From: Fodinibius sp. Rm-B-1B1-1
GTDB lineage: Bacteria > Bacteroidota > Rhodothermia > Balneolales > Balneolaceae
Length of the DNA: 64,000 nucleotides
Assembly: GCF_038594945.1 (NCBI RefSeq)
Contig: NZ_JBCFYD010000002.1
Location: 620,001 to 684,000 of the forward strand
Direction: 5' to 3'
Positions 1 through 64,000 of this stretch are shown here, piece after piece. Numbering within the stretch: the stretch's first letter is position 1; each line of letters opens with the position of its first letter. Under the pieces are notes generated by a model that saw only the letters and a list, made by a program, of their open reading frames with translations, did not search any database and was not told the origin of the DNA. The position numbers and the translations under genes were made by a program.

Positions 1-117
1 AAAATGCTTATAAAACGAAACAAATTTAGGTTTTTGCAATACATAACCCATAATTAATGATTGTGGTGGTTTATTGCATTCATCACAGTAAACAATAAAA
101 TACGCATGAATTAGTTT

Positions 118-125
118 TACTTTTG
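118..125 (+). promoter_or_regulatory. -7 box of Bacteroidota type (TACTTTTG)
   Basis: TACTTTTG matches the TAnnTTTG -7 element known for the primary sigma factor of Bacteroidota. It lies about 60 bases before the TPR gene, which would give a leader of roughly 50 bases. No clear -33 TTTG is seen at the usual distance, so only half of the promoter is supported. Confidence 0.45.
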
Positions 126-183
126 TAAAATTCGTTTTATACATTTGCGTATTTGAAAACTTAATCCCAAAAAGAACGAACAA

Positions 184-1206
184 ATGAAATTGTTTAAATC
201 AGGTATATCGATATTACTTCTTGGCTTATTTATGTTAGGATTAGGCCAAACGGCAGACGCGCAGGATCGCAGAGAGGCTGTTCAAACATATAACAATGCT
301 CGAGAATTAGTGAATTCTGGTGAATATGAGCAGGCCATTGTGCAGTTCCAAAATGCTATAGAAGTGGCGAAGCAAATTGGTACAGAGGGGCAAGACATTG
401 TGGAGCGAGCAGAGAAGAAATTACCGGAAGTATATCGTCAAATTGCTCTTGATAAGTATCGTACGTTTAAAAATGACCAAACGATTTCTAACCTTGATGC
501 TACGATTGATGCCTTTGATGAGACCAAGGATGTAGCAGAAGAGTATGATAATTCTCCAATTGCAGATCAGGCTGATGGCGTTATTAATCAGTTGTTGTAT
601 AGCAAGTCTATTGTTCAGTACAAGCAGCAAAACTTCAAAGATGCACTTGCTACGCTTGATCAACTTATAGAGCGAGATCCAAATTATGCTAAGGCATACT
701 ATCAAAAAGGTATTGTACTCAAGAAAATTGAGGGCACCGAATTAGAGCGGTCTATGGAGCTTTTTGATAAAGCTATTGAGGTTGGGCAAAAAACTAATGA
801 CTCACAGATTGTATCCCGAGCAACAACAGCAGCTCATGATGAGCTTGTTTATCGCGGTGCTTCTGCAACTGAAGATAAAAACTATTCTCGTGCTAAAGAA
901 TTGTTAAATCGTGCCTTAGAGTATAATTCTAACTCAGCTGATGCACATTATCGTTTGGCTGAAGCGTATAATAAAACCCAGGATTGGCAACAGGCCGTAG
1001 ATCATTCTAAAGAAGCGCTTGGCTTTGAAACTGGTGGACGTACTGATAAAGCTAAGATTTATTTTGAGCTTGCAACGGCTTATCAAGGATTAGGACAAAA
1101 AGAAAATGCATGCGGTGCTTTTGGTAATGCTGCTTATGGTTCATTCAAATCCCCAGCTGAGCACCAAATGGAATATGAACTTGAATGTGAAAGTGCTACT
1201 GACTAA
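184..1206 (+). CDS. Exported tetratricopeptide-repeat protein
   Basis: A 340-residue protein with an N-terminal signal peptide (lysines at 2 and 5, hydrophobic core about 8-22, cleavage likely after ADA around residue 26). The rest is helical and carries several TPR units; the clearest are near residues 30-65, 140-180 (with the pattern Y..Q..F..A...L..L) and 230-290. TPR domains hold protein partners together, so the likely site is the periplasm or the periplasmic face of a membrane. There is no lipobox cysteine. It stands alone, with a -7 box upstream and a strong terminator downstream. The family is common in Bacteroidota, but neither partner nor role can be named from sequence. Confidence 0.85.
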   Translation: MKLFKSGISILLLGLFMLGLGQTADAQDRREAVQTYNNARELVNSGEYEQAIVQFQNAIEVAKQIGTEGQDIVERAEKKLPEVYRQIALDKYRTFKNDQTISNLDATIDAFDETKDVAEEYDNSPIADQADGVINQLLYSKSIVQYKQQNFKDALATLDQLIERDPNYAKAYYQKGIVLKKIEGTELERSMELFDKAIEVGQKTNDSQIVSRATTAAHDELVYRGASATEDKNYSRAKELLNRALEYNSNSADAHYRLAEAYNKTQDWQQAVDHSKEALGFETGGRTDKAKIYFELATAYQGLGQKENACGAFGNAAYGSFKSPAEHQMEYELECESATD

Positions 1207-1234
1207 TTAAGTTTTCAATAATTTACTAACCTTC

Positions 1235-1266
1235 AAAAGGCCTCCCAGCGGAGGCCTTTTTTATTT
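1235..1266 (+). terminator. Rho-independent terminator after the TPR gene
   Basis: An 11-bp stem, AAAAGGCCTCC pairing with GGAGGCCTTTT around a CAGC loop, followed by a T-rich tract. It lies about 30 bases after the TPR stop codon. Confidence 0.9.
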
Positions 1267-1350
1267 AAAGGATCTTCTCTTTTAAGTAAGCTATGCATTG
1301 ACTATTTTCAGCATCTAATTTTTGCCTTCAAACAAAACCATACTTTATTA

Positions 1351-3360
1351 ATGAGCTCAAAAAAATCCTCACTTGACGAGCTATGTGTAAACACGATTAG
1401 AACACTCTCGATTGATGCCGTGCAAGCAGCAGAATCAGGCCATCCGGGTATGCCCATGGGGATGGCTGATGCAGCCTATGTACTGTGGACAAAGTTTTTA
1501 AAGCATGATCCTGCTAATCCACGTTGGTATAATCGCGATCGGTTTATTCTTTCGGCGGGACATGGTTCTATGTTATTATATAGTTTATTGCATTTAACAG
1601 GTTACGATCTTTCCCTTCAAGAACTTAAAGACTTTCGTCAGTGGGGAAGTTTAACGCCTGGTCACCCAGAATATGGACTTACACCTGGTGTAGAAACAAC
1701 AACTGGCCCGCTTGGGCAGGGGTTTGCTACCGGTGTTGGAATGGCTATGGCTGAACGACACCTGGCCGCGAAATATAATAAAGATGGATTCCCTATCACC
1801 GACCATTATACCTACGGTATCGTAAGTGATGGAGATTTAATGGAAGGTATTTCGCAAGAAGCTGCTTCGTTGGCAGGCCATCTCGAACTCGGAAAGCTCA
1901 TTTATTTGTATGATGATAATGAGATTTCCATAGACGGAAGCACTGATCTTGCCTTCACCGAAGATGTTGAACAACGTTTTGATGCTGCCAAATGGCATAC
2001 TATCAAGATTGATGGTCACAATCACGCAGAAATTACTCGTGCCACTGAAGAAGCCCAACAAGAAACAGAACGACCATCATTGATCATATGCCGTACTCAT
2101 ATTGGATATGGTAGTCCCAATAAGCAAGATAGTGCAGCGTCTCATGGGGCACCGTTGGGCGAAGATGAAGTGCGTAAAACAAAAGAAAATCTAAATTGGG
2201 TTTCGGAAGAGAAGTTTCATATTCCCGATAAAGCGTTATCACATTTCCGTACTGCTATTGAAGATGGAGCAGAAGCATATCAACAATGGCAAGACCTCTT
2301 GGCATCTTATGAAGAAGAGTATCCCGACAATGCTAATGGTTTGAGAGATGCGATCAATCGGGAACTACCAGATAATTTTGAGGAATTCTTGCCGGAATTT
2401 GAGGCTGATGAAAAGGGAATGGCAACAAGGGCTTCGTCAGGAAAAGTATTACAAACACTTACCGAAAATGTACCTCAATTGGTAGGTGGCTCTGCTGATT
2501 TAACCGGAAGTAATAAAACCTGGATTGATGATGCGGGTATCTTTTCTGCATCTGATTACAGTGGTCGAAATATCCACTTTGGTGTGCGTGAGCATGCTAT
2601 GGGAGCCGCATTAAACGGGATGGCACTTCACGAGGGGATCATACCTTATGGTGGTACCTTCCTTATATTTTCCGATTATTGTCGTCCGGCTATTCGAATC
2701 GCTGCGTTATCACATATTCCTTCAATATTTGTAATGACGCATGATAGTATTGGGTTGGGCGAAGATGGTCCTACCCATCAACCGATCGAACATTTGGCTT
2801 CGCTGCGCGCTATGCCGTATACGTTGGTACTTCGTCCCGCTGATGCGAATGAGGTAGCTTGGTGCTGGAAATCTGCGTTGACATATACCGAGGGTCCATC
2901 GGTGATGGTGTTAACGCGTCAAAATGTGCCGACTTTCGAACGTACTGAAGCTAATAAGTCACAAAATGTTACCAGGGGTGGATATATCCTTGCCAATTCT
3001 GAGAAAGATCAGCCCGATGCGATTCTTATGGGCAGTGGATCTGAGGTGTATCGGGCCATGGAAGCAAAAGAAAAACTTGCTGAAAAGGATATCGATGTGC
3101 GTGTGGTGAGTATGCCTGCTTGGGAGCTGTTTCGCAAGCAAGACGAAGACTATCGTCAGTCAGTGCTGCCTGATGAAGTAACTGCGCGCGTTTCAATTGA
3201 AGCGGCGGCTACTTTTGGATGGAAAGAGTGGGTTGGTACCAAAGGGACTGCTATGGGGGTTGATCGCTTTGGAGCATCAGCACCTTATGAAGATATCTTT
3301 GAAAACTTTGGATTAACCAGCGATGATATGGTAGAGGAAGTCATCAAGTTGGTTGAGTAA
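1351..3360 (+). CDS. tkt: Transketolase
   Basis: A 669-residue full-length transketolase, which moves two-carbon ketol units between sugar phosphates in the non-oxidative pentose phosphate pathway using thiamine diphosphate. The three usual parts are present in order: the pyrophosphate-binding domain (residues about 1-330, with GHGSM near 70 and the ThDP/metal motif SDGDLMEG near 159 followed by DDNEIS), the pyrimidine-binding domain (about 350-530, with FGVREHAMG near 411 holding the catalytic Glu and [15 protein letters not shown]), and a C-terminal domain. The ATG follows a short AT-rich leader without an obvious Shine-Dalgarno sequence, as is usual in this group. It is a single gene between two terminators. 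Confidence 0.97.
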
Positions 3361-3384
3361 CCTTCTAAAATAATTACCTAAGTA

Positions 3385-3420
3385 TAAGGCGGATCTCATT
3401 ATTGGGATTCGCCTTTTTTA
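3385..3420. terminator. Terminator between tkt and the converging phosphatase gene
   Basis: AAGGCGGATCTC pairs with GGGATTCGCCTT across an ATTATT loop and ends in TTTTTT on the plus strand. It sits in the 57-base convergent gap. It reads best as the tkt terminator; it nearly abuts the stop codon of the minus-strand phosphatase gene. Confidence 0.8.
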
Positions 3421-4569
3421 TTTTCGTTCAATGTGATGCACGCACGTAAAAGTGACATCATCTACAGGTTCTTCACTGCCAATAAAATTTTCAAGTGACG
3501 ATTGTATCTTGTGAATGATAGATTTAGCATGAAGCGAGCCATAAACACTTATAAGACCATCCAATCGTTCATCACCATATTCTTCCCCCCATTCGTTGCG
3601 CGATTCAGTGAGTCCATCAGTATAAAAGATGATGCTGTCGTTGGGTTTAAAATGAAATTTCTTTTCCTGCAGGTGTTGCTCCATATTTTGGGAGGTCGTC
3701 ATCCCAAGGGCAAAACCATCCGAGCGTAAATCGAAGGTCGCATCGCGTTCGTTACTAAATAGTATAGGGGCATTATGCCCGGCGCGGGCAAAGATAAAGT
3801 GGTCTTCTCCTTTTGGGAAAAAGGCGGCACAGGCTGTTACAAAGGTTTTATCCTTAATATCAGATTTAACATAGTTGTTCAGTTCCAAAAATAGCTCTTT
3901 AGGGGAGGGGGAACTTTTTTCTATAATTAGATGGACTAATGCTTGCATTCGTACCATATACAAGGCAGCGGAAAGTCCTTTGCCCGAAACATCCGCAATG
4001 ACAATATAGGTTCCTTCATCACTCTCGATAACATCCACATAATCGCCGCCAACTTCTTTGGCCGTATTGGCAAAAGAGGCAATTTCAAGGTTATCACGGT
4101 AGTGTTCAGTGTTGGGCAGCAGGCTAAGCTGAATTTCTCGTGCGAGGTCGATTTCTCGTTTCACATCCGATTTTTCAAGGAGCTCAACAAGCAGTAGCAC
4201 AGCCATTGTGAGAAAGGCAAAGGGGAGCAAAAAGTCATAAAAAATGATAATTCCCGTAAGTTGTAAAAACCCGAATAGATAATGAGCTATAAACGAGATA
4301 ACGGATAACCCGAAGACCAATCGACGGGTTGGGTTGAGCCGCTGCGTAAGAGCTGAAAACAGGCGCATAATTTTTAGATGACCGGGAATCGTCTTATCCT
4401 CAGATTTTTGCACATCTTCGCCAACGGCTTCGGCGTAGAGCTGTTTTAGCCGATCAGTATCTTTGTAAAACTCTTTACCCATCCGTTCCCGGGTCATACC
4501 GGATACGTATTCCTTGTAAAAGCTTTTGGTATTCTGGAATGCTGACTGTGCTTCGTTTTTTAAACCCAT
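3418..4569 (-). CDS. Membrane-bound SpoIIE/RsbU-type PP2C phosphatase
   Basis: A 383-residue protein. After a soluble N-terminus (1-85) come two hydrophobic segments at about 88-108 and 112-130, then a signalling helix with the AREIQLSLLP motif and a PPM/PP2C domain typical of SpoIIE and RsbU. The metal-binding signatures are present: GGDYVDV, ADVSGKG, AGHNAP, FYTDGLTES and a final DDVT. Family knowledge: such enzymes dephosphorylate anti-anti-sigma (STAS) proteins in partner-switching pathways. No anti-sigma kinase or STAS gene lies nearby, so the target is unknown. The membrane segments suggest the phosphatase is held at the inner membrane. Transcription converges with tkt and diverges from polA. 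Confidence 0.9.
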   Translation of the reverse strand: MGLKNEAQSAFQNTKSFYKEYVSGMTRERMGKEFYKDTDRLKQLYAEAVGEDVQKSEDKTIPGHLKIMRLFSALTQRLNPTRRLVFGLSVISFIAHYLFGFLQLTGIIIFYDFLLPFAFLTMAVLLLVELLEKSDVKREIDLAREIQLSLLPNTEHYRDNLEIASFANTAKEVGGDYVDVIESDEGTYIVIADVSGKGLSAALYMVRMQALVHLIIEKSSPSPKELFLELNNYVKSDIKDKTFVTACAAFFPKGEDHFIFARAGHNAPILFSNERDATFDLRSDGFALGMTTSQNMEQHLQEKKFHFKPNDSIIFYTDGLTESRNEWGEEYGDERLDGLISVYGSLHAKSIIHKIQSSLENFIGSEEPVDDVTFTCVHHIERK

Positions 4570-4697
4570 GAAAAAGTCTGGTCGATTATTTATATGAAGT
4601 TGTTATTCGAAAACGAGGCGAAAAAGTTTTACCTTTTACCGGTTAAATTAATGATCAAATAGAAAGAATTTTAACGTTCTAAGAAAAAATGTAAAGC

Positions 4698-7478
4698 ATG
4701 TCGAAAAGCCTCCTGTTTTTATTGGATGGTATGGCGTTGGCCTATCGTTCGCACTTCGCTTTTATCAGCAGTAATTTAAAGAATTCTGAGGGTATTCCCA
4801 CCGGACCTATTTTGGGTTTTGCCAACACGCTTGAAAAGTTGTTGGAAGAACATAAGCCCACACACATTGCTGTTGCCTGGGATACGCAGGCACCCACATT
4901 TCGTCACGAAATGGATGAGGATTACAAGGCGAATCGACCACCTCAGCCCGAAGAACTTACCATTGGTATTCCGCTGATTAAGGAAATGATTGAGGGCTAC
5001 GGTATCGAAAATATTGAACAGGATGGGTACGAGGCTGATGATATTATTGGCACCGTTGCAGATCGAGCGAATGCCGAAGATGTGGAGGTATTTTTGGTGA
5101 CTCCGGATAAAGATTTTATGCAGTTGGTTCACGACCATATCACCATGTACAAACCGGATAACCAAAATGGTGGCTTTAACCTGATTGATCGAGAAGGGGT
5201 AAAAGATTATTTCGGCGTATATCCTGAAAAGGTGGTTGATGTACTTGCCATATTGGGGGATAAATCAGACAATATTCCCGGGGTCAAGGGGATTGGGAAA
5301 AAGGGTGCTCCTAAGCTTATTAATAAATATGGGACATTAGAAGCAGCTATTGAGGATGCGCCCAACATGAGTTCTAAGCGTCATCGCGAGGGCTTGCAAG
5401 AATATAAGGAAGAGGCTTTGCATGCGAAGGAGATGGTTAAAATTAAAACAGATGTTCCTGATACGATCGATTGGGAAGATTTGGATTGGCACGGTGCTGA
5501 TGATGAAAAGTTAGGGGCTTTTTTTAAGCGTATGGAATTCCGCACCCTTACCGAAAAGTATTTGGGGGAAAAGATTCAGCGCTCTATTGATAAGAAATCT
5601 GATCCTGCAGACGAAAATCAGCAGGATCTATTTATTGCTGAAGATGAAACAGAAGAAGAATCCCCGTTGGAAAGTTACGATGAAGATATCGTGACCTATG
5701 AACTGGTGGATACCGAGCAAAAACTTAAAGAGCTGGTCAAAAAACTTGAAGGGGAAAAAGTATTTTGTTTTGATACGGAGACGGATGGGGTTGATCCTAT
5801 GAAAAATAAACTGGTGGGATTATCAATCTCGGCAACACCGGGTGTGGCGTATTATATTCCCATCAACGGAGAGCAGGGATTTGAGGAGCAAGAAGCCTTG
5901 GATATTTTGAGCCCGCTTTTTACCAATCCGCAAACGACAAAAGTGGCCCACAACTTTAAGTTCGATTATATGATGTTGCGCAGGGCAGGCCTGGAGGTGA
6001 AGGGCGAAGCATTTGATACAATGATTGCTGCCTATCTGCTTGATGCAGATCAAAAGCTAAAGATGGATACGTTGGCGGAGACCTATCTGAATTATCAGCC
6101 TATCCCTATTACAGATCTGATTGGCAGTGGACGGAAACAAAAGTCGATGGACGAGTTTGAGCCTGAAGAGGTGCGTATTTATGCCTGTGAGGATGCAGAT
6201 ATTACCTTGAGGCTTTACGAAATACTTCGTGATAAGCTGGAAGGCGATGAGCTTACTGATATTGCCGAACAGCTCGAGTTTCCATTGATGGAGGTTTTAG
6301 CAAAGATGGAGATGAATGGGATTCTGTTAGACCAAGCAATGCTTGAAGAATTGTCACAGGATTTACGTGATGAAATAATAGAACTTGAGCAAGAAATTTA
6401 TGAGAAGGCGGGCACAGAGTTCAATATCAATTCTCCTAAACAGTTGGGCGAAGTAATGTTTGATAAGATGGGCTTGCCGGCTGGAAAAAAGACCAAAACC
6501 GGGCAATATTCTACGGCGGAGTCGGTCCTCAAGAAGTTGGCAAAAGATTACGAAATGCCGGATTTGATATTGGAGTACCGAGGCCTGAGTAAGTTGAAGT
6601 CTACGTATGTAGATGCTCTGCCAAAGCTTATTAATGAAGAGACTGGACGCATTCATACCGATTTTAATCAGCATATTGCAGCTACGGGACGTCTTTCTTC
6701 GTCGAATCCCAATTTGCAAAATATTCCCATCCGTACGGAACGGGGACGCGAAATTCGCAAGGCTTTTGTTGCTGATGATGGTTTTCAGTTACTTTCAGCT
6801 GATTATTCTCAGGTTGAGCTTCGGGTAATTGCCTCGATGTCTGGTGATGAAAATATGATTGAGGCCTTCCAAAATGACGAAGATATACACTCCCGGACAG
6901 CAAAAGAAATTTTTGATTTGGATTCAATTGATGACGTGACGTCTGATCATCGACGTAAGGCCAAAGAGGTAAACTTTGGAATTCCCTATGGTGTAAGTGC
7001 TTATGGTTTAGCCAATAGACTGGGAATTAGTAATGATGAAGGGAAAGAGATGATTGATCAATATTTTGAACGTTTTCCTGGAATTCAGGAATACATCAAC
7101 GAAACTAAAGCTTTTGCCAAGGAGTATGGATACGTCAAAACGCTGATGGGGCGGCGGCGTTATATTTCGGATATTAATGCCAGTAATTGGAATCGACGTT
7201 CATTTGCAGAACGCACGGCTATCAATATGCCCATACAAGGGACTGCAGCGGATATCATTAAGCAGGCGATGATTGACATCCAGCATTATCTTGAAGAGGA
7301 GCAGCTAAGGACGCGTATGCTTCTGCAGGTTCATGATGAACTTATTTTTGAGGTTCCTGAAGAAGAGGTTGATATGATCCCCGAAAATCTAAAAGGGTTA
7401 ATGGAGAATGCCTACGAGCTGGACTGTCCGCTAAAAGTAGATATGGGCTTGGCCGATAATTGGTTGAAAGCTCACTAA
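4698..7478 (+). CDS. polA: DNA polymerase I
   Basis: A 926-residue family A DNA polymerase used for Okazaki-fragment processing and repair. All three activities look intact. The 5'-3' nuclease domain occupies residues about 1-290 (GYEADDIIGT, TPDKDFMQLV, GDKSDNIPGVKGIG). The 3'-5' exonuclease domain lies near 340-520 and keeps its acidic residues in FDTETDG (about 357), the HNFKFD stretch and YACEDAD. The polymerase domain follows, with motif A DYSQVELR (about 700), motif B around RRKAKEVNFGIPYG and motif C QVHDELIFEV (about 876). The stop codon overlaps the end of the converging DUF2914 gene by four bases. Confidence 0.98.
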   Translation: MSKSLLFLLDGMALAYRSHFAFISSNLKNSEGIPTGPILGFANTLEKLLEEHKPTHIAVAWDTQAPTFRHEMDEDYKANRPPQPEELTIGIPLIKEMIEGYGIENIEQDGYEADDIIGTVADRANAEDVEVFLVTPDKDFMQLVHDHITMYKPDNQNGGFNLIDREGVKDYFGVYPEKVVDVLAILGDKSDNIPGVKGIGKKGAPKLINKYGTLEAAIEDAPNMSSKRHREGLQEYKEEALHAKEMVKIKTDVPDTIDWEDLDWHGADDEKLGAFFKRMEFRTLTEKYLGEKIQRSIDKKSDPADENQQDLFIAEDETEEESPLESYDEDIVTYELVDTEQKLKELVKKLEGEKVFCFDTETDGVDPMKNKLVGLSISATPGVAYYIPINGEQGFEEQEALDILSPLFTNPQTTKVAHNFKFDYMMLRRAGLEVKGEAFDTMIAAYLLDADQKLKMDTLAETYLNYQPIPITDLIGSGRKQKSMDEFEPEEVRIYACEDADITLRLYEILRDKLEGDELTDIAEQLEFPLMEVLAKMEMNGILLDQAMLEELSQDLRDEIIELEQEIYEKAGTEFNINSPKQLGEVMFDKMGLPAGKKTKTGQYSTAESVLKKLAKDYEMPDLILEYRGLSKLKSTYVDALPKLINEETGRIHTDFNQHIAATGRLSSSNPNLQNIPIRTERGREIRKAFVADDGFQLLSADYSQVELRVIASMSGDENMIEAFQNDEDIHSRTAKEIFDLDSIDDVTSDHRRKAKEVNFGIPYGVSAYGLANRLGISNDEGKEMIDQYFERFPGIQEYINETKAFAKEYGYVKTLMGRRRYISDINASNWNRRSFAERTAINMPIQGTAADIIKQAMIDIQHYLEEEQLRTRMLLQVHDELIFEVPEEEVDMIPENLKGLMENAYELDCPLKVDMGLADNWLKAH

Positions 7479-7867
7479 TTTTCAGTGACAACGAAATTTT
7501 TTGTGGCAAGCACATTACCATTTGCTCCTACGACCATAACACGCCAAGGCCCGGTCCAACTTTCAAGGATGGTTTTAGAACTCCATGTCCGCCAGTTATC
7601 GGAGGCAACAGTGAGGTCGATCCGCGCCTTTTCCTCATCCTTATAGTACCACTCGTGGGTAATTTGTGTGGTATCAGTGATGCCGTCGATGCGGGTAAAA
7701 CAGTATACAGTGCCTACTGTTGATGCAAATGTCGAATCGATACCAACGGGGCCTCTGTTTTCGATGGCGGTAGCGAAATCAAGCTGAGAAACGGTAATTT
7801 CTTGTGCTTGAACGTTCACCGCGGATAGGATGATTATTACACAGAATGCTATTATTGACGTTTTCAT
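7475..7867 (-). CDS. Exported DUF2914-family protein
   Basis: A 130-residue protein with a signal peptide (hydrophobic stretch about 5-18, cleavage near VQAQ at 19-22). The mature part matches the DUF2914 pattern: VYCFTRIDG, HEWYYKDEEKARIDL, NWRTWSSK and WTGPWRVMVV. The domain is a small beta-rich module often found on exported or membrane proteins; no molecular function is established for it. The gene is tail-to-tail with polA with a four-base overlap and no room for a separate terminator hairpin between them, so each terminator would lie inside the other gene. Confidence 0.85.
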   Translation of the reverse strand: MKTSIIAFCVIIILSAVNVQAQEITVSQLDFATAIENRGPVGIDSTFASTVGTVYCFTRIDGITDTTQITHEWYYKDEEKARIDLTVASDNWRTWSSKTILESWTGPWRVMVVGANGNVLATKNFVVTEN

Positions 7868-7920
7868 AAGCCACCTATGCTCTGTTTTATTTATGTAACC
7901 ATGTTAACGTAGTTTCAATT

Positions 7921-8544
7921 TTATTCCCTTAATTTAAATCGTGGCAAGTGAAGATTCCACTGAATTGCTGCTAATCGTAATCCGATTACAACTAACATAC
8001 CTAAGATAATTGTAAGTGTAGAATCTAATCTTGGAACCTGTAACAATAGATAGATAGTTGCACCGACCAGGGCGGCAGTGGCATAGATATCCCGACGAAG
8101 GATAAGCGGTATTTCACCGCTTAAAATATCACGAATCAGTCCGCCGACTGTTCCCGTAATGGCGGCCATAATGACGATAATTACGCCATTTGATACAACT
8201 TCTTGTGTTATTTGAGCTCCAAGGATGGTAAACACTGCCAAGCCTAAAGCATCCGCCAATAGTAATGCTTTTTCCGGAGGATTCTGGTATTGGGTATACC
8301 AAATGGTTAGGAGGGCAGCTACTAAGATGACCAACAGGTAAATGGGATCAGCAATCCAGAAAATAGGATGGCGGTCGAGAAGCAGGTCCCGAGTGGTACC
8401 TCCGCCAACAGCTGTGACTACGGCAATGATGACTACGCCTAACAGATCAAGGCTTTTGCGTCCAGCGGTAAGAGCCCCCGATATTGCAAAGACGGCTACC
8501 CCAAAAAGATCCAGCAGGTAAAGTATATCAACAGATTCTAACAT
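7921..8544 (-). CDS. TRIC-type (UPF0126) membrane protein
   Basis: About 207 residues made almost wholly of seven hydrophobic segments in two repeats of three plus one. The repeats carry the family signatures AISGALTAGRKSLDLLG with GGGTTRDLLL in the first half, and a degenerate copy with GTVGGLIRDIL in the second. Bacterial members related to trimeric intracellular cation channels conduct potassium or glycine; the substrate here is unknown. I place the start at the ATG at 8544 (MLESVDIL): an in-frame ATG further upstream at 8580 would put the first twelve codons inside the terminator hairpin of the preceding gene and would add residues the family lacks. Confidence 0.88.
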   Translation of the reverse strand: MLESVDILYLLDLFGVAVFAISGALTAGRKSLDLLGVVIIAVVTAVGGGTTRDLLLDRHPIFWIADPIYLLVILVAALLTIWYTQYQNPPEKALLLADALGLAVFTILGAQITQEVVSNGVIIVIMAAITGTVGGLIRDILSGEIPLILRRDIYATAALVGATIYLLLQVPRLDSTLTIILGMLVVIGLRLAAIQWNLHLPRFKLRE

Positions 8545-8562
8545 GTGTTTAGATATTGGAAA

Positions 8563-8592
8563 TAAAAAAGGGGAGCTCATATGAACTCCCCT
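8563..8592 (-). terminator. Terminator of the beta-barrel gene
   Basis: Read on the minus strand, AGGGGAGTTCAT pairs with ATGAGCTCCCCT (one G-T wobble) with almost no loop beyond the central TA step, followed by TTTTTTATT. It lies about 25 bases after the stop codon at 8617. Confidence 0.85.
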
Positions 8593-8616
8593 AAACCATT
8601 ACGTTTGAAGTGAGGA

Positions 8617-9729
8617 TTATCTAAAACTAATGCCAACGCCCAGATTATAACTTGAGTAATTAGATAAGGTATATGATCCTGAGATATGGAAGATGGCTGC
8701 ACGGAACCGAAAACCAGCCAGGGCTCGGAATCCATTATCTCCATCGATAGATACGTCAATAGGTTCGTCGACAGCGTCAACGATTAGTGGTTCATTATTT
8801 TGGGGATCACTCTCATAATCTTCGTTGGGAATGACTGTAGGGTAGGAGCCTGCCGTTTTTACATTGAACGAAGATGCCTCGTAGCCTACTCCGGCATAAA
8901 CAGAAATAATGGGTAGGCTTTTACCAACCAGTGCATTAATTGTCCAGGCATCAGTATTAAGCGCGACTGCCTGACCATCCCATTGTGAAGCATTGTAAGG
9001 ATTTTCGGTTCTGCTGGGTTCTTCGATTACATCTTCAGCCGACAGGTCCAAGTCGGAACCCACTTCCATATCGGTATAACCAAACATCACAGAGAGGTTA
9101 ACCGGTAGCATCTTTCCACCGGGTAACCATTGATTAATGCCGTGTTTTGCTCCAACACCAAACAGATTAAAAGAGCCAAAATCACCAATTTCAGTTTCCG
9201 GGGTGTAACGCACCATCAGCTCCGTATCTTTAATCAGCCCAACACCGGCTTTTATCATGGGAGCAGGCACATATCCAAAACCGGAGCCTTCAGGCATGTT
9301 GAATTCCAGTATCTTCTCGCGATTATTATTAATTTCTTCATAGTAAGCAAGAGAAGCACCTGTTTCATCGACACCATTAATAGTTGGAGAAACAGGATCG
9401 CTACCTTCAAGCTCTAATTTTTTGAGCCCTAAATCATTTACATTAAACGATTTGGCAGCGTCTGGTACAATAGCTAATCCAGAACTTACAGTAAGATCAA
9501 ACCCAAATTTGCTGTGTGGGCTGGCGGTATTAGTCCAGCCGGTATTGAGTGATGCCCCAAATCCTGATCCAAAAGGTTCAAGATAGGCGCGTGCCAATGT
9601 ATTGGCATCCTCTCTTCCTGATTGTAAAATATCACCAATATCTCCTACCTGAGCCTGTGCCGGCATCGAGGTAAGAGCAAAAAGTCCACTTAAAAAGACA
9701 ATAGTGAGTAAACGGTATCTTAATTTCAT
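8617..9729 (-). CDS. Outer-membrane beta-barrel protein, DUF6588-like
   Basis: A 370-residue protein with a signal peptide (MKLRYRLL, core to about 22, cleavage at AQAQ about 26). The mature start resembles DUF6588 proteins of Bacteroidota: DANTLARAYLEPFGSGFGASLN followed by alternating polar/hydrophobic strands. The C-terminus ends YNLGVGISFR, with a terminal Phe-Arg close to the BAM-type C-terminal signal. The sequence is consistent with a 12- to 14-strand barrel. The substrate, if it is a channel, is unknown. It has its own terminator and faces the rsgA gene upstream with an 83-base gap. Confidence 0.8.
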   Translation of the reverse strand: MKLRYRLLTIVFLSGLFALTSMPAQAQVGDIGDILQSGREDANTLARAYLEPFGSGFGASLNTGWTNTASPHSKFGFDLTVSSGLAIVPDAAKSFNVNDLGLKKLELEGSDPVSPTINGVDETGASLAYYEEINNNREKILEFNMPEGSGFGYVPAPMIKAGVGLIKDTELMVRYTPETEIGDFGSFNLFGVGAKHGINQWLPGGKMLPVNLSVMFGYTDMEVGSDLDLSAEDVIEEPSRTENPYNASQWDGQAVALNTDAWTINALVGKSLPIISVYAGVGYEASSFNVKTAGSYPTVIPNEDYESDPQNNEPLIVDAVDEPIDVSIDGDNGFRALAGFRFRAAIFHISGSYTLSNYSSYNLGVGISFR

Positions 9730-9812
9730 ATCCCTAACATTGATTTGCGGTTAATAGCCATCCAAGACTATTGCAATACTAAAAAATTTGAAGGTAACTC
9801 TCTAATTATTAA

Positions 9813-10739
9813 TTACTCGTCCAATGATTCGAGAATATTCAGGTAGGAGTCATACCGGTCAGGATCTACTTTTCCTTCTTGAAACGCCTCAATGACGCCG
9901 CATCCGGGTTCGTGGGCATGTGTACAGTTATTAAATTTACAATTTCGGCGGGGCTCCAACATCTCTGGAAAGAAAAGAGAAAGTTCCCACGGTTCAATAT
10001 TTACCAACCCAAACTCTTTAATGCCGGGGGTATCCACAATATAGCCGCCTGTTTGCAGGGGAAGAAGTTTGGCAAAAGTTGTGGTATGCTTTCCCTTTTC
10101 ATTGAAATCAGATACAACCCCAACTTTACGATCGATATTGGGGTCGATGTGATTTAAAATACTGGTTTTTCCTACACCCGAAGGGCCAATTAACACCGAG
10201 GTGCTATTGTTCAATCGTTTTTTGAGTTCATCTAAAGAAGAATCGGTTTTAATGCTGGTTTGTAGAACAGGATAACCGATGGATTCATAGAGATCCGTCA
10301 GCGAATTTACATAAGTGTTGGCATGCTCGTCAGCCAAATCCATTTTGTTAAAAATGATAGTAGCCGGAATTTGATAGGCTTCACATGTAACCAGAAATCG
10401 ATCTATAAACCCTTGTTTAATATTAGGTCTCCTGACTGATTGAACCACATAGGCACAATCAATATTTGAGGCCAATATTTGATGTTCTTCTTGATGATGA
10501 GTGGACTGCCGGATTAAATAATTTTCACGATCTTTAATTTCCTCAATACTCCCTGAGCCATCATCATTCATTTCGAAATCCACATAATCACCAACAGCAA
10601 TAGGATTGGTAAGAGCATGATCTTTCAGCCGAAACCGCCCGGGCAACCGACAGTTGATCGTTTGCATTCCGTCCTCTTCATTATAGGCGACCTTGTACCA
10701 ATGGCCGGTGGATTCTACAACGCGTCCTTTTTGGGGCAA
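9813..10739 (-). CDS. rsgA: Ribosome small-subunit GTPase RsgA
   Basis: A 308-residue circularly permuted GTPase that helps the last steps of 30S subunit maturation. An N-terminal OB fold (about 1-75, CRLPGRFR near 25) precedes the GTPase domain, where the G4 motif NKMD (about 137) comes before the P-loop GPSGVGKTS (about 184) and the G3 DTPGIKEFG. The C-terminal zinc knuckle is intact: CKFNNCTHAHEPGC near 265-280. Length and order are typical. The ATG at 10739 is followed by the conserved start of the family (KGRVVESTGHWY). Confidence 0.96.
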   Translation of the reverse strand: MPQKGRVVESTGHWYKVAYNEEDGMQTINCRLPGRFRLKDHALTNPIAVGDYVDFEMNDDGSGSIEEIKDRENYLIRQSTHHQEEHQILASNIDCAYVVQSVRRPNIKQGFIDRFLVTCEAYQIPATIIFNKMDLADEHANTYVNSLTDLYESIGYPVLQTSIKTDSSLDELKKRLNNSTSVLIGPSGVGKTSILNHIDPNIDRKVGVVSDFNEKGKHTTTFAKLLPLQTGGYIVDTPGIKEFGLVNIEPWELSLFFPEMLEPRRNCKFNNCTHAHEPGCGVIEAFQEGKVDPDRYDSYLNILESLDE

Positions 10740-10776
10740 TGCTATATGATTGAGTTATTATTGATGAATAGAAAAT

Positions 10777-10812
10777 AAAAAAGTCGCCCCGATTAATCGA
10801 GACGACTTTTCA
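10777..10812 (-). terminator. Terminator of lon
   Basis: On the minus strand AAAAGTCGTCTCG pairs with CGGGGCGACTTTT (G-T wobbles) around ATTAAT, followed by TTTTATTTTC. It lies about 20 bases after the lon stop codon and just before rsgA. Confidence 0.85.
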
Positions 10813-10829
10813 ATTTCAATAATGGATAA

Positions 10830-13364
10830 TTATTCCATCACAATGGTTTCTTCAGTAGAGTCCGCAGATTCTGAGTTTTCCCCCGTCTTCTTTTTGTAGG
10901 ACTCACTAACTTTAAATCGTTCTTGAGGATCTTTTACAGGATCGTCCTCAAGAACAATATCAAGCAGGGGATCCATGCGTTCAAGATACTCTACCTCGAG
11001 ATCTCCAAGTACATCTTCCTCAATTTCAGCCACATCTTTTTCGTTCTTCTGCGGAAGCAGAACCTTTTCAATACCGGCTCGTTTGGCGGCCAGTACTTTT
11101 TCTTTGATTCCACCCACTGGAAGAACAAGTCCACGGAGTGTGATTTCACCGGTCATAGCCAGCGTTCCTTTCACTTTACGCTGGGTAAATATGGATGCTA
11201 CGGCCGAAAATATAGATACCCCGGCTGAGGGTCCATCTTTTGGAACAGCACCTTTAGGCACGTGAATATGGAGATCCCAGTATTTAAATGCTTCTTCGGG
11301 GATATTCAACTCATCGGAGTGCGCCTTAAGGTACGACATTGCCAGCATGGCCGATTCTTTCATCACATCGCCCAGCTGACCGGTTATATGGAGTTTACCA
11401 CTTCCCTTGGATACACTGGCCTCAATAAAGAGAATATCACCTCCATAAGGCGTCCAGGCCAAACCGGTAGCAACACCAGGAACTTTAGTTCGTTCTGCTA
11501 CTTCCGAGAAGTATTTACGTTTGCCTAAAAAGTCCTCCAGATCATCGGCATCCACCGTATGGGGACCCTCTTCACCTTTGGCAATTTTGGCAGCTACTCC
11601 TCGACAGACTGATCCAATTTCACGTTCCAGGGAGCGTACACCCGATTCTCGTGTGTATTGTTCAATAATTTTTTCAATGGCCTCATCAGTAATGGTAATC
11701 TGATCTTCATTGAGTCCATTCTCTTCAATCTGTTTATCCATCAGATGCTTCTTCGCAATTTGAGTCTTCTCTTCAAGCGTATATCCACTGATGTTGATAA
11801 TTTCCATACGATCACGCAGTGGAGCAGGAATCGTATCGAGGGAGTTCGCTGTAGCAATGAAGAGAACGTTAGAAAGATCGTACTCCAACTCGAGATAATT
11901 GTCGGCAAAACTGTCGTTTTGTTCCGGATCAAGAACTTCAAGCAGGGCAGAGGTGGGATCACCACGATAATCAGATCCTACCTTGTCAATTTCATCCAGC
12001 ATCATTACCGGGTTGCTGGTTTCTGCTTTTTTCATCGCGCGAATAATGCGTCCCGGCAGGGCACCGATATATGTACGGCGATGACCGCGGATTTCAGCTT
12101 CATCGTGGATGCCGCCCAAACTAAAACGTTCAAATTTACGATTTAGCGCACGAGCAATAGATTTACCGAGCGAGGTTTTACCAACGCCGGGAGGGCCATA
12201 GAAACAAAGGATAGGCGCTTTCATATCCTTTTTGAGTTTCAATACTGCCAAGTATTCGATAATACGCTTCTTGACCTTGTCTAACCCGTAGTGGTCATCG
12301 TCCAATACGTCTTGGGCATTTTCCAGATCTAAATTATCATCAGAGTATTTATCCCACGGGAGATCTAAAATCCATTCGATATAGTTGTGGATGACGCCGT
12401 AATTGGGCGAAGAATTAGGCGTTCTGTCAAGCCGGGTGAGTTCTTTATCTACCGTTTCTTGTGCTTCTTCAGGCAGATTTTTTTCCTTCGCACGCTTGCG
12501 TAGCGATTCTATTTCTTGATGTTCACCATCTTCCCCAAGTGCTTCCTGTATGGCTTTCATCTGTTGTCGCAGGTAAAAGTCACGTTGTTGTTCGTCGATA
12601 TCCGACTTCACTTTTGTACGGATTTCCTCACTTAAATTCAGAACCTGCAGTTCTTTATTGAGGAATTCCATCACACGTTCCATGCGCTGAGAAAACTTCC
12701 GTATTTCCAGAACCTCCTGCTTATCAGAGGTGGAAACGTTTAGGTTCGAGGAAATAAAATTCAACAGAAAGTTTGGGCTGCTGATATTGTTGATAGCAAC
12801 AGAGGCCTCTGAAGGGATGTTAGGCGACAGATTTACAATTTTTGTTGCCGTCTCTTTTACCGATCGTATTGAAGCATCCAGCTCAACACCTTCAATATCC
12901 ATCTCTTGGCGATAGGTATCAACATTGGCCTTGAAGTAGGGATCTTTCTGGAGAAATTCTTCAACTTTGAAAGTGGTTTTTCCCTGAATGACAATACTTT
13001 TGCTGCCATCCGGCATTTTGATCAGCTTCAGAATTTGGGCAACGGTTCCAACCTCATAAAGATCCTCTTTATCGGGATCTTCGTCGTCTTCGTTTTTTTG
13101 GCTAACTACCCCAATTGTTTTATCTGATTCGTAGGCCTCCTTTACGAGTTTAAGTGATCGATCTCGTCCTACGGTAATAGGCACTACAACACCAGGGAAG
13201 AGCACAGTATTTTTCAAAGGCAAAATAGGGAGCTCATCGGGTACCTCAGACTGTGTTAGCTCCTTTTCCTCCTCCTCAGACATCAGGGGAATAGCCTGTT
13301 CAAAATCGTCAAACTGATCTTGAATATCCTCAAAATTGGCTATGTTTTCGAAGATGTTCTTCAT
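10830..13364 (-). CDS. lon: ATP-dependent protease La (Lon)
   Basis: An 844-residue bacterial-type Lon, the cytoplasmic quality-control protease. The N-terminal substrate-recognition domain starts near residue 43 (ELPILPLKNTVLFPGVVVPI) and is followed by a coiled helical part, the AAA+ module with Walker A GPPGVGKTS (about 391) and Walker B MLDEIDKVG, and the protease domain with the catalytic Ser in PKDGPSAG (about 708) and the catalytic Lys in GGIKEK (about 751). The first 40 residues are unusually acidic, as is the C-terminal tail. A monocistronic gene with its own terminator. Confidence 0.97.
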   Translation of the reverse strand: MKNIFENIANFEDIQDQFDDFEQAIPLMSEEEEKELTQSEVPDELPILPLKNTVLFPGVVVPITVGRDRSLKLVKEAYESDKTIGVVSQKNEDDEDPDKEDLYEVGTVAQILKLIKMPDGSKSIVIQGKTTFKVEEFLQKDPYFKANVDTYRQEMDIEGVELDASIRSVKETATKIVNLSPNIPSEASVAINNISSPNFLLNFISSNLNVSTSDKQEVLEIRKFSQRMERVMEFLNKELQVLNLSEEIRTKVKSDIDEQQRDFYLRQQMKAIQEALGEDGEHQEIESLRKRAKEKNLPEEAQETVDKELTRLDRTPNSSPNYGVIHNYIEWILDLPWDKYSDDNLDLENAQDVLDDDHYGLDKVKKRIIEYLAVLKLKKDMKAPILCFYGPPGVGKTSLGKSIARALNRKFERFSLGGIHDEAEIRGHRRTYIGALPGRIIRAMKKAETSNPVMMLDEIDKVGSDYRGDPTSALLEVLDPEQNDSFADNYLELEYDLSNVLFIATANSLDTIPAPLRDRMEIINISGYTLEEKTQIAKKHLMDKQIEENGLNEDQITITDEAIEKIIEQYTRESGVRSLEREIGSVCRGVAAKIAKGEEGPHTVDADDLEDFLGKRKYFSEVAERTKVPGVATGLAWTPYGGDILFIEASVSKGSGKLHITGQLGDVMKESAMLAMSYLKAHSDELNIPEEAFKYWDLHIHVPKGAVPKDGPSAGVSIFSAVASIFTQRKVKGTLAMTGEITLRGLVLPVGGIKEKVLAAKRAGIEKVLLPQKNEKDVAEIEEDVLGDLEVEYLERMDPLLDIVLEDDPVKDPQERFKVSESYKKKTGENSESADSTEETIVME

Positions 13365-13527
13365 AAATAAATAATTTAGGTAGATATTTTTTTAGTTGTT
13401 GATTTAAAGGTGTTGCAAATAAAGAGCCAACTTTTAATGAACTACCAATTAGTCAGGATTTATGGCAAAATAGCAACATGAGCTCTGTATTAGAAATGAG
13501 CTTGACAGCTTGGCAGAAAAGCATGTA

Positions 13528-15090
13528 TCACAAGTGGAATTGGAGTCCTGCGAAGGCCCCGCCAACCACTTCAGTTGTAAAGGTATGAGAGCGAAATATA
13601 ATTTGTGTACCCACATTGAAATCCCAATAACGGGATTCATACCCAGTACCAAATCCTACATATGTTGGTACGCCTGCTGCCAGCCGGGTACCTACGCGTA
13701 GTGGTATTCTGTGGATTGGTCGTGCTTCAAGCCCTAAATGCATGGTCAGTTTTGTATTTGTGAAGCTACTATTATTCAACCCGATTGTTAAATCTCCCAT
13801 AAATTTTAGCCGATTAAGATCTAACATAATACCGCTATTGAGTGTGGCCGGGGTAGGGGCGGAAAAGCTGTTATCATTTGGGTTTTGATTATGGCTAAAG
13901 GGATTGGTGATTTCCGAAGCGTCATCAAAATATGTGAGGTACTGTCCGCCCGAACCAATAAACATTTCATTTCGGGGAGGTTCTGTGCCAATTTGTACCG
14001 TGTCTTGTGAAGCCGTTATATCTATGGGCTGCTGGGTATAACGAATGATCCCAATATCATTAAAAGAGACCGAGATACGAAGAGATTTTTGGACTACTGA
14101 TTTTTCAAGATCATCCTCAAGGAGATTCAAGTCGCTGCCAATGGGAATAAGGTACGTCAGTCCAAAATCAATAGCAGCACCATAGCCGGTGGGATCAAAA
14201 TTAATTTTTTTGTTTAAATTGTTATTTATAGCAGCTCGACTATTACCCGAAGATAAATAGTCAATGGTCATGTTGGAATACTCACCGGTAGCTCGGTAGG
14301 AAAAATCGGAAACGTATCGGCCGGGATCATTTTCATCCGTTCGCTGTTGTTGACCAGTATAGGTAGCGTTAAAATGGGGACCAGCAATAATAAATTTTGG
14401 AGAAAATCCTACATAAAGTTTGTTTAAACGGGGAAAGAGTCCTTCTAAAAACGAAAATTCACGAGCGTATCCCAGTGCTATTTCCAAATTTTGATTGATA
14501 TGCTGATTTAAGGTAAAATCGCGAATTTGTTGATCTCCCCGATCTACAAACTCTGTGGAATACCAACCTCTGCCCACTTCAATTCGGGATGAATAACGGG
14601 CCCGGGCTGCTATTGAAAAAGTTTCATTCCTTTTTTGCCAAGAAAGGGCTCCCAACAAAACATCAGATCGGCTCTGGTGTTCAGATACCAGTCGACGACG
14701 AGGGTAATTTTCATCTATAATGGTCAGTCGCTGATCGGGTGTAATTTGAACAGCATCAGCCGAATAGGGGAAATAGCTATCGGTAAAACTGTTGAATTGG
14801 TCGTCTGCTACATTGGATGAAAGAACAGGAGAGTACAATATACCGCCATGACCGACATTAATATGAATTGTTCCATACCGATCATTAATAGCAAGGTTAG
14901 CAGGATTCCAGAATATGGCTTCATTTCCTGAGAGATAAGCCGTACCGCCCCCACCCAGCGCTGTATTTTGAGCCCCAAGCACGGGTTGCGCGCTAAGGGG
15001 AGATGTAAATCCAAATAGCAACGCCAAAGCTGCAATAATTGCTACCAAAGCAAATCGAAATTGCAAAGCGTTAGATTGTGATTTTTTCAT
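13528..15090 (-). CDS. Outer-membrane protein, DUF5723-like beta-barrel
   Basis: A 520-residue protein with a signal peptide (core about 12-30, cleavage LSAQ near 35). The mature N-terminus, GAQNTALGGGGTAYLSG followed by FWNPANL, is the pattern shared by DUF5723 and FadL/PorV-like barrels of Bacteroidota. The rest alternates in beta-strand fashion with many aromatic residues and ends AFAGLQFHL. It follows the helicase gene by only 32 bases on the same strand, so the two may be co-transcribed, though no functional link is evident. The ligand is unknown. The assignment to DUF5723 rests on the N-terminal pattern and length. Confidence 0.75.
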   Translation of the reverse strand: MKKSQSNALQFRFALVAIIAALALLFGFTSPLSAQPVLGAQNTALGGGGTAYLSGNEAIFWNPANLAINDRYGTIHINVGHGGILYSPVLSSNVADDQFNSFTDSYFPYSADAVQITPDQRLTIIDENYPRRRLVSEHQSRSDVLLGALSWQKRNETFSIAARARYSSRIEVGRGWYSTEFVDRGDQQIRDFTLNQHINQNLEIALGYAREFSFLEGLFPRLNKLYVGFSPKFIIAGPHFNATYTGQQQRTDENDPGRYVSDFSYRATGEYSNMTIDYLSSGNSRAAINNNLNKKINFDPTGYGAAIDFGLTYLIPIGSDLNLLEDDLEKSVVQKSLRISVSFNDIGIIRYTQQPIDITASQDTVQIGTEPPRNEMFIGSGGQYLTYFDDASEITNPFSHNQNPNDNSFSAPTPATLNSGIMLDLNRLKFMGDLTIGLNNSSFTNTKLTMHLGLEARPIHRIPLRVGTRLAAGVPTYVGFGTGYESRYWDFNVGTQIIFRSHTFTTEVVGGAFAGLQFHL

Positions 15091-15122
15091 TTGCTGATCC
15101 TATAAGCCGGCGTTAAATAATA

Positions 15123-17387
15123 TTAGCCGATAACCTGCATTTTAGCTGCCCGAAGCATCAATGTTTTTCGTCCGCGTTCCTTAAAAAATACAACAACTTT
15201 TGTTCGTTCGCCCTGGCCACTTCTGCTGATAATCTTTCCCTGTCCAAATACATTATGCACCACTTTTGCCCCAACTTGAAACGGATCTTCATCGGGATTA
15301 TCGTAGTGAATCTGGGTATTTGATGAACGATTGTTTTTATTGTACAGCGGTTTTTTCCAGTCGTATTCTACTTGCGTGCCGTTATTATTAGATTTATCGC
15401 TTTTTTTATTGTCCGAAAACCGGTTTTTATTTTGATCAATAGAAGCCCCAGTCTCGGTCCGTACTACATCAGAACTTACCTCATCCAAAAACCGCGATCG
15501 TGTTTTACGTTGTTCCTCACCATATTTGTAACGACTGCGACAATGACTAAAAAACAGCTCTTGTTCAGCGCGAGTGATAGCTACATAAAATAAGCGCCGT
15601 TCTTCCTCAATATTGACATCTTCATTATTACGGCTACCTACGGGAAAGAGTTCTTCTTCCAATCCCACGATAAACACTACGGGAAATTCGAGTCCTTTGG
15701 CTGCGTGCACCGTCATCATAGTAACGGCAGGCTTGTCCTCATCGTATTTGTCGGTGTCCGTAATCAGGCTAATTTCTTGAAGGAAAGAGGAGAGGGTAGG
15801 ATTGTTATTATTTTTCTCAAAGTAGGAGATCGCGTTTTGAAGTTCCAGGATATTTTCGCGGCGTGTCATCGACTTCGGAGAATTTTCTTCCACCAACGAC
15901 TTCATGTAGCCAGATTCATCCAACAGTTGCTTGGTAACTTCTGTCAAACTTGTTCCATTGTTAAGCTGCTGTTTCAATCCATTGATCATGCGCACAAAAT
16001 CTTTAACGCTGTTTTCAGCCGGTTTATACAGGTCAGCCGCTTCCACATTTTCAAGGATACGCCACAGAGATTGCCCGGTTTCGCGGGTACGCTGCATCAA
16101 ATCGGAGAGCGATTTTTGTCCAATGCCCCGCGATGGCTCGTTGATAATACGCATTAGGTTGGTATCATCATCGGGATTGACCAACAGTGTTAGGTATGCC
16201 AGCACATCTTTAATTTCTTTACGCTGATAGAAGGAAAGTCCACCTACCAGTTGATAGGTTACTCCTTTGCGACGAAAGGTTTCCTCAAAAACGCGACTCT
16301 GATAATTTGTACGATACAGAATGGCAAAATCGCTGTAATCATAACCCTTGCGCATCTTTAAATCCTGGATATAATTGGCTACGCGATTGGCCTCGTCACG
16401 CTCGTCATAATTGTCGAGCACGGTAATCGTATCCCCCATATCATTGTCGGTCCAAAGCGTCTTATCCAACTGCTCACTATTCTTTTTGATGATGGAATCA
16501 GCAGCTTTCAAAATGGCTTTAGTTGAGCGATAATTTTGCTCCAGTGGAATTTCGACAGCATCTTCGTAATCGCTTTTAAAATCCAGGATATTTTGAATAT
16601 CAGCCCCGCGAAACGAGTAGATAGACTGTGCATCATCGCCAACGACACAAAGATTTTCGTATTTGTCAGCCAGCATGTTTGTTACTGTATACTGGGCATG
16701 ATTGGTATCCTGGTACTCATCAATCATAATATATTTGAAACGATCCTGGTATTTTTCCAAGACGTCCTCATGTTCACTAAACAGCTCAATAGGTTTGATG
16801 AGCAAGTCATCAAAATCCATGGCATTATTGTGCTTTAACCGCTCTACATAAATTTTGTAGATGCGGGCCGTAATATCATCGAGTGTACTATGGACAAACT
16901 TTTGGTTGTAATGGTCGGGATTGATAAGCTCGTTTTTAGCATCACTGATTCGTCGCTGCAGAATACGTGGCTTAATTTCTTTAGGATCGTAGTTATTCTC
17001 CCGCAGAATCTGCTTAATTGCATTCTTCGAATCTTCGGTATCATAGATGGAATAGTCGGAATTAAATCCGATTTTTTCAGCTTCAAACCGAAGAATTTTT
17101 GAAAAAACGGAGTGAAATGTTCCCATCCACAGACGTTTAGCTTCGTCGCCGATGAGCTGCCCGATACGTTGCTGCATCTCTTTGGCCGCCTTGTTGGTAA
17201 AAGTAAGCGCCAAAATTTCATTGGGCGCTGCCATATTTTGGTGAATAAGGTACGCAATGCGATAAGTAAGCACGCGTGTTTTTCCACTGCCGGCCCCGGC
17301 CACAATCAAAAGGGGGCCCTCACCGTGACGTACAGCACGCTTCTGCTGTTCATTTAAATCATGTATAAAATCCGGCTCCTTCGGCAT
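15123..17387 (-). CDS. pcrA: UvrD/PcrA-family DNA helicase
   Basis: A 754-residue superfamily 1A 3'-5' helicase for nucleotide-excision and replication-fork repair. Motif I GAGSGKTRVLTYRIA lies near residue 32, motif II IDEYQDTN near 215, motif III GDDAQSIYSFRGAD near 250, motif IV EQNYRST, motif V TVHAAKGLEFPVVF near 555 and motif VI VAITRAEQ near 600. The C-terminal 55 residues form the Tudor-like domain of PcrA (VGAKVVHNVFGQGKI), known in PcrA to bind RNA polymerase. The gene lies 103 bases after valS on the same strand. Confidence 0.95.
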   Translation of the reverse strand: MPKEPDFIHDLNEQQKRAVRHGEGPLLIVAGAGSGKTRVLTYRIAYLIHQNMAAPNEILALTFTNKAAKEMQQRIGQLIGDEAKRLWMGTFHSVFSKILRFEAEKIGFNSDYSIYDTEDSKNAIKQILRENNYDPKEIKPRILQRRISDAKNELINPDHYNQKFVHSTLDDITARIYKIYVERLKHNNAMDFDDLLIKPIELFSEHEDVLEKYQDRFKYIMIDEYQDTNHAQYTVTNMLADKYENLCVVGDDAQSIYSFRGADIQNILDFKSDYEDAVEIPLEQNYRSTKAILKAADSIIKKNSEQLDKTLWTDNDMGDTITVLDNYDERDEANRVANYIQDLKMRKGYDYSDFAILYRTNYQSRVFEETFRRKGVTYQLVGGLSFYQRKEIKDVLAYLTLLVNPDDDTNLMRIINEPSRGIGQKSLSDLMQRTRETGQSLWRILENVEAADLYKPAENSVKDFVRMINGLKQQLNNGTSLTEVTKQLLDESGYMKSLVEENSPKSMTRRENILELQNAISYFEKNNNNPTLSSFLQEISLITDTDKYDEDKPAVTMMTVHAAKGLEFPVVFIVGLEEELFPVGSRNNEDVNIEEERRLFYVAITRAEQELFFSHCRSRYKYGEEQRKTRSRFLDEVSSDVVRTETGASIDQNKNRFSDNKKSDKSNNNGTQVEYDWKKPLYNKNNRSSNTQIHYDNPDEDPFQVGAKVVHNVFGQGKIISRSGQGERTKVVVFFKERGRKTLMLRAAKMQVIG

Positions 17388-17490
17388 AAATAAATCTATG
17401 TTTTGTAGAACGCTGATAACGCAAAATAAACGAATTTACGCGGGTAAAATAATTTGGAGATCAGCGCAAACCTGCGTTATTGGTGTTCTA

Positions 17491-20190
17491 TTAATTCAAT
17501 TCGCTTAAAATTTCGCGAAGTTTTTTAAGATTCGTTTCAGTGTCTTCCTTTTTATCTCGCTCTTTTTGCACTACATCCTCGGGGGCATTATTAACGAATC
17601 CATCGTTATTTAACTTGCCTTCAATAGATTTCAAGAATCCCTCAAGGCGATCAATTTCTTTTTGGATACGTTCACGCTCTTTATCGAGATCGATGAGTCC
17701 TTCCAGTGGAACGAATAGTTCGGTACCTTCAATAACGGCTGAAGCTGAAGTTTCAGGTTTTTCCAGATCTGCTTCTACCTTAAACGTATCAATGGATTGA
17801 AGCTTGCGGAAGATCCACTCGTTGTCATTTAATGCGTCGGCCGTTTCTTTGTCTTTGGCCTTAATTATCAGATCAATTTCATCATTGGGACTCAACTTAA
17901 ATTCCGCTCGAATATTACGGATAGATGAGATCATCTTTTGAATAGATTCAAAAAGCTGGCGATCATTTTTGGAAACAGAATTTTCATCAAATTCCGGCCA
18001 GGAAGCTACAATCATCGCTTCGTCGGTATCGCGGTTGCGGATAAGCTGCCAAATTTCCTCGGTGATAAAAGGCATAAATGGATGCAGCAGCTTCATTAGC
18101 TGTTCAAAGAAATTAAATCCGCGAGAGAGGCGATCTTCAGGGATACTGGCACCCGGCTCATCAGCCTTGATCAACTCGATGTACCAATCGCAGAAATCAT
18201 CCCAGATCAGTGAGTAAATCTTATGTAATGCTTCGTTGATACGGAAGTTCTCCATATCCTTGTTGATGGCGTTAATGGTCTCATGTATACGAGAGAGCAT
18301 CCACCGGTCAACGAGATTATCCTCATCAATTTCAAGTTCATTGGTCAGCGTCGTTTCCTCAGTTCTATTCATCGAGAGAAAGCGGAACGCATTCCAGATC
18401 TTATTGGCAAAATTTCGTCCCTGTTCACAAAGCTGTTCTTCAAAAAGGAGGTCATTACCGGCAGGAGAGGAGAACAGCATGCCCACGCGAACACCGTCGG
18501 TTCCATACTCTTCCATGAGTTTCAATGGATCGGGAGAGTTCCCCAGCGATTTTGACATCTTTCGGCGCTGGCTGTCACGGACGATGCCCGTGTAATAGAC
18601 ATTGCTGAAGGGCTGTTCATCCATAAATTCATAGCCGGATATAATCATCCGTGCTACCCAGAAGAACATGATTTCGGGAGCCGTAACCAAGTCCTGTGTA
18701 GGATAGTAGTACTCCAGTTCTTCATTAGCTTCTCCCGTACGAATATACTCCGGATCAAAAACGGTAATGGGCCACAACCAAGACGAAAACCATGTATCGA
18801 GGACGTCCTCATCTTGATTTACATCACCAGTGGTTAATTTAGCATTGCCAGACTTTTCGCGTGCTTTTTCAACGGCTTCTTCTTCCGTTTTCGCTACAAC
18901 GTAATCATCCTTGCCATCGCCGTAATACCAAGCGGGAATGCGCTGTCCCCACCAAAGTTGACGCGAGATACACCAATCGCGAATATTTTCCATCCAGTGG
19001 TTGTAGGAGTTCTTAAATTTGTCAGGATGGAACTGAATGTTATCATTCATTACATTTTCGTGGGCCGGTTTGGCCAGCTCATCCATCTTGCAAAACCACT
19101 GCAGCGACAGACGTGGTTCAATAATCGCGTCCGTCCGCTCAGAATAGCCAATCTTATTCTGCATTTCTTCAATCTCAACCAGCTGATCATTCTTTTGTAG
19201 ATCTTCGATGATCAACGCTCTGGCATCAAAGCGATCTTCGCCGATATAATGCTCAGCGGCCTCGTTTAACGTCCCATCGGGATTAAGCATATCGATAATT
19301 TCCAGATCATGCTTCTGTCCAATTTCGTAGTCATTCTCATCGTGGGCCGGGGTAATCTTGAGGCAGCCGGTTCCGTATTCCATATCCACATATTCGTCGG
19401 CAATAATGGGAACTTCGCGTTCTGCAACAGGAATAATAGCTGTTTTGCCAATAAGGTCTTGATAGCGTTCGTCGTCCGGATGCACACAAACAGCGGTATC
19501 TGCTAAGATAGTCTCGGGACGTGTGGTCGCAATGGTAACCCACTCGTCGCTGTCTTTGATTTTATAGCGAACGTGATAGAGCTTAGACGTTTCCTCGCGG
19601 TGAATGACCTCCTCATCAGAGAGCGCCGTTTGGGCTTCTGGATCCCAGTTAATCATCCGCTTGCCGCGATAGATATAGCCGCGTTCATAGAGTTCGATAA
19701 AGCAATCAACGACGGCTTCGTATAGGTCATCTTCGAGCGTAAAACGCGTGCGCTCCCAGTCGCAGGAGGCTCCGAGTTTTCGCAGCTGCTGCAGGATGAT
19801 TCCTCCGTGCTCGTCAGTCCAGTCCCAGGCGTGTTCCAGAAATTCTTCGCGCGTTAAATCCGCTTTGGTGATACCTTCGTTGCGAAGCTTTTGAACAACT
19901 TTAGCCTCGGTAGCAATAGAGGCGTGGTCGGTACCGGGTACCCAACAGGCATTTTTACCCTGCATACGGGCACGGCGCACCAACACATCTTGTATGGTGT
20001 TATTGAGCATATGCCCCATGTGCAGCACACCTGTAACATTGGGTGGAGGAATGACGACCGTGTACGATTCGCGGTCGTCAGGCTCGGAGTGAAAAAAGCC
20101 GTTATCTTCCCAGAAGCTATACCATTTATCTTCAATGCTGCCGGGATCAAAATGTTTTGGGATGTCTTGAGAAGCCGTGGATTTATCCAA
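17491..20190 (-). CDS. valS: Valyl-tRNA synthetase
   Basis: An 899-residue class Ia synthetase. It carries the HIGH-type motif HMGH near residue 57 (after PPPNVTGVL), the CP1 editing domain in the middle (TTRPETILADTAV), the KMSKS loop near 545 (RRKMSKSLGNSPDP), the anticodon-binding helical domain and the C-terminal coiled coil that is a mark of ValS (about 830-899, rich in Lys and Glu). No T-box or other tRNA-sensing leader is recognisable in the 230 bases upstream; a -7 box lies about 50 bases before the start. Confidence 0.97.
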   Translation of the reverse strand: MDKSTASQDIPKHFDPGSIEDKWYSFWEDNGFFHSEPDDRESYTVVIPPPNVTGVLHMGHMLNNTIQDVLVRRARMQGKNACWVPGTDHASIATEAKVVQKLRNEGITKADLTREEFLEHAWDWTDEHGGIILQQLRKLGASCDWERTRFTLEDDLYEAVVDCFIELYERGYIYRGKRMINWDPEAQTALSDEEVIHREETSKLYHVRYKIKDSDEWVTIATTRPETILADTAVCVHPDDERYQDLIGKTAIIPVAEREVPIIADEYVDMEYGTGCLKITPAHDENDYEIGQKHDLEIIDMLNPDGTLNEAAEHYIGEDRFDARALIIEDLQKNDQLVEIEEMQNKIGYSERTDAIIEPRLSLQWFCKMDELAKPAHENVMNDNIQFHPDKFKNSYNHWMENIRDWCISRQLWWGQRIPAWYYGDGKDDYVVAKTEEEAVEKAREKSGNAKLTTGDVNQDEDVLDTWFSSWLWPITVFDPEYIRTGEANEELEYYYPTQDLVTAPEIMFFWVARMIISGYEFMDEQPFSNVYYTGIVRDSQRRKMSKSLGNSPDPLKLMEEYGTDGVRVGMLFSSPAGNDLLFEEQLCEQGRNFANKIWNAFRFLSMNRTEETTLTNELEIDEDNLVDRWMLSRIHETINAINKDMENFRINEALHKIYSLIWDDFCDWYIELIKADEPGASIPEDRLSRGFNFFEQLMKLLHPFMPFITEEIWQLIRNRDTDEAMIVASWPEFDENSVSKNDRQLFESIQKMISSIRNIRAEFKLSPNDEIDLIIKAKDKETADALNDNEWIFRKLQSIDTFKVEADLEKPETSASAVIEGTELFVPLEGLIDLDKERERIQKEIDRLEGFLKSIEGKLNNDGFVNNAPEDVVQKERDKKEDTETNLKKLREILSELN

Positions 20191-20238
20191 AATTATGAAA
20201 GCTCGTTTTGCAAGTTTCGGTTTTCGCTATTTTAGTCG

Positions 20239-20246
20239 CAAAGATA
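20239..20246 (-). promoter_or_regulatory. -7 box for valS (TATCTTTG)
   Basis: Read on the minus strand, TATCTTTG is a perfect TAnnTTTG -7 element about 50 bases before the valS start. No convincing -33 element is present at the usual spacing. Confidence 0.45.
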
Positions 20247-20307
20247 CGAAAAAGGAAAGAAGATGTAGAGTGGGATTTAGGGCTGGTTTTTATCCCCTCC
20301 TAAAACC

Positions 20308-20378
20308 ATATTAAATAAAAAGCTTTCGCAGCATAACTCATCCGTGTTAAGAGTTCGGTAAGGGGCTACGAAAGCAAA
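20308..20378 (-). terminator. Nested hairpin and T-tract ending rsmB
   Basis: Read on the minus strand, GCTTTCGTAGC pairs with GCTGCGAAAGC (one G-T wobble), with a smaller inner stem AACTC/GAGTT inside the loop, and is followed by TTTTTATTT. It lies about 45 bases after the rsmB stop codon and about 120 bases before valS. The two-storey shape is larger than the other terminators in the window. Confidence 0.75.
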
Positions 20379-20422
20379 ATGTTACAGATCTTGAAACAAG
20401 TTTAGGATCACGTGCTGTTTTA

Positions 20423-21742
20423 TTAATTGGTTCGCTTTAATAGCACACCAAAGTGACCGTCACAGCCGTGTTTGTGAGGGAAGGTTTGATAAGCTAATCC
20501 ACCGTGGACTATGACTTCATCAGGTACATATCCCTCAACAGATTGCATCTCAAAGTTTTCGTTGCGATCTAAGAAATTCATAACTTGTTCCATATTTTCT
20601 TCTTCCTCTAAAGAACAAGTACTGTAAACCATTCGTCCACCTTTCTTGACCATTTTTGCGGCGGAATCTAACAATTTGGCTTGAAGCTCAACGGCATTCT
20701 TAAGGCCCTCTTTATCGCGGCGCCAACGCAGGTCAGCTCGCTTACTGAGTACGCCTGTTCCTGTACAGGGAGCATCTAAGAGCACTGCATCTGTTTCATC
20801 AAGTTCTACTTCCGTAGCATCGGCTCGGCGTACCCGTATATTTTCAGCATGATAGGAGAGGGCGCTTTCGGCCAGTTTATCAAGTCGCTCTGAAGAAATG
20901 TCAACAGCTAAAATATCTCCTTCACCATTCATCAAGTCAGACATCAAAACACTTTTCGTGCCAGGAGCTGCACAGAGATCATAAACAGATTCACCGGGTT
21001 CGGGATCTAACAGGTAAGGGGCAAACCCAGCTGCAATATCTTGAACTTGGCAAAATCCTTTATCGAGCCATCCTTTAGAAATAAAAGGTGCTACACTATC
21101 CACTTGGAAATAACCCGGTAGCCAGTCACTTTCCTGAAACTCAATACCGTGTTTGGTCATACGCAATTTAAAGTTCTCGGTCTTGGTGCGCAGGTTATTG
21201 GCCCGGACAAAGTAGTTTGGTCGCTTGTTATTGGCTTGCATTAACTGAAAAGCTTCTCGTTCGCCCAATCGATCAGTCCATCGTTTTACCAACCATTCGG
21301 GATGCGAAAAAGTTGTTGCTACCAACTTGGTGCGATCTTCAAAATCTGGTTTGGGAAGGTTATCAATATCACGCTGAAGGTTCCGCAAAATAGCATTGGT
21401 AAGATCACCAGTACGAGATCCGAGACTATACTTGGCTATTTCTACTGATTCATTAATAGCAGCATAGTCAGGGGTGCTATCCATGAAAACCATGTCATAG
21501 ATTCCAAGACGAAGAATATTCTTTAAGCTCGATTTCATCTCATTGATCTTAACATTTGAGAAATGATCAATAAGAAAATCGAGGTAGGAGCGTCGTCTTA
21601 AAATATTTTGCACATACTCGCGTACTTCAGCACGGTCGCGGCTTTCCAGTTTGTTGGCTTTTGAATAGTCAAGAACGCCATTTTCATCAAAATCAATTAG
21701 TATTTCTACGCTGATAGAACGAGCAGTTGCTTCAGTATCCAA
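20423..21742 (-). CDS. rsmB: 16S rRNA m5C967 methyltransferase RsmB
   Basis: A 439-residue RNA cytosine-C5 methyltransferase. The N-terminal about 145 residues form the NusB-like RNA-binding domain (ATARSISVEIL, LRLGIYDMVF, ELAKY-like helix). A PUA-like linker follows, then the Rossmann methyltransferase with the SAM motif VYDLCAAPGTKS near 250. The two catalytic cysteines are seen in DAPCTGTGVLSKR (about 326) and VYSTCSLEEEEN (about 371). Full length; monocistronic with its own terminator. Confidence 0.95.
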   Translation of the reverse strand: MDTEATARSISVEILIDFDENGVLDYSKANKLESRDRAEVREYVQNILRRRSYLDFLIDHFSNVKINEMKSSLKNILRLGIYDMVFMDSTPDYAAINESVEIAKYSLGSRTGDLTNAILRNLQRDIDNLPKPDFEDRTKLVATTFSHPEWLVKRWTDRLGEREAFQLMQANNKRPNYFVRANNLRTKTENFKLRMTKHGIEFQESDWLPGYFQVDSVAPFISKGWLDKGFCQVQDIAAGFAPYLLDPEPGESVYDLCAAPGTKSVLMSDLMNGEGDILAVDISSERLDKLAESALSYHAENIRVRRADATEVELDETDAVLLDAPCTGTGVLSKRADLRWRRDKEGLKNAVELQAKLLDSAAKMVKKGGRMVYSTCSLEEEENMEQVMNFLDRNENFEMQSVEGYVPDEVIVHGGLAYQTFPHKHGCDGHFGVLLKRTN

Positions 21743-21899
21743 TGCAATATCTGTTTAAAGTTAAATTTCCGGTGACAACAATCCCAAGTGGAGAAAATCA
21801 CTAATTTCTTGCCGGTCAAGAATAAAAAAAGTGGTTTCTTAGGTTGCCAAAAATACGAGATTAGCACGGGAGTTGCTAATGGAGAATGGATTAATTCTG

Positions 21900-23237
21900 T
21901 TAACTATACGACTCGTTGTTAGATTTATTTCGTGCCCAGTAATAGACTGGGAGTCCGATAAGTAAAAATATAATCCCTACCATAGCTCCCCATCCGGTAA
22001 ACATTATGCTTGAATACAGGAGATACATGCAGGATAAGATAAATAGTAGGGGAGTGAGTGGATAAAGTGGGACTTCAAAATTATCCTCGGTGTGTTCTTC
22101 GCGATTTCGAAAAACGAATAGGGAGATGGTAGTTAAGAGGATGAAGAACCAGAAAACAGGTGCGGTATAGTCGACCATCGTGGATACAGCTTCTTTGGTA
22201 AAAGCTCCCAAGAAAATTAATGCTAAACTGATACCACCTTGTACAAGCAGGGCATTAATGGGGGAGTTATATTGAGTGTTCCATTTTCCAATCCATTTTA
22301 GTGCTTTGAAATCACGTCCTAATGCATAGTTAGTGCGGGCACCGGTAATAATAGTTGCATTGGCTGTAGAAAGGGCAGAGATGATGACAATAACTGCCAT
22401 GATAAAAGCACCTTCTGTTCCAAAAATATTGTTTGTTAAATCGACCCCAATTGTTTCTGAGGTACGGAGTTGTTCAAGGCCAAGAACTTGTAGATATGCA
22501 CTGTTTATTAGGATATATAAGATCGTGATTACTGAGAGACCGATGATGAGTACGCGCGACATATTTTTGCGGACGTTCTTCAATTCGGCTGAAAGGTAGA
22601 CTCCTTCGTTCCAGCCCCCATAGGTGAGCAATACGAAAATCATGGCTGCTCCGGCCGAACTGTTAGTCAGGTCGCCCGTATATTCTTGGGAGGTGACTTC
22701 GCCTCCTGTAAAAAAACCGACCAGTCCACAAATTACTAAAATACTGACGATTAGGGTGGTCATGCCGTTTTGAACATTTTTTGAAGGATGGGTACCCCAA
22801 ATATTGAGACCTGTAAGTCCAGTAACTGTTATACCTGCATATAATGATGAGCTGTAGGGGCCCAGGTCATAGATGGTAGAAGCATAATCCCCCAAAATGA
22901 AAGCCGCAAGGGCTATTGATCCAGTTTGTATCACAGTCATACGTCCCCACGAAAACAGAAAACCTACGGTTGAACCATAGGCTTCTGTTAAAAAATAATA
23001 TTCACCGCCGGCATCTGGCTTTTTGGTAGCCAGTTCGGCATAGCAGAGCGCACCTATTATTGAGATAAGTCCCCCGACCAGCCAAAAGCTAATGTAATGC
23101 CATTCAGAGCTGGTATTCTGGGCAACAATAGAGGGAAGTCTGAAGATACCAATGCCTACCACAATACCAACGATGACAGCGATAGCACTTAAAGAGGAAA
23201 AAATTTTAGCTGGAGATCCCGAATCAGTATTGCTCAT
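21900..23237 (-). CDS. APC-family amino-acid permease
   Basis: A 445-residue inner-membrane protein with about twelve hydrophobic segments. The N-terminal pattern VGIVVGIGIFRLPSIVA in the first helix is the unwound substrate-binding segment of APC-superfamily carriers, and YCAELATKKPDAGGEYYFL matches the second/third helix region of the LAT/YkbA group of amino-acid transporters or exchangers. Substrate specificity cannot be read. It precedes the exported methyltransferase-like gene with which it may share no function; 40 bases separate them on the same strand in the order methyltransferase then permease. Confidence 0.88.
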   Translation of the reverse strand: MSNTDSGSPAKIFSSLSAIAVIVGIVVGIGIFRLPSIVAQNTSSEWHYISFWLVGGLISIIGALCYAELATKKPDAGGEYYFLTEAYGSTVGFLFSWGRMTVIQTGSIALAAFILGDYASTIYDLGPYSSSLYAGITVTGLTGLNIWGTHPSKNVQNGMTTLIVSILVICGLVGFFTGGEVTSQEYTGDLTNSSAGAAMIFVLLTYGGWNEGVYLSAELKNVRKNMSRVLIIGLSVITILYILINSAYLQVLGLEQLRTSETIGVDLTNNIFGTEGAFIMAVIVIISALSTANATIITGARTNYALGRDFKALKWIGKWNTQYNSPINALLVQGGISLALIFLGAFTKEAVSTMVDYTAPVFWFFILLTTISLFVFRNREEHTEDNFEVPLYPLTPLLFILSCMYLLYSSIMFTGWGAMVGIIFLLIGLPVYYWARNKSNNESYS

Positions 23238-23277
23238 TTAAGTAGCGTAAAGAGTTGAGGGTTAACTACTTAGCATA

Positions 23278-24126
23278 TTATTTGCGGGATGCTGACCATT
23301 GGTAAAACTTTTTTTCTTCTCCGCTGTGATGTTGCATAACGCCGTAAATTTGGTCGCCTTCTATACGTCCGCTAAAAATAAAGTTTTGATCTCCATTGGA
23401 CGCACGTATGGTAATTCGTTTACCTTTTAATTCCGTTTTGTGGATATCAAAAAACGAATTACTACCATCAGTTAGCTTTGCTGAAATTTCTTGGAAACGC
23501 TGATTTACAGTTAACGTAAATTGCTTATCATTAAACGACCAGTTCCAGTTTCCTTCAGCTTTTGCGGGAATAATCCAGTAATAAATGTCGTGGCTTCGCC
23601 CATCTTTCTTCACTACAACTTCTTTATCGGCTTGCCAGCTTCCCATATCAAAACTGTGCGAAACAACTTCAGTACCTGGTTGGAGGTCGTTTAATAATTT
23701 AGGGCGTAACTTCTTATTTACTGATGGCAAAAGGTACATCGTAATGACAGAGGCTTCACTGAATTCGGTATCAAAAATATCTTCTTCCATAAACATGATA
23801 CGATCATCTACGCCTTGCTTTGATGCATTTTCCCGGGCTTCAGCAATGCGTTCCGGATCGAGATCAATGCCATGGCCATTAGCTCCACGGCTTGCAGCAG
23901 CAATAACGATACGTCCGTCGCCGGACCCTAAATCAATAACGTAATCACTGGATTCTACCTCCGCCAGATCGAGCATGCGTTCGACCACGTTTTGAGGGGT
24001 GGGTACATAGGGGACATCCAAATCTTGGGCAAAAGATTGTGATGTAAATAATAAAATAAATCCTAAAAAAAGAAGTAGGGCAAGAGGTGAGCGTAATAAA
24101 GACGTTGCCAATGATTGCTTTTTCAT
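23278..24126 (-). CDS. Exported class I SAM-methyltransferase-like protein
   Basis: A 282-residue protein that begins with a clear signal peptide (KKQS, hydrophobic core about 14-30, cleavage at SFAQ near 34). The mature part has a Rossmann methyltransferase fold: motif I VIDLGSGDGRIVIA near 62, an acidic end to beta-2 (GIDLDPERIAEA) and motif III-like region (FMEEDIFD). The C-terminal about 90 residues (WNWSFNDKQFTL onward) form a separate beta-rich domain. SAM is cytoplasmic, so an exported methyltransferase is puzzling; similar signal-bearing proteins exist in other Gram-negatives, role unknown. It sits between the permease and the histidine kinase. Confidence 0.82.
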   Translation of the reverse strand: MKKQSLATSLLRSPLALLLFLGFILLFTSQSFAQDLDVPYVPTPQNVVERMLDLAEVESSDYVIDLGSGDGRIVIAAASRGANGHGIDLDPERIAEARENASKQGVDDRIMFMEEDIFDTEFSEASVITMYLLPSVNKKLRPKLLNDLQPGTEVVSHSFDMGSWQADKEVVVKKDGRSHDIYYWIIPAKAEGNWNWSFNDKQFTLTVNQRFQEISAKLTDGSNSFFDIHKTELKGKRITIRASNGDQNFIFSGRIEGDQIYGVMQHHSGEEKKFYQWSASRK

Positions 24127-24170
24127 GACGAGACCTAAGTTTATTTAAAAAATAAATTTAGCAAAACGCA

Positions 24171-24184
24171 GGTTATATATAACC
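24171..24184. repeat. Perfect 14-base palindrome GGTTATATATAACC
   Basis: The palindrome lies 45 bases upstream of the exported methyltransferase gene. The half-site GGTTATA occurs again at 24220-24226 (reversed) and 24263-24269, at steps of 42-43 bases, close to four helical turns. This may be an operator array; no regulator is identified. Confidence 0.45.
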
Positions 24185-24310
24185 AATATTCGCTACTGTT
24201 CTAAATCAACTAACTTTTTTATAACCGTGTTCCGGATACACTTAGAAATTACATTTTTTAATGGTTATAGAAAGGTTTTTAGATAGCAGCGGTGAGAAAG
24301 GGAATAGGTA

Positions 24311-25909
24311 TTAGGAATTTGGGAAGGCAAGCCGGAACATGGTACCCTGACCTTTTTCACTTTCAATAGAAAGGTCGGCTTTTAGTTGTTTGGCAAACTT
24401 TTTTATCAATGTCATACCCAGCGACTTTTTACCCATTTCGTTGATATCTTTTGGCAGCCCAACCCCATTATCGCGGACAGAAATTGTAATCATTTCATTA
24501 TCAACGGTACTTTCCAATTCAATGCGTGCATTGTCCTGCCCATTGAAAGCGTGTTTATGGGCATTTATCAGTATTTCATTGATAACTAAGCCCAAAGGAA
24601 TAGATTTTGACATTTCAATGCTCACATCTTCGAGATCAAATGTTAAGTCGATATCCTTATTCTTGTAAGAGAACGATCGGTGAGTGAGTTCACTAATGCG
24701 TTTCAGGTAATCTTTCATACTTATACTCGAAAACGATTTATTTTGGTAGAGTACCTCGTGGGCTAATGCCATTGATTTTATTCGTGCACGGGCCGTTTTA
24801 AAGAGAGCTTTGTTATTACCGGTCTCTGATGTTTGTTCCTGAAGTTCAAGCAGGGCACTAACAAGAGCCATATTATTTTTGACCCGATGGTGGATCTCTT
24901 CGAGCAGCATCTTTTTTTCGTCAAGAGATACCTGAAGCTTTTCTTGACTTTCTTGCAGTTGCTGGGTACGATTTTTTACCTCTGTGGATAGTTGTTGGTT
25001 CCAGCCGCCAATAAGTTTAAAGGCACCATATCCCGTAACAAGGATGATACCAATGGATATCCACGAAATAATCTCAAATGACTCAAGGGCGTTTATTACA
25101 TCAACAACTGTCGCAGTTTGGCTTTCTGCCATCACCTCCTGAACCCGTAACTTGCCCAGGTACTTACCCGAAAAGATAAAAAGTGCCAAAGCAGCAGTAA
25201 TTGAAGTAACAGCTCCGGAAACCCATTTTAGGGAGAGTTTCCCCCGCTCAGGCAATTGAAACCACTTTCGTTTGAACTTTTCAATTGCAGGGGTAAATAT
25301 CCACAATATGGGACCTGTAAAAACAACCGCTTGAATAAATGATCCGCTCCACCAACTTTTCCAGATCATCAGTGTTTCGGAAGCAGAAAGTTGATGAGTA
25401 AAGCTCCAAATAAATGAACCAAGGGAGCTGGCTATAGAAGCGATAAACATAATGGATATAAAGAAAGCAATGCTCTTAAAACTTTTTAAATCATAGGGGA
25501 TACTAAATCCCTGATAAGCCATGGCACAAATAGCTATCCCCAAAACAAAAGCCCCGGCAAATACGAGTGCCCAGCCCCAGGGCATACTTGAGTGGAAAGC
25601 TATAACAAAGGAGCAGAGGAATATGGGAATGAATCCCCATTCAAAACCAAACCAGAAAAATAACAGTAATCCCAAAATGAGAGCCGGGTTAAAAAGAAAG
25701 AAATTCATAACATCGGCCCGGCTGTTAGAGAGTGACATCCACTCGTTGGGTAGTAGGTAGATTGTTGAATAAAGGGCAAAAAAGATGCATAAAATCCAGA
25801 CCGCAAGAACGCTCCATACACGTTTGTTTAGTATGGAGTAGCGTGACAGTAGTACATCAAAGGTAAGAGGTTGCCAGAACGCATTATTTTTCTCGCTTTT
25901 AATGCTCAT
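24311..25909 (-). CDS. MASE1-type membrane sensor histidine kinase (HisKA_2)
   Basis: A 532-residue sensor kinase. The N-terminal half holds eight or so hydrophobic segments in the manner of MASE1 integral-membrane sensor domains (about 30-290, with repeated short loops such as WGWALVFAGAFVLG). A coiled helix (STEVKNRTQQLQESQEKLQ) leads into the HisKA_2 dimerisation domain whose phospho-acceptor is the second His of EEIHHRVKNN near 339. The ATPase follows with N box INEILINAHKHAF (about 446) and G1 box DNGVGLPKD (about 480). HisKA_2 kinases typically work with atypical response regulators; none is adjacent, so the output is unknown. Confidence 0.9.
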   Translation of the reverse strand: MSIKSEKNNAFWQPLTFDVLLSRYSILNKRVWSVLAVWILCIFFALYSTIYLLPNEWMSLSNSRADVMNFFLFNPALILGLLLFFWFGFEWGFIPIFLCSFVIAFHSSMPWGWALVFAGAFVLGIAICAMAYQGFSIPYDLKSFKSIAFFISIMFIASIASSLGSFIWSFTHQLSASETLMIWKSWWSGSFIQAVVFTGPILWIFTPAIEKFKRKWFQLPERGKLSLKWVSGAVTSITAALALFIFSGKYLGKLRVQEVMAESQTATVVDVINALESFEIISWISIGIILVTGYGAFKLIGGWNQQLSTEVKNRTQQLQESQEKLQVSLDEKKMLLEEIHHRVKNNMALVSALLELQEQTSETGNNKALFKTARARIKSMALAHEVLYQNKSFSSISMKDYLKRISELTHRSFSYKNKDIDLTFDLEDVSIEMSKSIPLGLVINEILINAHKHAFNGQDNARIELESTVDNEMITISVRDNGVGLPKDINEMGKKSLGMTLIKKFAKQLKADLSIESEKGQGTMFRLAFPNS

Positions 25910-27792
<1,883 letters not shown>

Positions 27793-27808
27793 TTTAATTA
27801 GTTAACAA

Positions 27809-28228
27809 ATGAATACTTTCAGTGCACAAATTCTAACCCCGGAAGGCTCTGTCTTTGATGACGAGGTTGTAGGGGTTCGTGTCCCAGGAGAGATGGGAAG
27901 CTTTGAAGTTAAGACCCTTCACGCGAATATTATTTCATCGCTTGATATTGGAGAAATTCTTGTTCGCAAAGCAGCCGGCGGTGAAGAACACTTTGCCGTT
28001 ACCGGTGGTTTTGTAGAAGTGGTTGATAATACGTTAACCCTGTTGGCTGAGGCTGCTGAACCTGTTGAAGAGATTGATGTTGAACGGGCAAAGCAAGCTA
28101 AACAGCGAGCAGAAGAACGTCTTAACGCTGATGATAAGAGCATTGATAAGAAGCGGGCAAAGAAGGCCTTAAAACGTGCCGAAAATAGAATAAAATTGTC
28201 GGCTGACGTAGGGGTTTCTACCCAATAA
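27809..28228 (+). CDS. atpC: F1 ATP synthase epsilon subunit
   Basis: A 139-residue subunit with the N-terminal beta sandwich (AQILTPEGSVFDDEVVGVRVPG, then MGSFEVKTLHANII) and the C-terminal two-helix domain (about 90-130: ERAKQAKQRAEERL and KKAKKALKRAENRI) which in other bacteria can block rotation. It starts 16 bases after atpD and is followed by a terminator. Both helices are present, so the inhibitory form is possible. Confidence 0.94.
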   Translation: MNTFSAQILTPEGSVFDDEVVGVRVPGEMGSFEVKTLHANIISSLDIGEILVRKAAGGEEHFAVTGGFVEVVDNTLTLLAEAAEPVEEIDVERAKQAKQRAEERLNADDKSIDKKRAKKALKRAENRIKLSADVGVSTQ

Positions 28229-28250
28229 CTTTCTTTTGATAATTTCTTTT

Positions 28251-28286
28251 AAAGGTGATTCCATTTTGGAGTCACCTTTTTTTATT
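28251..28286 (+). terminator. Terminator of atpDC
   Basis: AAAGGTGA-T-TCCA pairs with TGGA-G-TCACCTTT and is followed by TTTTTTTATTT, about 25 bases past the atpC stop codon. Confidence 0.9.
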
Positions 28287-28382
28287 TGGGTAGAGAAAGT
28301 ATCGGATAAGAGGTTGTAGAAGAATTGGCAACAGACTGGTGTTGGCATTATAATTAGGATTTGCTATCCAATTGGCATAAAT

Positions 28383-28416
28383 AAAAGCATCCGCAGCAGA
28401 ATTGCGGATGCTTTTC
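28383..28416. terminator. Bidirectional terminator, serving the PBP1A operon
   Basis: A perfect 14-bp stem AAAAGCATCCGCA/TGCGGATGCTTTT around GCAGAAT with A-runs and T-runs on either side, so it can act in both directions. It ends the minus-strand operon at 28444 and backs up the atpC terminator. Confidence 0.85.
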
Positions 28417-28443
28417 TCGTTTTATATATGATATGACTTTGGA

Positions 28444-30810
28444 TTACCAGCCGATACGACCTGTTCCCGTATCATTGTCTTCTGTACTGTCAGGATCTTC
28501 CGGCATCACAAACCCCGGTGGCGATTGGAAAGGTTCGTAGCTCCAGGGGGCTTCCGGATCAGCCGTAGCTAAATTAATAAATTCTCCTACGATAGGCAGT
28601 GCTGATCGAGCTCCCTGACCAATGTACGTATCTTGGGGAAAACGAATCATACGATTTTCACCACCAACCCAGGCACCCATGGTGATATGGGGCATCATCG
28701 AAATAAACCAGTTATCAGCACTATTTTGGGTTGTTCCTGTTTTGCCTGCTACATCCTGACGAACTCCGTAAATATTACGCAGCCGTACACCAGTACCGTG
28801 GTAGCCATCTCCACCTCGAATAACGCCCCGCATCATATCAACCATCATATAGGCTGTTTCGGGACTAATTACTTCTTGCTGATATTCGGGATGGTATTCT
28901 TTGATTACATTTCCTTCTTTATCCTCAATACGAGTGACTGCTATAGGGTCGATATGGACGCCCTGATTTGCATAGGTTGTATAGGCGCTAACCATATCGA
29001 GGAGTGATACTTCAGCGGTACCCAAAGCAATGGATGGGTAGGCAGACGTATTGGACATATCAATTCCCAGGTTAGAAGCCATTTGTTTAATCTTGCGTGC
29101 TGCAGGTTCCAGTTCTTCCAAGTTATTTGTCCCTGGTGCACCGGCTAATTCCGGGAGTAGGCGAATGGTAACATTATTTAAACTTCGCGCTAAGGCTTGT
29201 CGCAAAGGTACCATCTCAGGCCCCGAAGGAACCTGTGGATCCTTTGGTTTCCAGGCTTTTCCTGAACGATCATAGAAGACGCTGGGATATTTAGAAAACT
29301 TATGATACGGTTTATAGCCGTTGTCGATGGCTACAGTATATACAAAGGGTTTAAATGTTGATCCGGCCTGACGTGTTGATTGGTATACATGGTCAAATTG
29401 AACATCCCCATAATTTGATCCACCTACCCACGATAAGATGTTGCCATTATTGGGATTAATGCCTACAAAGCCGGCTTCGAGACGTGTTTTTGCTCTTTTA
29501 ACAGAATCAACATAGGCAGAATCTGTAAAGAGTGAGTCAAACACTACAGACTCTTGATCGGTATTGTATTTAGAAAAAGCGTTTTTATAACGATCGGTAT
29601 CACGCATAAACTCACGCAAAAAAGTGGGATGTTTTTTCCATAAACGGGCCATATAATCTCCATTTTCAATGGCCTTGTTACATTTGGTGAGCGAAGCTTC
29701 AGGATTCCACTGGCTCCATCCTGTGGTCCATTCACATTCATAAATAGTTTGCAGGGAATCTAATTTACTACGAAGCGCTTGTTCGGCGTAGCGCTGTAGT
29801 CGCGAATCGATAGTCGTATAAATTGTTAATCCATCAGTATTTAAGTCATACCCATTTTCTTTTAACCAAGGGTTAACCTGTTTGCGAACATAATGACCAA
29901 AATATCGATTTTCTTGTCCAGCTTTAGAAGGCGGCTGGTAATCTAAGACAATAGGCTCTTGCCGCAACTTATCGTAAACAGCATCATTGATAAAGCCCCG
30001 TTTATTGAGCAGGAAGAGTACAGTATTACGACGGTTCTTGGTATTCTCGGGATAAATACGGGGATTATACAGGTACACCATTTGCAGCGAACCTACCAAT
30101 GTAGCAGCTTCTGAAACGGTAAGATCACTGGCTGGTTTTCCGTAGTGTGTTTGCGCAGCTGATTCTATACCAAAAGCGCTATTAGGAAATTCTACAGTGT
30201 TGAGATACATCTCAATAATTTCGCGCTTGGTATAGTTATGCTCTATCTGAACGGCCGTGATCATTTCCCGCAGTTTACGAATAACCGAAAACTCTCGACC
30301 AATTTTTTTGTATAGATTTCGGGCTAACTGTTGGGTTACTGTTGATCCACCTTGAACTCGTCCGTTGATAAGATGCCAGGGGATTGCAAGCGTTCTTATC
30401 ATATCGATCCCCCAGTGATTATAAAAGCGGTGATCTTCGGTGGCAATGAGCGCATCTACAACATGGGTAGAGATCTGCTCGATAGGTACATACGTCCGAT
30501 TTTCGGTATAGTAACGATCTAATACAACACCGTCTCTGCTTTTTAATTCGGATGCTACCGCTGTTTGGGGATTTTCAAGTTCTTCAATGGAAGGTAAGCC
30601 CTGGAACAGGTAGAGCGTAAAGCCAGTTGTTGCAAAAATTATTATCCCAATAGCTGCGGCCGACCATTTTTTTAGTTGGTTAAATCCGGGGCTGCTATTT
30701 TTGGAAGAATTCTCAGCTGAATCTCCATTTTGTTTTTGGGCTTTTTGCCGACGATAATCTGGATCATTAAAATAGCGATCCATGTCGTTTTCGTAATCCG
30801 AGTTACTCAT
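28444..30810 (-). CDS. mrcA: Penicillin-binding protein 1A (bifunctional transglycosylase/transpeptidase)
   Basis: A 788-residue class A PBP that builds glycan strands and cross-links peptidoglycan. After a cytoplasmic N-terminus and one membrane anchor (about 49-70) comes the GT51 domain with the catalytic-Glu motif ATEDHRFYNHWG near 127 and GGSTVTQQLARNLY near 155. The transpeptidase domain has SxxK AGSTFKPF near 482, SLN-type SLNNV (about 555) and KTGTT near 688. The start codon shares one base with the stop codon of the preceding lpxH-like gene (TAATG), pointing to translational coupling. The C-terminal tail is acidic. Confidence 0.96.
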   Translation of the reverse strand: MSNSDYENDMDRYFNDPDYRRQKAQKQNGDSAENSSKNSSPGFNQLKKWSAAAIGIIIFATTGFTLYLFQGLPSIEELENPQTAVASELKSRDGVVLDRYYTENRTYVPIEQISTHVVDALIATEDHRFYNHWGIDMIRTLAIPWHLINGRVQGGSTVTQQLARNLYKKIGREFSVIRKLREMITAVQIEHNYTKREIIEMYLNTVEFPNSAFGIESAAQTHYGKPASDLTVSEAATLVGSLQMVYLYNPRIYPENTKNRRNTVLFLLNKRGFINDAVYDKLRQEPIVLDYQPPSKAGQENRYFGHYVRKQVNPWLKENGYDLNTDGLTIYTTIDSRLQRYAEQALRSKLDSLQTIYECEWTTGWSQWNPEASLTKCNKAIENGDYMARLWKKHPTFLREFMRDTDRYKNAFSKYNTDQESVVFDSLFTDSAYVDSVKRAKTRLEAGFVGINPNNGNILSWVGGSNYGDVQFDHVYQSTRQAGSTFKPFVYTVAIDNGYKPYHKFSKYPSVFYDRSGKAWKPKDPQVPSGPEMVPLRQALARSLNNVTIRLLPELAGAPGTNNLEELEPAARKIKQMASNLGIDMSNTSAYPSIALGTAEVSLLDMVSAYTTYANQGVHIDPIAVTRIEDKEGNVIKEYHPEYQQEVISPETAYMMVDMMRGVIRGGDGYHGTGVRLRNIYGVRQDVAGKTGTTQNSADNWFISMMPHITMGAWVGGENRMIRFPQDTYIGQGARSALPIVGEFINLATADPEAPWSYEPFQSPPGFVMPEDPDSTEDNDTGTGRIGW

Positions 30811-31595
30811 TAATGCCTGTCGTTTTTAAATTGCTTTAGCGTCTGTGAGTTGACCTCCCAACAAACGAGATTTATTTCATTTTTATTGTAATAAACCATG
30901 GATCTATGCTCGTAAAAGGTACCCAAATTTATATAGGTTCCGAAAGGAAATTGTTTCTTTCGAGGGATATGATCATGTCCGCATAGAATAACATCATGGT
31001 TATTGCTTTTTAATTGGGTTTTAGCCCAATTGTTCAACTTCTTTTCTTTCTGCGGATCCCAATCCATTTTCCTGGTAATACGGGAAAAATGTTTCATGAT
31101 GGCGATTCCTATATTGGGAGGAAATAGGGATTGAAAGAATTTTACAAAAGAGGGAGCTCTAAGAAAACGATGCATAAGCGGCCGCTCTAATTTGTAGGCC
31201 GGATCTGCCAATCCATCGCCATGTAGTGTTAAAAACTGTTTGTCATCTAAATGAAATACATAATCTTCATGAACAAGATAAAATCCGCGGTTTGAAAGAT
31301 GATCTCGGGTCCAGTTGTCGTGATTCCCTGTAATAAAAAGGGTAGGGCCCATTTGTTTATTAAAGGTCTCAAACCGATCAAGCAGTGATTTTCCAAGTTT
31401 CGGTATAGTGTTGGGATACTCCATCCAGTAATCAAATAGGTCCCCCAGGATGGCAATACGGATATCGTTTCGCTGACAATAGTTTATAAGTTGAATAAGT
31501 TCGGATTGTATGCGTGCATTTCGTGATTTAGAAAATCCTCCCAAATGAACATCCGAAATAAATAACAGAGGTGGATTTAATGCAGGACCATCCAT
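30810..31595 (-). CDS. lpxH: LpxH-like UDP-2,3-diacylglucosamine diphosphatase
   Basis: A 261-residue metallophosphoesterase with the five metal-site motifs in order: FISDVHLGG near 12, GDLFDYWM near 47, GNHDNW near 86, LHGDGL near 118, and CGHDHIPR near 208. The order, size and the aromatic DYW fit LpxH, which removes UMP from UDP-2,3-diacylglucosamine to give lipid X in lipid A synthesis at the inner membrane. It lies between a polyprenyl diphosphate synthase and a PBP, an envelope-building operon. A related calcineurin-like hydrolase of other specificity cannot be fully excluded. Confidence 0.8.
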   Translation of the reverse strand: MDGPALNPPLLFISDVHLGGFSKSRNARIQSELIQLINYCQRNDIRIAILGDLFDYWMEYPNTIPKLGKSLLDRFETFNKQMGPTLFITGNHDNWTRDHLSNRGFYLVHEDYVFHLDDKQFLTLHGDGLADPAYKLERPLMHRFLRAPSFVKFFQSLFPPNIGIAIMKHFSRITRKMDWDPQKEKKLNNWAKTQLKSNNHDVILCGHDHIPRKKQFPFGTYINLGTFYEHRSMVYYNKNEINLVCWEVNSQTLKQFKNDRH

Positions 31596-31607
31596 TAACA
31601 GTTGAGG

Positions 31608-32627
31608 CTATTTTTTACGCTCGATAATAAAAGTAATAAGCTCCTCAAAAGATTTCCGTTCAGGGGTTGATGGGAGCGTAGAAAGTTCGTCAAGGGCTTT
31701 ATCAGCGTAGTCATGCATAATGGATCGGGCATATTTAATGCCTCCTTTCTCGTGAACAAAATGCACAATCTTATCGATATCTTTGGACTTCTTTTTACGT
31801 TTTCGCATCAAATGGCGCATGCGGATAGTTTCTAAAAACGATGCATTTTCCAATGCCTTAATGAACGGAAGGGTAACCTTACGTTCCTGGATATCGTTGC
31901 GTTTAGGTTTGCCGATATCATCCACACCATAATCAAAAAGGTCATCACGGATCTGAAAAGCAATACCTGTATTCATTCCAATGTCATGCATTTTTTGGTG
32001 CATGTTGGGGTCGTCTGAAGTGGAAATGGCACCACATTCGCAGCAAGCGGCAATGAGACTGGCTGTCTTTTCGGATATCACTTTGAAGTAATACTCCTCA
32101 TCCATATTAAAAAGCCGGGCTGCTTTAAATTGACGAAGCTCACCTTCACTCATCTTTTTAACAGCATCAGAAAGCACTTTAAGCAGCTTGAACTCTTCAT
32201 AATCTAAAGCCGTTAACAATCCTTTTGAAAGCAAAAAGTCTCCCAGTAATACGCCGGCTTTGTTTTTCCATACTTTGTTAATACTTAAAAATCCTCGCCG
32301 TACCTCTGCATCATCTACAACGTCATCGTGGATGAGCGTGGCAGTATGAAGAAGTTCAATCATCGTGGCAGCTACGTAGCTACGTTCGGTTACATCCCCA
32401 AAGAGTTTAGCGGACATAAATACCAGTGTGGGACGAATCTCCTTTCCTTTTTGACGTAGTAAATATTGAACAATTTTATCAAGTAGAAATACATCCGTGC
32501 ACAGGGCATCTTTATAAAAGACACGGAATTCGGATAAACTATTGGAAACAGGACTGGTAATTTCTTTCAGCGTCTTTTTATCCTTACGCTTAAATTTTGT
32601 TGCTTCTTTTAGTTCAGTATCAATCAT
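31608..32627 (-). CDS. ispB: Long-chain polyprenyl diphosphate synthase
   Basis: A 339-residue trans-type prenyltransferase. The first aspartate-rich motif is HDDVVDDAEVRRG near 98-110, and the second IRDDLFDYG near 226-234; the chain-length region before the first motif has small residues (MIELLHTATLIHDD), as in synthases of octaprenyl or longer products for quinone side chains. The first gene of a minus-strand operon with lpxH (12 bases on) and PBP1A. Product length is inference. Confidence 0.88.
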   Translation of the reverse strand: MIDTELKEATKFKRKDKKTLKEITSPVSNSLSEFRVFYKDALCTDVFLLDKIVQYLLRQKGKEIRPTLVFMSAKLFGDVTERSYVAATMIELLHTATLIHDDVVDDAEVRRGFLSINKVWKNKAGVLLGDFLLSKGLLTALDYEEFKLLKVLSDAVKKMSEGELRQFKAARLFNMDEEYYFKVISEKTASLIAACCECGAISTSDDPNMHQKMHDIGMNTGIAFQIRDDLFDYGVDDIGKPKRNDIQERKVTLPFIKALENASFLETIRMRHLMRKRKKKSKDIDKIVHFVHEKGGIKYARSIMHDYADKALDELSTLPSTPERKSFEELITFIIERKK

Positions 32628-32933
32628 TGCCGTTTAAGAAGACTTGATAAGTTGGAGAACGCGCCAGTTTAAGTTTAAAATAAAGGAGGCTCAATATAGG
32701 CTTCTCGAATGAGCTTCTCCACTATCTGAAAGTCCGCTGATATTAAATCGATTTTTTCCTTGTGTCAAAAAAAAGTCGTGGGTTTATAAAAGTGGCTTCA
32801 GATTTTAAAGCTTAAAATATGAAATAATAATTTGAATTTTAGCAATTAATCAGGTTTTATATTCCCTCAAATTTTTTAGCTTATTCAGCTACTTTGATTG
32901 GTACCGAATTATCGAATTAAATTGTCATTACGC

Positions 32934-34223
32934 ATGATTAAAACAGATGTGACCCAGGCCAGGAAGTTTCTGGCAGGAGATGAGTTTACTGCTGCTTTTG
33001 AAAAAGCGAGCACAGCTTTTGAAAAAATTAAAAATCGAAGTGGAAAAGGTGCGGAATGGCTGGGGTGGCGCGACATGTTGGCTGATCCCAATGACGCCAT
33101 TCTTGAAGAGATTGACAGTTTGGCTAATAAAATACGTGGAAAGGCTGACGTATTTATTGTATGTGGCATTGGAGGTTCGCATTTAGGGGCTCGTGCAGTG
33201 GTAGAAGCATTAGGATCATTTTTTGGATGCGAAGGTCCTGAAATTATATATGCTGGACACCAGATGAGTGGAAAGTACCTAAAAGAACTGGTTAGTTATT
33301 TAGAACAGTCAAAAGCCGATGGTGAGCCTAAAAGCGTATATTTAAATGTGATATCAAAATCGGGCACAACTTTAGAAACAGCTCTTGCTTTCCGTGTGTT
33401 GCGTAAGTGGATGAATAATCGATTTCCTGATGATATTTCTGATCGGATTATCTGTACGACCAGCAAAGAGGGCGGGGCATTAAATGAGCTTATTGTTGAA
33501 CACGGTTACAAAAAGTTTATTATTCCCGATGATGTGGGCGGACGTTTTTCAGTTCTTACTCCAGTGGGATTACTTCCCATTGCGGTATCGGGGGTTGATG
33601 TGAAGACGCTTTTCTATGAAGCAGTGTCAACCTATGAAAAATTGGAAGACGACCCTCAGGAAGTTCTTGAATATGCAGCTACGAAATATGCGCTGTATCA
33701 GAGGGGAAAAAGTTTGGATGTGTTGACAACGTTTGATCCCCAGCTTAAAGCACTAACGGGATGGCTACAGCAACTGCTGGGAGAGAGTGAGGGGAAAGAA
33801 GAAAAAGGAATGTTTCCAGCAACAGCCTCATTTTCAACCGACCTGCACAGCATTGGACAGTTTATACAGCAGGGCACTCGTAACATGATGGAAACATTTA
33901 TTACTGTTAGGTCTGCCAGGAAAAGTATTACTATAGAAGAACTACCTGGCAATCATGATGGGTTGAATTATTTGTCGGGACAATCATTTCACGAAATCAA
34001 TACCCAAGCTTTTTATGGCACGCTTAAAGCACATATAAATGGGGATGTGCCTTGTGTAGTGGTATCTATAGATAAGTTGAATGCACAACATATTGGGGCT
34101 TTTATCTACTTTTTTGAGCTGATGACAGCTATTTACTGCTATTGTCTCGAAGTAAATCCCTTTAATCAGCCAGGCGTTGAGGACTATAAAGAAGAAATGT
34201 ATCAATTATTGGGAAAAAGATAG
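32934..34223 (+). CDS. pgi: Glucose-6-phosphate isomerase
   Basis: About 429 residues, the short Bacillus-type isomerase that interconverts glucose-6-phosphate and fructose-6-phosphate. Seen: ICGIGGSHLGARA-type phosphate loop (VCGIGGSHLGARAVVEAL), ISKSGTTLETALA, DVGGRFSVLTPVG, the catalytic-region GTRNMMETFI and C-terminal NPFNQPGVEDYK. I choose the ATG at 32934 (MIKTDVTQARK); an upstream TTG at 32898 would add twelve residues with no family support. It is the first gene of a long plus-strand run and ends four bases before the kinase gene. Confidence 0.95.
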   Translation: MIKTDVTQARKFLAGDEFTAAFEKASTAFEKIKNRSGKGAEWLGWRDMLADPNDAILEEIDSLANKIRGKADVFIVCGIGGSHLGARAVVEALGSFFGCEGPEIIYAGHQMSGKYLKELVSYLEQSKADGEPKSVYLNVISKSGTTLETALAFRVLRKWMNNRFPDDISDRIICTTSKEGGALNELIVEHGYKKFIIPDDVGGRFSVLTPVGLLPIAVSGVDVKTLFYEAVSTYEKLEDDPQEVLEYAATKYALYQRGKSLDVLTTFDPQLKALTGWLQQLLGESEGKEEKGMFPATASFSTDLHSIGQFIQQGTRNMMETFITVRSARKSITIEELPGNHDGLNYLSGQSFHEINTQAFYGTLKAHINGDVPCVVVSIDKLNAQHIGAFIYFFELMTAIYCYCLEVNPFNQPGVEDYKEEMYQLLGKR

Positions 34224-34227
34224 GGAA

Positions 34228-34893
34228 ATGTCAGACGATATTAACGAGCAAATAGAGGAAACCGAAAAAGATAATCTTAAATTTATTTCTATTGCCGGAA
34301 ATATAGGGGCGGGCAAGTCGTCGCTTACTGGTTTACTGGCCAAACATTTTGGATGGCAACCATTTTACGAATCGGTTGATGATAATCCGTATCTCTCTGA
34401 TTTTTATGATGATATGCGGCGCTGGAGTTTTAATCTGCAGATTTATTTTCTGTCCAGTCGCTTTCGTCATCAAAAGAAGATGCTTGAACAGGAGGGCCGG
34501 TTTGTGCAAGATCGAACTATTTATGAGGATGTCGAGATCTTTGCGAAAAATTTGCATGAGATGGGATTAATGAGTGATCGAGACTTTGAAAATTATAAAG
34601 CCTTGTTTACAGAGATGACCAGCTACCTGCAAGAGCCCAGTTTGTTGATTTATATTCGTGCGCAGGTTCCAACGCTTGTAAATCAAATTCAGCAGCGCGG
34701 CCGTGACTACGAAAACACGATTCGCATTGAATATCTCGAGCGACTTAATCGATTATATGAAGATTGGATTGACCGTTATCCGCATGAGAAGCTGATTATC
34801 GATACTGATGACCTGGATTTTGTAAATAATAATGAAGATTTAGGGCGAATAATTGAACTTGTTGAGCAGCGGTTATTTGGGTTGTTTAATTGA
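34228..34893 (+). CDS. Deoxynucleoside kinase (dGK/dCK family)
   Basis: About 221 residues. The P-loop GNIGAGKS is at 24-31 from the chosen ATG, followed by DNPYLSDFYDDM, the DRT/ERS-type motif QDRTIYEDVEIFA near 105, and the lid RGRDYENTIRIEYLERLN. These are the signatures of deoxynucleoside kinases that salvage deoxyguanosine, deoxyadenosine or deoxycytidine; the base preferred cannot be read. The start at 34228 follows GGGAAA and lies four bases after the pgi stop; an ATG at 34177 inside pgi is less likely. Confidence 0.9.
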   Translation: MSDDINEQIEETEKDNLKFISIAGNIGAGKSSLTGLLAKHFGWQPFYESVDDNPYLSDFYDDMRRWSFNLQIYFLSSRFRHQKKMLEQEGRFVQDRTIYEDVEIFAKNLHEMGLMSDRDFENYKALFTEMTSYLQEPSLLIYIRAQVPTLVNQIQQRGRDYENTIRIEYLERLNRLYEDWIDRYPHEKLIIDTDDLDFVNNNEDLGRIIELVEQRLFGLFN

Positions 34894-34939
34894 TTGCAGA
34901 TAAAACCAAATATTCATATTTTTGGGAACTGTAATAGTT

Positions 34940-35452
34940 ATGTCAAAACTTGAATTTAACATAGTAGAAATACCCGAAGGCGAAAGCCGACGCACAGTAG
35001 AGCTTGTGGAAGATGATCTTGATTTGTCTCCCCATACGTTTATGGGCGGAGCTATAGATCTTAAATTTTACCGCACGCTTCATTTTATCCGGGTAAGTTT
35101 TCATGTGGATTCGGATGTAGAAATGGTATGCGATCGTTCGCTTGAACCCTACATCCAACCCATCGAATCGGACTATGAAGTAGTATTCAAGGTTGATGTA
35201 CAGGAAGAAACAGAAGATGAAAACGGCGCGGTGCGGCGATTTAATTTTTCGAGCAACACATTAAGTGTTGAGAATGAAGTCCGCGACACGATATTTTTAA
35301 ATATTCCGATTAAAAAAATTCATCCAAAGTTTCTGGACGAGGAGGGGAGACCCGAAAACTTTGAAACAAAATCGTTTGGAGACACTAAAGAAGATACAGA
35401 TGCTGAGGCCATTGATCCTCGGTGGGAAAAACTAAAAGAACTTAAGAATTAA
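34940..35452 (+). CDS. yceD: YceD/DUF177-family protein
   Basis: About 170 residues of the DUF177 family: the FRTLHFIRVSFHVDSDVEMVCDR-type core with one Cys (in EMVCDRSLEP) and an acidic central part, then the conserved FLNIPIKKIHP. Family knowledge: bacterial and plastid members are needed for 23S rRNA accumulation and are nearly always encoded just before rpmF, as here. The ATG at 34940 is preferred to a TTG at 34922. Confidence 0.88.
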   Translation: MSKLEFNIVEIPEGESRRTVELVEDDLDLSPHTFMGGAIDLKFYRTLHFIRVSFHVDSDVEMVCDRSLEPYIQPIESDYEVVFKVDVQEETEDENGAVRRFNFSSNTLSVENEVRDTIFLNIPIKKIHPKFLDEEGRPENFETKSFGDTKEDTDAEAIDPRWEKLKELKN

Positions 35453-35473
35453 CTGAAATATCATTATTAACTA

Positions 35474-35653
35474 ATGGCACATCCAAAACGACAACATTCA
35501 AAATCCCGACAGGGTAAACGTCGCTCACATCACAAAATCGGTGAGCCAACGCTCGCTGAATGCGATAACTGCGGGGCATTTCACCGATATCATCATATTT
35601 GTCAGGAATGCGGTTACTATCGCGGTCGACAAATCATCGACGTGAACAAATAA
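35474..35653 (+). CDS. rpmF: Ribosomal protein L32
   Basis: A 59-residue protein, starting MAHPKRQHSKSRQGKRRSHH and carrying two CxxC-type pairs (CDNC near 30 and CQEC near 43), the zinc ribbon of the C-plus form of L32. The chain is basic throughout its first 25 residues. It sits 21 bases after yceD and 21 bases before plsX, the classical yceD-rpmF-plsX-fab order. It is below the length at which most ORF callers report. Confidence 0.96.
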   Translation: MAHPKRQHSKSRQGKRRSHHKIGEPTLAECDNCGAFHRYHHICQECGYYRGRQIIDVNK

Positions 35654-35674
35654 TTTTATCCTAACCTTTTATTC

Positions 35675-36658
35675 ATGATCATTGCTGTAGATGCCGCAGG
35701 GGGGGATCATTATCCCACAAGCCCGGTTGAAGGATCAATTCAGGCCATTAATGAGAATTCCAGCCTTACGGTTGTTCTTGTTGGACCTGAAGATATGATC
35801 AACGCCGAGCTTGACGGCCATGAATACAACGAAGAACGGCTACTTGTTCAGCATGCTCCCGAAATAGTTGGAATGAATGAATCGCCTGCTCAGGCTGTAA
35901 AAACGAAGCAAAATTCCTCTATTGTTTCTGGGATTGGTATGCATAAGGCTGGTAAATGTGATGCCTTTGTAAGTGCTGGTAATACAGGGGCTTTATTGGC
36001 TGCTTCTACCTTCCTGTTGGGAAAGTTGGAAGGTGTTAGTCGTCCAACAATCGCGGCAATGTACCCCACAGTCAACGGTGTTCGTCTGGTGATGGATGCC
36101 GGAGCTAATCTCGAAGTGCGTCCCTCTATGTATGTCGAATTTGCAGAGATGGGACGGGTCTTTGTTAAGGAGATTATGGGTGTAGATGATCCCAAAGTGG
36201 GTCTGCTCAATGTGGGTGAGGAGGAAGAAAAAGGCACTGATAACTTAAAACAGGCATTTAAGGAGCTGTCTGCCCTTCCAAATTTTGTGGGCAATGTCGA
36301 AGGGAGTGATATTTTTAAAGCTAAAGCCGACGTTTTTCTTTGCGACGGTTTAGTTGGAAATATTGTACTTAAATTTGGTGAATCAATCCCGGGAGCTCTT
36401 GAAATGTTTGTAAAGAAAGGAATAAAGGATTTAGGGCTTGGAGCTGACAAAGCAAAATTGGTTAGTAAGGTTTTAAAAACATCACTTGCAGAATTTGACC
36501 CCGATCAGGTAGGTGGTGTGCCTTTCTTAGGTGTCGATGGATTAACAATGGTAGGACACGGAAGTAGTTCTCCATTAGCGATTAAAAATATGATATTGAG
36601 TGCTGCAAAATGTGTAGAGCACAATATCAACGAAAAAATTATAGCATCTCTTAAATAA
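35675..36658 (+). CDS. plsX: Phosphate acyltransferase PlsX
   Basis: A 327-residue enzyme that converts acyl-ACP to acyl-phosphate, the first committed donor for phosphatidic acid synthesis. Seen: the N-terminal AVDAAGGDHYPTSPVEG, the SAGNTGALLA motif near 91, DAGANLEVRP near 150, GLLNVGEEEEKG near 176, and the C-terminal GVDGLTMVGHGSS. It lies between rpmF and fabH in a conserved phospholipid/fatty-acid operon. Confidence 0.97.
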   Translation: MIIAVDAAGGDHYPTSPVEGSIQAINENSSLTVVLVGPEDMINAELDGHEYNEERLLVQHAPEIVGMNESPAQAVKTKQNSSIVSGIGMHKAGKCDAFVSAGNTGALLAASTFLLGKLEGVSRPTIAAMYPTVNGVRLVMDAGANLEVRPSMYVEFAEMGRVFVKEIMGVDDPKVGLLNVGEEEEKGTDNLKQAFKELSALPNFVGNVEGSDIFKAKADVFLCDGLVGNIVLKFGESIPGALEMFVKKGIKDLGLGADKAKLVSKVLKTSLAEFDPDQVGGVPFLGVDGLTMVGHGSSSPLAIKNMILSAAKCVEHNINEKIIASLK

Positions 36659-36672
36659 ATACTCCCCCATAC

Positions 36673-37668
36673 ATGGCGGAACGAAAACGAGCAGCGATAA
36701 CAGCAGTAGGACATTATTTGCCTGAGAATCGGTTGACAAATGCCGATCTCGAAGAAATGGTTGAAACAAATGACGAATGGATACGAACCCGAACAGGTAT
36801 TGAAGAGCGTCGCATCCTGAAAGATGATGATAAAGCCTCAGCTTTTATGGGCTCAGAGGCAGCTAAGGAGGTCTTGGAGCAACGAGGCCTCTCTGGAGAA
36901 GATATTGATGTCATTGTTTTTGCTACGGTTACTCCAGATTATCTTTTTCCGGCTACAGCTTGCTTAGTTCAGAAAGAAATAGGAGCAAGCAATGCTTATG
37001 CCTTTGATCTTTCGGCTGCTTGTTCCGGCTTTTTATTTGCACTTACAACAGGTGCTAATTTTATCGAGTCGGGACGGGCTCAGAAAGTGTTGGTCATCGG
37101 AGCAGACAAGATGAGCTCTATTATTGATTATACTGATCGATCAACATGCATTCTATTTGGTGATGGTGCTGGCGCTGTTCTGCTGGAACCTTCAGGGAAT
37201 GAAAACGGAATTATCGATTATATCCATCGGTCGGAAGGTGATACGAACTTGTCATTATATCAGCCGGCAGGAGGGAGTTTAAACCCGGCAAGTGAACAAA
37301 CTGTTGCTGATCGGTTGCATTATGCCAAGCAAGATGGTCGCACAGTATTCAAAAAAGCGACTGTTGGTATGGCGGATGTATCGGCAGAAATTTTGAAGGA
37401 TAATGATCTTACGGCCGATGATGTTGATTGGTTGGTACCGCATCAAGCGAATCTGAGAATTATTGATGCAACAGCAAATCGCATGGGATTAGATAACGAA
37501 AAGGTCATGGTTAATATTGATAAATATGGAAATACTACGGCCGCAACGATTCCACTTTGTTTGTATGATTGGAAAGACAAATTAGACGAAGGTGACAATT
37601 TGATCCTTGCTGCTTTTGGCGGCGGTTATACTTGGGGATCAATTTATGTAAAATGGGGAGGTAAGTAA
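36673..37668 (+). CDS. fabH: 3-oxoacyl-ACP synthase III (FabH)
   Basis: A 331-residue initiating condensing enzyme. Catalytic Cys is in AACSGF (about 116), His in VPHQAN (about 257) and Asn in KYGNTTAA (about 288). The N-terminal RTGIEERR arginine region that binds the CoA primer is present. The gap to fabD is three bases. Primer preference (acetyl or branched-chain) is not readable. Confidence 0.97.
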   Translation: MAERKRAAITAVGHYLPENRLTNADLEEMVETNDEWIRTRTGIEERRILKDDDKASAFMGSEAAKEVLEQRGLSGEDIDVIVFATVTPDYLFPATACLVQKEIGASNAYAFDLSAACSGFLFALTTGANFIESGRAQKVLVIGADKMSSIIDYTDRSTCILFGDGAGAVLLEPSGNENGIIDYIHRSEGDTNLSLYQPAGGSLNPASEQTVADRLHYAKQDGRTVFKKATVGMADVSAEILKDNDLTADDVDWLVPHQANLRIIDATANRMGLDNEKVMVNIDKYGNTTAATIPLCLYDWKDKLDEGDNLILAAFGGGYTWGSIYVKWGGK

Positions 37669-37671
37669 TTT

Positions 37672-38559
37672 ATGAGTACAGCATATTTATTTCCGGGACA
37701 AGGTTCACAATCAGTTGGAATGGGGCAAACTCATTATGAGGATAATGATACATTTGCTTCGTTAGTAGATCAGGCTAATGATATTCTGGGTTTTGATCTC
37801 AAGAAAATTATGTTCGAGGGGCCTGAAGAAAAACTGAAGCAAACAGAATTTACACAGCCGGCTATTTTTCTGCATTCTGTTGCTCTTTATAATACGCTGG
37901 ATGCGACTCCAGATATGGTAGCCGGGCACAGCCTTGGAGAGTTTTCAGCATTGGTAGCATGTGAAGCTGTTGCTTTTAAGGATGCGCTTAAGATTGTACG
38001 ACGACGCGGAGAGTTAATGCAACAGGCCGGTGAAAATAATCCGGGTACGATGGCGGCCGTTATTGGGATGGATGATGAAGTGGTTGAACGTATTTGCAAG
38101 AAGGCTTCTGAAACAGTTGGCAAAGAAGTGATTACAGCCAATTATAACTGCCCAGGTCAGGTTGTTATTTCCGGGGATGAAGAAGCGATTGACAAAGCAG
38201 TTGAGTTATTGAAAGAAGAAGGTTGCCGTTTGGCTAAAAAGCTACCCGTCAGTGGCGCTTTTCACTCTTCGTTAATGCAGCCGGCATATGATGGACTTAG
38301 GGAAAGTTTGGAAGCCCTTGATGTTAATACGCCAAGTTGCCCAATTTATAGTAACTTTACGGCAGAGCCTACAACTGATCCCCACGAAATTCGTTCCAAT
38401 GTGTTAAAGCAGTTGCTGAATCCTGTACGATGGACCCAGACGCTTCAAAATATGCATAACAATGGGGCTGATAGTTTTATTGAAGTAGGGCCTGGCAATG
38501 TTTTGCAGGGACTGGTGAAGCGAACCTTGAATGATGTTGAAATAAACGGTTATCAATAA
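37672..38559 (+). CDS. fabD: Malonyl-CoA:ACP transacylase
   Basis: A 295-residue acyltransferase that loads malonate on ACP. FPGQGSQSVGMG opens the protein, the nucleophile Ser is in GHSLGEFSAL near 86, Arg of the malonyl carboxylate contact lies in RRRGELMQ near 111, and the catalytic His in GAFHSS near 198. The C-terminus has VGPGNVLQGL. Part of the fab run, three bases after fabH and 12 before fabG. Confidence 0.97.
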   Translation: MSTAYLFPGQGSQSVGMGQTHYEDNDTFASLVDQANDILGFDLKKIMFEGPEEKLKQTEFTQPAIFLHSVALYNTLDATPDMVAGHSLGEFSALVACEAVAFKDALKIVRRRGELMQQAGENNPGTMAAVIGMDDEVVERICKKASETVGKEVITANYNCPGQVVISGDEEAIDKAVELLKEEGCRLAKKLPVSGAFHSSLMQPAYDGLRESLEALDVNTPSCPIYSNFTAEPTTDPHEIRSNVLKQLLNPVRWTQTLQNMHNNGADSFIEVGPGNVLQGLVKRTLNDVEINGYQ

Positions 38560-38571
38560 AATTATTATATC

Positions 38572-39321
38572 ATGAGTTTATCATTAGAAGGAAAAACAGC
38601 ATTGGTTACCGGCGGTAGCCGTGGAATTGGACGAGCCATTGCTTTAACACTGGCTGATTATGGGGCCGATGTGGCAATTACGTATCGAAGCTCAACCGAT
38701 GCTGCTAACAGCGTAAAAGAAGAAATTGAAGCAAAAGGTTGTAAGGGAAAGGCTATCCAAGCTGATGCTGTTAAGTTTGAACAGGCTGAGAAAGTAATTA
38801 GCGAATTAACCGAGGATTGGGAGAAATTGGATATCTTGGTTAATAATGCAGGAATTACGAAGGATAATTTGATCCTGCGGATGAGTGAAGAGCAATGGGA
38901 TCAAGTTATAGATACCAATTTGAAGAGCATCTTTAACTACAGCAAAGCGGTTGCAAAGCCCATGATGAGAAATCGAGGCGGATCAATTATCAATATAAGT
39001 TCCGTTGTGGGACTTTCAGGTAATGCCGGTCAAAGCAATTATGCAGCCTCAAAAGCGGGTATTATTGGATTTACTAAATCATATGCCAAAGAGTTAGCAT
39101 CTCGGAACATTAGAGCGAATGTAGTAGCTCCCGGATATATTACGACTGAAATGACTGATGAGCTGGATGAGGATGTTTTAGAAGCTATTAAAGAAGATAC
39201 CCCGTTGTCTCGGGCCGGTGATGCTGAAGAAGTGGCGCAGACCGTTGCATTTTTAGCTTCAGACCTGAGTTCTTACATTACCGGAGAAACAATCCGCGTT
39301 GATGGCGGAATGGCGATGTAA
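38572..39321 (+). CDS. fabG: 3-oxoacyl-ACP reductase
   Basis: A 249-residue short-chain dehydrogenase that reduces 3-oxoacyl-ACP with NADPH. Coenzyme motif TGGSRGIG at about 14-21, NNAGIT near 90, catalytic Ser in NISSVVG near 140, and YAASK near 156. C-terminal GETIRVDGGMAM is typical for FabG. It is followed by a 134-base gap, unlike the tight spacing before it. Confidence 0.96.
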   Translation: MSLSLEGKTALVTGGSRGIGRAIALTLADYGADVAITYRSSTDAANSVKEEIEAKGCKGKAIQADAVKFEQAEKVISELTEDWEKLDILVNNAGITKDNLILRMSEEQWDQVIDTNLKSIFNYSKAVAKPMMRNRGGSIINISSVVGLSGNAGQSNYAASKAGIIGFTKSYAKELASRNIRANVVAPGYITTEMTDELDEDVLEAIKEDTPLSRAGDAEEVAQTVAFLASDLSSYITGETIRVDGGMAM

Positions 39322-39387
39322 GTAATTCTCGGGCGAATTCATTTCGTCCCAAACGAAAGTGTATTTTACAAATTTATATTGTATTTT

Positions 39388-39418
39388 CAGCCCATGCTTA
39401 GCGAAAGTGGGCAGTTTT
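39388..39418 (+). terminator. Hairpin between fabG and acpP, possible attenuator
   Basis: GCCCA-TG-CTT pairs with AAG-TGGGC around AGCGA and runs into AGTTTTC. It ends about 40 bases before the acpP start. It could end part of the transcription from the fab genes and leave acpP with its own promoter; the stem is bulged and the T-tract short. Confidence 0.4.
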
Positions 39419-39455
39419 CATTAAAATTAACCCAAACATAAGTTAAACTACTGTT

Positions 39456-39695
39456 ATGTCTCAAGACGTAGAATCAAAAGTAAAATCAATCATCGTTGAT
39501 AAATTAGGTGTTGATGAATCAGAAGTTACTCATGAAGCAAACTTCACTAACGATTTAGGTGCTGATTCATTGGATACTGTTGAACTCATTATGGAGTTTG
39601 AAAAAGAATTTGATATCAGCATTCCCGATGAAGATGCTGAAAATATCGCAACAGTAGGTAACGCTGTTGATTATCTTCAAGAGAAAGTAAGCTAA
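39456..39695 (+). CDS. acpP: Acyl carrier protein
   Basis: A 79-residue acidic four-helix protein. The phosphopantetheine Ser lies in [15 protein letters not shown] near residue 36. The sequence is Glu/Asp-rich throughout, as the family requires for docking with the basic patches of Fab enzymes. It sits between fabG and fabF, the usual place. Confidence 0.97.
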
Positions 39696-39721
39696 CATTC
39701 TCAAGCGCTAATTATTTTAGC

Positions 39722-40966
39722 ATGTCAAATCGCAGAGTTGTTATTACTGGAATCGGTGCCCTTACCCCTGTAGGTAAGACGGCACCCGATTTCTGGAACG
39801 GATTAGTATCTGGGAAAAGTGGAGCTCAACCTATTGAGCATTTTGATACCTCTGACTTCCCAACTAAGTTTGCCGCACAAATCGAAGGTTACGACGAACA
39901 AGATTATTTCGATCGTAAAGAAGCACGCCGGCTGGATAAGGTTTGTCAGTACGCATTAATTGCTACTGATGAAGCAATTCAGGATACGGGGCTTGATCTC
40001 GATGAGGTCAATAAAGATGATGTGGCTGTTATCGTTGGAACAGGAATTGGAGGCATGAATACGTTTTATGAGCAGTCGATCTCATTTCATGAGCATGGAC
40101 CTCGTGGCGTATCTCCATTTTTTATTCCCAAGCTAATACCCGATATGGTAGCGGGACAAATATCCATTAAATATGGGTTTAAAGGTCCTAATTTTTGTGC
40201 TGTTTCAGCATGTGCTACCGGTTCTCACAACATTGCTCTGGCTTATGACTCAATTAAGAATGGTCAGTGCGACATGGCCGTATCAGGAGGTTCTGAAGCA
40301 CCGGTATCTCGTATTGGTGTAGCAGGATTTAATTCTATGAAAGCTATGTCCACCCGTAATGACGATCCTAAAACGGCATCACGTCCGTTTGATAAAAACA
40401 GGGATGGTTTTGTCCTTGGAGAAGGATCAGGCATTCTCTTTTTAGAGGAATATGAACATGCTAAAGAACGTGGTGCGCAAATTTATGGAGAAATTGTTGG
40501 TTATGGTTTTTCTGCCGATGCGCATCATATCACTGCTCCCGATCCTGAAGGAGAAGGGGTTATTCTTGCTCTTAACAGAGCACTTGATTCAGCCGGTATT
40601 TCGACTGAAGAGGTAGATCACATTAATATGCATGGTACTTCTACGCCTCTTGGCGATATCGCTGAAACAAATTCTATTAAAAAAGTATTTGGCGACCATG
40701 CGTATGAGATTAATCACAATTCTACCAAGTCGATGACAGGTCACGCTCTTGGTGCAGCAGGTGCTATTGAAGCATTAGCTACGCTATTGTCAACGTATCA
40801 TGGAATGGTGCCGCCTACCATCAACTTCGAAACCCCCGATCCGGAATGTGATCTCAACTACACCTTTAACGAAGCGGAAGTTCGAGATGTGAAATATGCA
40901 CTAAATAATGCTTTTGGATTTGGTGGGCATAATACGACGCTCGTTTTTAAAAAATTTGAAGAGTAA
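39722..40966 (+). CDS. fabF: 3-oxoacyl-ACP synthase II (FabF)
   Basis: A 414-residue elongating condensing enzyme. The nucleophile Cys is in SACATGSHNIA near 164, and the two catalytic histidines are in NMHGTSTPLGD (about 303) and MTGHALGAAG (about 340). The gating loop NAFGFGGHN is near the C-terminus. It is 26 bases after acpP and three before rnc. Confidence 0.97.
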   Translation: MSNRRVVITGIGALTPVGKTAPDFWNGLVSGKSGAQPIEHFDTSDFPTKFAAQIEGYDEQDYFDRKEARRLDKVCQYALIATDEAIQDTGLDLDEVNKDDVAVIVGTGIGGMNTFYEQSISFHEHGPRGVSPFFIPKLIPDMVAGQISIKYGFKGPNFCAVSACATGSHNIALAYDSIKNGQCDMAVSGGSEAPVSRIGVAGFNSMKAMSTRNDDPKTASRPFDKNRDGFVLGEGSGILFLEEYEHAKERGAQIYGEIVGYGFSADAHHITAPDPEGEGVILALNRALDSAGISTEEVDHINMHGTSTPLGDIAETNSIKKVFGDHAYEINHNSTKSMTGHALGAAGAIEALATLLSTYHGMVPPTINFETPDPECDLNYTFNEAEVRDVKYALNNAFGFGGHNTTLVFKKFEE

Positions 40967-40969
40967 GGG

Positions 40970-41716
40970 ATGTTCGAAAGACTCAGGTCTTACTTCCAAT
41001 CTGATGAAGAGTTGCCACCTGAGCAAAAAGAGCGCATACAAAAACTTGAAGGGATTATAGATACTAAAGTCGATAATCCTTTTATGTACATTCGTGCACT
41101 CAGGCATCGTTCGATGTTGGCGGATGATAATTTTTCATCAGTTGACTCTTATGAACGTCTTGAATTTTTAGGAGATGCCGTTCTTGATCTAATTGTTACG
41201 GAAATCATTTTTGATCTATTTCCCCAGAAGAATGAAGGTTTCCTGACAAAACTACGTGCTAAGCTTGTTAAAGGGGGTTCGTTGGCGATGTATGCCAAAG
41301 AGCTTGAATTGAATTCGCTTATGCTACTCGGTGAACGGGTAAGGGGACAAGGCATAGAGCAGTCCAAAAGCGTATTATCTGATCTTTTTGAAGCACTTGT
41401 TGGGGCATTATATCTTGATCAGGGGTATGAGCCTACTTCTAAGTTTGTGAGACAGGTCATTGAAAAATATGTCAACTTTGATGAGATCATTAACTCTCTC
41501 GATAATTATAAAAGTTTGCTACTTGAGTACGCGCAAGCTAAGCAGATGGAAATTCCTACCTACAGCGTAATATCCGAAGAGGGGCCCGGCCACGATAAAA
41601 CTTTTGGTGTAGAAGTATTTGTTGATAAAAAACCTATGGCAAGGGGAAAAGGGAAAAGTAAAAAATCTGCAGAACAAGAAGCAGCCCGAAAGGCTTTGGA
41701 TAAGTTAGAAAATTAG
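40970..41716 (+). CDS. rnc: Ribonuclease III
   Basis: A 248-residue double-strand-specific endoribonuclease for rRNA maturation. The signature ERLEFLGDAVLDL lies near 62-74 and the second acidic site in SDLFEALVGALYLD near 137-150. The C-terminal double-stranded RNA-binding domain (about 180-247) ends KSKKSAEQEAARKALDKL. The fab-rnc linkage is common. No clear terminator follows. Confidence 0.97.
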   Translation: MFERLRSYFQSDEELPPEQKERIQKLEGIIDTKVDNPFMYIRALRHRSMLADDNFSSVDSYERLEFLGDAVLDLIVTEIIFDLFPQKNEGFLTKLRAKLVKGGSLAMYAKELELNSLMLLGERVRGQGIEQSKSVLSDLFEALVGALYLDQGYEPTSKFVRQVIEKYVNFDEIINSLDNYKSLLLEYAQAKQMEIPTYSVISEEGPGHDKTFGVEVFVDKKPMARGKGKSKKSAEQEAARKALDKLEN

Positions 41717-42095
41717 GCTGGGCGATAATTTATTTGTCAGCGCAAGTATTTTCTCAAATCTTTTTTACACCGTATTAATAAATATTAAAGATAAAGGAGT
41801 TTTAAAGCTGATAATTGCTCTAAATGCAATAAAATCAAGGTTTCCCCCACAAAAGAATTAGGAAAATTTAACTGGGCTTTAAGCTAATTTATTATAGCTT
41901 TCTAAACCAGATGAATTGAAAATTTGCTTTAGAGGGTAAATAATTACCCAATAAAAGTGCTTAGGAGGATAAAAATTTAAATCATCATTTATAACTCAGC
42001 AATTTATTATTAGGGGATACGAATTGCTGATGGTAATAAATAAAAAGTTGATATGGGTTAAAACTAATTTAATAACATAGAGAGGGGTTACTATT
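41717..42095. other. AT-rich intergenic region before the sigma-54 activator gene
   Basis: A 379-base gene-free stretch, distinctly AT-rich. No terminator with a good stem follows rnc, and no sigma-54-type element is seen here, unlike in the downstream intergenic regions. GAGAGGGG about 10 bases before the ATG at 42096 is a plausible ribosome-binding site. Confidence 0.5.
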
Positions 42096-43124
42096 ATGGC
42101 AAGTAGTTATTCAGTAAAGAAGAACAAAAGTAAAGGACAGTCTAAAAAGCCTATTCTTATAACGCAGAATCCTATCATGGAGGAGCTGATAGCTAAGGTG
42201 AAATTAGTTGCTAAAACATCAGCTACACTTCTAATTACGGGAGAGAATGGTACAGGAAAAGAGGTTTTGGCTCAACTGGTTCATTACTACAGTGATAGAA
42301 GAGACAATGAATTAGTGGCTATTAACTGTGGAGCCATCCCAACGGATCTGGTCGAAAGCGAACTTTTTGGCCATGAGAAAGGAGCTTTTACCGGCGCTCA
42401 TGCTCAGAAAAAAGGTTGTTTTGAGCTTGCTCACCAAAGCACGTTATTTTTGGATGAAATTGGGGAGATGCCTAAATCAATCCAAGTTAAATTATTACGT
42501 GCTGTCGAGTTAGGTTCATTTAGAAGGGTTGGGGGCCAGGAAGAGATTGAAGTAGATGTAACACTCATATCTGCTACCAATAAAGTTCTTTTTGATCAGG
42601 TTCAATCCGGGAGTTTTAGAGAAGATTTATTTTACCGATTGAATGTTATTGAACTTTATGTACCTCCATTACGTCATCGTAAAGAAGATATCCCTTTGTT
42701 GGTTGAGTTCTACAAGAATCATTTTGTAGAATCTTACAACATGGGAGACATTGAATTCAATGACCAGATTATGGATATGTTTTTATCCTATGATTGGCCT
42801 GGTAACGTACGTGAGCTCAAGAATGTAGTTGAGCGTAGCATAGTTCTTTCAGAGGGTGCTGAAGTAGATATGGACGTAATACCTTCGCGCATTCACCGCG
42901 GCGAAAATATTTATCCGGTGTGCAGTAGTAATCCCTACGATAAAATAATTCAAATCCCAATTGGTACAAGTTTAGAAGAAATAGAACGTCGTGTTATTGA
43001 TCAAACGCTCTATTCGGTTGATAATAATAAGACTGAAGCTGCTAAAATTTTGGGATTTACCCGCAAGACGTTACACAATAAGCTAAGCAAGTACGCATCA
43101 GAAGAGAAAGAAACCAATGATTAA
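42096..43124 (+). CDS. Sigma-54-dependent activator without a sensory domain
   Basis: A 342-residue bacterial enhancer-binding protein. The N-terminus is only about 20 basic residues, so no receiver, GAF or PAS domain exists. The AAA+ domain is complete: Walker A GENGTGKE near 48, the sigma-54 contact loop GAFTGA near 97, Walker B LFLDEIGEMP near 118, arginine fingers in FREDLFYRL near 174, and sensor II WPGNVRELKN near 234. A Fis-type helix-turn-helix closes the protein (about 305-335: NKTEAAKILGFTRKTLHNKL). Family knowledge: proteins lacking a sensor, such as PspF, are active unless held by a partner. The degenerate relative 150 bases away, on the other strand, is a candidate partner. Confidence 0.93.
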   Translation: MASSYSVKKNKSKGQSKKPILITQNPIMEELIAKVKLVAKTSATLLITGENGTGKEVLAQLVHYYSDRRDNELVAINCGAIPTDLVESELFGHEKGAFTGAHAQKKGCFELAHQSTLFLDEIGEMPKSIQVKLLRAVELGSFRRVGGQEEIEVDVTLISATNKVLFDQVQSGSFREDLFYRLNVIELYVPPLRHRKEDIPLLVEFYKNHFVESYNMGDIEFNDQIMDMFLSYDWPGNVRELKNVVERSIVLSEGAEVDMDVIPSRIHRGENIYPVCSSNPYDKIIQIPIGTSLEEIERRVIDQTLYSVDNNKTEAAKILGFTRKTLHNKLSKYASEEKETND

Positions 43125-43276
43125 AACAAGAATGTTGGGACTTTAAGGGTTGGCTAATTTATACTTTTATAGTGGAGCCGAAGGTAAATAAAGGCTATTG
43201 GGAAGAGAATAGTTGTTGGATTTTGAAAAACTTACCCTCTTAATCATTAAGCAAGCTACAAGTTAGGAATAACAGG

Positions 43277-44122
43277 TTATCCTTTTATACCTTTCGGATC
43301 GTCAATCTTATAGGGCAAATTCCAGTTTATAGTAAATGGGAGATGTTCTGACTTTATAGTTTGCCCAAAAGATAGTATTGCCCCCTGTAAAATAGCATTT
43401 TTCAGCTGACGTATATTGCCCGGCCAACTGTAATTGAAACAGTTAGATAGAGCTTGCGATGATATTCCAAGGTCTTTAAAGTCGGCATTTGCTTTTTTTA
43501 TCTCTTCCAAGAAATGATCGATTAGTACGGGTATATCTTCTTTACGTTCGCGAAGGGGAGGTAACATAATCACCATGGGATCCAGTTTATCTAAAAGAAC
43601 CTTCCATACATCGGTATTGATGATATCACGGTACGACTCCTGATTAAAGGAAAGAATGATCCGTGGCTTTAGTTTATTATTCTGATTATTGCGATACAGT
43701 TGATGAAATCCTTTATGGATCGAATCAATGATTTGATCCATGTATTTTGGTGATAGTTCGGAAAATTGATCCAGATATAGTACTCCGCTTTCGGCCTTTT
43801 CCAGGGCATCATACCTTAGGGTAAGTTGATTCTCTTCAAAATTTAGCTGCCCCCAAAAGGCGTCCTTATAATCAGTTTCGTTAATATCTACGCAATAAAA
43901 TGAGACGAAAGGTTTTGATAATCGATTGCTATTTTTGTGGATAGTTTCAGCAATAATCTTTTTTCCAGAACCAATCTCTCCAACAATTACAACATTGGAT
44001 TCTAATTTAGCTATTTGTAAAACTTTATGGAAAATGTCCTGCATTAAAAAACTTACAAATGAAGTTTCTAAATCAGAAAGAAGTACTGTTTTTGTTTCTG
44101 TATTTTTTTGTTCGGTAAGCAT
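43277..44122 (-). CDS. Degenerate sigma-54 activator-like AAA+ protein
   Basis: A 281-residue paralogue of bacterial enhancer-binding AAA+ domains. Walker A GEIGSGKK (about 48-55) and sensor II WPGNIRQLKN (about 232) are kept. Lost: the GAFTGA loop (the region reads AFWGQLNFEENQLTL), the Walker B glutamate (LYLDQFSEL, Q for E, about 115), both arginine-finger positions (VWKVLLDKLDP in place of FREDLYYRL), and the whole C-terminal helix-turn-helix. It would be expected to bind ATP poorly or without hydrolysis and not to open promoters. PPLRERKEDIPVLIDHF is well kept, so the fold is maintained. A sigma-54-like promoter precedes it. Role as a brake or co-subunit of the neighbouring activator is inference. 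Confidence 0.85.
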   Translation of the reverse strand: MLTEQKNTETKTVLLSDLETSFVSFLMQDIFHKVLQIAKLESNVVIVGEIGSGKKIIAETIHKNSNRLSKPFVSFYCVDINETDYKDAFWGQLNFEENQLTLRYDALEKAESGVLYLDQFSELSPKYMDQIIDSIHKGFHQLYRNNQNNKLKPRIILSFNQESYRDIINTDVWKVLLDKLDPMVIMLPPLRERKEDIPVLIDHFLEEIKKANADFKDLGISSQALSNCFNYSWPGNIRQLKNAILQGAILSFGQTIKSEHLPFTINWNLPYKIDDPKGIKG

Positions 44123-44180
44123 AATATAAACAGTAAGTTAAGCAAGTATATTTCAATCACTCTCACGAGATAAATAGTAA

Positions 44181-44197
44181 TACAATAAATGTGCCAA
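44181..44197 (-). promoter_or_regulatory. Sigma-54-like promoter for the degenerate activator
   Basis: Minus strand TTGGCACATTTATTGTA: TGGCAC at -24 and TTGT at -12 with the GG-N10-G register of the consensus TGGCACG-N4-TTGCW; the C of the -12 GC is T. Predicted start of transcription is about 50 bases before the ATG at 44122. Confidence 0.6.
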
Positions 44198-44478
44198 TAA
44201 ATTCTGACTATAGGCAAAAGGGATACAGATTTGTTTAAATACCAGATTTAAAACGAAGAGATGAAAATCTGTGAATAAATTTCATAGATAGGTTTGAGTT
44301 AAGTGTAATATTGATTCGGAAGGTTAAAAGAGGGGTAGGCGATGAATTTTTTATTCTTAAAGACACATAGGGCATTGTTTAGGTTATCAAAAGAAAAATC
44401 GGGGATTATGACTCATGAGATTATAATTTGACGCAAAACATATAGTGGCTTAAATGATAGTTGGCTCCCAGATTATTC

Positions 44479-44496
44479 TTGGCGCGTTTGTTGCTT
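44479..44496 (+). promoter_or_regulatory. Canonical sigma-54 promoter of the glycosyltransferase gene
   Basis: TTGGCGCGTTTGTTGCTT has GG at -24 and GC at -12 in exact register, with seven of eight conserved outer bases. Predicted transcription start is near 44506, about 85 bases before the ATG at 44591. This is the best match of the seven in the window. Confidence 0.75.
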
Positions 44497-44590
44497 AATA
44501 AGTTTTAGTAGTATTAAAGTGGTATCGTTAAATATGAATGTAGTGAGTGACTAATTTTGGAATATAGGTTCCGACTTAATGGGTATATGA

Positions 44591-45829
44591 ATGATTATAA
44601 TTGAGGGATTAAATATTTTATTACTGGCAGTAACCGTTTTGTTTATCGGCTACTATGTTTTGCTGGGGGTTTTGGCCTTTACAAATAAAAGAGAGATAGA
44701 CTACTCTACGGAAAAGGTCCGCAAATATGCCATAGTGTTGCTTGCCCAAAATGAGGGAAATACGTTCTCACGATCACTGTATAGTTTATCTGGATTAGTA
44801 TATCCCAAAAATAAATATGACTTATTTGTTATAGCGAATAATTTGTCTGATCAAGTAATTAAAGAGGCTGAGAGTTTGGGAGCAATTGCGTTAATGTTGT
44901 CTGAGGAAGAAAACGCTGCTAACAAAGATATAATTTTAGCACGTGCTTTTGATCATATCATGCAACGAACAAAGCAATATGATGCTCTTATAGTATTTAG
45001 TTCAGATTGCTTGGTTTCCGGTAATTATTTGAAAGTAATGAACCATTATTTGGAACAAGGAAGTGAAGTTGTACAGAGTTGTCATCAAGTTTTGCCTCAG
45101 ACAAGGAATTGGGTTCAAAAAGTTTTGAAAATTGAATTTCTCATAAATAACAAAATAAAGTCTCTGGGTCGGAGATTTCTCGGCTCAAGTATGCTATTAC
45201 GGGATACTGGAACCTGTTTTGCAGTTCCTTTACTACGTGAAATTAGATGGGATATCAATGAGCAAAAGAACATCATTGAATACGGTTTGGAACTGCAGCT
45301 AAAGGGAATTGAAATTGATTTTGCCCCGGAAGCAATATTCTTTTCAGAGATTGTTGATCAGCAAAATATCCCATCATACAAAAAGACATTGCTCGAAAAG
45401 TATAATATTATTAGAAAGTATGGTCCACGTTTTTTAAAGCTGTTTATTCAAACGAAATCTTTCCAATATTTAGATCGATATATTGATTTGGTTTTACCCA
45501 AATTTTCAACAGCTATCAACTTAATAATGGGGGCTATTCTTTTTAATGGTATTGGATGGAGTATAGGTTTGATTCCGATGATCTATACTATCATGTGGTT
45601 GGAAATTATGATAGCCGGATGGCTTTGCGTTTTTATGCTATTAGTTGTTTTGGAAGAAAAAGATAAGTTGGTAAAATCGACTGTTTACTTACCTATTATA
45701 TTTTTTATAAATATAAGCCCTTTTTGGAGGTGGTTTTCGCTTTCTGAGAATAAGAAAGGTATTAAAATGGATAAAGTAGACAGAGATCGAGAGCCGTTAA
45801 TTTTTTCTGATGATAATCACTCTATGTAA
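44591..45829 (+). CDS. Membrane GT2-fold glycosyltransferase with degraded motifs
   Basis: A 412-residue protein with a GT2/cellulose-synthase-like layout: one N-terminal membrane helix (about 5-30), a cytoplasmic GT-A domain (about 45-250) and three membrane helices near 300-380. KYAIVLLAQNEGNTFSRSL opens the domain as in GT2 enzymes. The catalytic motifs are altered: the DxD site reads FSSDC, the TED site reads EYGLEL with neither the Glu-Asp pair, and QxxRW has no counterpart in IPSYKKTLLEKYN. It may be an inactive or unusual transferase, or a transport/scaffold partner. A canonical sigma-54 promoter precedes it, tying it to the neighbouring activator genes. No other genes lie in its transcription unit; dnaB converges. 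Confidence 0.78.
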   Translation: MIIIEGLNILLLAVTVLFIGYYVLLGVLAFTNKREIDYSTEKVRKYAIVLLAQNEGNTFSRSLYSLSGLVYPKNKYDLFVIANNLSDQVIKEAESLGAIALMLSEEENAANKDIILARAFDHIMQRTKQYDALIVFSSDCLVSGNYLKVMNHYLEQGSEVVQSCHQVLPQTRNWVQKVLKIEFLINNKIKSLGRRFLGSSMLLRDTGTCFAVPLLREIRWDINEQKNIIEYGLELQLKGIEIDFAPEAIFFSEIVDQQNIPSYKKTLLEKYNIIRKYGPRFLKLFIQTKSFQYLDRYIDLVLPKFSTAINLIMGAILFNGIGWSIGLIPMIYTIMWLEIMIAGWLCVFMLLVVLEEKDKLVKSTVYLPIIFFINISPFWRWFSLSENKKGIKMDKVDRDREPLIFSDDNHSM

Positions 45830-45900
45830 TAGGGTATCGTTCTTAGGTATTAATAGAGAGGTGAAAGCTAAAGAGGTTAGGTTGTTCGACTTGACTTAGA

Positions 45901-47400
45901 TCAGAAAGGGGCTTGATCATCTCCGCCCGGACTGTGTCCCATAGGAGGCGAACCGCCATCATCAGATCCATTATTGTTTGGTTCTCCATAAGGTCCAGTA
46001 TCGGCAGTAGTCAGATTTTCAAATCGAGCATAATCCTCAACAAAATACAACGGTATACTACCTGTGGGACCGTTACGCTGTTTTCCAATAATGATTTCTG
46101 CAAGTCCTGTCGTTGATTGTCCCTCTGGTGTTGTTTTGATACCGTAATATTCTGGACGATACAGAAAACAAACAACATCAGCATCCTGTTCAATAGATCC
46201 CGATTCCCGCAAGTCACTAAGTTGTGGACGTTTATCACCGCCCCGTTGTTCTACTGCTCGACTAAGCTGTGACAGGGCAATAACAGGTACATCTAATTCT
46301 TTAGCCAAAGCTTTGAGGCCTCGGGATATTGAAGCAATTTCTTGCTCACGAGTACCGTGATCACCACTTGCAGTCATAAGTTGCAGATAGTCAACTACAA
46401 TTAAACCAACATCATGTTCGCTTTTGAGGCGCCGGGCTTTAGTTCGCAATTCCATGATACTAAGTCCCGGAGTATCATCAACAAAAATATTGGCTGTAAA
46501 AAGTCGGCCCGCGGCATCGATGAGTCGTTTAAAATCCTCATCTTCTAACTGCCCAGATCGGGCACTTTGTGCATTGATACGTCCCTCCATCGTAAGCAAG
46601 CGTTGGACAAGAGACTGATTAGACATCTCTAAACTAAAGATTGCTACTTTCGTACGCAGTTTTTCGTTTTGATGTAGTGCTGCATTTCGCGCGGTGGTTA
46701 GTACATAAGCTGTTTTACCCATTGAGGGACGGGCGGCAATAATGACGAGATCTCCATCTTGCCATCCAGCCGTCATCTTATCAACGTCGGTGCCAGTAGG
46801 TACGCCGGTGATACCTGCTGATTTACCTCGAATGTCTTCGAGGTAAGAGAGAGTGTCTTTTAATACATCACCAATAGCTTGAGATTGCGAACGTTGCTTA
46901 GAATTTGCTAAATCAAAAATACGCTGTTCGGCATAATCCAACACATCAATGGTGTCGCTGGAACTGTCATAGGCTTGCTTGATAATATCGGTACAGCCCA
47001 GGATTAAATTCCGCTTTGTTGCTTTTTCCGAAATTATTTGGGCATGATAATCAATATTGGCTGCAGAACTTACTGAACGGGTTAGCTCAGAAAGATATCC
47101 GGCACCGCCACAGGTATCTAGTAACCCCTTATCACGTAGCTCATTTTCTACCGTTAAAAGATCAAGGGGGTTATCACGTTCATAAAGATCGTGAAGTACT
47201 TCAAAAATATGCTGATGAGCAGGTTTATAGAAATCCTTAGCGGATAGCATTTGCAGGGCAATAGTCGCGGCTTCGTGTTCAATAAGCATAGCACCAAGTA
47301 CGGCCTCCTCAACCTCAACTGCTTGTGGAGGAACACGACCTTCCTGATCTAATATGCCTGAATCGCTTTTATTATAGTTTGATCCTTTGTTTGATGCCAT
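45901..47400 (-). CDS. dnaB: Replicative DNA helicase DnaB
   Basis: A 499-residue hexameric replicative helicase. The N-terminal DnaB domain opens PPQAVEVEEAVLGAMLIEHEA near 24-45; the RecA-like domain has Walker A ARPSMGKTA near 220, Walker B LIVVDYLQLM near 333 and IIGKQRNGPTG near 430. The C-terminus is a low-complexity Gly/Asn/Asp tail. A housekeeping gene lying between surface-polysaccharide genes; its stop is about 70 bases from the convergent glycosyltransferase. No intein or insertion is seen. Confidence 0.97.
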   Translation of the reverse strand: MASNKGSNYNKSDSGILDQEGRVPPQAVEVEEAVLGAMLIEHEAATIALQMLSAKDFYKPAHQHIFEVLHDLYERDNPLDLLTVENELRDKGLLDTCGGAGYLSELTRSVSSAANIDYHAQIISEKATKRNLILGCTDIIKQAYDSSSDTIDVLDYAEQRIFDLANSKQRSQSQAIGDVLKDTLSYLEDIRGKSAGITGVPTGTDVDKMTAGWQDGDLVIIAARPSMGKTAYVLTTARNAALHQNEKLRTKVAIFSLEMSNQSLVQRLLTMEGRINAQSARSGQLEDEDFKRLIDAAGRLFTANIFVDDTPGLSIMELRTKARRLKSEHDVGLIVVDYLQLMTASGDHGTREQEIASISRGLKALAKELDVPVIALSQLSRAVEQRGGDKRPQLSDLRESGSIEQDADVVCFLYRPEYYGIKTTPEGQSTTGLAEIIIGKQRNGPTGSIPLYFVEDYARFENLTTADTGPYGEPNNNGSDDGGSPPMGHSPGGDDQAPF

Positions 47401-47542
47401 CCGAGAGCGTATCTAAAATTGTAGCAAATTCACATGAACTGATTGCGATGATAACAAGAATCGCTTCTTGCTGACGCATTCACAAGTATAATAAAACAGT
47501 AACTCTTACCGAAGCAAAAGGGGGCAGAAATTTTGTAAAAGT

Positions 47543-48409
47543 TTAGGGTTGGCCGCCTAACTCATTGTATCGTTTACGGAGCAGCTGTACATCTTCCCAA
47601 GTGGGGCGTTTCCATTTAGGATGACGAAGTAATGCAGCGGGATGATAGGTTGCTAACAGCTGATACTTTCCTCTGAAATCGTGAAACTGTCCACGCATTT
47701 TTGTTAAAGAAAGATTTTTATCAAGCAATGTTTGAGCAGCTACTTTACCGACTGCTAAAATTAATTTAGGGTCAATAAGATCAATTTGTCTGAGCAAGAA
47801 CGGCAAGCTGCGTTCGCGTTCTTCAGGCTTGGGATTGCGGTTGTTGGGCGGACGATGTTTGAGGATATTAGCTATATATACATCCTCACGTTTAAAATTA
47901 ATGGCGTCTAAAATATTATTTAATAACTGTCCTGCTTTCCCAACAAATGGCTCCCCTTGTTTATCTTCTTCAGCCCCGGGCGCTTCACCAATAATCATTA
48001 AATCAGCATTGGGATTCCCCACGCCAAACACCAATTGTGTCTCCTTTAAATCAGTGCGTAACACATCGGCCTTCTGGCATAATGCTTCCAGCTCTTCAAG
48101 CGAATTACACTTGTCGATATGATAGTAGACATCGTTAGATTCGTCTTTGTTGAAGAGTCCTTCCTGGGGATCGAGCCCTTTGGAAGATGAAGCGTTAGCG
48201 TTGTTAGAAGATTGCTGCAGGCTGGGTTCTGTTACGACATTATCGTTTGAATTTGAAGTAGCGTCATTTTTATTGGTTGCAGACTGTTCTGCTCCACTAC
48301 TTTTTTTCGAAGCTTCTATGGAAAAATCTCCATATAGCTCACGTTCTTTTTCGATAAATGAGATAGCATCAGCAATAATTTGGTGGGGATCTTGAGTAGA
48401 ATCAGCCAT
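47543..48409 (-). CDS. Family 4-like uracil-DNA glycosylase lacking cluster cysteines
   Basis: A 288-residue protein. Residues about 25-85 are low complexity (Ser, Asn). The glycosylase domain begins near 120 and has the family 4 motifs [20 protein letters not shown] (about 138) and [17 protein letters not shown] (about 250). Family 4 enzymes bind a [4Fe-4S] cluster through four cysteines; here the sites read CQKA for CxxC, KHRPP for KCRPP and RERSLPFL for E..C.P, and only two Cys (about 104 and 114) exist in the protein. The enzyme may work without a cluster, in uracil repair. It lies eight bases after mtaB on the same strand. Confidence 0.85.
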
Positions 48410-48417
48410 AATAAACG

Positions 48418-49752
48418 TTATCCGACAAGTTCTGCGATTACTTTTTGTTCCTTTTTTGCTTCTGGGGTAAGTTCACCGATCAAGTACCCTTCTTTGGTTC
48501 GTTCTCCCAGCCGAACAGGCAAAATTTTGTTTTCATATTGAGGATTATAAGGGATTCCCACACGCACGTAATTATCCGTCCACCCAAGCATGGCCCCATT
48601 GTGCTCGGCACCCTCAAATAATACCGGTCGAATATCCTCTGCAAATGAGGTATCAAATTCGAAACGTTTTTTCTTGGACAGGCGTCGTAATTTGTGAGTA
48701 CGATCTTTTCGAACGCTGTCTTGTACCTGAGGTTCAATATTTAAAGCATGGGTATTCGGTCGTTCAGAATAGGTAAACACATGCAAGTAAGAGACTGGTA
48801 AGTTGTCGATAAAGTCGTATGATTCCTGGAACAGTTCTGCAGTTTCGCCCGGGTGACCAGTTATAACATCAACGCCAACAGCTGCATCGGGCATTAACTC
48901 TTTAATGAGTTCCACGCGTTGGCGATATAAGTCAGACTGATACCGTCGCCGCATAAGCCCCAGCATTTTATCACTTCCGCTTTGCAGGGGCATATGAAAG
49001 TGTGGCTGAATTTTATCTGACTCAGCCGTAAAGTGGATAATTTTCTCATGCATAAGATTGGGTTCCACCGATGAAAACCGGATGCGTTCAAGTCCGCCAA
49101 CGGTATCAAGTTCCTGGAGTAGCATAAAGAAATTTTCATCCGTACCGCGACCAAAGTCCCCGGCATTAACACCAGTAACAACAACCTCTTTAAACCCTTC
49201 GTCTACCAAGAGCTTAGCATTTTCAATTACGGCCTCAATGTTGGGGCTTCGACTTTCGCCGCGAGCCATCGGAATCGTACAAAACGAACAGTTATAGCTG
49301 CAGCCGTCTTGTACTTTAAGAAAAGCACGTGTCCGGTCATCCGCCGAAAACGCATTGTGAAAATCAACCGCTTTATTTACATCTGAATTATAGACAATAG
49401 GCTCAGATCGTTTTTCAAAATCGTCGAAAAGTTCAAGCAGTTTAAATTTGTTTTTGGCCCCAAGTACGGCATCCACACCATCAATTTCTGCAATCTCTTC
49501 AGGTTCAAGTTGGGCATAACAGCCAATAACCGCTACAAAAGCTTCTGGATTTCTGCGAAGGGCACGTCGCACTTGTCGGCGGCACGTACTGTTTGCACTT
49601 TGGGTAACCGAGCAGGTATTAACCACATATATATCTGCTTGCTCATCAAAATCTGTTATATCATAGCCCTCGTTTTCAAAATCGCGCTGGATAGCCATTG
49701 TTTCAGAATAGTTCAGCTTACAGCCAAGGGTTTTAAAAGCAACTTTTTTCAT
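48418..49752 (-). CDS. mtaB: tRNA t6A37 methylthiotransferase MtaB
   Basis: A 444-residue radical-SAM methylthiotransferase that makes ms2t6A at position 37 of tRNAs reading ANN codons. The N-terminal UPF0004 domain has TLGCKLNYSET, with its Cys ligands at about 11, 47 (NTCSVTQSA) and 79 (IGCYAQ). The radical-SAM cluster motif is CSYNCSFC near 151. A TRAM domain ends the protein (about 375-438). These features separate MtaB from MiaB and RimO by length and motif context. Upstream of the UDG gene in a likely two-gene operon. Confidence 0.93.
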   Translation of the reverse strand: MKKVAFKTLGCKLNYSETMAIQRDFENEGYDITDFDEQADIYVVNTCSVTQSANSTCRRQVRRALRRNPEAFVAVIGCYAQLEPEEIAEIDGVDAVLGAKNKFKLLELFDDFEKRSEPIVYNSDVNKAVDFHNAFSADDRTRAFLKVQDGCSYNCSFCTIPMARGESRSPNIEAVIENAKLLVDEGFKEVVVTGVNAGDFGRGTDENFFMLLQELDTVGGLERIRFSSVEPNLMHEKIIHFTAESDKIQPHFHMPLQSGSDKMLGLMRRRYQSDLYRQRVELIKELMPDAAVGVDVITGHPGETAELFQESYDFIDNLPVSYLHVFTYSERPNTHALNIEPQVQDSVRKDRTHKLRRLSKKKRFEFDTSFAEDIRPVLFEGAEHNGAMLGWTDNYVRVGIPYNPQYENKILPVRLGERTKEGYLIGELTPEAKKEQKVIAELVG

Positions 49753-50037
49753 GTATTGCAGATGGTGGATTTGAAATTCACTTACTAAGCCATCAAAAAT
49801 ACGAAATGCCTATAAAAATATCGATGCTGATCGTATTTCTAACATTGAGATTCACTTACCTAATGATGTAACAAAATTGCCCAAATAGGAAGGAGGCATA
49901 TAATAATTACTCGTTAATTTTTAATCGGTGAATGGATGATCGTTTTTTGTGGGGTAATAGCAATGAGTAGGCTGTTCTTCAAAAATGGTACAGTTGTTGT
50001 AATTAATGTCATTTCTGGGGGTAACTGTATAAAAAAG

Positions 50038-50991
50038 ATGAAAATGACAGAGAGAAAAATATATATAGCGGGGCATCGTGGGATGGTGGGTTCGGCGGTG
50101 CTACAACTGCTGGAAAATAAAGGATATTCGAACCTGATAACCCGATCCAGTGATGAATTGGATCTCCGAAATCAACAGGCCGTCGATAAATTTATGCGCG
50201 AGCATCAACCGGATGTCGTTGTGCTGGCTGCAGCGAGGGTAGGGGGCATTTTAGCGAATGATCGTAATCCCTACCCATTTTTGTATGAGAATCTAATGAT
50301 TGAAAGTAATGTAATAAATGCGGCTCATCAGTGTGATGTTGACCAACTTGTTTTTTTAGGCAGCTCTTGTATCTATCCCAAACATGCTGATCAACCTATT
50401 AAAGAAGAGTATCTGCTTACTGGATCACTGGAACCAACAAACCAGTGGTATGCGATAGCTAAAATTGCAGGTATAAAGCTTTGTGAGGCGTTAAACAGAC
50501 AGTACAACCGCAATTATGTTTCTTTGATGCCGACCAACTTATATGGCCCGCGTGATAATTTTGATTTGAAAACGTCTCATGTAGTACCGGCAATGATTCG
50601 AAAGTTTTATGAAGCAAAAGTCCATGGAAATGAGGTGGTCGGTCTTTGGGGTACTGGAAATCCCAAAAGAGAATTTTTGCATGTCAGTGACATGGCGAAA
50701 GCTATCGTGTTTTCGATAGAGGAACGCATCGAGGGTGATCTCTACAATGTGGGAATCGGTCAAGATATCTCGATTAGAGAGTTAGCGTATTTAATTCAAA
50801 AAATTGTGGGTCACCGGGGCGAAATCATTTGGGATACAACCAAGCCCGATGGTACACCGCGAAAGTTATTGGATGTCTCGAAGATTCATTCCAAGGGATG
50901 GGAACATGAGTGTGAATTAGAAGAGGGCATTCGTAATACCTATGGATGGTATCTGGAGAATATTGATGATTTGAAAGAAGTCAAGATTTAG
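50038..50991 (+). CDS. fcl: GDP-L-fucose synthase
   Basis: About 317 residues. KIYIAGHRGMVGSAVLQLL is the coenzyme motif, LGSSCIYPKHADQPIKEEY and the catalytic YxxxK NQWYAIAKIAG near 125-145 follow, as do the NLYGPRDNFDLKTSHV stretch. It converts GDP-4-keto-6-deoxymannose to GDP-L-fucose by epimerisation and reduction. The ATG at 50038 (or 50044) is preferred: an ATG at 49936 would add 34 residues without family support. First gene of the nucleotide-sugar operon, with gmd next. Confidence 0.95.
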   Translation: MKMTERKIYIAGHRGMVGSAVLQLLENKGYSNLITRSSDELDLRNQQAVDKFMREHQPDVVVLAAARVGGILANDRNPYPFLYENLMIESNVINAAHQCDVDQLVFLGSSCIYPKHADQPIKEEYLLTGSLEPTNQWYAIAKIAGIKLCEALNRQYNRNYVSLMPTNLYGPRDNFDLKTSHVVPAMIRKFYEAKVHGNEVVGLWGTGNPKREFLHVSDMAKAIVFSIEERIEGDLYNVGIGQDISIRELAYLIQKIVGHRGEIIWDTTKPDGTPRKLLDVSKIHSKGWEHECELEEGIRNTYGWYLENIDDLKEVKI

Positions 50992-51023
50992 CGTAATCAG
51001 TTTAATTTAAAAGTGAGGATGAT

Positions 51024-52124
51024 TTGAAGAACAAGAGAAAAGTTGCACTAATAACCGGCGTAACGGGTCAGGATGGGTCATATCTTGCGGAATTTTTGCT
51101 TAAAAAGGGATATGAAGTGCATGGCATTAAACGGCGCTCCAGCTCGTTTAATACCGGACGCATTGATCACATTTATCAAGATCCGCATGCTGATGATTTG
51201 CCATTTTATCTGCATTACGGCGATCTAACAGATTCCACCAATTTAATTCGCATTATTCAGGATACACAGCCCGATGAGATTTATAATTTAGGAGCCCAAA
51301 GTCATGTGCAGGTTTCGTTTGAGGCGCCAGAGTATACAGCTCAAAGTGATGCGTTGGGAACACTACGGATTTTAGAGGCGATTCGAATTCTGGGATTAAC
51401 GCATAAGACAAAATTTTATCAAGCGTCAACGAGTGAGTTGTATGGAAAGGTGCAGGAAGTCCCTCAGCGGGAAACTACACCATTTTATCCGCGTTCGCCA
51501 TATGGTGTTGCTAAGCTTTATGCCTACTGGATCACTGTAAATTATCGCGAAGCCTATGGGATGTATGCGGTGAATGGGATTCTGTTCAATCATGAATCAC
51601 CGGTGCGTGGAGAAACCTTTGTAACACGAAAAATTACTCGTGCTGCCGTACGCATTGCAGCTGGACTGCAGCAAAAAACGTATCTCGGTAACCTGGAAGC
51701 AAAGCGCGATTGGGGACATGCTAAAGATTATATCGAGGGCATGTACCTTATGCTCCAGCAGGATACTCCCGAAGATTTAGTGTTGGCAACGGGCAAAACG
51801 CACAGCGTTCGAGAGTTGTGTGAGCTTGCTTTTCAGCATGCAGGGGTTCCACTTCAATGGATTGGAGAGGGCATAGATGAGAAGGGAATTAATGTGGAAA
51901 CAGGAGATGTAATTGTAGAAATCGATCCTCGCTATTTTCGTCCCGCTGAAGTGGATTTGCTTATTGGAGATGCCACTAAGGCTCGTGAAAAATTGGGATG
52001 GGAGCCGAAGTATACATTTGAAGAACTTATTGAAGAAATGGTCCGTGAAGACCAAGAAAAGATTAACCTTATAATTAATAATAAAGATGAAGACTATTCC
52101 AAGCTTTCCAACTATATCCAGTAA
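51024..52124 (+). CDS. gmd: GDP-mannose 4,6-dehydratase
   Basis: A 366-residue extended [23 protein letters not shown] near 9, the [18 protein letters not shown] specificity loop, [16 protein letters not shown] and [16 protein letters not shown] (catalytic YxxxK near 158), and the C-terminal [12 protein letters not shown]. Reaction: GDP-mannose to GDP-4-keto-6-deoxymannose. The start is a TTG at 51024 with GAGG five bases before it; the nearby ATG at 51019 runs into TGA at once. The 3' end overlaps the next gene by 38 bases. Confidence 0.96.
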
Positions 52125-53487
52125 TGGCGATTATATTCAGGAACCACGTATTCGTGAACTGAAAAGCCGGCTTACTCAGCGTATCGAAAACAGAACCGCA
52201 AACATTGGGATTATCGGTCTTGGTTATGTAGGACTACCACTGTTGTGGACGTTTCATGAAGAAGGGTTTCCGGTTGTTGGTTTTGACGTAGATGCTCAAA
52301 AAGTGGAAAATATTGGGAGTGGCACTCCCTACATCAAGCATTTGGGCTATTCAATGATGGAGCAGCTGGCACAATCTGAGAAGTGTTCTGCTACGCTCGA
52401 TTTCGCAGGACTTACGGATATGGATGCTATTATTATGTGTGTTCCAACACCTTTGAATGCTTATCGTGAGCCGGATATGCAGTATGTTGAGCAAACCACA
52501 AAAACTATTGGCCGGCATTTGCAAAAAGGTCAGCTCGTAGTGTTGGAATCGACGTCATACCCAGGCACAACAGATGAATTAGTTATTCCAATATTAGAAA
52601 AAATGTCTGGATTAAAATCAGCCAAAGATTTCTTTGTGGCTTATAGTCCCGAGCGCGAAGATCCGGGCAACCCGAATTTTAATACCGCCAAAATTCCAAA
52701 AGTGGTTGGGGGCGACGGTCCTGAAGCATTGGCGGTTGCGACCGAGCTATATGATACTGTGATTGTAAAAACGGTACCGGTTTCTGATAACAAAACAGCC
52801 GAGGCTGTAAAGCTTACGGAGAATATTTTCCGATCAGTCAATATTGCATTGGTTAATGAGCTTAAAGTTGTTTTCCAAGAGATGGGCATCGATATCCACG
52901 AGGTATTGGATGCTGCAGAAACTAAGCCGTTTGGCTTTATGAAGTTTACTCCCGGTCCTGGTTTAGGTGGACATTGTATCCCTATCGATCCCTTTTATTT
53001 GACGTGGAAGGCTCGTGAGTATGAACAGCATACACGATTTATTGAGTTAGCGGGTGAAATAAACACCAGTATGCCACGCTATGTGATCGACCGAACCATC
53101 AAGGCTCTCAATGCTCATCACAAAGCGATTAATGGCAGTGATGTTTTGATTATTGGCCTTGCTTATAAGCCGGATGTTGATGATTTGCGAGAATCACCCA
53201 CATTTAAGCTTATGGATCATCTTAAAAAATATGGGGCGAATGTTCACTATTATGATCATTACATCCCAGAAATTTGGGAGACCCGAGAGCATAAAGAGTG
53301 GGCTGGACTGAAAACAGTGGCATGGAATGAGGAAACAATCGCTGATTTTGATGCCGTTATTATTTCGACGAATCACTCGGATATTAATTACCAGGAGTTG
53401 GCCGATTGGAATGATGTGATCATTGATACGCGGAATGCAATGAAGCATGTAAAACCGCGAACCAGCACACAGATCTGGAAAGCGTAG
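52087..53487 (+). CDS. UDP-sugar 6-dehydrogenase (probable UDP-ManNAc/GlcNAc type)
   Basis: A 466-residue NAD-dependent UDP-sugar dehydrogenase. Rossmann motif [26 protein letters not shown] near 41-66, catalytic Cys in [13 protein letters not shown] near 297 and the C-terminal NAD/UDP domain with [13 protein letters not shown] near 365. The family of UDP-N-acetylmannosamine/glucosamine dehydrogenases fits the neighbour wecB, whose product UDP-ManNAc would be the substrate, giving UDP-ManNAcA. UDP-glucose as substrate is not excluded. Its start lies 38 bases inside gmd, so it is likely translationally coupled; the 35 residues before the Rossmann fold are not conserved. Confidence 0.9.
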
Positions 53488-53517
53488 TTTATAGTGGTAT
53501 AAATCAATTTATTAGCG

Positions 53518-54621
53518 ATGAAGAACGTATTAATTGTGGTAGGTACGCGGCCTAACTTTATTAAAGTTACGCAGTTCAAGCGGGTGGCAGAGCAGGATTT
53601 TCCAGGTGTTTTTGATATTAAAATTGTACATACTGGTCAGCATTATGATGATAAGATGGCGGATGTCTTTTTCGAGCAGTTTGAGCTCAAGCCAGACTAT
53701 TTTCTTGAAATTCCTCCTTCCTCTCCAAACAACCAGATGGCCGAGGTTATGTTGCGCCTTGAGCCTGTCGTTAAGGAGGTGAAGCCTGATATCTTGTTGG
53801 TGACGGGAGATGTTAATTCAACTTTTGCAGCTTCCCTAACCGCTAACAAAATGGATATTCCATTAGCCCATGTTGAGAGTGGGTTGCGAAGTGGGGATAG
53901 GGATATGCCGGAAGAGATTAATAGAGTATTGACGGACGAAATATCGGACCTTCTGTTTATTACCGAAGAGAGCGGAATGAGAAATCTGTGTGGAAATGGT
54001 AAAACAGATGATCAGCTTCATTTTGTGGGCAATACTATGATCGATACAATGGTAGCTTTTGAGGATAAGATCAAAGCATCACCTATTCTGGAAAAGCTGG
54101 GCTTGGAGAGGCGACGATTCGTTCTGATGACGATGCATCGTCCCGCGACTGTGGATTATCGAGATGAACTGTTAAAACTTATTTCGCTTATTGAAGAGAT
54201 TACCAAAACCGATAAGTTGGTTTTTCCAATCCATCCGCGTACGGTAAATAAGCTTAAAGCGTTTGAGCTTTATTATCGACTGTCTCAAAACAGTAATGTA
54301 ATTATGACTGAACCCATGGATTACTTTTCGTTCCAAAAGCTCATTGCAAATTGTAAGTTCATCCTTACTGACAGTGGAGGCATACAGGAAGAGTCAACGT
54401 TTCGACGGGTGCCATGTTTGACACTGAGACCGAATACCGAGCGTCCATCAACCATCCAGATTGGAACTAATACCCTTGTACCTTTTGATTTGAATGAGAT
54501 TAACAGAGCAATCTGTGCTATTAAAGAGGGGCGATATAAAAAAGGCTCAATCCCACCCATGTGGGATGGAAAGGCAACACACCGCATCTTGCAAATACTT
54601 AAGGATAAACTTGTAGAGTAA
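53518..54621 (+). CDS. wecB: UDP-GlcNAc 2-epimerase, non-hydrolysing
   Basis: A 367-residue GT-B-fold epimerase converting UDP-GlcNAc to UDP-ManNAc. VVGTRPNFIKVTQFKRV opens it, then HTGQHYDDKMADVFFEQ, VESGLRSGDRDMPEEINR near 122, LMTMHRPATV near 200, and DSGGIQEESTFR near 285. It ends the four-gene nucleotide-sugar operon and is followed by a bidirectional terminator. Confidence 0.95.
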   Translation: MKNVLIVVGTRPNFIKVTQFKRVAEQDFPGVFDIKIVHTGQHYDDKMADVFFEQFELKPDYFLEIPPSSPNNQMAEVMLRLEPVVKEVKPDILLVTGDVNSTFAASLTANKMDIPLAHVESGLRSGDRDMPEEINRVLTDEISDLLFITEESGMRNLCGNGKTDDQLHFVGNTMIDTMVAFEDKIKASPILEKLGLERRRFVLMTMHRPATVDYRDELLKLISLIEEITKTDKLVFPIHPRTVNKLKAFELYYRLSQNSNVIMTEPMDYFSFQKLIANCKFILTDSGGIQEESTFRRVPCLTLRPNTERPSTIQIGTNTLVPFDLNEINRAICAIKEGRYKKGSIPPMWDGKATHRILQILKDKLVE

Positions 54622-54652
54622 GAGTAGGTAGGTTGCCCATCACTCCGGAAGG

Positions 54653-54700
54653 TAAAAAAAGGGAGTCCGACGTTTCGTTGGGCTCCCTTTTTAATTTAAA
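54653..54700. terminator. Bidirectional terminator between wecB and the lipoprotein gene
   Basis: AAAAAAAGGGAGTCC pairs with GGGCTCCCTTTTT around a GACGTTTCGTT loop, with A- and T-tracts on both sides. It lies in the 102-base convergent gap and can serve both genes. Confidence 0.88.
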
Positions 54701-54723
54701 TCATATTTGAAGTCAAAACTATG

Positions 54724-55854
54724 CTATTCTTCAGTACTGAATCCATTTACAACAGCATGGGCAATAAAATAGATATCTCCCGAAAGTCCCTCAACTTCAT
54801 AGCTGTACTCGGTGATATTTTCATGGGTGTTTTGATTACCGTATTGACCCGGAGCAGCTGTGTATTGACCATTCACTAACTGTGGATACGGTACAGTTCC
54901 TACATGCAAATGAGTTTCGGTAAGGGTATAAGGCGTGTTGCCGAAAGTCGAGGTCTCGGTCATAGTATATGTTATCGCTAAGGTACCATTTGAATAGGTT
55001 GCTGTTAATTGACCTACCAATATTCCTTTGCTGAGATCACATTGGCCTGCCCCGGCATAGATGTCATAGACTAATTCACCACTGTTTTCAGCAATGGGCC
55101 CATTGGTCCAGCCCCAGTTGTTGAAGGAGACATTGGGAATAATTTCCTCGTCAAAACAGGTAGAGTAATTGTCGTTGACTGCTTTTTGGCCATTTTTACT
55201 ATTTGTTTTGACGGCAAAGGCCGTTTCATCCCCAAGCATAATTGTTTGTCCATCATTTTCGATGAGTGTTACACCAGGTAGATTGAGGGATGATTTATTT
55301 TGGACCGATCCAACAGTATGTTCTACTTGGGCAACAATACTTTTTACCTTCTGGATATCAAAGTGAGTGTTACCGTTGCTGTAAATGTTGGATGGAATGT
55401 TGTCGTAGGTAGCAATATTGTCAACATTGAAAGCTGGATTATCTATAAGCGACCAGATAATCACTTGGATTTCACGAAATGTTAAATTTGGATCATTGGC
55501 TTTTAACTGATCTTTAATGCTCATAAAGTAATTCAAGGTTTCCCACTGCGGATGGCCTTTGGTGGAATACATGTTAACGTCATCTTGGTCTCCCTTTATA
55601 TATTCGTCGTTCCACTCTATACACCAACCTTCGCGCATTGATCCATCAGCCAGGGTAACTACGAAAAAGCTGTCATATTTGTCGCCTGTTTGTAAGTTCA
55701 TCGATGTACTTTGTGCTCCTTGTACCGGTGTTACCGTTTTTACGTATTCAAAACTTTCTTCTATCGACGTGTTTGTACTTGGTTCACAGCTTGTAAATAG
55801 CCAGGCAAGGCTAATTGTGGCCACAATAATTGAATGAAATTTTATCGTCTTCAT
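54724..55854 (-). CDS. Exported lipoprotein with thioester-domain-like N-terminus
   Basis: A 376-residue protein with a lipoprotein signal (lipobox LFTSC, Cys about 23). The region from 55 to 190 has REGWCIEWND near 72-82 and a helical part with NYFMSIKDQL, TFREIQVIIWSLIDN, resembling Cys-containing adhesin domains that form internal thioesters; the partner Gln cannot be fixed. The C-terminal part has YDIYAGAGQCD, LTETHLHVG and a YFIAHAVV end, a module seen in other exported proteins of Gram-positive and FCB bacteria. The function is unknown; surface attachment is a guess. A sigma-54-like promoter lies far upstream (56078-56093). Confidence 0.75.
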   Translation of the reverse strand: MKTIKFHSIIVATISLAWLFTSCEPSTNTSIEESFEYVKTVTPVQGAQSTSMNLQTGDKYDSFFVVTLADGSMREGWCIEWNDEYIKGDQDDVNMYSTKGHPQWETLNYFMSIKDQLKANDPNLTFREIQVIIWSLIDNPAFNVDNIATYDNIPSNIYSNGNTHFDIQKVKSIVAQVEHTVGSVQNKSSLNLPGVTLIENDGQTIMLGDETAFAVKTNSKNGQKAVNDNYSTCFDEEIIPNVSFNNWGWTNGPIAENSGELVYDIYAGAGQCDLSKGILVGQLTATYSNGTLAITYTMTETSTFGNTPYTLTETHLHVGTVPYPQLVNGQYTAAPGQYGNQNTHENITEYSYEVEGLSGDIYFIAHAVVNGFSTEE

Positions 55855-56077
55855 TTATACTCCCTCATTTTAAGTGAATGTAATTGTTTTTTTAACGCTA
55901 TTGCTTTCTGCAATAGAAGCGTGAATAATGCCTTGTGCATAGTTCTGTTATTGGATTTATCGGATGTGTAATCTTAACAGGTTTGGATGAGTGAAGTATT
56001 AAAATATTCCCCTGATCCATAGTAACTTTTCCGTTCCAAACACCGAAAAGCCAAGTTTTATTATTCAACTTCTATGG

Positions 56078-56093
56078 TACAACATTTGTGCCA
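56078..56093 (-). promoter_or_regulatory. Sigma-54-like promoter toward the lipoprotein gene
   Basis: Minus strand TGGCACAAATGTTGTA: TGGCAC at -24, TTGT at -12, exact GG-N10-G register. It would give a leader of about 210 bases, longer than for the other sites. Confidence 0.55.
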
Positions 56094-56296
56094 TTTTCAG
56101 GGATAGTTATTTTATCCTTTCCAAGAAGAAAAAAGTATAGGAGACTTTAACATGATGTTAGACATAGAGTAATATTTACATCAGCGGTTGGGTAATTTTT
56201 AATCAGGCATTTCTTTTTTCAGAAGTTTAAAGTGGACCAGATCAAAAATAAGTGGTTAGAAGTACTTTTATAGCCTTGAGTGTCCCAATGGTATTA

Positions 56297-56313
56297 TTGG
56301 CACGTTTATTGAA
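56297..56313 (+). promoter_or_regulatory. Sigma-54-like promoter toward the epimerase gene
   Basis: TTGGCACGTTTATTGAA: eight of eight -24 consensus bases (TTGGCACG) and TTGA at -12, where the consensus has TTGC. Predicted start of transcription near 56324, about 100 bases before the ATG at 56427. Confidence 0.65.
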
Positions 56314-56426
56314 TTTCTATAACTAAGCAGGTCTCATAAAAAGAGAACGATCATTACAAATAATAAGAGTTGTCATAAAATTTTGGGCAAAACACTGAAG
56401 TTAATGGCATCAAAAATGAAATCATC

Positions 56427-57452
56427 ATGAATGTATTAGTAACGGGTACAGATGGGTATATTGGTTCCGTATTGGGACCATATTTAATTAAAAAAGGACA
56501 TCAGGTTACAGGATTGGATACCGGTTTCTATCGGGCGGGTTGGTTATTCAACAATGGAAACACGGTTTATCCCTCCTATATCCATAAGGACCTGCGAGAT
56601 GTTACCTTGGACGATTTGGATGGGTTTGATGCGGTTGTTCATCTTGCAGAGTTGTCCAATGATCCGCTGGGGAAATTGAATCCTGAAATCACCTTTAAAA
56701 TTAATCATGAAGGGAGTGTTCGATTAGCAACGTTGTGCAAACAAGCGGGAATCAAACGATTTATATATGCTTCATCATGCAGTGTATACGGCGAGGGAGA
56801 CGATAGCTACAAAACTGAAGAGTCGGAGGTGAATCCTCAGACGGCCTATGCAGAATGTAAAACCCGCGTAGAACGAGATTTAAGCAAATTGGCTGATGAT
56901 CACTTTTCGCCTACATTTTTGAGAAATGCCACTGCTTATGGCGCTTCCCCCCGAATGCGTTTTGATATTGTGCTGAATAATTTAGCCGGTCTGGCATGGA
57001 CAACAGGTATTATCGAAATGATAAGTGACGGAATGCCATGGCGTCCGTTGGTACATGTGAAGGATATAAGTAAAGCATTTGCTTGTACGTTGGAGGCTCC
57101 TTTAGATACCGTTCACAAAGAAATTTTTAATGTGGGAGATACTCGAGAGAATTTTAGAGTCAGAGAGATTGCAGAGATTGTGGGTGCAACCTTTCCGGGA
57201 TGCAAAACAACCTTTGGCGACAATGGAGGCGATAACAGGAGCTATCGGGTATCATTCGATAAGATTAACCGTCAACTTCCTGGCTTCAAGTGTGAATACA
57301 CGGCTCAGGATGGGGCAGAGGAACTTTATAAGTTGTTTAAAAAGATCAATTTAGATCCGGAAGTATTTAATTCCAATCCTTATACAAGACTCAAACAATT
57401 AAAATATTTATTAGGTACAAATCAGGTAACCAAAGATCTGTACTGGGTTTAA
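56427..57452 (+). CDS. NAD-dependent sugar epimerase/dehydratase
   Basis: A 341-residue extended SDR. Coenzyme motif VLVTGTDGYIGSVLG near 3-17, VVHLAELSNDP near 69, ASSCSVYGEG near 115 and the catalytic YxxxK in AYAECK near 139. The C-terminal half has the substrate-domain FNVGDTRENFRVREIAEI. The exact sugar cannot be read; the next gene on the strand is a sugar C-methyltransferase, so a branched or deoxy sugar is possible. Under a sigma-54-like promoter. Confidence 0.88.
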   Translation: MNVLVTGTDGYIGSVLGPYLIKKGHQVTGLDTGFYRAGWLFNNGNTVYPSYIHKDLRDVTLDDLDGFDAVVHLAELSNDPLGKLNPEITFKINHEGSVRLATLCKQAGIKRFIYASSCSVYGEGDDSYKTEESEVNPQTAYAECKTRVERDLSKLADDHFSPTFLRNATAYGASPRMRFDIVLNNLAGLAWTTGIIEMISDGMPWRPLVHVKDISKAFACTLEAPLDTVHKEIFNVGDTRENFRVREIAEIVGATFPGCKTTFGDNGGDNRSYRVSFDKINRQLPGFKCEYTAQDGAEELYKLFKKINLDPEVFNSNPYTRLKQLKYLLGTNQVTKDLYWV

Positions 57453-57570
57453 GCTGGATTTATTGAGTAATTATTTCAAGGATTATCAAAAAAATAAACA
57501 ATTCATGTCCATGTAGCAACTTATGTTTGACCTGGTTTAAACCGGCATACAGAATAGGAGAAAAGCTAAA

Positions 57571-57587
57571 TTGGTACGGCAATTGTA
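57571..57587 (+). promoter_or_regulatory. Sigma-54-like promoter before the C-methyltransferase gene
   Basis: TTGGTACGGCAATTGTA: GG at -24 and TTGT at -12 in register, with T for C in the -24 box. Predicted start near 57598, about 30 bases before the ATG; GGGAG near 57615 fits a ribosome-binding site. Confidence 0.5.
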
Positions 57588-57626
57588 GCAGGTAAAGGTG
57601 TATAATAAGACGCAGGGAGTATAAAA

Positions 57627-58931
57627 ATGAAAAAACCAAGAGTGAGAATTATGGAAAAATTAACATGTTTGAATTGTGGAAACCGATTAGAGCATACTTT
57701 TGCTGATCTGGGGACATCGCCGTTGTGTAATGAGATTTTGACGCCGGAGCAGGTGAACGACGGACAAATGAGTTATCCGTTGCATACCTATGTATGTGAT
57801 GAATGCTTTTTAGTACAAGTTGGGAAATGTGTAAGTCCCGAAAAAATCTATAAAGACTATAGTTATTTTTCGTCTTATTCCAATTTCTGGCTACGCCATG
57901 CCGAGCAGTATGTTGATTTTATGATAGAGAATTATGATATCGATCGAGAAAGTTTTGTGGTAGAAATTGCCAGCAATGATGGCTATTTGTTGCAGTATTT
58001 CAATCAAAAAAACATTCCTTTATTAGGTATTGAACCATCACATACAGTTGCTAAGGCCGCCTTGAACAAGGGAATACCCACTGAGATGAAATTTTTTGGC
58101 ACTAATACAGCTAAAGAGCTCAAAAATAAATACCAGCCAGCGGATTTGATTTTAGGCAATAATGTATTGGCTCACGTTCCATCGATCAATGACTTTATAG
58201 AAGGTTTGGGGATTATGCTAAGTGAGAAGGGGATCATGACGTTTGAGTTTCCACATTTGATGCAGTTGGTAGAAAACAACCAGTTTGATACCATTTACCA
58301 CGAGCATTTTTTCTATTATTCTTTACATAGTGTGCAAGCTCTGTTCAAAAAACATGGATTCAAAGTTTTTGATGTACAAGAATTGGATACGCATGGAGGA
58401 TCTATCCGAATTTTTGTGAGTCGGGAGGCAAACCGGGAATATCAGGTTTCCAGAAATGTTGAGCATATGCTTACCGAAGAGAAACAGAAAGGATATCTGA
58501 ATGTTGAGCTGTATAAATCGTTTGAAAAATATGTGCGACAGACAAAACGAGATATTTTGCGGCTGCTTCTCAATTTAAAAAATCAGGGCAAATCTATTGT
58601 AGGATATGGCGCACCCGGTAAGGGAAATACGCTTCTCAACTATTGTGGAATAGGAACTGATTTTATCGACTATACAGTAGATCGGAGTCCTCATAAACAG
58701 GGGCACTATTTGCCGGGATCATTGATACCAATATTATCGCCGGATAAGATAAAGGATACTGAGCCAGATTATATTTTTATCTTGCCATGGAATTTGAAAG
58801 ATGAAATTATACAACAATTACGTTACGTGTCGGATTGGGGAGCGCAATTTATTGTCCCGATACCGCAACCGATGGTTATTAATTCAAAACCAATGGAAAT
58901 TGAACTGCCGGTGTTAACCAGTGGTTTATAA
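57627..58931 (+). CDS. Zinc-binding sugar C-methyltransferase
   Basis: A 434-residue protein with the three parts of NovU/TylCIII-type sugar C-methyltransferases: an N-terminal zinc ribbon (CLNCG near 13 and CDEC near 57), a SAM-binding domain (VVEIASNDGYLLQYF near 112) with the conserved YHEHFFYYS near 222, and a C-terminal Methyltransf_14 domain with VGYGAPGKGNTLLN near 325. Such enzymes methylate a carbon of a keto-deoxy sugar nucleotide. The start at 57627 with GGGAGT is taken; an ATG at 57651 is an alternative. It follows the epimerase and has its own sigma-54-like promoter. Confidence 0.9.
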   Translation: MKKPRVRIMEKLTCLNCGNRLEHTFADLGTSPLCNEILTPEQVNDGQMSYPLHTYVCDECFLVQVGKCVSPEKIYKDYSYFSSYSNFWLRHAEQYVDFMIENYDIDRESFVVEIASNDGYLLQYFNQKNIPLLGIEPSHTVAKAALNKGIPTEMKFFGTNTAKELKNKYQPADLILGNNVLAHVPSINDFIEGLGIMLSEKGIMTFEFPHLMQLVENNQFDTIYHEHFFYYSLHSVQALFKKHGFKVFDVQELDTHGGSIRIFVSREANREYQVSRNVEHMLTEEKQKGYLNVELYKSFEKYVRQTKRDILRLLLNLKNQGKSIVGYGAPGKGNTLLNYCGIGTDFIDYTVDRSPHKQGHYLPGSLIPILSPDKIKDTEPDYIFILPWNLKDEIIQQLRYVSDWGAQFIVPIPQPMVINSKPMEIELPVLTSGL

Positions 58932-58977
58932 CGACAAAATTGTGGTAGCTGATAAAGTTACCACAGTTAAGAAAAGG

Positions 58978-58999
58978 AGCAGGATTAACAATCCTGCTA
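58978..58999 (+). terminator. Hairpin after the C-methyltransferase gene
   Basis: AGCAGGAT pairs with ATCCTGCT around TAACA, about 47 bases past the stop codon. There is no T-tract directly behind it, so its role as a terminator is uncertain. Confidence 0.4.
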
Positions 59000-59734
59000 T
59001 CCTGCTAAAAAATTGATGTGGACACGTGACCACTTGTGTTGGTGTTAACATCCGTATATAATAGCGATAAATTTCTTCGGGAGAGAAATTACTATAGCCG
59101 ACTTGTTAAATAAAGGTTACTATTTAGGTCTCCCTCATCGTTATTAATTTGGTCAGAATTGATTCGAAAGCGTGATAATATGTGAGATTACACTTGGGAG
59201 AGTGACTTGTTAAAAGAATCTGACTTTGGATTTGTCACATAATGTGAGTTAGTGAAAATTGATATCACCCCAAAATTTCGAAGTGGGAAGTCCCGCGACC
59301 TGATCTTGTGTTAGGAATGGACCGATGGGGCAATTATTTCGGACCAAAGGAGAGGGCACATTGTTTAGCTATTGTACAGAATTAGGAAACCGAAATTTCT
59401 TGCCATCTAAATGTTATATCAGCGCAATAGAATAAACTATTTACCAAAAGAACGGAGAATAAAAAAGGAGACATTTAGGACTTTCGTCCTTTTAGCATTC
59501 CAGAGGAGGACACAAAACAAGTTTTCCAGTAGGTACTAAAATATCATATTAAGGGTGAGCTTTATATTTCAGGAATAAAGCAGAGGTATGAAAACGAGAA
59601 TATTATCCCCCCATAGTCATTTTGCCGATGCCCCCGTCTATTTCAAGAGAGTTGGTTGTGTAATTGCCGGTCAAGCTATTAAAAAAAGCTTTAAATTATT
59701 ACAATTACAGTGATGATTACCATTTTCCATTTCA

Positions 59735-59757
59735 AAGAAGCTTTGTATAAGCTTCGT
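59735..59757 (-). terminator. Hairpin ending the dehydrogenase-cytochrome gene
   Basis: On the minus strand GAAGCTT pairs with AAGCTTC around ATACA and is followed by TTTGAAAT. It lies about 35 bases after the stop codon at 59790. A moderate stem with a short T-tract. Confidence 0.5.
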
Positions 59758-59789
59758 GAATACCCCGACTTTTGTTAGTACTTACCAAT

Positions 59790-61478
59790 CTAATTTGGAG
59801 ACCTTTTGCTAAGGACTTCTAACAAATTGATAAGTTCTTCCAGAGTAGTATTATCACTGATGCCGGGGTTCGGCATTGTTGTTCCTGGAGCAAAACCTTG
59901 CGGATCTTTTATAAATTCCTTGAGGTTATCGTGTGTCCAGTTCCCTGTTTTATCTTGAAGGGCCTCTGAATAGTATTGGTAATTGGTCGAACCTATTTCT
60001 GAGCCGAAGATAGACGCCAAGCTGGGCGCGTTTATATGGTCAGACGGTTCTATTGAATGACATTGCCTGCATCCATCAATAGTTGTTTTGATATTATTAC
60101 GCACCTTTTCATTACCAATTGATTCTACCAAATAATCTTTAACAAAATTATCGGTATATGGCTGACCGGTGAGGAATATGAGCTTTTTGCTGTCCGTCCA
60201 TATAACCAGACGCCCATCGGTATGCTGATGGACATAGCGTAGTCGCTCACCAATTTTAATTTCTTCTGAAAAGAGCACACGATTGTCTTTTATACGAGTG
60301 TGAAAAAGGCTCATGGTTTTAAGGGATCCCATTAAAAGGTCTCCATCCCAGCTTTCATGAAAACCTTGTATAGAAGTTAGACTGGAGATAGCAACAGAAG
60401 GTAACCATGCAAAGATGGGTTCTTTAAATGTATCATGGCGTCCGTAAACCAAAATATTTGGAACGGGAAGCTTAGAGTATTGAGTTCCCAAGGTTTCTAC
60501 GGGCCAACCATAATTGTTGCCTTCTTCTATATGATTTAACTCGTCACCTCCACGCAAACCATGTTCGACCGTCCAGAGTGTTCCTGTATTATCCACGGTA
60601 ACCCCTTGGGGATTTCGAATTCCGGTAGCTACGATTCGTGAACTTCTTGAATCCAAGTCGATACCTATAATTTTCCCGTATTCATATATCGGATCTTGTG
60701 CAATGGCCTTTGGGGCATACATACCATCCCAGTGATAGTCTCCGCTACCGAGAAATATCGTAGAAGGAGTTTGAAACGCAATTCTTCCTCCTGCAAGTCC
60801 TCCTTCCAGCGCATTGTTAATGCTTTTGAGTTCAAGACAAGGTTGTGTACGGTAAATGATTTCCCAATCGTCACTTTGTACTGATAACTGTTCAATAGAT
60901 CGTATACCCCCATCGACAGGTAATGTTGCTACGGCATTACGGTAGCAATTTTCTGTACTATCAAATTCGGTATAAGATACAGCCAGCCCCCGGTGCCTTT
61001 CTGATTCGTAAAATAGAATATCGTTGTACCTGTATAGACCAAAATTGTGCTTTAGATCTTTGAACTCATCAAGCTCTGCAGCTTTTTGGTAAGCCGAAAA
61101 TCCATTTTCAGGGACCGTTATGTCTGTATTTCTTATATCGTCAGCAGAATAGGCTGCAAATATTTGTCCATCGTGAGCTAATAATACTACGGCATCTCCA
61201 AATGAAGTTAATCCTCCTCCTCTTCCTTCACGATTAATACGATCGCTAATATCGATTTGGTTGCTATATAACCGAAGAAAAATAGAGTCGTAATATTCAG
61301 GATTTTCGGTAGTCTTTATTTTTTCAAAAGTACGACCAAATACATGCAACTCCACTCTGCGAAGAAACCAGTAAGGGGGAAGTTCGTGGATGCCAGCTAA
61401 ATAGCCACCAAATAAAATAATAGAAAATCCCCCTCCCAAAAAAAAGAAAGCAAGAATATACTTATTCCATCTACTCAT
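59790..61478 (-). CDS. Membrane-anchored PQQ-type sugar dehydrogenase fused to cytochrome c
   Basis: A 562-residue protein. A hydrophobic N-terminal anchor (about 8-27) holds it on the outer side of the inner membrane. The centre (about 200-440) has the beta-propeller pattern of soluble PQQ glucose dehydrogenase relatives: GIRNPQGVTVD, EHGLRGGDELNHIEEGNNYGW. Near 470 lies a single haem-binding CRQCHS motif with a distal Met in TTMPNPG, a cytochrome c domain. It may pass electrons from sugar or aldose oxidation to the respiratory chain; whether PQQ is bound is unknown. A sigma-54-like promoter precedes it, next to polysaccharide genes. Confidence 0.83.
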   Translation of the reverse strand: MSRWNKYILAFFFLGGGFSIILFGGYLAGIHELPPYWFLRRVELHVFGRTFEKIKTTENPEYYDSIFLRLYSNQIDISDRINREGRGGGLTSFGDAVVLLAHDGQIFAAYSADDIRNTDITVPENGFSAYQKAAELDEFKDLKHNFGLYRYNDILFYESERHRGLAVSYTEFDSTENCYRNAVATLPVDGGIRSIEQLSVQSDDWEIIYRTQPCLELKSINNALEGGLAGGRIAFQTPSTIFLGSGDYHWDGMYAPKAIAQDPIYEYGKIIGIDLDSRSSRIVATGIRNPQGVTVDNTGTLWTVEHGLRGGDELNHIEEGNNYGWPVETLGTQYSKLPVPNILVYGRHDTFKEPIFAWLPSVAISSLTSIQGFHESWDGDLLMGSLKTMSLFHTRIKDNRVLFSEEIKIGERLRYVHQHTDGRLVIWTDSKKLIFLTGQPYTDNFVKDYLVESIGNEKVRNNIKTTIDGCRQCHSIEPSDHINAPSLASIFGSEIGSTNYQYYSEALQDKTGNWTHDNLKEFIKDPQGFAPGTTMPNPGISDNTTLEELINLLEVLSKRSPN

Positions 61479-61558
61479 AATTATTTTGTTATTAATTATT
61501 TGATCAGATTCTCTTGGTTTAACTCGAATGAGGTTAGAAACGTACCATCAAGTATGGC

Positions 61559-61575
61559 AACAATAGTTGTGCCAA
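61559..61575 (-). promoter_or_regulatory. Sigma-54-like promoter of the dehydrogenase-cytochrome gene
   Basis: Minus strand TTGGCACAACTATTGTT: TTGGCAC at -24 and TTGT at -12 in GG-N10-G register. Predicted start near 61548, about 70 bases before the ATG at 61478. Confidence 0.6.
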
Positions 61576-61818
61576 TCTCTTACAACAGGTAATTGTATCG
61601 GTAAGAAATTAGGTATGGCTTATTAAATTCTTTTTTGACTGCTACCAATTTCAAAAAAGATAAAGAGCTGGCAGTAACGGTAATTTTTACTACATCATCC
61701 GCGTAAAAACTACTCATTTCTTTTTTTCTAACTGGTTGGGAAACTTAGGAGAAGCTAAAAATGAATATAATCTATATATATCCGGTACATAGAGATAGGG
61801 TTAGTTGTAATTATAAAC

Positions 61819-61834
61819 TGGCACACTTATTGAA
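61819..61834 (+). promoter_or_regulatory. Sigma-54-like promoter of the epimerase gene at 62021
   Basis: TGGCACACTTATTGAA: TGGCAC at -24 and TTGA at -12 in register. It would give a leader of about 175 bases. Confidence 0.6.
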
Positions 61835-62020
61835 GTATTAGTCATAAAACTTGGCCAATAAGTACAGTAGAGAGAACTGAAGTTATACTTAATATCTGTT
61901 CTTGTAGTTACAGCAGATTTAAGTAATAAAAGGCTATTTAAATATGTAAGTAGTTATACTGGCTATCGGAACAGGTATTTAAATCGAAGAACCATAAAAG
62001 TCTAAGAATTTGTCCAATTC

Positions 62021-62947
62021 ATGGAAAAAATAATTGTAACTGGCGCAACGGGATTTATCGGCAGACATGCCATCAAGATGTTACAAAATAAAGGCTTTGA
62101 TGTTCATGCCATCACATCTAAAGATATACCAAAATGTTTGGATAATGATATTAAATGGCACTCTGTAGATCTTTTTGATTATGCTAAAGTAACTACTTTT
62201 TGCGGGCAAGTAGCAGCCAATAATTTGTTACATCTGGCCTGGTATGATGATCATAAACTTCGAATGACTTCTCCAGTCAATATTGACTGGGTAGAGGCTT
62301 CTTTACATCTCGTCCGTAGATTTGCAGAAAATGGAGGACAGAGAATAGTTTTGGCGGGTAGTTGTGCCGAGTATAACTGGCAATACGGGTATTGCAATGA
62401 GGCACTCACGCCAACAGGCAACAGCTCAATATATGGAGTATGCAAAGCATCTTTGAATAAAGTTGTTGAAAAGTATTGCCAGGAGAAAGGGATTCAATAT
62501 TCCTGTGGAAGATTTTTTTCTATGTATGGGCCTTATGAATCTGAGGATCGATTAATACCCTATGTAATAAAAAATTTGTTAAGAGGGCAGCAAGCCAGGC
62601 TAAAACATGCTAATCAAATTAGGGATTATCTATATATAACTGATGTGGCAGATGCATTGGTAACATTGCTTAAAAGTGAAGCTAAAGGTTCAGTAAATAT
62701 TGGATCGGGTCAGCCCAAAAAATTGCGCGAAATTGTAGCGATGGTCGGCAAAAAGCTCAACAGGGAAGAGCTGATTATATACCAGAATAAAAATAGTACC
62801 CAGAGTCAATATTCAGTAGTATTTGCTGACATATCTCTACTTCGTGATAAACTTGGGTGGATGCCTAAATATGATTTGGAAACTGGAATTGACAAAACAA
62901 TTGATTGGTGGAAAGCCCAATTAAAAATGAAAACTAAGCAATTTTAA
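62021..62947 (+). CDS. NAD-dependent epimerase/dehydratase family protein
   Basis: A 308-residue extended SDR: VTGATGFIGRHAIKML near 5-20, LLHLAWYDDHK near 70, LAGSCAEYNWQYGY near 109 and catalytic YxxxK in SIYGVCKASL near 137. It has the shape of NAD(P)-dependent reductases or epimerases acting on keto-deoxy sugar nucleotides, e.g. 6-deoxy-sugar reductases, but the substrate is not fixed. It ends three bases before the FAD enzyme gene and so forms an operon with it. Confidence 0.87.
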   Translation: MEKIIVTGATGFIGRHAIKMLQNKGFDVHAITSKDIPKCLDNDIKWHSVDLFDYAKVTTFCGQVAANNLLHLAWYDDHKLRMTSPVNIDWVEASLHLVRRFAENGGQRIVLAGSCAEYNWQYGYCNEALTPTGNSSIYGVCKASLNKVVEKYCQEKGIQYSCGRFFSMYGPYESEDRLIPYVIKNLLRGQQARLKHANQIRDYLYITDVADALVTLLKSEAKGSVNIGSGQPKKLREIVAMVGKKLNREELIIYQNKNSTQSQYSVVFADISLLRDKLGWMPKYDLETGIDKTIDWWKAQLKMKTKQF

Positions 62948-62950
62948 ATA

Positions 62951-64000
62951 ATGAATATTCGGATATTAGGAACAGGGATGGCCGGCTTTGGCGCAGCATA
63001 TCGACTACGACAAGAAGGGGTTAAAAGTGATCTATACATGTATGATAAAAATGCATACATCGGGGGACATACAGCTACTTTCGAAACAAATGATGGTTTT
63101 ATTTTTGATGATGGCCCTCACATTTCGTTTACAGACGATAAAAGAATTCAGGACCTGTTGGCCGACAATATTGACCACGAGTATGAAACACTAAAGGCAA
63201 CAGTAAATAATTATTGGAAGGGCTACTGGATTAAGCATCCCGCCCAATGTAATTTGCATGGATTGCCATCAGATTTAATCGTAGATGTTATTAGTGATTT
63301 TGTTGAGGCGAAACACAAAACCAACGGCCATATAGTAAACTATAAAGAGTGGCTCTATGCGAAATTCGGTAAAACTTTTGCCGAGACGTTTCCTATGGTT
63401 TATGGAAAAAAATATCACACGGTGGATGCAGAAAATATGGATATTGATTGGCTGGGGCCAAGACTCTATCAGCCTGACTTGCAAGAGGTTTTGAAAGGGG
63501 CTCTTGAGCCATCCACTCCTGATGTTCATTATGTTGACAAGTTTAGATATCCAACTAATCATGGGTTTGCCCATTACCTGGATAAATTTACCTCACTGGC
63601 TCAGATAAAACTGAATCATAAAGTAACGGGGATAGACGCAAAAGAACGGCTCATCCATTTCAACAATGGTACGACTACTGACTATGATGAACTGATTTCA
63701 TCTATACCACTGCCAGAACTTGTTACCAATATCATTAATGATGTGCCAGAGAATATTGTGGAAGCCGGCAAAAAACTGGCCTGCACGAGTTGTATTATTG
63801 TAAACATCGGGATTGACAGGAATGATTTTACAGAAGCAGTGTGGAGCTACTTTTATGATACGGATATCATATTTACAAGACTGAGTTTTCCTCATTTAAT
63901 GTCACCGAATACTGTGCCGGACGGGTGTGGAAGCATACAGGCCGAAATTTATTTTTCCGATAAATATCGCCCGGTAGATCGAAACCCGGAAGAATGTATT
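62951..64000 (+). CDS. FAD-dependent oxidoreductase/UDP-galactopyranose-mutase-like protein, partial
   Basis: The first 350 codons of a gene that runs past the window edge. RILGTGMAGFGAAYRLRQEG is the N-terminal dinucleotide-binding motif, with Glu/Asp-like ends (MYDKNAYIGGHT near 30-41) and the FDDGPHISFTDD segment near 54-63, as in protoporphyrinogen-oxidase/UGM-like amine oxidases that act on polyprenyl or sugar substrates. FRYPTNHGFAHYLDKF near 205 and ELISSIPLPEL near 245 also fit the fold. In sugar gene clusters such proteins may mutase or oxidise a nucleotide sugar; the C-terminus is needed to decide. Confidence 0.85.
   Translation, partial: MNIRILGTGMAGFGAAYRLRQEGVKSDLYMYDKNAYIGGHTATFETNDGFIFDDGPHISFTDDKRIQDLLADNIDHEYETLKATVNNYWKGYWIKHPAQCNLHGLPSDLIVDVISDFVEAKHKTNGHIVNYKEWLYAKFGKTFAETFPMVYGKKYHTVDAENMDIDWLGPRLYQPDLQEVLKGALEPSTPDVHYVDKFRYPTNHGFAHYLDKFTSLAQIKLNHKVTGIDAKERLIHFNNGTTTDYDELISSIPLPELVTNIINDVPENIVEAGKKLACTSCIIVNIGIDRNDFTEAVWSYFYDTDIIFTRLSFPHLMSPNTVPDGCGSIQAEIYFSDKYRPVDRNPEECI

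Follow-up and report, generated by a model that had tools for sequence, protein, structure and literature searches.

A catalytically dead relative encoded beside a sensor-less sigma-54 activator as its probable built-in brake or tuner

The means of restraint is understood for few sensor-less sigma-54 activators, and the locus described here raises the question of what a catalytically dead look-alike does when it is encoded beside such an activator. The pair lies in a 64 kb stretch of DNA, the whole of which was analysed and is referred to below as the window; the look-alike is named DEAD and its neighbour ACT (Table 1). We find that DEAD probably acts on ACT as a built-in brake or tuner. If this is true, a dead subunit that nature has retained next to its working partner over order-scale evolutionary time, and that this partner apparently induces, would offer a ready-made test of the number of functional subunits needed in a bacterial enhancer-binding protein (bEBP) ring, which has until now been addressed with engineered linked PspF dimers. 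It would also supply a simple genetic scheme for self-limiting exopolysaccharide production.

Table 1 Features of the ACT/DEAD locus and of the other sigma-54-type promoter pairs in the window
Feature	Position	Strand	Remark
ACT	42096..43124	+	Sensor-less sigma-54 enhancer-binding protein, 342 aa, AAA+ and Fis-type helix-turn-helix
DEAD	43277..44122	-	Predicted catalytically dead, HTH-less enhancer-binding-protein-like AAA+ protein, 281 aa
DEAD sigma-54 -24/-12 site, TTGGCACATTTATTGTA	44181..44197	-	75 bp upstream of ATG; pattern match
Probable enhancer (UAS) for ACT, TGTGAATAAATTTCATA-N16-GTGTAATATTGATTC	44270..44317	+	Between the two divergent promoters
Glycosyltransferase sigma-54 -24/-12 site, TTGGCGCGTTTGTTGCT	44479..44495	+	Top-scoring site in the window
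EpsU-like family 2 glycosyltransferase, divergent target gene	44591..45829	+	Syntenic in the genus
Second divergent sigma-54 pair	56080-56094, 56297-56311	-, +	Between 376-aa protein and sugar epimerase
Third divergent sigma-54 pair	61561-61575, 61818-61832	-, +	Between glucose/sorbosone dehydrogenase-like gene and sugar epimerase

Pfam matched ACT to PF00158 (Sigma54_activat, 225.1 bits), PF25601 and PF02954 (HTH_8), with only ~20 residues N-terminal to the AAA+ core and no sensor domain. Together with the motif table, this agrees with the preliminary description, which had credited the gene at 42096 with every active motif and no sensory domain. The Sigma54_activat match is much weaker in DEAD (68.8 bits), where PF25601 (AAA_lid_14) scored 73.2 bits and Pfam gave no HTH_8 match, leaving an AAA+ core and lid alone; the two proteins share 26% identity over 253 residues (BLASTP). 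The AlphaFold model of DEAD (pLDDT 80, pTM 0.70) aligned with the AAA+ domains of FlrC, VpsR and PspF at VIA-align Z ~20, and has a short beta-hairpin (residues 92-103) at the position of the GAFTGA loop. By its Sigma54_activat and AAA_lid_14 matches and the fit of the model, DEAD belongs structurally to the bacterial enhancer-binding protein AAA+ fold.

The motifs were compared in a residue table, an alignment of DEAD sequences with 24 ACT rows. The window DEAD retains a Walker A (GEIGSGKK) and the sensor II Arg (WPGNIRQL), has FEENQLTL at the GAFTGA position and LYLDQFSE at Walker B, with Gln for Glu, carries DVWKVLLDKLDP in place of FREDLFYRLNV, which holds both arginine fingers, and has lost the switch Asn (SFYC vs AINCG). 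This balance of kept and lost motifs, including the missing helix-turn-helix (HTH), is what had been read from the minus-strand protein at the outset, and the table and Pfam bear it out. A structure-based and sequence check for a hidden GAFTGA or arginine fingers found none, and because the alignment is gapless from the finger positions to the PPLR anchor, misalignment does not explain the absent fingers. The Walker A Lys is followed by a second Lys rather than by Asp/Glu, so that ATP-dependent assembly may be impaired, a point against the ring model proposed below.

The same pattern runs through the family. GAFTGA, the Walker B Glu and both arginine fingers are missing from every full DEAD sequence in the residue table, and several of these sequences also lack the Walker B Asp. 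Even the motifs that are kept are not invariant, since the Walker A Lys is missing from one relative (G011) and the sensor II Arg from four (G001, G007, G011 and G069). The C-terminal HTH is absent in the 23 core members, with a remnant in G014 and G062. The 24 ACT rows all retain GAFTGA, the Walker B Asp-Glu, both arginine fingers and the HTH, apart from G012, which reads GSFTGA; the Walker A is truncated in one late-starting gene model. Judged from its sequence, DEAD lacks what a functional sigma-54 activator has (GAFTGA, the Walker B Asp-Glu with two fingers, and the HTH) and is a catalytically dead enhancer-binding-protein-like AAA+ protein.

DEAD is present in about 29 of the 129 genomes of the order: a profile search found it in 23, further divergent members occupy the same gene slot in G014, G017, G066, G071 and G012, and one more was found in G062. 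In a first sample of 59 related genomes there were 14 members at 50-100% identity (with orthologues of 47-68% in the 13 other genomes), separated by a clear gap from the next matches at ≤37%. None was found outside the order among 394 genomes drawn from the phylum, where all candidates scored like ordinary enhancer-binding proteins; among the sampled genomes the DEAD clade is thus confined to one order. A contig scan with the single protein, based on short non-conserved patterns, yielded nothing beyond generic enhancer-binding proteins of Mucilaginibacter (27-30% identity). In the tree DEAD forms a single clade (support 100/100) and ACT a separate one (100/96), with long branches leaving the deeper placement unsure. 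We also considered DEAD as a recent duplicate of ACT and rejected this reading because the clades are separate. As dS is saturated, only pN/pS can be quoted for DEAD; it was 0.12-0.27 in six pairs, which indicates that the protein is under purifying selection. The loss of motifs in DEAD is not local decay. Relatives with a decayed HTH occur in G014 and G062 (L044 14626-15618 and L200), and the DEAD proteins of G017, G066 and G071 have partial C-terminal tails. These divergent members suggest a path in which catalysis was lost first, followed by an HTH remnant, partial tails and finally the HTH-less core.

Across the order, ACT and DEAD were both found in 25 genomes, DEAD only in 4, ACT only in 3 and neither in 97 (Fisher p = 2e-19, shared descent ignored), and the DEAD tree mirrors the ACT tree (r = 0.94 over 17 genomes), although both the mirroring and the co-occurrence are partly due to shared vertical descent and linkage. 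Within the window's genus, 8 of 12 genomes have both genes and 4 have neither, so the two are found side by side in relatives at both levels, as the preliminary description required of a genuine pair. The four genomes with DEAD only are fragmented assemblies whose contigs stop short of the expected ACT position. ACT stands without DEAD in G039, G125 and G126, the latter two being incomplete assemblies, and on this showing has no strict need of DEAD. In G003 and G006 the site is empty: rnc adjoins dnaB, the ACT, DEAD and glycosyltransferase genes having been lost as a block, and the rnc-dnaB stretch of these two genomes contains no sigma-54 sites. A second ACT copy (66-68% identity) without DEAD occurs in three genomes of the genus (L129-L131; G011:C18, G002:C23 and G004:C2), near a ~1080-aa gene of unknown type.

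The surroundings of the pair point to polysaccharide. In most of the order, genes for a Wza-like exporter, a PorQ-like barrel, DEAD and a WecA-like phosphoglycosyltransferase (PGT) are followed by accessory genes, including those for GNAT and GH5 enzymes; ACT converges at the far end of this operon where the contig extends that far, and Wzz, tyrosine kinase and Wzy genes diverge from it. By its gene content, the DEAD locus in most of the order is a Wzy-type exopolysaccharide cluster. The window's genus has a reduced locus (rnc, ACT, DEAD, in some cases extra genes, the EpsU-like glycosyltransferase, dnaB), in which the glycosyltransferase matches NCBIfam EpsU at 118.8 bits, under the cut-off of 700. 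Within the genus the Wza-like exporter survives in G009 only, and the best genome-wide matches elsewhere are remote, at 26-30% for Wza and 34-40% for the transferase. In seven genomes of the genus (g1) the Wza-like and PGT genes are gone genome-wide and DEAD stays with ACT. That ACT and DEAD are retained or lost jointly despite the lost export genes indicates that DEAD tracks ACT, not the export machine.

What, then, controls DEAD itself? A pattern requiring GC at -12 does not pick the DEAD promoter, which was revealed by alignment of the intergenic region. A TTGGCAC/T-N5-TTG site precedes the first gene of the transcript that carries DEAD (DEAD or WZA-DEAD) at 24 of 26 loci, against a chance expectation of 0.1 on average and 1 at most in 200 simulations; in the window it occupies 44183-44197 on the minus strand. 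On the divergent side, the TTGGCGCGTTTGTTGCT site is near-identical in L031, L032 and L033 and recurs with changes in L035, and the divergent Wzz operon of other loci has TTGGCATAACAATTGCA-type sigma-54 sites. The -12 element differs between the two sides, being TTGT or TTGA in the DEAD/WZA promoters of all 24 listed loci and mostly TTGC in the Wzz and glycosyltransferase promoters, a difference that may mark two promoter classes. Between the divergent promoters lies the enhancer-like element, which scores 34.8 bits with a two-block matrix built from other loci, the window being held out; the runner-up among separate sites across the 64 kb reaches 16.8. One-block patterns match 44270 and 44303 exactly, with counts that are not significant.

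An rpoN gene was found in the genome. A second, weak match to the rpoN DNA-binding domain at G008:C5:206994-207302 has two in-frame stops and is possibly an rpoN remnant. From linkage and joint loss, we infer that ACT is the protein that binds the enhancer-like element, and the conserved sigma-54 site of the DEAD transcript next to this element suggests that ACT probably drives its own dead partner.

These observations are brought together in a reading that we hold to be about evenly poised between right and wrong, namely that DEAD is a catalytically dead partner of ACT, induced through sigma-54, which inserts as a subunit into ACT rings and acts on them as a brake. Judging from the conservation of promoters and enhancer, ACT would bind the enhancer and, with RNA polymerase-sigma-54, fire two divergent promoters, one serving exopolysaccharide genes (the glycosyltransferase at 44591 in the window; Wzz, tyrosine kinase and Wzy at other loci) and the other the DEAD-carrying transcript. 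With its AAA+ fold, P-loop and usually conserved sensor II, DEAD would join ACT subunits in mixed rings, where it would deprive the adjacent ATP site of arginine fingers and interrupt the row of adjacent L1 loops required for engaging sigma-54. As DEAD accumulates, ACT output would drop, giving a self-limiting brake in place of the missing sensor domain. PspF provides the experimental background, in that rings alternating wild-type and L1-dead (T86A) subunits give no transcription, adjacent L1 loops being required, and rings can tolerate slow-ATPase E108Q subunits (PMC4132715). DEAD combines the E108Q equivalent with loss of the L1 motif and of the fingers; its insertion into ACT rings should therefore inhibit, and inhibition combined with expression from a sigma-54 promoter would make a self-limiting loop. 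The broader claim, that an order-wide family of dead subunits, sigma-54-induced beside the partner's enhancer, enters the partner's hexamers and supplies negative feedback replacing a sensor domain, is put forward a little more tentatively, as falling just short of an even chance. Enhancer-binding protein hetero-oligomers are known but rarely reported (PMC9542535), and a literature search that took in few subscription journals found no family that has lost both catalysis and DNA binding and is apparently switched on by the very activator it accompanies.

The sign of the DEAD effect could be positive, since accounts of FleT and HrpR/HrpS present their hetero-oligomers as activating or co-dependent. 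FleT of Rhodobacter/Cereibacter sphaeroides, which is reported to help activate, is the closest precedent to DEAD in architecture and circuit: like DEAD it is AAA+ alone, with neither a regulatory nor a DNA-binding domain, and its expression is under FleQ and sigma-54, after which it assembles with FleQ into hetero-oligomers (PMC11999139, PMC7175178). It comes from a sigma-54 operon under the control of the partner activator, in which structural genes are encoded as well (PMC7175178, PMC7277832, PMC11999139). The FleT system serves flagella, whereas DEAD belongs to a different lineage and is linked to exopolysaccharide genes; DEAD is also without GAFTGA, the Walker B Glu and both fingers, FleT being compared here from published descriptions. 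On the FleT model, DEAD would be induced first, by ACT alone, and ACT-DEAD hetero-oligomers would then be active at a second promoter class (e.g. Wzz/Wzy), amounting to a positive checkpoint. The parallel extends to the dependence of FleT expression on FleQ and RpoN2 and to the different promoter class recognised by FleQ/FleT (PMC11999139), which the two -12 types seen here would match. We nevertheless regard such a switch as unlikely, though by no means far-fetched: the loss of GAFTGA, fingers and catalytic Glu makes a positive remodelling role harder, and mixed PspF rings with L1-dead subunits fail (PMC4132715). HrpR/HrpS of Pseudomonas syringae are likewise two sensor-less paralogous enhancer-binding proteins, and form a hetero-hexamer (PMC4145663, PMC9542535). 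Unlike this co-dependent activating complex, the ACT/DEAD pair includes a member that is predicted to be catalytically dead.

The proposed ACT/DEAD relationship also resembles PspF/PspA, in which a sensor-less activator is controlled in trans. PspA is itself expressed from the PspF regulon. An adaptor of the PspA or HrpV kind would restrain ACT through a non-ring surface and release it on an envelope or export signal, which would suit a sensor-less activator encoded beside envelope-polysaccharide genes, much as PspA holds PspF (PMC3791423). We consider this quite unlikely because DEAD, unlike the coiled-coil PspA, which is not AAA+ (PMC3791423), retains an enhancer-binding-type AAA+ core suggestive of ring-type contacts, shows no separate signal-binding domain, and has been retained in g1, where the export machinery able to signal is lost. 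A partner induced through sigma-54 has a nearer analogue in FleQ/FleT than in PspF/PspA.

Two further systems share single features with the locus. VpsR is a transcription factor with a direct action on DNA. It has in common with DEAD the AAA+ fold (Z 20.0), a broken GAFTGA and a link to exopolysaccharide, but DEAD has no DNA-binding domain, and DNA binding is already known to persist in proteins whose GAFTGA is broken (PMC3162934). In the PrsR/PEP-CTERM regulon a sigma-54 activator works through a conserved element upstream of polysaccharide-linked genes (PMC1569441); PrsR contains a receiver domain and is paired with a kinase, and no dead subunit is described there.

In most of the order the DEAD gene is flanked by those for the PorQ-like barrel and the WecA-like transferase, a position that would fit an AAA+ ATPase or scaffold repurposed for exopolysaccharide export or assembly and unrelated to transcription, but this is very unlikely given that DEAD stays with ACT in the seven g1 genomes without Wza-like and PGT genes and lacks the catalytic residues that an export ATPase requires. 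That DEAD is a decaying pseudogene or selfish remnant of no present function, as its stepwise motif loss with HTH remnants in G014 and G062 might imply, is barely credible, being strongly contradicted by intact ORFs order-wide, the low pN/pS, fixed synteny and a dedicated conserved promoter.

The window holds 6 sigma-54 sites against 1.4 expected, a number reached in 0 of 100 shuffles, and the six form three divergent pairs, all intergenic. The second and third pairs lie near sugar-nucleotide genes, which suggests a wider sigma-54 exopolysaccharide regulon in the window, and the 16.8-bit enhancer-like element, which is weak, starts at 56164, inside the second pair. The 376-aa protein flanking that pair (54724-55854) lies behind a sigma-54-type site and has no Pfam match; a relative at 28% identity is encoded ~5.4 kb downstream of rnc in G005 (L222 7434-8612).
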